From: Ruminococcus sp.
GTDB lineage: Bacteria; Bacillota; Clostridia; Oscillospirales; Ruminococcaceae
Assembly: GCA_017622635.1 (NCBI GenBank)
Contig: JAGAQS010000017.1
Span: 1-26,734 of the forward strand
Direction of reading: 5' to 3'
Length of the DNA stretch: 26,734 bases
The stretch's first letter is position 1; every line of letters starts with the position of its first letter. The translations under genes were made by a program, and so were the position numbers. The notes under the pieces were generated by a model. It did no database searches. It saw only the letters and a program-made list of their open reading frames with translations, and had not been told where the DNA came from. Below are positions 1 to 26,734 of the stretch, piece after piece.

Positions 1-335
1 GTATGTCGGGGCAGAGGTGGTTTCTTGTGGGATTTACCTCGCTTGTGCTTGTTGCGGGAATTGTTGCAATGTTTGTTATGATGAAACGGTAGAAACTGGT
101 TGATATTGCAATGGCTCTTTTTATTGCGGGAGGTATCGGAAATCTTATTGACCGTATACGTTTCGGGTACGTTGTCGATATGTTTGAAATAAAGCTTTTC
201 AGGTTTGCAATTTTCAACTTTGCCGATATATGCATAACTATAGCGGAAGTACTTCTTCTGGTTTATGTAATATTCTTTTACCCGAAAGCTGAAAAGGCAA
301 AAAAAGCCGAACAGGAGGCACAGGAAAATGCCTGA
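1..335 (+). pseudogene. lspA: Signal peptidase II (LspA), C-terminal part, interrupted by in-frame TAG
   Basis: LspA is the membrane aspartyl protease that removes signal peptides from prolipoproteins after lipidation. The frame is open from the window edge, reading SGQRWFLVGFTSLVLVAGIV (a typical LspA membrane segment), up to a TAG at 90-92. The same frame then continues with GGIGNLIDRIRFGYVVDMFE and FAIFNFADICIT. These hold the two catalytic aspartates of the family, in VVD and FxxAD, followed by the last membrane helix and a Lys/Glu-rich tail. Homology therefore runs through the stop without a frame change, so a single substitution (for example from CAG or AAG) explains it. Translation restarting at ATG 111 would lack the earlier membrane helices and is unlikely to work. 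The end overlaps the next start by 8 bases, as in the common lspA-rluD/ylyB operon. Lipoprotein genes elsewhere in the window (5694, 17531, 22910) would need this enzyme. A sequencing error is the main alternative. Confidence 0.85.
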
Positions 336-1242
336 TATAATTTGTCTTTCTGTCGGTGAGGAAAGTACGGGCGGAAGAATTGACAGGTATATTTCTGACA
401 ATACTGACAGTCTGACACGTTCGGCGGTGCAGGGACTTCTTGAAAAGGGCAATATTCTTGTGAACGGAAAAACCGTAAACAAGAATTACAGGCTGAAACT
501 GAATGACAGTATTTCCGTTGAGATTCCCGAACCGCAGGTTATGGACGCTGTTCCCGAAAACATTCCGCTTGATATAGTCTATGAAGATGATGACCTGCTT
601 GTTGTGAACAAACCGAAAGGCATGGTTGTACACCCTGCCCACGGCAATTATAACGGCACTCTCGTAAATGCTTTATTGTATCACTGCGGTGAAAGTCTTT
701 CGGGAATAAACGGTGTAATCCGTCCCGGAATAGTTCACCGTATAGACAAGAACACAAGCGGACTGCTTATTGTTGCGAAGAATGACAAATCACACCTGCA
801 TCTTGCACAGCAGATTAAAGAACACAGTTTCACACGTGAATATGAGGCAGTGGCAACGGGTTATTTCAGGGAAACGTCAGGTACTATTGATGCACCTATA
901 GGACGGCACAAAATTGACCGTAAAAAAATGTGTGTGACCACCGAAAATTCACGCAATGCCGTTACGCATTATTCCGTTATAAAACAGTACGGCGGATATG
1001 CTCATGTAAGACTTAGACTTGAAACGGGTCGTACTCATCAGATTCGTGTGCATCTCGCATATATCGGACACCCTGTACTCGGTGACGACGTTTACGGAAA
1101 ACCATACAGGGATATTGACGGTCAGTGCCTGCACGCCCGTAAAATAGGCTTTATTCACCCGACTACAAACGAATATATGGAGTTTACAAGTGAACTGCCC
1201 GATTATTTCCGAAAAGTACTGAACAAAATTGAAAAGCAATAG
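328..1242 (+). CDS. rluD: RluA-family 23S rRNA pseudouridine synthase
   Basis: This enzyme converts specific uridines in structured RNA, probably 23S rRNA, to pseudouridine. The 304 residues show an N-terminal S4 RNA-binding domain (about 15-68, with VQGLLEKGNILVNGKTV) and then the catalytic domain. The hallmark HRIDKNTSGLLIVAK places the catalytic aspartate at D140, and the family motif GRTHQIRVHLAYIGHPVLGD is present. The length is normal for the RluD/YlyB type. The start at 328 follows AGGAGG at 313-318 and overlaps the end of lspA, implying translational coupling. The gene ends in TAG, which shows that TAG is an ordinary stop in this genome. Which uridines it modifies cannot be read from sequence. 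Confidence 0.93.
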   Translation: MPDIICLSVGEESTGGRIDRYISDNTDSLTRSAVQGLLEKGNILVNGKTVNKNYRLKLNDSISVEIPEPQVMDAVPENIPLDIVYEDDDLLVVNKPKGMVVHPAHGNYNGTLVNALLYHCGESLSGINGVIRPGIVHRIDKNTSGLLIVAKNDKSHLHLAQQIKEHSFTREYEAVATGYFRETSGTIDAPIGRHKIDRKKMCVTTENSRNAVTHYSVIKQYGGYAHVRLRLETGRTHQIRVHLAYIGHPVLGDDVYGKPYRDIDGQCLHARKIGFIHPTTNEYMEFTSELPDYFRKVLNKIEKQ

Positions 1243-1253
1243 GAATCTGTGAT

Positions 1254-1661
1254 ATGTTTAAATATTCTGAAATTCGTGAAGAAAATGAAAAAAAGGCAAG
1301 AGAATACGGTAAAGAAATCGTTGACTTGATTGCAGAAAAAAACTATGAAGGAGCATTTGCGGTTATCGATGATTTTGATAATGGCTGGACAAGAGAAGAT
1401 TACAGCGAACTTGCTGAAATGATAGAAATGTATAAAGAGTATAATAATATGGAAATTTCATTGTATGATGATGCTGAAATACCTGATATAACTTATAAAG
1501 ACGGCAGTAAATATGAGCGTGAATGTTTTATTCTTAATGAAGAAAATAATACTCTTTTCTATGATATTGACCTTTTGCCAAGTGATTTGACATTGATGCT
1601 TAAATTTGTTTATAACAATGGAATGTATGAAGTTGTTTTTTGTGATGTTCACCAGATGTAA
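1254..1661 (+). CDS. Small acidic protein of unknown function
   Basis: A 135-residue soluble protein with no signal peptide or membrane segment. The N-terminal half is charged and probably helical (residues 1-65, with ENEKKAREYGKEIVDLIAEK). The C-terminal half looks like alternating strands ending in LPSDLTLMLKFVYNNGMYEV and FCDVHQM. This layout recalls small immunity-like or DUF-type proteins that end in a 'DLTL...DIHxM' strand pair, but I cannot assign a family. The start lies 11 bases after rluD with only a weak ribosome site (AGGAA). The gene is visibly more AT-rich than rluD and the HAD gene on either side, and it separates two housekeeping genes, so it may be an insertion. It is read here as part of the same transcript. 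Confidence 0.75.
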   Translation: MFKYSEIREENEKKAREYGKEIVDLIAEKNYEGAFAVIDDFDNGWTREDYSELAEMIEMYKEYNNMEISLYDDAEIPDITYKDGSKYERECFILNEENNTLFYDIDLLPSDLTLMLKFVYNNGMYEVVFCDVHQM

Positions 1662-1685
1662 ATGCTCTTAAAGGAGGACTGCTGA

Positions 1686-2519
1686 TTGTTTGAAGATATA
1701 TCGAAAATTATTATTATGAGCGATATGGACGGTACACTTCTTACTTCGGATAAAAAGATAACCGACAAAGACCGTCTTGCTATAGAAAAGTTTATTTCAC
1801 TCGGCGGAAAGTTTACTGTTTCTACGGGCAGAACTATAGAGGCGTTTGAACAGTATCGGAAAATGCTTGATTTGAGAATACCTGTTGTTTTATATAACGG
1901 CGGTGTGATTTATGACTATAATTCGGAAAAAATCATGTACACCGAATATCTGCCCGATGATGCAAGGGCAATAACAGAAGAACTTTCAGACGCTATGCAG
2001 GAAGCAGGCGGTGAAGTTCTCAAAATTGACAAGACCTATGTTTTCAGAAATAACTATTATCAGAAACTTCACACTGATTTGTGCGGAATATCCCCCGAAT
2101 ATACTGAACTTTCCGAAATTGACGGCAGTGAATGGCTGAAAGTCCTGTTTGCAATGTCGCCCGACGATATTCCGAAAATGGAAAAAATTATTTCCGAAAA
2201 AAATTACACTACGGTTGACTTTGTGAAATCTTCGGGAATTTTTATTGAGATGCTCCCGCATAATATAAGCAAGGGCTCTGCACTTGAAGAATACAGAAAA
2301 CTTGACGGTATGAATGATTTTACGTTTGTTGCAATAGGCGATTTCGATAACGACATTGAAATGATTCAGTCTGCCGATTTGGGCGTTTGTCCTGCAAATG
2401 CAGAAGAATCGGTTAAAAAAATTTCAGATATTGTACTTTCGGAAACAAGCGACAGCGGTGCGGTTGCCGAACTTATTGAATATATAATTGAAAAATGCAG
2501 AATACGGCAATGCCGTTAA
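1686..2519 (+). CDS. Cof-type HAD-IIB family phosphatase
   Basis: A haloacid-dehalogenase-superfamily hydrolase that probably dephosphorylates sugar phosphates or related metabolites using Mg2+. All four HAD motifs are present: motif I SDMDGTLLT (nucleophile D13, acid D15), motif II S46-TGR, motif III lysine near K196 and motif IV GDFDND at 218-223. Between motifs II and III is an alpha/beta cap of the type IIB (Cof) class. The 277 residues match the family length. The best start is TTG at 1686, with GGAGG at 1673-1677 and 8 bases of spacing. The next ATG would cut into the strand leading to motif I. The substrate cannot be inferred, and proximity to transketolase is only suggestive of sugar-phosphate metabolism. 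Confidence 0.9.
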   Translation: MFEDISKIIIMSDMDGTLLTSDKKITDKDRLAIEKFISLGGKFTVSTGRTIEAFEQYRKMLDLRIPVVLYNGGVIYDYNSEKIMYTEYLPDDARAITEELSDAMQEAGGEVLKIDKTYVFRNNYYQKLHTDLCGISPEYTELSEIDGSEWLKVLFAMSPDDIPKMEKIISEKNYTTVDFVKSSGIFIEMLPHNISKGSALEEYRKLDGMNDFTFVAIGDFDNDIEMIQSADLGVCPANAEESVKKISDIVLSETSDSGAVAELIEYIIEKCRIRQCR

Positions 2520-2544
2520 AATAAAATAACGCATGGAGGTTAAT

Positions 2545-3384
2545 ATGGACGTATCTATCAAAAAGGATTTGCAGAAAAAAGCCTGCAAAGTAAGAATGGG
2601 CGTTATTGAGGGTACTTATAACGCTAAATCGGGACACCCCGGCGGTTCGCTTTCTATCAGCGATACACTCACTTATCTCTATTACAACAAAATGAATGTT
2701 GACCCCAATGACCCCGAAAATCCCGACAGGAACAGACTTGTTCTTTCAAAGGGTCACACTGCCCCTGCACTTTATTCCGTTCTTGCACAGAAAGGTTATT
2801 TTCCCGAAGAAGAACTTAAATCACTCCGTCATATCGGTGCAATGTTACAGGGACACCCTTGTATTCATATAACAGGCGTTGATATGTCAAGCGGTTCGCT
2901 CGGTCAGGGAATTTCCGCAGCCTGTGGTATGGCTCTTGCAGGAAAACTTGACAACAAGTCATATAAAGTCTATGCAATTCTCGGAGACGGTGAAATTGAA
3001 GAAGGTCAGGTGTGGGAGGCTGCAATGTTTGCATCTCACTATAAACTCGGAAATCTTGTTGCTGTTGTTGATAATAACGGTTTACAGATTGACGGACCTA
3101 TAACGGAAGTTTGTTCACCTGAACCGATTACGGACAAATTCGCAGCTTTCGGCTGGCACGTGATAACTATTGACGGACACGATTTTGACGACATTGACCG
3201 TGCTTTTACAGAGGCAGATACGGTAAACGACAAGCCTGTTGTTATTATTCAGAAGTCGGTAAAGGGCAAGGGCGTTTCGTTTATGGAAAATCAGGTAGGC
3301 TGGCACGGTACAGCTCCCAACAAGGAACAGTATGAGCAGGCTATGGCTGAACTCAACGCACAGTTAAAGGAATTGGAGGACTGA
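2545..3384 (+). CDS. tkt: Transketolase, N-terminal (TPP-binding) subunit
   Basis: The first half of a split transketolase, which moves two-carbon ketol units between sugar phosphates in the non-oxidative pentose phosphate pathway. Visible signatures are the active-site histidine region SGHPGGSLS, the second histidine region KGHTAPALY, and the thiamine-diphosphate/Mg2+ motif starting GDGEIEEGQVWEAA and ending DNNGLQIDG. The start is ATG 2545. An in-frame ATG at 2533 is really part of the ribosome site (GGAGG at 2535-2539, 5 bases before 2545). At 279 residues it covers only the N-terminal domain. The C-terminal half follows 6 bases after the stop, so the two are co-translated and should form an alpha2beta2-type enzyme. 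Split transketolases are common in Firmicutes and archaea. Confidence 0.95.
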   Translation: MDVSIKKDLQKKACKVRMGVIEGTYNAKSGHPGGSLSISDTLTYLYYNKMNVDPNDPENPDRNRLVLSKGHTAPALYSVLAQKGYFPEEELKSLRHIGAMLQGHPCIHITGVDMSSGSLGQGISAACGMALAGKLDNKSYKVYAILGDGEIEEGQVWEAAMFASHYKLGNLVAVVDNNGLQIDGPITEVCSPEPITDKFAAFGWHVITIDGHDFDDIDRAFTEADTVNDKPVVIIQKSVKGKGVSFMENQVGWHGTAPNKEQYEQAMAELNAQLKELED

Positions 3385-3390
3385 TTAAAT

Positions 3391-4338
3391 ATGGCAGATG
3401 TAATTAAAAAGGCTACCAGAGAAAGCTACGGCGAAACTCTCAGGGATTTGGCAGAAGAATATAAAAATTTGATAGTTCTCGACGCAGACCTTGCGGCAGC
3501 TACCAAAACAGGCATTTTCAAGAAAGCATATCCCGGAAGATTCTTTGACTGCGGTATTGCGGAAGCCAATATGATGGGTGTTGCGGCAGGACTTGCAGCC
3601 TGCGGAAAAATTCCGTTTGCAAGTACTTTTGCAATGTTTGCGGCAGGACGTGCATTTGAGATTGTGAGAAACTCAATAGGTTATCCGCATCTTAATGTAA
3701 AAATCGGTGCTACACACGCAGGTATTTCAGTAGGTGAAGACGGTGCAACACATCAGTGCAATGAAGATATTGCCCTTATGCGTACAATTCCGGGAATGAC
3801 AATTATAAATCCGTGTGACGACGTTGAAGCAAGAGCCGCTGTAAAAGCCGCACTTGATTTCAACGGCCCTGTATATATGCGTTTCGGCAGACTTGCCGTC
3901 CCCGTAATCAACAACAGAGAGACTTATAAGTTTGAACTCGGAAAAGGCGTTGTAATGAATGACGGTACTGATGTAACTATAGTTGCAACGGGTCTTATGG
4001 TAAACGAGGCACTTGAAGCCGCAAAGGTACTTGAAACAGAGGGTATTTCCGCAAGAGTCGTAAATATCCACACTATCAAACCGCTTGATAAGGAACTTAT
4101 CTGTAAGTGTGCAAAGGAAACGGGCGTTATAGTTACGGCGGAAGAACACAGTGTTATCGGCGGACTGGGTTCGGCAGTTGCGGAAGCAGTAACGGAATGT
4201 TGTCCCGTACCTGTTGTAAAGATTGGTGTAAACGATGTATTCGGACATTCAGGTCCTGCCGTTGACCTGCTCAAAGAATTTGGACTGTCTGCCGAAAATA
4301 TCGTGGAAAAGACAAAATATGCCGTTACACTCAAGTAA
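3391..4338 (+). CDS. tkt: Transketolase, C-terminal (pyrimidine-binding) subunit
   Basis: The partner of the gene just upstream. It supplies the pyrimidine-binding domain and the C-terminal domain of transketolase. The catalytic glutamate that activates the cofactor lies in DCGIAEANMMGVAAGLAACG (E58). SVGEDGATHQCNEDIALMRT and the phosphate-binding YMRFGR region are also typical. The C-terminal regulatory-like domain occupies roughly residues 185-310. The 315-residue length fits split transketolases and resembles the C-terminal part of DXP synthase, but the paired N-terminal gene favours transketolase. GGAGG at 3375-3379 lies at the end of the previous gene. A strong terminator follows at 4372-4405. 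Confidence 0.95.
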   Translation: MADVIKKATRESYGETLRDLAEEYKNLIVLDADLAAATKTGIFKKAYPGRFFDCGIAEANMMGVAAGLAACGKIPFASTFAMFAAGRAFEIVRNSIGYPHLNVKIGATHAGISVGEDGATHQCNEDIALMRTIPGMTIINPCDDVEARAAVKAALDFNGPVYMRFGRLAVPVINNRETYKFELGKGVVMNDGTDVTIVATGLMVNEALEAAKVLETEGISARVVNIHTIKPLDKELICKCAKETGVIVTAEEHSVIGGLGSAVAEAVTECCPVPVVKIGVNDVFGHSGPAVDLLKEFGLSAENIVEKTKYAVTLK

Positions 4339-4371
4339 TTGTGATGTATGAAACAGTATAAATAAAACAAG

Positions 4372-4405
4372 ACAGACCTGCTAGGAAAAGCAGGTCTGTT
4401 TTTTT
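4372..4405 (+). terminator. Rho-independent terminator after transketolase
   Basis: A perfect 11-bp stem (ACAGACCTGCT pairing with AGCAGGTCTGT, loop AGGAAA) runs into a T7 tract. It closes the lspA-transketolase run. Confidence 0.95.
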
Positions 4406-4435
4406 GTCAGGAAGATGAAAAATCGCAGAAAGTTC

Positions 4436-4464
4436 TTTACACCGACGGAAAATTGTGATATAAT
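4436..4464 (+). promoter_or_regulatory. Sigma-A promoter of the VanY-like gene
   Basis: TTTACA, a 17-base spacer and TATAAT, with an extended -10 (TGTGATATAAT). The start codon at 4500 is about 30 bases downstream of the predicted transcription start. Confidence 0.8.
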
Positions 4465-4499
4465 TTAGAGTAATTACAAAAAAGGAGAGATAAATTCTT

Positions 4500-5642
4500 A
4501 TGAACAAAGGAAGTCAGCGACGAAAAAAAAGAAAATACAGGATTCGTTATGACCGTATTTTTGCGGTTCTGCTTGCACTTGTTGTAATGTGTGTGGTTGT
4601 AACTTCATGTGTAAAGGGAATGTTGAAAAAAGACGACGATTCTGTTACAAAAAAATCCGATAACAATATTAAAGTTGAAGAAACCACAACGGAAAATATT
4701 CCTGAAACAACGTCTGATGTTCTGACAACTACAGCCGAGAGTGTTTCTTCTGCAACAACGGCGGTTACAACAGAACCGTCAACAACGACAACAACAACGA
4801 CTACCACCGCAACTACTACATCAACAACAACGACAACTACAACAACTACTACAAAACGTGCCGACGAACCGTTGCCAAAGGGTTATACAACAGTTCCCGT
4901 AAACAGTTCAGATGCATACAGTGGAAATCTTGTGGTTGTAAATTCAAATCATATATATCAGTTCCCTGCGGACGATACCGAAATTGTAACGCTTTATGAC
5001 CACATAAGTACGGAATATTACAGCGTCAGCGATTTGGTTATAAGCCTTGACGCAGAAGTTATTGAACATCTTAACAGTCTTATGCAGGACTTTGCGGAAA
5101 CTCAGTACAATACAGATATATTTATTATAGGCGGTTACCGTTCGGCAGAAGAACAGAATCAGAAGTATAATAACGGTACTTCCTATACTGTCGGTGGATT
5201 TTCGGATTATCATACGGGCAGGAGTTTTGACATGGGCGTTTTCCCGCAAGATGGTTCAAGTTCAGGGTATTATTCACCGACGGGTGTTTATTCTTGGATA
5301 GACGAACACGCCTCAGACTACGGTTTTGTATTGAGATATCCGGAGGGTAAGGAAAATATTACGGGTGAAAAGGCAAGAACACAGACATACCGTTATGTAG
5401 GTGTTCCGCATTCCACATACATGAAACAGAATAACCTCTGTCTTGAGGAGTATATTGAGAAAATTAAGTCATATACTACAAACAAACCTCTTGAAATTTC
5501 GTCGGGAACAGATTTATACAAAGTTTACTATGTTTCGGCTGATTATGACGATACAACTGATATCGGAGTACCGAAAAACAGTGAATACGAAATTTCGGGA
5601 AACAATGAGGACGGATTTATTGTTACCGTCAAAGTTAACTGA
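4500..5642 (+). CDS. Membrane-anchored VanY/M15-like D,D-carboxypeptidase homologue, possibly inactive
   Basis: A 380-residue surface protein. Residues 1-19 are basic, 20-37 form a membrane anchor (FAVLLALVVMCVVVTSC), 60-120 are a Thr-rich linker with an almost pure Thr run at 95-119, and 185-325 match the VanY/M15B peptidase fold. Recognised family motifs are IIGGYRSAEEQNQ (R215), FSDYHTGRSFDMGV (zinc-ligand positions H239 and D245) and RYPEGKENITG. In known VanY-type enzymes the next segment reads ExWHxRYVG, giving the catalytic Glu and the third zinc His. Here it reads ARTQTYRYVGVPH, so neither residue is in place. The protein may bind cell wall without cutting it, or belong to a divergent subgroup. 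It has its own promoter at 4436, AAAGGAGAG before the start, and 51 bases before the next gene. Confidence 0.85.
   Translation: MNKGSQRRKKRKYRIRYDRIFAVLLALVVMCVVVTSCVKGMLKKDDDSVTKKSDNNIKVEETTTENIPETTSDVLTTTAESVSSATTAVTTEPSTTTTTTTTTATTTSTTTTTTTTTTKRADEPLPKGYTTVPVNSSDAYSGNLVVVNSNHIYQFPADDTEIVTLYDHISTEYYSVSDLVISLDAEVIEHLNSLMQDFAETQYNTDIFIIGGYRSAEEQNQKYNNGTSYTVGGFSDYHTGRSFDMGVFPQDGSSSGYYSPTGVYSWIDEHASDYGFVLRYPEGKENITGEKARTQTYRYVGVPHSTYMKQNNLCLEEYIEKIKSYTTNKPLEISSGTDLYKVYYVSADYDDTTDIGVPKNSEYEISGNNEDGFIVTVKVN
4782..4856 (+). repeat. Low-complexity threonine-codon tract
   Basis: About 25 codons, nearly all ACN (Thr), form an imperfect trinucleotide repeat inside the VanY-like gene. Length changes by whole codons would alter linker length without breaking the frame. 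Similar Thr-rich linkers join modules in Ruminococcus surface proteins. Confidence 0.85.
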
Positions 5643-5693
5643 CAAACAGAAAAAAATACGTATTTTTCTGAAACAATATGAACGGAGATAAAT

Positions 5694-7334
5694 GTGAAAA
5701 AACTGACAATGCTTGTCTGTGCATTATTATGTGCAGTAACTCTTTCATCATGCGGAAATAATGACAGGGGAGACGGTACGGGGCATATGTATGATGTTTC
5801 CATTCTGGGAAATCCCGAAAGCCTTGACCCTCAGTATGCGACAGATTCGGCTTCAAATACTATTATAAAAAATTTATACAGCGGTCTTATGTCAACTGAC
5901 AGCAACGGCAATATTATGTGCTGTAACGCTGAAAGTTATACCGTTTCCCCTGACGGTCTTGAATATACTTTTAACCTCAAAAATGACAACTACTGGTTTT
6001 TTGACGAAAACGACGACGATATAATTGACGACAATGAATATTTTCCCGTTACGGCAGGTGACTATGTTTTTGCTTTCCGCCGTATTCTTGACCCTGCTAT
6101 GCAGTCACCGTATGCCGAAAGTTTTTCGTGTATAAGAAACGGCAGTAATATTATTTCGGGAAAGGCACTTCCCGAAACGGCAGGGGTAATTGCCGTTGAT
6201 GATTATACACTGAATATTTCGCTTGATTATCCGTCAGCGGAATTTCTCGGTCTGCTTGCAACAAATCCGGCAATGCCGTGCAACAGGGATTTTTTCTATT
6301 CGACAAAAGGACGTTACGGACTTGACGACCGTTCTGTTATGTCAAACGGTTCATTTTTTGTGCGTCAGTGGTTTTATGACCCTTACGGAGTAAATAATAT
6401 TCTTTACATGAAACGGAATGAGGCAAATCGTACCGAAACAAATGAAATATGCCCGTCTTTTCTGAATTTTACGATTGAGTCGAGTGAAGATGATATCCGC
6501 AGTATGTTCAAGGCAGAACAGATTGAATGTTTTACCACAATGAATACAGGCGGACTGAATTTAAATAAATATACAGTTAATTCGTCGCCTGCCGTAACAC
6601 TCGGACTTATTTTCAACCCTGACGACGAATGTTATTCAAATATGAACATACGCAAAACACTTGCCCTTTCAATTGACAGAAAGGAAATTATCAAAGATAC
6701 GGACAGCAGTGACGTTAAAGAGGCATACGGAATTATTCCGCCTGCCGTGAAACTTCTCGGAAGAAGTTACAGAGAACTTGTGGCGGACGAACAGTTTGAA
6801 TTTTACAACATTGAAGAAGCAAAACGTTGTTTTGAGGTCGGAAAGGCTGAATTACAGACCGAATCTCTCGACGGTGCAAAAATACTTGTATGCAACGGTA
6901 CGATAGACAGCAGTTATCTTCACAAACTTTCACAGAACTGGCAGGAACTTTTCGGTTTTTATATCGGTATAGAAGAAGTTACCCCGACAGAGTTCAGGCG
7001 TTGTATTGCGGAAAAAGACTATACAATTGCCCTTTATCCTCTCAATGCCGACTATGACAGCGGAATTTCCGTGATTGAACAGTTTGAAAAAAACGACTGC
7101 CTGAAATATTCGTCGGACGGCAGTGCGGTAACTGACAGAATAAGAAAATGTGCCGATATTTCAGAACTTGTTGACTGCTATTGTGCGGAAGAAAGCGGAA
7201 TACTTGACAGTTACGTTTTTATACCGCTTTTCTATAAAAATTCATATCTGATTATGCAGGACGACAATGAAGATATAATTTATGATGCCTTTACAGGTTC
7301 GCTTGATTTCAAGTACGCTAAAAATTACAGCTGA
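5694..7334 (+). CDS. OppA-like (SBP family 5) substrate-binding lipoprotein
   Basis: An extracellular solute-binding protein of the oligopeptide/nickel ABC transporter type. The start is GTG 5694. The overlapping ATG at 5692 is followed at once by a stop, and GGAG at 5684-5687 is well spaced for GTG. A lipoprotein signal peptide ends in the lipobox LSSC with the modified Cys at C20. SBP_bac_5 features include GNPESLDPQYATDSASNTII, the 'P-V-TAGDYVFAFRRILDP' segment and the central region MNIRKTLALSIDRKEI. The 546 residues are full length for the family. An acidic insertion at D104-E115 (DENDDDIIDDNE) resembles an EF-hand calcium loop. No permease or ATPase genes are adjacent, so it may be an orphan receptor or use a transporter elsewhere. 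The spacing of 51 bases suggests co-transcription with the VanY-like gene. Confidence 0.9.
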   Translation: MKKLTMLVCALLCAVTLSSCGNNDRGDGTGHMYDVSILGNPESLDPQYATDSASNTIIKNLYSGLMSTDSNGNIMCCNAESYTVSPDGLEYTFNLKNDNYWFFDENDDDIIDDNEYFPVTAGDYVFAFRRILDPAMQSPYAESFSCIRNGSNIISGKALPETAGVIAVDDYTLNISLDYPSAEFLGLLATNPAMPCNRDFFYSTKGRYGLDDRSVMSNGSFFVRQWFYDPYGVNNILYMKRNEANRTETNEICPSFLNFTIESSEDDIRSMFKAEQIECFTTMNTGGLNLNKYTVNSSPAVTLGLIFNPDDECYSNMNIRKTLALSIDRKEIIKDTDSSDVKEAYGIIPPAVKLLGRSYRELVADEQFEFYNIEEAKRCFEVGKAELQTESLDGAKILVCNGTIDSSYLHKLSQNWQELFGFYIGIEEVTPTEFRRCIAEKDYTIALYPLNADYDSGISVIEQFEKNDCLKYSSDGSAVTDRIRKCADISELVDCYCAEESGILDSYVFIPLFYKNSYLIMQDDNEDIIYDAFTGSLDFKYAKNYS

Positions 7335-7341
7335 TAAAAAA

Positions 7342-7378
7342 CAGGAACGGTAAAAATAATACTGTTCCTGCTTTTTTT
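7342..7378. terminator. Bidirectional terminator between SBP and AraC genes
   Basis: The stem CAGGAAC with GTTCCTG extends to 10 bp with one G-T pair. It has a T7 tract on the plus side and an A-run on the other side, which gives U residues for the minus-strand AraC transcript. The two genes converge here. Confidence 0.9.
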
Positions 7379-8164
7379 CTATGAACTTTCGTTTTTTATT
7401 ATTTTTCTGTATTCGGAGGGTGTACAGTTGCAGTGCTGTCGGAATTGTTTCATAAAATACGAATCACTGTCATATCCGCATTTTTCGGAAATTTCACTGA
7501 TTGACAGGTCAGTGTTTTTCAGCAGTTCACAGGCGTAAAGTATACGGCTGTAGATAACGTCCTGACGGTATGTAGTTCCAAAAGCCTTATAATAAAGCCT
7601 GTGGAAATAGGTACGGCTTATAGCCATGTTGTAGCATATTTCGTCAACTGACCATTCTTTCATGGGTTCTTCAAATATCGCGTCCCTGAGTGCCTTGAAT
7701 TCGGAATATTTTGTAATATCGGGAATATCGGGTTTTCCGTAAGCCATTTCGCCCATTGACACAAATATTATCTTTATTGAAAGTTCCATAAATTCATTGT
7801 AATTCCTGCCCTTTCGCAGAAATGCCGACTTCATTGATTTGAGTGTTGACGATATTGTGAAATCGTCTGTAATTTCAACGGGAGTATCAATCGGAATATT
7901 CATTGAAACCATGTATTGTCTGTCTGCTGATGAGGTCTGAAAATTTATACAATCGTATCTGAAAGGTGTATTTTTAAGGGGACGTATTTCCTGTCTGAAT
8001 CCGTTGCTTATTATAACCGCTGAACTGTTTTTGAAAACTTTGTTTTCACCGTCGGATATAAACATCACGGGTGACCTGAAAAACATAAATGTGAAGTGTG
8101 AATTTCTTTCAATGACCGAATAACTTTTTTTACGGCAGTTAAGGTTTACGTTGTTTATTTTCAT
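7379..8164 (-). CDS. AraC-family transcriptional regulator
   Basis: A 261-residue DNA-binding regulator. The C-terminal 100 residues hold the two helix-turn-helix motifs of the AraC class: EWSVDEICYNMAISRTYFHR and SISEISEKCGYDSDSYFMKQ, followed by FRQHCNCTPSEYRK. The N-terminal part (about 1-140) is beta-rich and would be a cupin-like sensing domain, although no ligand motif is evident. The ribosome site AGGGGG precedes ATG 8164. The gene is divergent from the membrane-anchored acidic protein at 8385, with separate promoters back to back at 8196-8224 and 8292-8320, so that gene is a natural candidate target. It ends in TAG. Confidence 0.92.
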   Translation of the reverse strand: MKINNVNLNCRKKSYSVIERNSHFTFMFFRSPVMFISDGENKVFKNSSAVIISNGFRQEIRPLKNTPFRYDCINFQTSSADRQYMVSMNIPIDTPVEITDDFTISSTLKSMKSAFLRKGRNYNEFMELSIKIIFVSMGEMAYGKPDIPDITKYSEFKALRDAIFEEPMKEWSVDEICYNMAISRTYFHRLYYKAFGTTYRQDVIYSRILYACELLKNTDLSISEISEKCGYDSDSYFMKQFRQHCNCTPSEYRKIIKNESS

Positions 8165-8195
8165 ATGTTTACCCCCTCTGAAAAATATTACTATT

Positions 8196-8224
8196 ATTAT
8201 ATCACAAAAAATTCATTTTCTCAA
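8196..8224 (-). promoter_or_regulatory. Promoter of the AraC-family gene
   Basis: On the minus strand: TTGAGA, a 17-base spacer ending TTTTTTGTGA, then TATAAT with an extended -10. It lies about 30 bases before the start codon. Confidence 0.8.
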
Positions 8225-8291
8225 TAAATTATATCATATCGGGAAAAAATTACATATTATATACAAAATGGTGAAATTATTATTATTTATA

Positions 8292-8320
8292 TTGACTTTA
8301 TTATATTTTTGTGATATTAT
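8292..8320 (+). promoter_or_regulatory. Promoter of the 640-residue membrane-anchored protein
   Basis: TTGACT, a 17-base spacer ending TTTTTGTGA, then TATTAT. Its spacer end closely copies the divergent AraC promoter. Because it lies downstream of 8151, it rules out the long upstream extension of the coding frame. Confidence 0.8.
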
Positions 8321-8384
8321 TATATATACGGAAAATAAACCTTATACAAATATTTGTTTTTCACCCGAAAAGGAGGGGGTTCTT

Positions 8385-10307
8385 ATGTCAGAGAACTTGA
8401 ATAACATGAATAATAATGATAACTTCACGAATACCGTATCAGGTGTTGAACGTGTTTCAAAGAAAAAGGGCAAGAAAATTGCACTTATAAGCGGTATAAC
8501 TGCCGTTGCACTTGTCGGCGGAAGTTTTGCGGCATACAATCTTTCTGATTTTGTAAAGAATCAGGTAAATCTCCGTGTGATGAAGCCCGAAAACTATTAT
8601 GCATGGGTTACGGAAGAAAACTCAAAGAATTTTGCACAGTCCGCAAAAGAAAGCTATTCAAAGGCTTACGACAAAATGCAGAACGGACAGAACAGCAATG
8701 TATCTCTTAAATATACTGCAAGCGATGATTTCAGAAATTATGCACTCACTGAACTTCTCGGCGAAGATTATGCAAATTCCGACGACGAAGAGTCAAAGAT
8801 GGTTACTGACATAATCAATAATATAAATGAAATCGCTGTAGGCGGTAATGCAGATGTAAAAGACAATGCAATTTCAGGTGGTTTCTTTGCATCTCTCAAC
8901 GGTGAAAACCTTATAAGCGGTGACATTGCACTTGACTATGATAATTTTGATTACTTCCTGCGTGTTCCCGAACTTACTGAACAGTGGCTTTGTTTGTCTA
9001 TGGGCGAACTGATGTCCGAAGATAATATGACAGCAATTGAAAATGTCATGAAAAATCCTACGGACTATCTTTCTCCCGAACAGCTTGAGGACATGATTAT
9101 AAGATACAGCAATATCTGGAATGAATCCGTTGAAGATATTGAAGTTGAAAAGAAAGAATCCGTTGAAATCTGTGATATTACTGTTGATTATACTGTACTT
9201 TCCGTTGAACTCACAGAGAGTGACCTTGTGGACATTGCAGGAAAATTCATTGATGAAATGAAGAATGATGATGTACTTAAAAATATCGCAGTAAGTCTTG
9301 ATGCGTGTACAGAAGAAGAATGGGTATCTGAACTTGACAGCATGCTTGAAGAACTTGAAAACGAAGATACTTCAAACAATGATGTAAAGCTTAACGTAAA
9401 TACCTATGTTGACCCCAACGGCGATATCAGGGGTATGAGATTATTTGTCGAGGACGAGGGCGACATATTCTTTGCAATGGGCAAGGACGGTGATAATTTA
9501 CGTGGTGAATTTTCCGTATCGGAAAGCAATGAAGATACTGTAATTGCTGAACTTTATGCAGACGAAAATGACGGCAAGTACAGCGGAAACATTGATTTTA
9601 CCGTAAATGATTCAGGTGAAAGTGAAACGGTAAGCGTTGAGTTTACAGACTATGAAGTTGTAAATGAAGAAAACGGCTTCTTCAATGCCGATGTAACTCT
9701 TGTTATTCCCGACGTTGATCCGATTGCACTTGATTTCAGTTCAGACGGAAATTCACAGGATATCTCATACAACATCAACTTTGACGGCAAGGACTACGGA
9801 ACAGTTACTCTCAGTATGTCAGCAAGTGACGGTGCAGATGTTTCAATACCGGGTAAAGACGGTTCATTCATAATTGACTACGCTATGGATTCAGCCCCCG
9901 AAATTTCCGACTATATCCCCGAAGAAAATATGAACAGTTTCATTTATAATATTCTGGTCAAGATTGGATTCAGTGAGGAAGTAGCGGCAGACGGTGCAGA
10001 TGATATAACTTCTGAAATTTATTATGATTATGACGAAGATATAGACTGGGACGACCCTTATACTGAATTTGACTATGATGATTTTGACGAAGATTTCACA
10101 TATGACGATATCGAAACCGAAGCCGATGAAGATGTATGGAATCCTGACGAAGAGGGTATGTTTTCAAGCGGTGACATTGAGGACACTGACAACGCAGTTG
10201 ACGGTCAGGCACTTGACTGGGCAGAAATGCAGAAAGATGAAGAATATCAGGAAATGGTGGACGATATTATAGATAATGCCAATTCTTTGCGTGAATCCGT
10301 TGAATAA
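8385..10307 (+). CDS. Membrane-anchored acidic exoprotein, unknown function
   Basis: A 640-residue protein starting at ATG 8385, after AGGAGGGGG at 8371. Upstream in-frame codons lie before the promoter and are excluded. Residues 1-30 are Asn-rich then Lys-rich, 31-51 form one membrane helix, and the rest should be outside the cell. From about residue 60 there is a helical part (FAQSAKESYSKAYDKMQNGQ), then long stretches of likely beta structure. The C-terminal hundred residues are extremely rich in Asp and Glu (DYDEDIDWDDPYTEFDYDDF), a pattern that could bind calcium. I recognise no enzymatic motif and assign no family. It is divergent from an AraC regulator and has its own terminator at 10319-10354, so it is probably monocistronic. 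Confidence 0.85.
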   Translation: MSENLNNMNNNDNFTNTVSGVERVSKKKGKKIALISGITAVALVGGSFAAYNLSDFVKNQVNLRVMKPENYYAWVTEENSKNFAQSAKESYSKAYDKMQNGQNSNVSLKYTASDDFRNYALTELLGEDYANSDDEESKMVTDIINNINEIAVGGNADVKDNAISGGFFASLNGENLISGDIALDYDNFDYFLRVPELTEQWLCLSMGELMSEDNMTAIENVMKNPTDYLSPEQLEDMIIRYSNIWNESVEDIEVEKKESVEICDITVDYTVLSVELTESDLVDIAGKFIDEMKNDDVLKNIAVSLDACTEEEWVSELDSMLEELENEDTSNNDVKLNVNTYVDPNGDIRGMRLFVEDEGDIFFAMGKDGDNLRGEFSVSESNEDTVIAELYADENDGKYSGNIDFTVNDSGESETVSVEFTDYEVVNEENGFFNADVTLVIPDVDPIALDFSSDGNSQDISYNINFDGKDYGTVTLSMSASDGADVSIPGKDGSFIIDYAMDSAPEISDYIPEENMNSFIYNILVKIGFSEEVAADGADDITSEIYYDYDEDIDWDDPYTEFDYDDFDEDFTYDDIETEADEDVWNPDEEGMFSSGDIEDTDNAVDGQALDWAEMQKDEEYQEMVDDIIDNANSLRESVE

Positions 10308-10318
10308 TTAAAAAACGA

Positions 10319-10354
10319 ACTGTCGTATATTTTAATGTGTACGGCAGTTTTTTT
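10319..10354 (+). terminator. Terminator after the acidic exoprotein
   Basis: An 11-bp stem ACTGTCGTATA / TGTACGGCAGT (with G-T pairs) followed by T7. The arms resemble those of several other terminators in the window. Confidence 0.9.
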
Positions 10355-10363
10355 GTGTCGGTC

Positions 10364-10392
10364 TTGCATTTTACGACAAAAAAACGTATACT
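10364..10392 (+). promoter_or_regulatory. Promoter of the two-component operon
   Basis: TTGCAT, a 17-base spacer, TATACT. The predicted transcript starts near 10399, about 30 bases before the response regulator. Confidence 0.75.
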
Positions 10393-10427
10393 ATATAAGT
10401 AGAGTTTTTTGTACAGGAGGGTAATTT

Positions 10428-11123
10428 ATGATATATCTGCTTGAGGACGACGCAGGAATAAGAAATTTCGTTACATATGCACTCAACAACTCAGGCTTTG
10501 AAACGGAAAGTTTTGAACTGCCGTCGCTGTTCTGGAAAGCCATGCAGGAAAATAAACCCGATTTAATTCTGCTTGATATAATGCTTCCCGAAGAAGACGG
10601 ACTTTCAATACTCCGCAAAATCCGTGCAAACGATGCAACGGCAAAACTTCCCGTTATAATGCTTACCGCAAAAAGTACCGAGTACGACAAAGTAGAGGGA
10701 CTGGACAGCGGTGCGGACGATTATGTTTCAAAACCTTTCGGAATTATGGAACTTCTTTCACGTATTAAAGCACTTCTGCGACGTGCTACGGATACGGAAC
10801 ATGAAAAAAACAGTCTTTCGGCAGGCAGTCTTGTTATTTATCCGTCGAAACACGAAGTAATTGCAGACGGTACAAAAATAAGTCTTACCCTCAAAGAATA
10901 TGAGTTACTGCTGTGGTTGGTCAGGAACAAGGGCGAGGTCTATTCACGTGATACACTGTTACAGAAAATATGGGGTTATGATTTTTCGGGTGAAAGCCGT
11001 ACAGTTGATGTACATATAAGGACACTCCGTTCAAAATTAGGTAGTTGCGGTGAAATTATAAAGACCATTCGTGGAGTGGGGTATAAAGCGGAGGATACGG
11101 AAATTGACGAAAAAAATATTTAA
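10428..11123 (+). CDS. OmpR/PhoB-family response regulator
   Basis: A 231-residue two-component response regulator. The receiver domain (1-115) has the acidic pocket LLEDD, the phospho-acceptor D50 in LILLDIMLPEEDG, the conserved Thr in VIMLTAKS and the Lys in YVSKPFG. The C-terminal winged helix (about 128-225) shows SLTLKEYELLLWLVRNKGEV, SRTVDVHIRTLRSKLG and IRGVGYKAE, typical of the PhoB/OmpR class. AGGAGGG precedes the start. The histidine kinase overlaps its 3' end by 20 bases, so the pair is one translationally coupled operon. The closest well-known relatives are PhoP/PhoR, but the signal and targets cannot be told from sequence. Confidence 0.95.
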   Translation: MIYLLEDDAGIRNFVTYALNNSGFETESFELPSLFWKAMQENKPDLILLDIMLPEEDGLSILRKIRANDATAKLPVIMLTAKSTEYDKVEGLDSGADDYVSKPFGIMELLSRIKALLRRATDTEHEKNSLSAGSLVIYPSKHEVIADGTKISLTLKEYELLLWLVRNKGEVYSRDTLLQKIWGYDFSGESRTVDVHIRTLRSKLGSCGEIIKTIRGVGYKAEDTEIDEKNI

Positions 11124-12408
11124 TGGTATAGTCGGAACGTCGGCGGTGACAAATGCAATAACACTGATTTTAGTTAACGTACTTGAAGTTAACGTTTTTA
11201 TAAAGACGGGAATATTTTTTATATCTGTTCTGACTGCCGTTATCTTTGCACTTAGAATCTCAAAAAAGATAACACGTCCGCTTGTTGAAGTGAACCTCGA
11301 CGACCCGAAAATAAATTATTCCGAAATAAATCCGCTTATCAACAAGATACGTATTCAGAAAGGAAAAATCAGCCGACAGAGTAATGAAGTAAGAAGCGGT
11401 CGTGAACAGCTCAGCCTTATAACCGAAAACATGAACGAGGGCATTGTTATTGCCGATACAAGAACAAATATACTTTCGTGTAATTCGGGTGCTTTAAGAC
11501 TTCTCGGAGCGGAAAACGTCAGTGAGGGACAAAGCATATATATGCTGAATAATTCGGAGATTTTCCGCCATTGTATTCAGGACGCTATGGGCGGAAGAAA
11601 TTCATGCTGTATTCTTAAAACAGAACAGGGCGACAGAGAAATTATAGCCAGTCCGTCAAATACTACGGATATGGTAAACGGTATAGTAGTATTTATTTTT
11701 GACGTTACGGAAAAACAACAGCTTGAAACAATGAGGCGTGAATTTACGTCCAACGTTTCCCATGAACTCAAAACACCTCTTACTACTATTTACGGTATAT
11801 CCGATATGCTCGCCAACGGTATAGTAAAACCTGAGGACGTGGGACAGTTCGGGCAGAATATACGCAGTGAGGCGGAAAGGCTTATTATTCTTATCAACGA
11901 TATTGTCTCACTCTCAAAGCTCGACGAAAATTCTGTGCCTTATGAAGATACCGAAACAGACCTTTACAGTCTTGCCGAAGAAGTTATCAAAAGACTACAG
12001 CGTGAAGCGTCGGAAAAAAATATCACCCTGTCCGTTGTTGGTGAACACGTTTCAATTATGGGCAACAGAACCGTCCTTGACGAAATAATATACAATCTCT
12101 GCGACAATGCCGTGAAGTACGGAAAAAACGGCGGTTTTGCAGAAGTTAAAGTTTCACATATCCCGAAAAAAGCACTTGTTACCGTCAGTGATAACGGTGT
12201 AGGAATACCGCCTGAACATATAAACAGGATATTTGAACGTTTTTACCGTGTTGATAAAAGTCATTCACGTCAGATAAAGGGAACGGGTCTGGGTCTTTCG
12301 ATTGTGAAACACGGTGTTATTTATCATAACGGTACAATACGTGTTGACAGTACACTTGACAAAGGTTCTGTTTTTACAATTGAATTTCCTATAGAAAACA
12401 AAAAATAA
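11104..12408 (+). CDS. PhoR-like sensor histidine kinase lacking a large extracellular domain
   Basis: The partner kinase of the preceding regulator. I choose TTG 11104 as start, with GGAGG at 11090-11094 and 9 bases of spacing. A GTG at 11071 would add residues with no ribosome site. The 434 residues begin with two hydrophobic helices separated by only a few residues, then ISKKITRPL, a PAS domain (about 105-200, MNEGIVIADTRTNILSCNSG), HisKA with the phospho-acceptor in NVSHELKTPLTTIYG, and the HATPase with the N box CDNAVKYG, G1 DNGVGIPP and G2 GTGLGLSI. The EL(K)T sequence after the His fits kinase/phosphatase activity. PhoR homologues usually carry a sizeable external domain between the two helices, and this one does not. 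Confidence 0.93.
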   Translation: MTKKIFNGIVGTSAVTNAITLILVNVLEVNVFIKTGIFFISVLTAVIFALRISKKITRPLVEVNLDDPKINYSEINPLINKIRIQKGKISRQSNEVRSGREQLSLITENMNEGIVIADTRTNILSCNSGALRLLGAENVSEGQSIYMLNNSEIFRHCIQDAMGGRNSCCILKTEQGDREIIASPSNTTDMVNGIVVFIFDVTEKQQLETMRREFTSNVSHELKTPLTTIYGISDMLANGIVKPEDVGQFGQNIRSEAERLIILINDIVSLSKLDENSVPYEDTETDLYSLAEEVIKRLQREASEKNITLSVVGEHVSIMGNRTVLDEIIYNLCDNAVKYGKNGGFAEVKVSHIPKKALVTVSDNGVGIPPEHINRIFERFYRVDKSHSRQIKGTGLGLSIVKHGVIYHNGTIRVDSTLDKGSVFTIEFPIENKK

Positions 12409-12432
12409 AGCCGTTCATAAGAACGGCTTTTA
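12407..12432. terminator. Bidirectional terminator between kinase and pectate lyase genes
   Basis: AAAGCCGTTC pairs with GAACGGCTTT around an ATAA loop. T-rich sequence follows on both strands, serving the convergent kinase and pectate lyase genes. Confidence 0.9.
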
Positions 12433-12437
12433 TATAT

Positions 12438-13634
12438 TTATTTGACAAAAAGTTTTCTCATCATAACAAGGTCAAAAGAATCAATGGTTTTGTCACCGTT
12501 TAAGTCGGCTCTTGCACACTGTTCAGCAGTAAGAGGGGAAATGTCAAGAATATGTTTGTTAATCAGTACAAGGTCATTTACGGCAAGTTTTCCGTCATTG
12601 TCAATATCACCTGTAATTTCCTGTACTCCTGTTGATTTTGTCGCAAGGACTGCATAGTTTACACAGTATGCGGACTGACCGTTTGCACCGAGAGTAACTT
12701 TTTCACCTGCTTTTAATTCTTTTGAATAAAGGTTTAAAGTAAGTTCGTTTGAAGTGGTTATTGTGAGATTTGTTTTATTGTAATCTGAAAGCCATGCGGG
12801 GACGTTTTCAACTCTGCTGTCAAGTGCGATATAAAGCGTAATATCTTCACCTGCCGTGAAATCAGCGATATTTTCGGTTGAGTTTTTGGCATCACAGGCA
12901 GTCATGAGGATTTCGGCGTTGTTAAGATTTTTTGGCAGGTCGGCAATTGTGAAGTCACGGTCTCCGAAAATCAGTGAACCTATTTCAGCATTGCCCAATG
13001 ACCAGCCCGACGGGTAAGCGGTGTCTGCAACTGTCACGTCCTTAAAGAAATTACTGCTTATTGCTACAGGATTTTTTGAAAAAACAAAACTGTCTGCATT
13101 GAGGAGATAACCCTCACCGCCCGTAAACTTGAGATATAAATTGTGTACGCCCTCAATGGTGTTTATATTGTAGGACAGATTCTGATAGTCGTTGAAATTT
13201 GAAGTACCTGCAAAATTAACAGTTGATACAACATTGTCAGGACTGTCAAGACATATTTCAATTTTTGAGGCGTTGCCCGAAATACGCATATTTATACTCT
13301 TTGCACCGTCTCCGAAATCTACTTTGCGGAACATAATATAATCGCCGTTTTCAACAAAACCTATATTCTGACCGCCCGACGCAGTATCTTCAACACGTAC
13401 ACCGTTTTGTTCGTAGAAACTTTCTGCTTCGATTGTTTCAAATGCAGAAATATTATTGTTTACACCCGAACTTGTTTCAGGTGAAAGCGTAACAACTCCC
13501 TCAGGGAAAGAATCAACAGTAAGGTCGTTTATATAATATTCAATGTTTGTATAGCCCTGACCGCAGTAGTCATCGTTAACGTCAGTCGGGTCATCAGGGT
13601 TCAGACCTCTTGCAAGTTCCCAGTCGTCGTCCAT
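12438..13634 (-). CDS. Dockerin pectate lyase, C-terminal fragment (CBM6-like, beta module, dockerin)
   Basis: The downstream piece of a frameshifted secreted enzyme. The open frame begins with MDDDWELARGLNPDDPTDVN, a calcium-type linker normally continuous with the lyase domain. Next come a CBM6-like carbohydrate-binding module (about 66-186, FETIEAESFYEQNGVRVE and GDYIMFRKVDFG) and a beta-sandwich-like module (about 199-335, with FTAGEDITLYIALDSRV and KELKAGEKVTLG). The end is a type I-style dockerin (341-397) with two calcium loops, DIDNDGKLAVND and DLNGDKTIDSFD. A dockerin attaches enzymes to cohesins of a cellulosome scaffold. The first ATG here has no ribosome site of its own, so this fragment is probably not expressed separately. 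The real junction lies slightly upstream, near 13646-13651. Confidence 0.85.
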   Translation of the reverse strand: MDDDWELARGLNPDDPTDVNDDYCGQGYTNIEYYINDLTVDSFPEGVVTLSPETSSGVNNNISAFETIEAESFYEQNGVRVEDTASGGQNIGFVENGDYIMFRKVDFGDGAKSINMRISGNASKIEICLDSPDNVVSTVNFAGTSNFNDYQNLSYNINTIEGVHNLYLKFTGGEGYLLNADSFVFSKNPVAISSNFFKDVTVADTAYPSGWSLGNAEIGSLIFGDRDFTIADLPKNLNNAEILMTACDAKNSTENIADFTAGEDITLYIALDSRVENVPAWLSDYNKTNLTITTSNELTLNLYSKELKAGEKVTLGANGQSAYCVNYAVLATKSTGVQEITGDIDNDGKLAVNDLVLINKHILDISPLTAEQCARADLNGDKTIDSFDLVMMRKLFVK

Positions 13635-14986
13635 GCCGTCATTATCCTGTCAACGATAGTCTTTTTGGTAACGGCTTCGGGGTAAGTATAAGTCACGCCA
13701 CATTCAATGTGGTATTTGTCAATATTTTCTTTGTTTGCGTCTGTGGCTTCGTCGTAAGATGCAGTACCTGACATATTGCCCGTACCTGTTCTTGTTTCCT
13801 CCGCACACTGCTGGTCAACGGCTGTTCTTTTTGTGGGTGCGATTCCGTTTCCTGCAAAGTTTATTACGTTTTCATATGAAGCCTCCGCACTCTCGCAGGT
13901 ATCGGCAGTGGAAACGTTTTCACCGTTTACTACAGTTTGAAAAGACTTGTCACTTTTCAGAGTATCTTTTGTAACACCGTAAGTATCCGTGATGCTCTGT
14001 TTTATGCTGATACCGTTCCAGTTGTCAGAGGTAACAGTATCATATATTGTATTGTCCTTGTTGAGCATACGGTTGCCCTTGAGGAAAATACCGAAATTCT
14101 GTGGCTTTGTACTGCTGTCAACGTTTACATAGTGTTTTCCGCCTGTTGTACCGTTGCCCATTTTAAGCGTATTGTTTACATAGTTAAGATGACCGATAGT
14201 ACCGTAAGCCGTCTGATAAGCCCAGTTGTATATTACGTTGTTGGTGAAATCAGCTGTTTCCGTACCCTCCACTTTACCTCTGAAATTACGTGAGACGTTG
14301 TGTATAATAAGATTGTGGTCAAAAGTGCTGTAGCCTTTTCCCATCATAAGACCGAAACCGTGCAGACCTTTTTTGTGACCGCCCCACGAGTCAGCAGGTC
14401 CTATAATTGAATACTGTACAGTATAGTATTCGTTGTTTGAATAAAGCCCCCACTGTTCGTCAGTAGTCCAGCTCATAGAACAGTGGTCTATGATTGAACT
14501 TGAACCCTTTGCACCGCCCCATGCGTCGTTACCTGAACTGGTAGCCATATAAGGACCTGGACGGGAACTTATATAACGACAGATAATATTGTCACCTGCC
14601 ATACCCATTTTGTAGTTTTTGAGAGTTATTCCCGAACCGCCGGGGGCAGTCTGTCCTGCGATTGTTATATTTCCCTGACAGAGAATATTGCTTTTGAGTT
14701 CAATAGTACCGCTTACGTCAAAAACGACTATTCTGTTTGATTTGCTTACGGCATCACGGAAAGAGCCTGCTCCGCTGTCGTTGAGATTGGTCACGTGATA
14801 CACTTCACCGCCACGTCCTCCCGTAGCGTATTTTCCGCCACCGACCGCACCCGGAAATGCAATAACGTTTGAAGCCGCTTTTGTTTTAAGGGGAACTTCT
14901 TCCGCAGGAACAATAATTCCCGTTGCAGAAAAAACAGTTATAAGACCTGTAAGGAAAGCAGTGAGTTTTTTAATTTTTCCGTTCAT
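13601..14986 (-). CDS. Secreted pectate lyase catalytic domain (PL1-like), N-terminal fragment
   Basis: A polysaccharide lyase that would cleave pectate by beta-elimination outside the cell. Residues 1-28 form a signal peptide (LTAFLTGLITVFSATGIIVP). The parallel beta-helix domain runs from about 41 to 390 and shows IAFPGAVGGGKYATGGRGG, VTNLNDSGAGSFRDAVS, ITIAGQTAPGGSGITLKNY and IIDHCSMSWTTDEQWGLYS, all typical of pectate lyases of the PL1 type. Reading stays in frame to about residue 447 (KKTIVDR). The last 14 residues are out-of-frame sequence. One extra base, for instance a third G after GACAG, would restore VDRDNDGMDDDWELARGLNP and join this to the dockerin fragment, giving a protein of roughly 860 residues. 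GGGAGG lies before ATG 14986, and a promoter lies at 15020-15048. Confidence 0.9.
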   Translation of the reverse strand: MNGKIKKLTAFLTGLITVFSATGIIVPAEEVPLKTKAASNVIAFPGAVGGGKYATGGRGGEVYHVTNLNDSGAGSFRDAVSKSNRIVVFDVSGTIELKSNILCQGNITIAGQTAPGGSGITLKNYKMGMAGDNIICRYISSRPGPYMATSSGNDAWGGAKGSSSIIDHCSMSWTTDEQWGLYSNNEYYTVQYSIIGPADSWGGHKKGLHGFGLMMGKGYSTFDHNLIIHNVSRNFRGKVEGTETADFTNNVIYNWAYQTAYGTIGHLNYVNNTLKMGNGTTGGKHYVNVDSSTKPQNFGIFLKGNRMLNKDNTIYDTVTSDNWNGISIKQSITDTYGVTKDTLKSDKSFQTVVNGENVSTADTCESAEASYENVINFAGNGIAPTKRTAVDQQCAEETRTGTGNMSGTASYDEATDANKENIDKYHIECGVTYTYPEAVTKKTIVDRIMTAWTTTGNLQEV

Positions 14987-15019
14987 GAAAGTTTACCTCC
15001 CGATAATTATATTGATAAT

Positions 15020-15048
15020 ATTATACAATATATTTCAAAAGTTTTCAA
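15020..15048 (-). promoter_or_regulatory. Promoter of the pectate lyase gene
   Basis: On the minus strand: TTGAAA, a 17-base spacer, TATAAT. It lies about 34 bases upstream of the start codon. Confidence 0.85.
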
Positions 15049-15070
15049 TAGATAACGGAATTTTTATATA

Positions 15071-15457
15071 TTATTTTTTGTACGAATACCATTTTTCTAT
15101 TGCCTGACTGTCAGCGTTCCTGAAATTTTCGTCTGTATTGTATGTGAGGATTTTTTTTATTTCTGTTCTGTCACCTGTAACAAGCCAGTCTGTAATATTA
15201 TGGCAGAAGTGAACTATGTTGAAACGCATATCACCGCCTGTAATTATATCATTCAGTGTTCTTTCAACACTGTGCGGACTTTTTTCCGTCTGTACTGCTA
15301 CAGCTTCAACAGCGTCAAACATAAGCCCCTGAACTGCATTGTCATTTTCAGCCTCTGAATTTGAAGATAATACGGTGTTGTGTTTACCGTTTGATTTTTC
15401 TATTTCGTTCAGTAATCTTATAAGTATATCTATTCTTTCACTTGTCGGGTTTGCCAT
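15071..15457 (-). CDS. Unknown small soluble protein
   Basis: A 128-residue protein without signal peptide, membrane helix or Cys cluster. The N-terminal half (1-45) is polar with a helical start, SERIDILIRLLNEIEKSNGK, and the middle section AVQGLMFDAVEAVAVQTEKS looks helical. The C-terminal part contains VHFCHNITDWLVTGDRTEIK and ends WYSYKK. I do not recognise a family. Support for it being real comes from AAGGAG before ATG 15457 and a perfect-consensus promoter just upstream. It is divergent from spoIIID and tail-to-head with the pectate lyase promoter. Confidence 0.8.
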   Translation of the reverse strand: MANPTSERIDILIRLLNEIEKSNGKHNTVLSSNSEAENDNAVQGLMFDAVEAVAVQTEKSPHSVERTLNDIITGGDMRFNIVHFCHNITDWLVTGDRTEIKKILTYNTDENFRNADSQAIEKWYSYKK

Positions 15458-15491
15458 AATAATTATTACTCCTTATTTTTATATTAAGTTT

Positions 15492-15520
15492 ATTATATAA
15501 TAAAATTACTGTAATGTCAA
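15492..15520 (-). promoter_or_regulatory. Consensus sigma-A promoter of the unknown gene at 15457
   Basis: On the minus strand: TTGACA, a 17-base spacer, TATAAT, an exact consensus match at both boxes. Confidence 0.88.
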
Positions 15521-15562
15521 TTGTATGAGAAAATATATTACAGAAATTCTTCTTTTTGCTTA

Positions 15563-15598
15563 TGTTTCAGCATATATATTTACATAACCGCTGAAACA
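15563..15598 (+). promoter_or_regulatory. Inverted repeat just upstream of the spoIIID ribosome site
   Basis: TGTTTCAGC (15563-15571) is repeated inverted as GCTGAAACA (15590-15598) around 18 AT-rich bases. It ends 4 bases before AAAGGAGGG. It could be a leader hairpin or a protein-binding site controlling spoIIID. Confidence 0.6.
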
Positions 15599-15617
15599 GT
15601 AAAGGAGGGATAACATA

Positions 15618-15896
15618 ATGTTGAAACAACAACCTGAACAACGGGCGGTAATTCTCGGGCAGTACATAATAGAAAACAAATCAACAGTGCGTGCTGCCGC
15701 TAAAAAATTCGGCATTTCAAAAAGTACAGTGCATAAGGACGTGAGTGAACGTCTTAAAAAGGAAAATCCGTCACTCTATGCACAGGTTAAGGATATACTC
15801 GAAATAAATAAACAGGAGCGTCATATACGTGGCGGAATGGCTACAAAGCTAAAATATGAAAAAATAGCAGAAAGAAAAATGAAATATAAATATTAA
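15618..15896 (+). CDS. spoIIID: Sporulation transcriptional regulator SpoIIID
   Basis: A small DNA-binding protein that adjusts mother-cell gene expression after sigma-E becomes active in sporulating Firmicutes. The 92 residues match the family in length and sequence. The helix-turn-helix reads STVRAAAKKFGISKSTVHKD, followed by VSERLKKENPSLYAQVKDIL and the conserved basic tail NKQERHIRGGMATKLKYEK. The start follows AAAGGAGGG. No convincing sigma-A promoter is visible upstream, consistent with use of a sporulation sigma factor, though I could not identify its boxes with confidence. An inverted repeat lies in the leader and a terminator follows directly, so it is transcribed alone. With pdaA (21950), it suggests the organism has a sporulation programme. 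Confidence 0.95.
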   Translation: MLKQQPEQRAVILGQYIIENKSTVRAAAKKFGISKSTVHKDVSERLKKENPSLYAQVKDILEINKQERHIRGGMATKLKYEKIAERKMKYKY

Positions 15897-15904
15897 TGTG
15901 GAAG

Positions 15905-15935
15905 GACTGTCATGTAAAAAATGACAGTCTTTTTT
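15905..15935 (+). terminator. Terminator after spoIIID
   Basis: A 9-bp perfect stem GACTGTCAT / ATGACAGTC with loop GTAAAAA, followed by T6. Confidence 0.92.
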
Positions 15936-15966
15936 GTACATATTTCACAACCTTGATTAAAACTGC

Positions 15967-15995
15967 TTGACAAAATTCGGGGGGGGGTGTACAAT
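15967..15995 (+). promoter_or_regulatory. Promoter with a G9 tract in its spacer (candidate phase-variable)
   Basis: TTGACA at 15967-15972 and TACAAT at 15990-15995 are exactly 17 bases apart. The spacer contains nine consecutive G residues (15979-15987). Slipped-strand changes in the tract would move the spacer away from its optimal length and alter transcription of the gene at 16115. The predicted leader is about 110 bases long. Confidence 0.8.
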
Positions 15996-16114
15996 AAGTG
16001 TATAAAAAATATTGCACAAATATTTAAAAAATATATTTTGGAATTTAAGAACAGATTGAAATATATTTTATATATTCTTTATGTTTTTAAAATATAAATA
16101 CGGAGGTATATACA

Positions 16115-16678
16115 ATGGGATTATTTGACAAAATTTCCAAAACTGCACAGAACATTAGTCAGTCTGTCAGCAAGACAGCATCTAATGTGGGTTCAAGTGC
16201 AAATGTAGCAATTCAGGAACAGACAGAATTAACAGAACTGCGTTCACAGATTAATGTTATCAATCAGGAACTTGAAGTGGCATATACACAGATTGGTCGT
16301 AAATATGTGGAGTATGTTCTTGAAACAAGCGAAATGCCGGGAATTGACATTTCTGATATTCTCAAGATGATTGACCCCAAGATGTCCAAAAAATTGGATT
16401 TGGAAAAGCGTATTGTTCAGCTTGAAAAGGAAATCAAGCAAAAAGATATTCTCAGGGCAAAGGGAAAAGTTGAAGAAGAATTTCTTTCTGAAAAAGCTAA
16501 GCTTGACAAGGCTCTTGGTATGGAACTTCTTACACAAGAAGAGTATAATGAAAAGATTACAATTGCCAGAAAAAAGGTTGATAACTTTGAAGAAATTCGT
16601 CGTGTAGAGCAACAGGCTGAAATGGGACTTATTACAGCAGAGGAAAAGGCAGCTAAACTTAAGGCACTTCTTTCCTGA
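16115..16678 (+). CDS. Coiled-coil protein with SHOCT-like C-terminal repeats
   Basis: A 187-residue soluble protein. The N-terminus MGLFDKISKTAQNISQSVSK resembles the start of many small Clostridia proteins of unknown function that continue into coiled coils. Residues 34-62 and 93-125 look like coiled coil (LDLEKRIVQLEKEIKQK). The C-terminal part has two segments resembling the SHOCT pattern of short helical pairs: LDKALGMELLTQEEYNEKI (130-148) and QQAEMGLITAEEKAAKLKAL (166-185). No membrane helix or signal peptide is present. GGAGG at 16102-16106 serves the ATG. The gene stands alone between a poly-G promoter and its own terminator. Its role is unknown; oligomerisation or binding to membranes or DNA is only a guess. 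Confidence 0.85.
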   Translation: MGLFDKISKTAQNISQSVSKTASNVGSSANVAIQEQTELTELRSQINVINQELEVAYTQIGRKYVEYVLETSEMPGIDISDILKMIDPKMSKKLDLEKRIVQLEKEIKQKDILRAKGKVEEEFLSEKAKLDKALGMELLTQEEYNEKITIARKKVDNFEEIRRVEQQAEMGLITAEEKAAKLKALLS

Positions 16679-16692
16679 AAAAATTATGAACA

Positions 16693-16725
16693 AAAAGGAC
16701 TGTCATTAAAAACGGCAGTCCTTTT
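16693..16725 (+). terminator. Terminator after the coiled-coil gene
   Basis: AAAAGGACTGTC pairs with GGCAGTCCTTTT (one T-G pair) around a 9-base loop, ending in four T residues. Confidence 0.85.
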
Positions 16726-16819
16726 GATATATATGAAAAGCAGTATTCTGATTTACACCCGATGTTCCGGAGCAATTCACGGGCGTAAATCAGCCACTCC
16801 AAAACAGCATATATCAAAA
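16722..16819. other. Nested inverted-repeat structure in noncoding DNA
   Basis: The inner stem CTGATTTACACCCG (16748-16761) pairs with CGGGCGTAAATCAG (16780-16793), 13 of 14 positions matching, around an 18-base loop containing TCCGGA. An outer repeat TTTTGATATATATG (16722-16735) faces CATATATCAAAA (16808-16819) with a two-base bulge. There is no T-tract after the inner stem, so it is not a terminator. It could be a structured RNA or a binding, recombination or repeat element. The bases up to 16958 show only a weak hairpin plus T6 at 16935-16954. Confidence 0.6.
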
Positions 16820-16958
16820 ATCCCTGCTTACTTTATTTTATGCAGAAACTTGTGAAATGCAACAAAGAAATTTATGGTATTCTTACAATCTGTCATTTTT
16901 GTTATATTTCTGTAACTGAATGGAATATTTCCGTAAGCAAATCGGTGCTTTTTTGTTA

Positions 16959-16987
16959 TTGCAATTTTCTTTCATAGGTATTATAAT
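16959..16987 (+). promoter_or_regulatory. Promoter of a candidate small RNA
   Basis: TTGCAA, a 17-base spacer, TATAAT, lying in noncoding DNA. The predicted start is near 16994. No open frame with a ribosome site follows before the terminator at 17076. Confidence 0.75.
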
Positions 16988-16993
16988 ATAATT

Positions 16994-17107
16994 ACAGCAA
17001 TATTAAACATTGTAAAAAAGAAAATTTCACCTGCGTCCCACACACCGCAGGTACTTACACACACCTTTAAAAGAGAACTGTCGGATTTTCTTCGGCAGTT
17101 TTCTTTA
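16994..17107 (+). ncRNA. Candidate small RNA, about 110 bases
   Basis: The segment sits between a good promoter (16959-16987) and a hairpin terminator (17076-17107) with no credible coding frame. It holds a 7-bp hairpin, ACCTGCG (17029-17035) with CGCAGGT (17046-17052), whose loop TCCCACACAC is C-rich. A further unpaired ACACACC follows. C-rich loops of this kind occur in Gram-positive trans-acting small RNAs of the RsaE type, where they pair with ribosome binding sites. This is an analogy, not an identification. The alternative is a leader with an attenuator for the gene at 17149. Confidence 0.5.
17076..17107 (+). terminator. Terminator of the candidate small RNA
   Basis: AACTGTCGGA pairs with TTCGGCAGTT (two G-T pairs) around TTTTC, followed by a T-rich tract TTTTCTTT. 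Confidence 0.75.
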
Positions 17108-17148
17108 CATATACATATACATAAAATATAAGAATAACGGGTTAAATT

Positions 17149-17526
17149 ATGAAAAATCTTGAACAAATAAAAGGTATTGACGAACTGCTGAAGAAACTTC
17201 CTGACGGGTATAAGTCTTTTTATCATTTCGGAACTATTGTAAGCCTTAATTACGGGAAAGAGTTCGACTATGAAAAAGCTTTTGATTATGTGGACTGTAT
17301 AGACATGGTTCTGACTGACAGGGAACATAAATACAAAATAAATGTTAAACTGATTGATATTGTGGGGGAGATGAGTTTTGATATACTTAACGGTTTCTGG
17401 AGCGGTTTGGACATAATATATCATGAATCTTATGATTACAGACATTATGAATTTACGAGTTTTGAGCAGGATATTTGTTTTGATGTGTGGTGCAGAGATA
17501 TTTCCGTAAAACTGGTGGAGGACTGA
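17149..17526 (+). CDS. Small soluble protein, immunity-like in appearance
   Basis: A 125-residue cytosolic protein of unknown function, acidic and rich in Tyr, Phe and Asp, without signal peptide or membrane helix. The C-terminal half (LNGFWSGLDIIYHESYDYRH, then FTSFEQDICFDVWCRDISVK) has the look of small beta-rich immunity-type proteins, but no toxin gene is adjacent and I would not assign a function. No clear ribosome site precedes ATG 17149, so initiation is probably weak. It lies 41 bases beyond the small-RNA terminator. A lipoprotein gene follows 4 bases after its stop, whose ribosome site (GGAGG 17517-17521) lies within this gene, so the two are coupled. Confidence 0.75.
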   Translation: MKNLEQIKGIDELLKKLPDGYKSFYHFGTIVSLNYGKEFDYEKAFDYVDCIDMVLTDREHKYKINVKLIDIVGEMSFDILNGFWSGLDIIYHESYDYRHYEFTSFEQDICFDVWCRDISVKLVED

Positions 17527-17530
17527 CACA

Positions 17531-18226
17531 ATGAAAAAAATCAGGAATATACTTTTTTGTCTGATATGTGTATTTATTATGACTTTTGGCTGTGGCTGTT
17601 TCGATAAGGTTGTTGACGGAATCCCCAGTGAGAACAATGTAGAGGGATTTAAATACAAAGGTCGGGAATATACATATACCAGTCTGTACATTGCAGATAT
17701 GGACAAGAAACATATGGTTGTGGAGAAAGACCACCATTCAGATGTTTATTTTGTCGGTGACGAAAATAATCCCGATATAGTCATAGTTTCGGGGCGTGAC
17801 AATACAAGCGTCTATAAAGCTGACGACTACGAAGTAAAAACGGGCGGAACTATTACAAAGGTTATCGTTGACCCTGATTACAGAGACCCGAATGATACTG
17901 TATTATATAATGAAAAAGATATTGACATGATAAACAGACTAATTTCTTTTGACGGAAAAACACAGACATATGAAATTGAAAATTTTTATACACACGGAAA
18001 TGTACTGTCTTTTGAGTATGACGGTTGTCTTGCCGCTGACCCACAGATGAAATGCGGATATATAGCTGAAATCAATGATAAATGGATTTATGTAAGTCCT
18101 GAAAATCAGGAAAATATGAAAATATCAGACGATAAATCCGTTGTATTTGACGGTGTTGAAGTTAACGACGCTGAACTTATAAGCCGTATTGAAGAAAGTG
18201 ACATATCAAAAGGACTGAACCGTTGA
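17531..18226 (+). CDS. Predicted lipoprotein of unknown function
   Basis: A 231-residue protein with a lipoprotein signal peptide: MKKIRNILFCLICVFIMTFG, then Cys at C21 (with another at C23). The mature part is a soluble, charged, probably beta-rich domain containing NVEGFKYKGREYTYTSLYIA, DNPDIVIV-like strands and a final DAELISRIEESDISKGLNR. I recognise no family. It is the second gene of a two-gene unit with the small protein at 17149, whose last codons contain its ribosome site. It would require lipoprotein processing, relevant because lspA in this window carries a stop codon. The gene converges with glgB. Confidence 0.85.
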   Translation: MKKIRNILFCLICVFIMTFGCGCFDKVVDGIPSENNVEGFKYKGREYTYTSLYIADMDKKHMVVEKDHHSDVYFVGDENNPDIVIVSGRDNTSVYKADDYEVKTGGTITKVIVDPDYRDPNDTVLYNEKDIDMINRLISFDGKTQTYEIENFYTHGNVLSFEYDGCLAADPQMKCGYIAEINDKWIYVSPENQENMKISDDKSVVFDGVEVNDAELISRIEESDISKGLNR

Positions 18227-18227
18227 T

Positions 18228-18259
18228 TAAAAAAATTGCCGGAAATATTTCCGACAATT
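18228..18259 (-). terminator. Terminator of glgB (minus strand)
   Basis: On the minus strand, AATTG-x-CGGAAA pairs with TTTCCG-x-CAATT with one mismatch, followed by seven T residues. On the plus strand no T-tract follows directly, so it mainly serves glgB. Confidence 0.8.
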
Positions 18260-18268
18260 CAGATATTA

Positions 18269-20083
18269 TTATTTTTTCTTTTTGGTGAGCAGGAACATTC
18301 TCGCACTGTACGGCGGTATGTTCATATCAATGTGATTTTCGTTATATTTGAAATCGGTTTTGCCGTCGGGGGTGTGTCCGCTGTAAACCTGATTATCGGA
18401 GTCAAGAAGAAGTTTCACATTGTAACCCTCACCGACTGTAACGGAGTATTCCGACTGATACCAGTCTGAGAAGTTCATAACGGCGAGAATATCACCGTCC
18501 GCACTTTTTCTTCTTATCGCATATACACAGCGGTCTGTTGAGTTGCAGTCCTCCCACAGAAAATTAGTAGGGTCGTAATCATAATGGAGAGCGTTGTATT
18601 TGAGATAGATTTTGTTGAGAGTCTTTATATATTCACTGAAAGAATCGTGTATGGGGTATTTCAGCATATCCCAGTCCTGTTCACGTTTTTCGTCCCATTC
18701 ACGAAGCTGACCTATTTCGTTGCCCATAAAGTTTAATTTTTTTCCGGGGTGAGCTATCATGAACATATAAAAGGCACGTGCCTGCGGGAATTTGTTTTCA
18801 TAGTCACCATGCATTTTCTGTGCGATTGTTGCTTTTCCGTGGACAACTTCGTCATGTGAAAGGGGCAGGATAAACCTTTCATTGTAGAAATAGAGCATTG
18901 CAAAAGTCATTTTGTGATAGTTACCGCTTCTGTACATTGGTGAAGTCTGCATATATTCAAGTGAATCGTGCATCCAGCCGAGACACCACTTATAATCAAA
19001 GCCAAGTCCGCCTTCTGATACGGGTGCTGTAACTCTCGGATATGACGACGAATCTTCGGCAGAAATAATTGCCGACGGGTGACGTTCTTTAAGACCGATA
19101 TTCATATTTTTAAGAAATTCTATTGAATTTCTGTTTTCGCCTCTGTGTTCGTTACCCTGCCAGTAAATCATGTTGCGGATAGCGTCCATTCTGAGACCGT
19201 CAAAATGGTACATATCGAGCCAGTAGTTAGCGGCGGACTGTATAAAAGTACGCACTTCACCTTTTGAGTTGTTGAAGTTTCTGCTTCCCCATTCGTTGTA
19301 GCCTGTGTCAAAGTCGGGAAATTCATAAAGATGTGTACCGTCGTATTCCGTGAGTGCATAGTGGTCAACGGCAAAATGCACGGGAACAAAGTCAACAATC
19401 ACACCTATTCCGTGCTTGTGGCATTTGTCAACAAATTCCATAAGCTGTTTGGGCGTTCCATAACGTGACGTAGGTGCAAAGAATCCCGTAATCTGATAAC
19501 CCCATGATTCGTCACTTGGGTGTTCACTTATGGGCATGAGTTCAATGAAATTGTAGCCGTATTCAAGGACGTATTCAATAAGCATATCCGCAATTTCGGA
19601 GTAATTGTACCAGCCGTCCTCATCATCTTTTTTTCTTTTGCTTTCAGGTTTTTTTCTCCATGAACCGAGATGAACTTCATATATATTCATGGGCTTGTCA
19701 CGGCAGTCTGTACGCTGGTTCAGCCATTTTTCGTCATGGAATTTGTAGTTGTCAATTCTTCTTATAACTGAACAAGTTCCGGGACGCATTTCCATAGAAT
19801 AGCCATAGGGGTCGCAGTGGTCGATAAAATTATTTTTTTTGTCATATATACGGTATTTATAACGCATACCCTCCTTTGCTTCGGGGCAGACTATTTCAAA
19901 GAATCTGCCGTCCTCAACTCTGTTCATGGGGATATCTTCCCATTCGCTGAAATCCCCCACGAGTGAAACCTTTGAAGCGTTCGGTGCGTAGGTTCTGAAA
20001 ACATTGCCCTTTTTGGAGTAATGCACGCCGAGATATTCATAGGCATTGAATATTTCTCCTTTGTAAAATCCGTAAATATCCAT
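18269..20083 (-). CDS. glgB: 1,4-alpha-glucan branching enzyme (GlgB, GH13)
   Basis: This enzyme forms alpha-1,6 branches in glycogen. The 604 residues comprise an N-terminal CBM48-like domain (about 15-110, FRTYAPNASKVSLVGDFSEW), the GH13 barrel with region I DFVPVHF (D231, H236), the nucleophile D300 in GLRMDAIRNM, the acid/base E343 in SAEDSS and the transition-state pair H410-D411 in LPLSHDEVVHGK, and a C-terminal beta domain. It lacks the extra N1 domain of longer enzymes. I choose ATG 20083, preceded by GGAGAG. An in-frame ATG at 20119 lies only about 11 bases after the predicted transcription start and has no ribosome site. No other glycogen genes are adjacent. A TetR regulator is divergent, with a palindrome in the shared upstream region. 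Confidence 0.95.
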   Translation of the reverse strand: MDIYGFYKGEIFNAYEYLGVHYSKKGNVFRTYAPNASKVSLVGDFSEWEDIPMNRVEDGRFFEIVCPEAKEGMRYKYRIYDKKNNFIDHCDPYGYSMEMRPGTCSVIRRIDNYKFHDEKWLNQRTDCRDKPMNIYEVHLGSWRKKPESKRKKDDEDGWYNYSEIADMLIEYVLEYGYNFIELMPISEHPSDESWGYQITGFFAPTSRYGTPKQLMEFVDKCHKHGIGVIVDFVPVHFAVDHYALTEYDGTHLYEFPDFDTGYNEWGSRNFNNSKGEVRTFIQSAANYWLDMYHFDGLRMDAIRNMIYWQGNEHRGENRNSIEFLKNMNIGLKERHPSAIISAEDSSSYPRVTAPVSEGGLGFDYKWCLGWMHDSLEYMQTSPMYRSGNYHKMTFAMLYFYNERFILPLSHDEVVHGKATIAQKMHGDYENKFPQARAFYMFMIAHPGKKLNFMGNEIGQLREWDEKREQDWDMLKYPIHDSFSEYIKTLNKIYLKYNALHYDYDPTNFLWEDCNSTDRCVYAIRRKSADGDILAVMNFSDWYQSEYSVTVGEGYNVKLLLDSDNQVYSGHTPDGKTDFKYNENHIDMNIPPYSARMFLLTKKKK

Positions 20084-20136
20084 TAAAAATCTCTCCGTTT
20101 CTGATTGACATTTCCGCATTATGCGAGTATAATATA

Positions 20137-20165
20137 ATTATATGATGAAGTTCTGAAAATTTCAA
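20137..20165 (-). promoter_or_regulatory. Promoter of glgB
   Basis: On the minus strand: TTGAAA, a 17-base spacer, TATAAT. The predicted start near 20130 supports translation from ATG 20083. Confidence 0.85.
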
Positions 20166-20192
20166 TAATCATTTTTCAACATAAGTCTGTTA

Positions 20193-20208
20193 TGCGACGG
20201 CTGTCGCA
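20193..20208. promoter_or_regulatory. Palindrome between glgB and tetR, candidate operator
   Basis: TGCGACGGCTGTCGCA is palindromic at 7 of 8 paired positions and strikingly GC-rich for the region. It sits 27 bases before the TetR start codon and 28 bases upstream of the glgB -35 box, as expected for an autoregulatory TetR-type operator. Confidence 0.6.
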
Positions 20209-20234
20209 AATTGTCTATTACAGGAGGGACGTTT

Positions 20235-20768
20235 ATGGATTTAAGAGTGGAAAAAACCAAACGCAGTATTATAAATGCGTTTCTTAACCTGCGGTCACGC
20301 AAACCGCTTGAAAAAATCACCGTCAAGGAACTTGCCGAACTTGCACAGATAAACAAAGCAACTTTCTATCTGCACTATCATGATATATATGAACTGTCCG
20401 AATCGCTTGAAAAGGAAGTCATTGAGTCATCACTTCTTAATATCGAACACCCCGACGCTGTTTTTACGGATACAAAGGTATTTATAAGAGAACTTACAAT
20501 ATCAATTTCCGCAAATGAACAGCTTATCAAGACTCTTTTTGAGGGAAACAGAAGCGGACGTTTCATTGAACTTTTTGAAAACGGTTTAACCGAACTTATA
20601 AAAAAATCATATCCCGAATACAATCCGAGCATTGAGAGAAAAATGGTTATGACATATCTCATTCACGGCGGATATTATACTTATTTCAAATACTGTGAAT
20701 ACGGCATTGAACCCGTTCTCAGAATAATTGAAAAATGTACCGAAGCGGTTGTTGAACCGTATAAATAA
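20235..20768 (+). CDS. TetR/AcrR-family regulator (DhaS-like)
   Basis: A 177-residue transcription factor. The N-terminal helix-turn-helix domain reads RVEKTKRSIINAFLNLRSRK, then EKITVKELAELAQINKATFY and LHYHDIYELSESLEKE, typical of TetR proteins and especially of the group with a short C-terminal domain. The C-terminal helices (about 75-177) would bind the ligand and form the dimer, with YLIHGGYYTYFKYCEYG matching the usual last helices. The start is ATG 20235, with AGGAGGG at 20222-20228. The longer frame from TTG 20211 would run through the ribosome site. It is divergent from glgB and may control it, itself, or both. Confidence 0.92.
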   Translation: MDLRVEKTKRSIINAFLNLRSRKPLEKITVKELAELAQINKATFYLHYHDIYELSESLEKEVIESSLLNIEHPDAVFTDTKVFIRELTISISANEQLIKTLFEGNRSGRFIELFENGLTELIKKSYPEYNPSIERKMVMTYLIHGGYYTYFKYCEYGIEPVLRIIEKCTEAVVEPYK

Positions 20769-20805
20769 TTTTTGTTTTTTTAAATGAATATTTCGTTGCT
20801 GTGGG

Positions 20806-20833
20806 TGATATAATATTAATGGCTAAGGTAGCC
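20806..20833 (+). promoter_or_regulatory. Extended -10 promoter and 5' hairpin of the DUF1540 gene
   Basis: TGATATAAT (20806-20814) is an extended -10 without a good -35 box. The predicted transcript begins at about 20821, exactly at a small hairpin GGCTA-AGG-TAGCC (20821-20833) that could protect the 5' end of the messenger. Confidence 0.6.
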
Positions 20834-20861
20834 GTATAACAAACGTAAGGAGATATTCAAA

Positions 20862-21044
20862 ATGGAAAACAAGAAGAAAAATGACCACATCAAATGTACT
20901 GTTTCTCAGTGTCAGCACAACATGGTGACCGAAGACTACTGTTCACTCGGCTGTATATGCGTAGGCACTCACGAGGATAACCCGACCGTTCCCGAATGTA
21001 CCGACTGTAATTCTTTCGTAAAGAGAACAGGCTGCTGTAACTGA
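20862..21044 (+). CDS. DUF1540 cysteine-rich small protein
   Basis: A 60-residue protein with nine cysteines (12, 17, 27, 31, 33, 46, 49, 58, 59). The pattern IKCTVSQCQHN...YCSLGCICVG...PECTDCNSF matches the DUF1540 motif (C-x4-C ... C ... C-x2-C-x-F) found in small proteins of Clostridia and Bacilli. The function of the domain is unknown, and metal binding is likely from the Cys spacing. AAGGAG precedes the ATG. It is transcribed alone from an extended -10 promoter. A 7-bp stem without T-tract follows at 21053-21072. Confidence 0.9.
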   Translation: MENKKKNDHIKCTVSQCQHNMVTEDYCSLGCICVGTHEDNPTVPECTDCNSFVKRTGCCN

Positions 21045-21369
21045 TTCCCTCTGCCCGAACACTGATTCGGGCTGTACATATTGTGCAAAATAAATAAAAG
21101 TTATCCTCAAATACAGTCAATACGGTAAAAATACGGCTTTGTACTTGCAATATCTCTGAAATTAATGTATAATTATAAATAAGAAACTATAATGAAACTT
21201 TCAGCAGTTTTTGAAAAATTTTTATCAGTATGCAAATCACCGGTTTTACAAGGATTTATTTTATTACTTAAAATTTTTTTCGGAAAGTTTCATGTTGTAT
21301 TCTCTGACTTCTTGTTGATACATCTATGTTGCTTACAGATTAATTACAATCGTCAGGAGGCTTTAATTT
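21045..21369 (+). other. Noncoding stretch with ireB promoter and long leader
   Basis: This stretch holds a stem GCCCGAA/TTCGGGC at 21053-21072 (no T-tract, so a weak end signal for the DUF1540 gene), a strong promoter at 21145-21173, and a leader of about 190 bases before ireB. The leader has an 11-bp inverted repeat, ATGAAACTTTC at 21192-21202 and GAAAGTTTCAT at 21283-21293. A 62-codon open frame from 21192 lacks a ribosome site and overlaps the ireB start, so I regard it as untranslated. Confidence 0.65.
21145..21173 (+). promoter_or_regulatory. Promoter of ireB
   Basis: TTGCAA, a 17-base spacer, TATAAT. The predicted start is near 21180. Confidence 0.85.
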
Positions 21370-21615
21370 ATGAACGATAAAACAATGACATTTTCCGTGA
21401 ACGAAGATAAGGAGAAAGAACTCAGGAAAAATCTTACGATTATTTATGACGCTCTGACACAGAAAGGCTATAATCCCATAAATCAGATTGTTGGCTATAT
21501 TCTGTCGGAAGACCCTACTTACATAACAACCTATAACAATGCAAGAAATCTGATTCGTCATATTGACCGTGATGAACTTTTGCAGGTTCTGGTAAGTTCG
21601 TATCTTAATTCATGA
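21370..21615 (+). CDS. ireB: IreB family regulatory phosphoprotein (UPF0297)
   Basis: An 81-residue member of the family whose Enterococcus faecalis representative is phosphorylated by the PASTA kinase IreK and lowers cephalosporin resistance. The sequence matches the family almost end to end: [60 protein letters not shown] and [15 protein letters not shown]. It keeps Thr residues near the N-terminus where the known phosphorylation sites lie. CAGGAGG lies before the ATG. In many Firmicutes it is followed by ruvX and a DUF1292 gene. Here it is alone, with its own promoter, long leader and terminator. Confidence 0.93.
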
Positions 21616-21677
21616 AAAAATTTCCGTTTCACTGTACGGACAAGTGCGTAGGTACGGAAAAATAAGTTATAAAAAAT

Positions 21678-21706
21678 AACGACAGCGTTACAGGCTGTCG
21701 TTTTTT
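21678..21706 (+). terminator. Terminator after ireB
   Basis: The 9-bp perfect stem AACGACAGC / GCTGTCGTT is followed by T6. A second, weaker stem TTTCCGT / ACGGAAA (21621-21660) lies just upstream. Confidence 0.93.
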
Positions 21707-21707
21707 G

Positions 21708-21845
21708 TCAGTCGAAAATAAGTTCAATTATAAATTCAAATGTAAATTCTATTATTTCACAGAAAAATTCAACGCTTTCGTCATGTGATTTTGATTTTCT
21801 TTTCTTCTTTTTTACCTTTTCTTTCTTTTTAAGACAGACTTTCAT
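21708..21845 (-). CDS. 45-residue charge-segregated microprotein
   Basis: A short gene with an excellent ribosome site (AGGAGG, 6 bases before ATG 21845). The longer frame upstream of this ATG has no such site. The product begins MKVCLKKKEKVKKKKRKSKS, a strongly basic half, then DESVEFFCEIIEFTFEFIIE, an acidic and hydrophobic half ending LIFD. The second half looks like an amphipathic or membrane-seeking helix or strand. I know no family. Convergent with ireB, it ends 2 bases after that gene's terminator, and it is divergent from pdaA across a region holding a TGCGGA-N5-TCCGCA dyad (21908-21924). It could be a membrane-active peptide, a nucleic-acid-binding protein or a sporulation peptide; none of these is shown. 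Confidence 0.6.
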   Translation of the reverse strand: MKVCLKKKEKVKKKKRKSKSHDESVEFFCEIIEFTFEFIIELIFD

Positions 21846-21907
21846 TTTGCACCTCCTGTGGATATTTTTACTTCTTATATTGTTATGATATACGGTTATA
21901 ATACTAC

Positions 21908-21924
21908 TGCGGAGGTAATCCGCA
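21908..21924. promoter_or_regulatory. Dyad symmetry between microprotein and pdaA
   Basis: TGCGGA-N5-TCCGCA lies just downstream of a TATAAT (21897-21902) pointing toward pdaA and overlaps possible minus-strand promoter sequence (TTGCGG) for the microprotein. It may be an operator or a leader hairpin for pdaA. Confidence 0.4.
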
Positions 21925-21949
21925 ATTTTCAATAAGGAACTAAAAACCT

Positions 21950-22690
21950 ATGATGAAAAAAGCGTTTCCCACTGTTGCAGTGCTGACGGCTGGTTTAATT
22001 CCGTGTACTTCCGTTTACGCCGTTGACAACACAAAAATCGGCTACGGACAGGGTACGGCGGTGGACAGTAAGAACCGTCCTACCGATGCACTTTCATTCA
22101 ATGACCGTTTCAGCGATTATGATGCCTATGCAGTTTCGGGAGATGAAAAACGTATTATCATAACTTTTGACCAGGGTTATGAAAACGGCTACACTGAAAA
22201 AATTCTTGACACCCTCAAAGAAAAGAATGTAAAAGCGATTTTTTTCCTTACAGGTGACTATGCCAAAAAGGAAAAAGCTCTTGTACAGCGTATGATTGAC
22301 GAAGGGCATATGCTCGGAAATCACGGTATGCGTCATGCAAGTCTGCCTACTCTTTCAAAAAGTCAGGCAGAGGAAGAAATTATGTCGCTTCATGATTTCG
22401 TCATGAACAACTACGGCTATCAGATGCAGTATTTCCGTTGTCCCTGCGGTGAGTATTCGGAGCAGGCACTTGAAACGGTTCAGAAATGCGGATATAAAAC
22501 GTTATTCTGGAGTTTTGCCTATGTGGACTGGAAAACGGACAGTCAGCCCGACCCGTCCGCAAGTATAAAAAAGCTTGCCGACTCGGCACACGGCGGTGAA
22601 ATACTGCTCCTGCACTCTGTATCATCTACAAATGCCGAAATTCTCGGTGAAGTTATTGACAACTTCAGGGAGCAGGGTTTCACAGTATAA
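21950..22690 (+). CDS. pdaA: Polysaccharide deacetylase PdaA-like (muramic delta-lactam formation)
   Basis: PdaA removes acetyl groups from N-acetylmuramic acid during delta-lactam formation in the spore cortex. The 246 residues have a signal peptide ending near TSVYA (residue 24) and a NodB domain with the catalytic base D74 in ITFDQGYENGYTEKILDTLK and metal ligands H125 and H129 in GNHGMRH. PdaA-specific features are FWSFAYVDWKTDSQPDPSAS and EILLLHSVSSTNAEILGEVI. Motif 3, usually RPPxGxxS, here reads RCPCGEYS with two cysteines. Start ATG 21950 (or 21953) follows AAGGA. The presence of spoIIID nearby is consistent with a sporulation role, though vegetative wall modification cannot be excluded. 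Confidence 0.9.
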   Translation: MMKKAFPTVAVLTAGLIPCTSVYAVDNTKIGYGQGTAVDSKNRPTDALSFNDRFSDYDAYAVSGDEKRIIITFDQGYENGYTEKILDTLKEKNVKAIFFLTGDYAKKEKALVQRMIDEGHMLGNHGMRHASLPTLSKSQAEEEIMSLHDFVMNNYGYQMQYFRCPCGEYSEQALETVQKCGYKTLFWSFAYVDWKTDSQPDPSASIKKLADSAHGGEILLLHSVSSTNAEILGEVIDNFREQGFTV

Positions 22691-22701
22691 CACACACACA
22701 A

Positions 22702-22735
22702 ACGGACGCATTTTTCAGGTGCGTCCGTATTTTTT
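22702..22735 (+). terminator. Terminator after pdaA
   Basis: The 9-bp stem ACGGACGCA / TGCGTCCGT with a 9-base loop is followed by an ATTTTTTA tract. On the minus strand it could also end the lipoprotein transcript. Confidence 0.9.
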
Positions 22736-22910
22736 ATTTTTCTTCCGATACAGGCAGAGCCTTTGTTGTTTTTTCGGTATGATTTACAACAGTGTCGGCA
22801 CTTATCTGTTTATCGGAATTTTTATTATTTGTACTTTTCTGAACTGTTTCGCCACAAGCCATATATGCGAACATTGTGGCGGAAAGTACGAGTGACATGA
22901 ATTTCTGCAT
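22734..22910 (-). CDS. 58-residue predicted lipoprotein downstream of the SPFH gene
   Basis: A small gene reading MQKFMSLVLSATMFAYMACG with a lipobox YMAC (C19), then a hydrophilic tail rich in Lys, Thr, Asn and Glu ending TTKALPVSEEK. It is too short for common gene cut-offs. Its start lies 11 bases after the SPFH stop codon and its ribosome site (AAGGA) overlaps that stop, so it belongs to the same operon. It resembles a free-standing lipid-anchored peptide with no domain. The function is unknown; a partner or membrane tether for the SPFH protein is speculative. Confidence 0.65.
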   Translation of the reverse strand: MQKFMSLVLSATMFAYMACGETVQKSTNNKNSDKQISADTVVNHTEKTTKALPVSEEK

Positions 22911-22921
22911 TTTATTTATCC

Positions 22922-23869
22922 TTACTGTACGGGTTCTTGATTTGTTTCAGGTTCAACAGGTTCTTCGGTCTGCGGAACTGTGTAGGTCTGTGATGATGAT
23001 GACGAGATGTCGTCAAGGTCGATATTTACAAGCATACCGCTGTCACTGCCTGTAACTTTGGGCATTACACCGTTCCACTTCTGAATCTGTTCATAAACTA
23101 TAACTTTTGCTGTGAGTGACTTTTCAAGAAGTTCGTTTGCATCTGCCTGAGCTTGTGCCTCTGCCATAATTGCCTCGGCTTCTGCGTTTGCAGCGATTAC
23201 TTTTTTCTCTGCTTCAGCGTTTGCCACAACAATAGCCTGTTCCTGTTCTGTTTTTGTTTTTATGAGGTTCTGTTCCGCTACCTGTTTAGCCTCGATAGCG
23301 TTGTTAAATTCTTCCGAGAAATCAAAGTTTACTATATTGAACTTTTCTATGTATATACCATAATCTTTGAGTTTTCTTTCAAGTGCCTCTTTTACGTCGT
23401 CGGCGACCGTCTGACGTTCTGTTATAAGCTGTTCTGCGGTATAGTTTGCCGTTGCGGATTTGAAACATTCCTGTACTACTGGAGTTACAAGAATTGTCTG
23501 ATAGTCAATACCAACGTTTTTGTACATATCGTCCGACTGTTCGGAAACAAGCCTGTAGTTTACAGCAAGTGTACTGCTTACCGTCTGCAAGTCCTTTGAA
23601 ACTGCGGAAGCAGGTGTTTCATATACCTGAATCTTGTTGGACATATTTTCTACCGACTGAATAAACGGTATTTTGAAGTGAGCACCCTCCTGAAATGAAG
23701 TCTCCGAAACTTTTCCGAGTGTGAGGACTACACCTGTATTACCTGCGGGGACGATTGTGAGGGAAGATGCAACCAGAATAACTGCTGCAATACCTATTGC
23801 CACCCATTTTATTTTTTTGAAATTTCTTTTTACAGAACCGTCTCTGTTTAATTCGTGAATAATTGCCAT
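22922..23869 (-). CDS. SPFH/prohibitin-family membrane protein
   Basis: A 315-residue relative of prohibitin, HflK/C and stomatin, proteins that form ring-shaped membrane assemblies and often regulate membrane proteases. A transmembrane helix occupies about 22-42. The SPFH domain follows (PAGNTGVVLTLGKVSETSFQ, then EGAHFKIPFIQSVENMSNKI and VNYRLVSEQSDDMYKNVGID). A long Ala/Glu-rich coiled coil spans about 190-250 (AEAEKKVIAANAEAEAIMAE). The tail is Ser- and Pro/Glu-rich. I choose ATG 23869, which follows AAGGAG; the frame extends 11 codons further without a site. The leader contains a hairpin at 23895-23924. A small lipoprotein gene follows, and no protease gene is adjacent. Confidence 0.9.
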   Translation of the reverse strand: MAIIHELNRDGSVKRNFKKIKWVAIGIAAVILVASSLTIVPAGNTGVVLTLGKVSETSFQEGAHFKIPFIQSVENMSNKIQVYETPASAVSKDLQTVSSTLAVNYRLVSEQSDDMYKNVGIDYQTILVTPVVQECFKSATANYTAEQLITERQTVADDVKEALERKLKDYGIYIEKFNIVNFDFSEEFNNAIEAKQVAEQNLIKTKTEQEQAIVVANAEAEKKVIAANAEAEAIMAEAQAQADANELLEKSLTAKVIVYEQIQKWNGVMPKVTGSDSGMLVNIDLDDISSSSSQTYTVPQTEEPVEPETNQEPVQ

Positions 23870-23894
23870 AATAAAAAATCTCCTTATTGGCTCG

Positions 23895-23930
23895 GCAGAC
23901 ATTTCCGAAAGTGGAAAAGTCTGCGTCTGC
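23895..23930 (-). promoter_or_regulatory. Hairpin in the leader of the SPFH gene
   Basis: GCAGAC-A-TTTCC pairs with GGAAA-A-GTCTGC (11 bp, one A-A mismatch, 6-base loop). A second GTCTGC copy follows at 23925-23930, allowing two alternative pairings. It ends before the AAGGAG and has no T-tract. Confidence 0.5.
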
Positions 23931-23955
23931 CTGTGAACACACTTAAAAATGTGGA

Positions 23956-24540
23956 TTATTTGTTTTTCATTTCGTCAAGGACTGTATTAAGTACCTTGTC
24001 CATTTCAGCTTTAAGGCATGAACTTCTGTAAGCCATAACCATTACAAACATGGCATTGTGAAGTTTATACTCATCGGAACGGATATGTATTTCATGGGCA
24101 CATTGTTCAAGTTCACGGCTTATAAGTTTTTTTACCGAGTTTGTATCAAACGCCCGTTCGTCCTCAGCGGTAAAAATGATTCTGCACAGTATATTATACC
24201 ATACATCATCATCTATTATGTCGTCGGAAGTGTCTTCAACGTCACCGTTTACGTACTCCATAAGCTTTGCAATATCTTCAAGTTTCATTGCGTTTCTTAG
24301 TATATTTATAAGAAGTATACGAAGTACCTGTTTACGTGAGTATTTTTTTCCCTGAGTGGAGGCAACCCAGCCCCTTTTTATCCAGTTCTGAATTGTTGAA
24401 CCCGTAAGACCTGTAAGTTTTGACAGTTGGGAAAGCGTAAGACCGCCTGTAGCGTCGAGTACGGGAGAAACAATGGAAAAAGCTTCGTCTCTTGCCTGTT
24501 CGTTGAATTTTAGTGTTGTACCGGGAATATAGCGATTCAT
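23956..24540 (-). CDS. DUF1836 domain regulator with MerR-like helix-turn-helix
   Basis: A 194-residue predicted transcription regulator of the DUF1836 family common in Firmicutes. The DNA-binding part (about 34-75) reads LTLSQLSKLTGLTGSTIQNW then IKRGWVASTQGKKYSRKQVL, a MerR-like winged helix. The family's helical part follows with LLINILRNAMKLEDIAKLME and YVNGDVEDTSDDIIDDDVWY. AAAGGAG lies before ATG 24540. Its promoter at 24571-24599 has a 14-bp palindrome inside the spacer, an arrangement typical of MerR-type control, so self-regulation is plausible. The SPFH gene follows 86 bases downstream in the same direction. Confidence 0.9.
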   Translation of the reverse strand: MNRYIPGTTLKFNEQARDEAFSIVSPVLDATGGLTLSQLSKLTGLTGSTIQNWIKRGWVASTQGKKYSRKQVLRILLINILRNAMKLEDIAKLMEYVNGDVEDTSDDIIDDDVWYNILCRIIFTAEDERAFDTNSVKKLISRELEQCAHEIHIRSDEYKLHNAMFVMVMAYRSSCLKAEMDKVLNTVLDEMKNK

Positions 24541-24570
24541 GTTCGTTGACTCCTTTGATGTGATGATATG

Positions 24571-24599
24571 ATTATATCACAGGTTCGCATGAACCGCAA
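24571..24599 (-). promoter_or_regulatory. DUF1836 promoter with spacer palindrome
   Basis: On the minus strand: TTGCGG, a 17-base spacer, TATAAT with extended TGTGATATAAT. The palindrome GGTTC-GCAT-GAACC (24582-24595) fills most of the spacer. Confidence 0.75.
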
Positions 24600-24731
24600 G
24601 CATCATCTTTTGATGATTCTGAACGTTTTCAGGTATTTTTTTGTATTTATCGTTAAAATACTCGTTTATTCTTAGTTTTTCACAAATATACGTATTCGGT
24701 TATCGTGTGTCAATCTTTTTTTGAAAAGCGG

Positions 24732-24760
24732 TTGAAATTTTTTGTAATTTGTGGTATACT
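24732..24760 (+). promoter_or_regulatory. Promoter of the small membrane protein operon
   Basis: TTGAAA, a 17-base spacer, TATACT, with TG one base before the -10. The leader is about 80 bases. Confidence 0.82.
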
Positions 24761-24846
24761 TAAAAAGCAGATTCATTTAATGTATATTTCGGCATGGCTG
24801 TACGCCGTTCAAGAACAGTCACCGCTGATGCGGTTGGAGAAAAAAT

Positions 24847-25212
24847 ATGAATATTTCCGATTTTCTTATAACAATGGCACAGACCGCCGAAGTTGAACAG
24901 CCCGGACTTTTTCCGTTTCCTTTCAGCCTTCACCTCGGATTCTGCTGTATTGCACTGGTATTTTTCGTACTGAGGTTCATAAAGGAAAAACTGCCCTATC
25001 AGCTTATAATGGCGGTTGCAATACCTTTTTCACTGATAATATGGATTTCCAACAGTAAAACACTTTTTTATACCGTGGGAATAATAGAACTTGTTCTTAT
25101 TGTTTCGGCGTTTGTGACTTCAATTGTATTCAAAAAGAAAGAACCCGTTCCCGAAACTGCTGAACCCGTACAGGAAACAGAACAGGAAGCAGATTCCGAA
25201 GAAAAGGAGTAA
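24847..25212 (+). CDS. Small three-helix membrane protein, unknown function
   Basis: A 121-residue protein with three hydrophobic segments: FSLHLGFCCIALVFFVLRFI, LIMAVAIPFSLIIWIS and TLFYTVGIIELVLIVSAFVT. The C-terminus is short, Pro/Glu-rich and acidic (KKKEPVPETAEPVQETEQEA). No catalytic or transport motif is visible. GGAGA precedes ATG 24847. The stop codon follows directly on the ribosome site of the next gene (AAGGAG at 25204-25209), so it is translationally linked with the dehydrogenase at 25217. Confidence 0.82.
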   Translation: MNISDFLITMAQTAEVEQPGLFPFPFSLHLGFCCIALVFFVLRFIKEKLPYQLIMAVAIPFSLIIWISNSKTLFYTVGIIELVLIVSAFVTSIVFKKKEPVPETAEPVQETEQEADSEEKE

Positions 25213-25216
25213 TGTT

Positions 25217-26167
25217 ATGAAAATAGCTGTTCTTGACTGGTACACAGTAAATATAAATAATGATATTCCCGTTTCTGTTCTTGAGGAACTTGGTGACGTT
25301 AAAATAATTCCTCTCACATCTCCTGAAGAAACTGCCGAAAATATAGGTGATGCAGAAATTGTACTTTGTAATAAAGTGATGATTACAAAAGAGGTTATGG
25401 ACAGTTGTCCGAACATAAAATATATCGGACTTTTTGCAACGGGTTACAATAATGTTGATATAGAATATGCCACAAAAAAGGGAATTACCGTATGTAATGC
25501 GGGCTCGTATTCCACAGAAGCCGTTGCACAGCAGACTTTTGCATACATACTTGACCATTTCAATAAAATCAGGGATTACGATATTGCCGTTAAAAACGGT
25601 GAATGGGAAAATTTTCCGTCATTTTCGTATTTTCCGATTCCTACAGCTGAACTTTCGGGCAAGACACTTTCAATAGTGGGATACGGTTCTATAGGAAAGG
25701 CAGTCGCAGGAATAGGAAAAGCCTTTAATATGAACATTGTAATAAGTACAAGGACAAAGCCCGAAAACTGCCCGTATGAAGTGACGGATATTTATACAGC
25801 CGTTGAAAAAGCCGATGTACTTACTTTCCATTGTCCGCTTACCGAACAGACAAAGGGTATTATAAACGCTGAACTTATTTCAAAAATGAAGAAAACCGCC
25901 GTTCTGATAAATACGTCAAGGGGAGCGGTTGTCAATGAAAAAGACCTTGCCGACGCATTGAATAACGGTAAAATTTCGGCTGCATATCTGGACGTTCTGG
26001 AAAAAGAACCGATGTCGCCCGATACTCCGCTGAAAAATGCACGCAACTGTATAATAACACCACACACGGCGTGGTCGTCACTTGAAACAAGGAGCAGGCT
26101 TGTCGGAATCGTATGCGACAATATAAGAGCGTGGCAGAACGGTAAACCTGTAAATAAAGTAAACTGA
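25217..26167 (+). CDS. D-2-hydroxyacid dehydrogenase (glycerate dehydrogenase-like)
   Basis: An NAD(P)-dependent oxidoreductase that interconverts 2-hydroxyacids and 2-ketoacids. The 316 residues show the substrate-domain motif YIGLFATGYNNVD, the dinucleotide fold GYGSIG (155-160), the catalytic Arg R235 in NTSRGAVVNE, the Glu in LDVLEKEP (about E264) and His H283 in TPHTAW. The overall sequence is closest to glycerate/hydroxypyruvate reductase types rather than D-lactate dehydrogenase, but the substrate is not certain. The start ATG 25217 follows AAGGAG at 25204-25209. An upstream frame to 25124 overlaps the preceding gene and is spurious. ProB starts 14 bases after its stop. Confidence 0.93.
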   Translation: MKIAVLDWYTVNINNDIPVSVLEELGDVKIIPLTSPEETAENIGDAEIVLCNKVMITKEVMDSCPNIKYIGLFATGYNNVDIEYATKKGITVCNAGSYSTEAVAQQTFAYILDHFNKIRDYDIAVKNGEWENFPSFSYFPIPTAELSGKTLSIVGYGSIGKAVAGIGKAFNMNIVISTRTKPENCPYEVTDIYTAVEKADVLTFHCPLTEQTKGIINAELISKMKKTAVLINTSRGAVVNEKDLADALNNGKISAAYLDVLEKEPMSPDTPLKNARNCIITPHTAWSSLETRSRLVGIVCDNIRAWQNGKPVNKVN

Positions 26168-26181
26168 AAGAAGATTTGACA

Positions 26182-26734
26182 ATGAGAAATATTTCTGAAA
26201 AAAAGAGGATTGTAATAAAACTCGGTACCTCTACCCTTGCACACAAAACAGGCAAGCTTAATATAAGACGTATGACCAATCTTGTGCGTGTCATATCTGA
26301 TTTGCACAATTCGGGACGTGAAATTATAATGGTATCTTCGGGAGCGGTCGGACTTGGTGCGGGAAAACTCGGTCTTGCCGAAAAACCTAAGGATACACGC
26401 ATGAAACAGGCTGTTGCGGCGGTCGGACAGTGTGAACTTATGCATATATATGACGATATGTTTGAAAAGTACAGTGTCACAGTTGCACAGATTCTGCTTA
26501 CAAAGACAATTATAAACAATCCCAGCCATTGCAGTAACTTTAAAAATACTGTTGAAAGCCTTATCGGTATGGGCGTTATTCCTATAATTAACGAAAACGA
26601 TACTATCGCAATTGATGAGCTTGAACTGGAAATCGGTGAAAATGACTCACTTTCCGCACTTGTTGCAGACCTTGCAGATGCTGATTTGCTTCTGATTCTT
26701 TCGGATATTGATGCACTCTATGACGATGACCCAC
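26182..26734 (+). CDS. proB: Glutamate 5-kinase (ProB), N-terminal part
   Basis: ProB phosphorylates glutamate to gamma-glutamyl phosphate, the first step of proline synthesis. The gene runs off the window after about 184 codons. Features of the amino-acid kinase fold include KRIVIKLGTSTLAHK (ATP-binding Lys), MVSSGAVGLGAGKLGL, QAVAAVGQCELMHIYDDMF, the glutamate-binding region GVIPIINENDTIAIDELELE and LSALVADLADADLLLILSDI. ATG 26182 follows a weak site (AAGAAG). It is probably co-transcribed with the dehydrogenase, and proA may follow outside the window. Confidence 0.93.
   Translation, partial: MRNISEKKRIVIKLGTSTLAHKTGKLNIRRMTNLVRVISDLHNSGREIIMVSSGAVGLGAGKLGLAEKPKDTRMKQAVAAVGQCELMHIYDDMFEKYSVTVAQILLTKTIINNPSHCSNFKNTVESLIGMGVIPIINENDTIAIDELELEIGENDSLSALVADLADADLLLILSDIDALYDDDP

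Follow-up and report, generated by a model that had tools for sequence, protein, structure and literature searches.

A poly-G spacer of varying length in a candidate contingency promoter beside spoIIID of Ruminococcus sp., and related promoters in the Oscillospirales

The stretch of DNA under study, called the window below, comprises 26,734 nt of a Ruminococcus sp. genome and is contig C86 of the corresponding assembly (G000; 1.68 Mb, 382 contigs, 69% complete). It contains an intact spoIIID gene, followed by two hairpins that enclose a promoter with a run of nine Gs and one open reading frame. The features of the locus are:

15618..15896, + strand: spoIIID, intact, the upstream neighbour that marks the locus (PF12116, E 1.4e-36; TIGR02844 above cut-off)
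15902..15932, + strand: first hairpin, AAGGACTGTC..GACAGTCTTT and then Ts, terminator-like, upstream border of the putative gene slot (repeats I13 and D2)
15966..16027, + strand: promoter with early leader (block), in which the own genome, G083, and G002 differ by the tract only
15967..15972, + strand: −35 box TTGACA (sequence and promoter scan)
15979..15987, + strand: G9 tract within the 17 nt spacer, G8, G7, and G6 in sister species (sequence and species comparison)
15990..15995, + strand: −10 box TACAAT (sequence and promoter scan)
16102..16107, + strand: ribosome site GGAGGT (sequence)
16115..16678, + strand: open reading frame of a 187-aa all-helical protein, current tenant of the putative slot (ORF call, predicted structure)
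16693..16725, + strand: second hairpin, downstream border of the putative slot (inverted repeat I9, direct repeat D2)
16728..17060, no strand assigned: conserved non-coding block, recognized by eye in L023, L028, L029, and L034

The promoter, located 3' of the spoIIID hairpin, reads TTGACA-AAATTC-GGGGGGGGG-TG-TACAAT and has a spacer of exactly 17 nt. With a score of 11/12, it was the top one of 14 promoter-like sites that a promoter scan detected between 15500 and 17200, as compared with a mean of 7.2 such sites after shuffling of this region. Thus, the −35 and −10 boxes of a plausible promoter indeed enclose a homopolymer, and the first-pass annotation, which had reported TTGACA and TACAAT at the ideal distance around nine Gs, was correct in this respect. 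It had also described the tract as the sole long G run of the region, and this holds for runs of at least eight Gs within the window, where a single one occurs (read as two 8-mers that overlap; among 100 dinucleotide shuffles of the window, two had at least two G8 matches). The whole assembly contains two such runs, the window tract and one on contig C272 (L004, 3477-3484) that is located inside a 218-aa open reading frame, where slippage would shift the frame. Sites of the form TTGAC..G6+..TANNNT are represented in this assembly by the window promoter alone.

Three further candidate features around the promoter were rejected. An inverted repeat, TGTACAATA/TATTGCACA, overlaps the −10 box, but its reading as an operator was dropped because an equally good repeat appeared in 571 of 5,000 shuffles. 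Three Rfam matches, found when a structured RNA was sought in the leader and the downstream block (15850-17200), had E values of up to 1 and were far below the gathering score, at which no family was detected in the whole window. For a mobile origin of the promoter, neither phage and plasmid records nor viral contigs, the latter scanned for the exact pattern, gave a match. The first hairpin is missing from the output of a strict terminator scan.

The −10 box is separated from the open reading frame by an AT-rich leader of 119 nt, in which the promoter scan placed weaker sites at 16038, 16056, and 16087. These sites could be taken to mean that the 16115 gene is transcribed from elsewhere and that the G tract is incidental. 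However, the G-tract promoter is the best site of the region, with 11/12 at ideal spacing, and its block is conserved across species despite unrelated downstream genes, so that we regard transcription from another working promoter as improbable.

The locus can be pictured as a gene slot between similar AAGGACTGTC hairpins (D2, I9, and I13). Its present tenant was assumed in the earlier annotation to be SHOCT-like, a proposal that was not confirmed: neither Pfam nor NCBIfam, SHOCT included, gave a match to the 16115 protein at E 0.001. At the same threshold, 246 homologues were found; the named ones belong to assemblies of Ruminococcus and other clostridia. The predicted structure is all-helix with middling confidence (mean pLDDT 75); an assignment of function from it was abandoned, the best fold match in the PDB having an E value of 1.2 and the best sequence match one of 0.089. 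Inspection by eye showed no signal peptide in the protein, which is present in a single copy; it thereby differs from most members of the class with at least eight Gs described below. Relatives of the protein (L014-L018) are not preceded by a G tract in the upstream stretch available, which for L018 is 174 nt only. The non-coding block downstream of the second hairpin (16728-17060), which includes a 14-base inverted repeat (16748-16793) and belongs to no Rfam family, is conserved 3' of the spoIIID hairpin in many sister genomes. At the other side of the locus, matches to spoIIID itself are split near 15723-15736 in seven genomes (G002, G029, G018, G121, G140, G014, and G082), the two parts being separated by 17-25 kb or located on different contigs, as if an element inserts there. 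AAA-ATPase_like proteins, one of them with PDDEXK_9, are encoded beside the break in G002 and G121, and no recombinase was found among the seven proteins scanned.

When 125 genomes of the genus were searched at the DNA level, 96 gave matches, mostly via spoIIID. We read 14 loci 3' of spoIIID and two further places from a search with the promoter alone, which matched 25 genomes; 19 of these 25 matched only at up to 39.2 bits and were left out of the inspection. Each species is represented by one genome, so that differences in the tract are differences between species. The promoter was found in eight genomes. The tract and the spacer are G9 and 17 nt in the own genome, G8 and 16 nt in G083, G7 and 15 nt in G002, and G6 and 14 nt in G086, where the −10 box is TATAAT. 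G122 has an interrupted tract, GGGTGGG, and a spacer of 15 nt, and the orthologous promoters of G027, G088, and G121 have spacers of 17, 18, and 17 nt, respectively, without a G tract. From CTTGACA to the position 32 nt beyond the −10 box, the own genome, G083, and G002 differ in the tract only (from the −10 box onward, all 38 positions match), whereas the flanks are not conserved, with 43-44 matches in the 60 nt upstream and 24-25 in the 40 nt after the block; G086 and G122 have a few more differences within it. In these three species, the length of the tract is therefore the sole changing site, and the whole appears as a constrained promoter block with one site that changes. An invariant tract, named in the first-pass annotation as the result that would speak against phase variation, was looked for in the sister species and not seen, given tracts of nine, eight, seven, and six Gs.

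The genes behind the promoter are exchanged. The slot holds a 52-aa protein in G083 and a 159-aa protein in G002, both without a Pfam match, an apparent relative of the latter (by eye) in G086, and a LITAF-like zinc-ribbon protein in G122; G086 has an additional open reading frame with its own hairpin 5' of the promoter. In G027, the open reading frame has ten codons. G088 and G121 have another protein start in common, which is followed in the G088 assembly by an early stop. By eye, the slot is empty in G026, G124, G138, and G140, where the spoIIID hairpin directly adjoins the block located 3' of the second hairpin in the window. The 16115 protein thus appears to be one tenant among several, the gene behind the promoter differing among most species, and the assumed tie between the promoter and this gene did not hold, because unrelated open reading frames follow the same promoter in sister genomes.

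We propose, with a probability of about 60%, that the window promoter is a contingency promoter, the spacer length of which slips with its G tract. It would be a housekeeping-sigma (sigma-A type) promoter 3' of spoIIID in which the G tract forms most of the spacer. Replication slippage would add or remove Gs, and the G count would bring the distance of TTGACA and TACAAT closer to the optimum of 17 nt or take it further from it; as in porA and tp0126, by analogy, this spacing would raise or lower transcription of the slot gene up to the next hairpin. The predicted state is ON for G9 (17 nt, own genome), weaker for G8 (16 nt), and mostly off for G7 (15 nt) and G6 (14 nt). Slippage as the cause of the differences, variation within a strain, and any benefit from it are presumed in this model. 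The original claim of phase variation is partly supported by sequence comparison: a strong promoter is present, the tract sets its spacer, and the tract varies between species, but different genes follow this promoter.

Homopolymers are a known weak spot of sequencing and assembly, and the own genome is fragmented into 382 contigs, so that the lengths might be errors and the true tract constant. This explanation is very hard to reconcile with separate genomes that differ by up to three bases, with the interrupted tract of G122, with the location of the G002 copy on a 1.4-Mb contig, and with the recurrence of graded lengths in other genomes at zero reversed-control matches, and we assign little weight to it. 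Neutral slippage deserves more attention: homopolymers mutate fast, and if expression of an accessory gene hardly matters, spacers would drift unselected. The single-copy state of the locus fits this explanation, as do the frequent replacement of the slot gene, its reduction to ten codons or its absence in the genomes listed above, and the lack of signs of a surface protein in the window gene. However, a neglected promoter should lose its boxes and leader too, and both are conserved, down to identity in three species, in contrast to the flanks; in addition, the same design precedes secreted proteins in other genera. We therefore consider neutral drift of the spacer unlikely, although less so than the other alternatives, and retain the contingency promoter as the preferred interpretation.

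To what extent a G run in a spacer is special can be judged from the genus. Spacer sites with at least six Gs were found in 40 of the 125 genomes (64 rows, or 53 sites after overlaps were merged), and the reversed-pattern control gave 18 raw matches (table summed by hand). At least five of six −10 positions matched in 39 of the 53 sites, and 21 of these 39 had a spacer of exactly 17 nt, so that spacers of 14-16 nt are off the local norm. With C6 in place of G6, there were 27 sites (28 rows merged) in 24 of the 125 genomes, nine with good −10 boxes and five at 17 nt. Spacer G runs outnumber C runs just two- to four-fold. Several promoters with G6-G7 spacers precede housekeeping-looking genes, among them L101, behind which starts what we take to be a ribosomal L21-like protein. 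Some G6-G7 spacer runs are identical in two or three genomes, which implies that many G runs do not switch. A G run alone therefore seems to be no sign of switching, and because short runs need not switch, the change in tract length at the locus is stronger evidence than the run itself. The argument of the first-pass annotation is limited in this way: the tract is the only G8+ run of the window and its length changes at the locus, but G6-G7 spacer runs are not rare in the genus and some of them do not change. The genus contains a second promoter with a G9 spacer (L086, G069:C77; spacer 18 nt, TATAAT), located before a gene for a signal-peptide protein, the end of which presumably resembles a dockerin repeat. 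No orthologue of this promoter was found in the 125 genomes; 31 matched, with short non-self pieces of at most 48 bits.

To cover the order, 394 genomes drawn from 168 genera were scanned for spacers with at least eight Gs. Such promoters occur in 24 genomes and 18 genera, with 87 raw matches versus two in the reversed control (summed by hand, overlapping readings counted separately). The open reading frames behind them encode lipoproteins, signal-peptide proteins, and BspA-type leucine-rich-repeat proteins, and PF13306 was detected in 2 of 10 proteins scanned. As a baseline, we used plain TTGACA-N17-TATAAT promoters, one or two from each of 23 other genomes that have G8+ sites. According to a crude signal-peptide rule, 21 of 26 open reading frames behind G8+ promoters look secreted, versus 9 of 29 behind ordinary ones (Fisher p 3.5e-4, which is optimistic since the G8+ set holds paralogues from single genomes); promoters without an open reading frame (1 of 27 and 2 of 31, respectively) were left out. 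For the G6+ sites of the genus, the value was 6 of 21. Thus, the G8+ spacer design recurs in the order, mostly before open reading frames with signal-peptide-like starts. Two genomes, G388 (L118 and L141) and G451 (L119, L142, L151, and L157), have paralogous genes for secreted proteins behind promoters of the form TTGACAAAAT..G9-G12..TAGAAT, with tract lengths that differ among paralogues within one genome; the L118 protein has BspA-type leucine-rich repeats.

A family of lipoprotein promoters was found in the genus of Faecalibacterium sp. An121, in which 11 of 31 genomes have a spacer site with at least seven Gs and the reversed control gave none. The tally comprises 68 copies with 6-10 Gs from seven genomes (L133, L135, L153-L186, and L226-L248), and all downstream open reading frames that were read belong to one lipoprotein family. 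It omits six rows that do not follow the template (two of G517, one each of G531, G541, and G542, and one of the eight of G526), and it includes 24 rows of G464 from a separate listing (the genus-wide scan lists 23). The spacers are 13 nt (2 copies), 14 nt (5), 15 nt (43), 16 nt (15), and 17 nt (3) long. With 43 of the 68 promoters at 15 nt and three at 17 nt, either most of them are off, or 15 nt works there. If 17 nt is the optimum, most copies would be expressed at a low and a few at a high level; if 15 nt works, the spacer part of the model is wrong for the lipoprotein promoters.

The clearest case is G464, with 24 listed copies of TTGACAC(C)-Gn-(T/C)ATGTTATGAT. Nineteen of them were read; all agree in the first 12 downstream positions, and the upstream flank varies at scattered positions. 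The tracts of these near-identical copies are G8 in nine, G9 in seven, G7 in two, and G6 in one. Many copies are located near contig ends, as repeats would be, which leaves several downstream genes unreadable. The eight downstream proteins that were read are identical in their first 20 residues; they share MKLKKIASLALAGIMAVSML as well as a lipobox and diverge thereafter. At E 0.001, there are 2,423 homologues. The window locus is not part of such a multigene family, as there is one G6+ spacer site in its genome and no signal peptide was seen by eye in its protein.

These observations lead us to a broader proposal, which we hold with slightly less confidence than that for the window promoter, at little better than even odds: gut clostridia of the order, Faecalibacterium included, may possess a large, unrecognized repertoire of phase-variable surface proteins, in which a genome would have as many as two dozen lipoprotein genes under promoters with individually slipping poly-G tracts, most of them low and a few high. 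The window promoter would be an outlying example of this design that serves a slot with exchangeable genes. If this is true, a clone of a gut or rumen commensal would comprise several surface types, with consequences for phage resistance, immune recognition, and differences between strains of Faecalibacterium-like bacteria. The idea is directly testable, since a tract of a few bases can be counted in reads that already exist.

To our knowledge, promoter switching by homopolymers has been described mainly in pathogens, to which all the cases cited here belong. The mechanism is thus of a known kind, and no report of it in these bacteria was found in the open-licence literature: searches for phase variation together with Ruminococcus, Ruminococcaceae/Clostridium, Oscillospirales, and Faecalibacterium gave no such system among the titles and beginnings of abstracts listed (10 of 35 in one of them), and term counts gave zero occurrences of Faecalibacterium and Firmicutes in the main text of a 2025 review on phase variation. 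According to passages of one source, porA of Neisseria meningitidis and tp0126, the OmpW homologue of Treponema pallidum, have a poly-G tract between the boxes, the length of which sets their distance, with about 17 nt as the optimum (PMC7864442). Similarly, insertions and deletions in a promoter poly-A tract are described, in the relevant part of another, to switch transcription of the Vlp lipoproteins of Mycoplasma hyorhinis gene by gene (PMC10502178). The window promoter resembles the porA and tp0126 promoters, as described there, in that poly-G between the boxes sets the spacing. Unlike them, it is a predicted switch, its host is a clostridium with spore genes, it serves a slot of exchangeable, non-homologous genes, and its current tenant is no known surface protein. 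The likeness to Vlp, as far as it is described in that part, holds for the wider class and not for the single-copy window locus: the lipoprotein family of the An121 genus also has many genes, each with its own promoter homopolymer, the length of which differs between copies (G6 to G10 across the 68 copies of seven genomes), and in G464 the genes share promoter and signal peptide and have divergent mature parts. In contrast to Vlp, this family uses G instead of A, reaches up to 24 listed copies per genome on many contigs, and has so far been recognized here in genome sequences.
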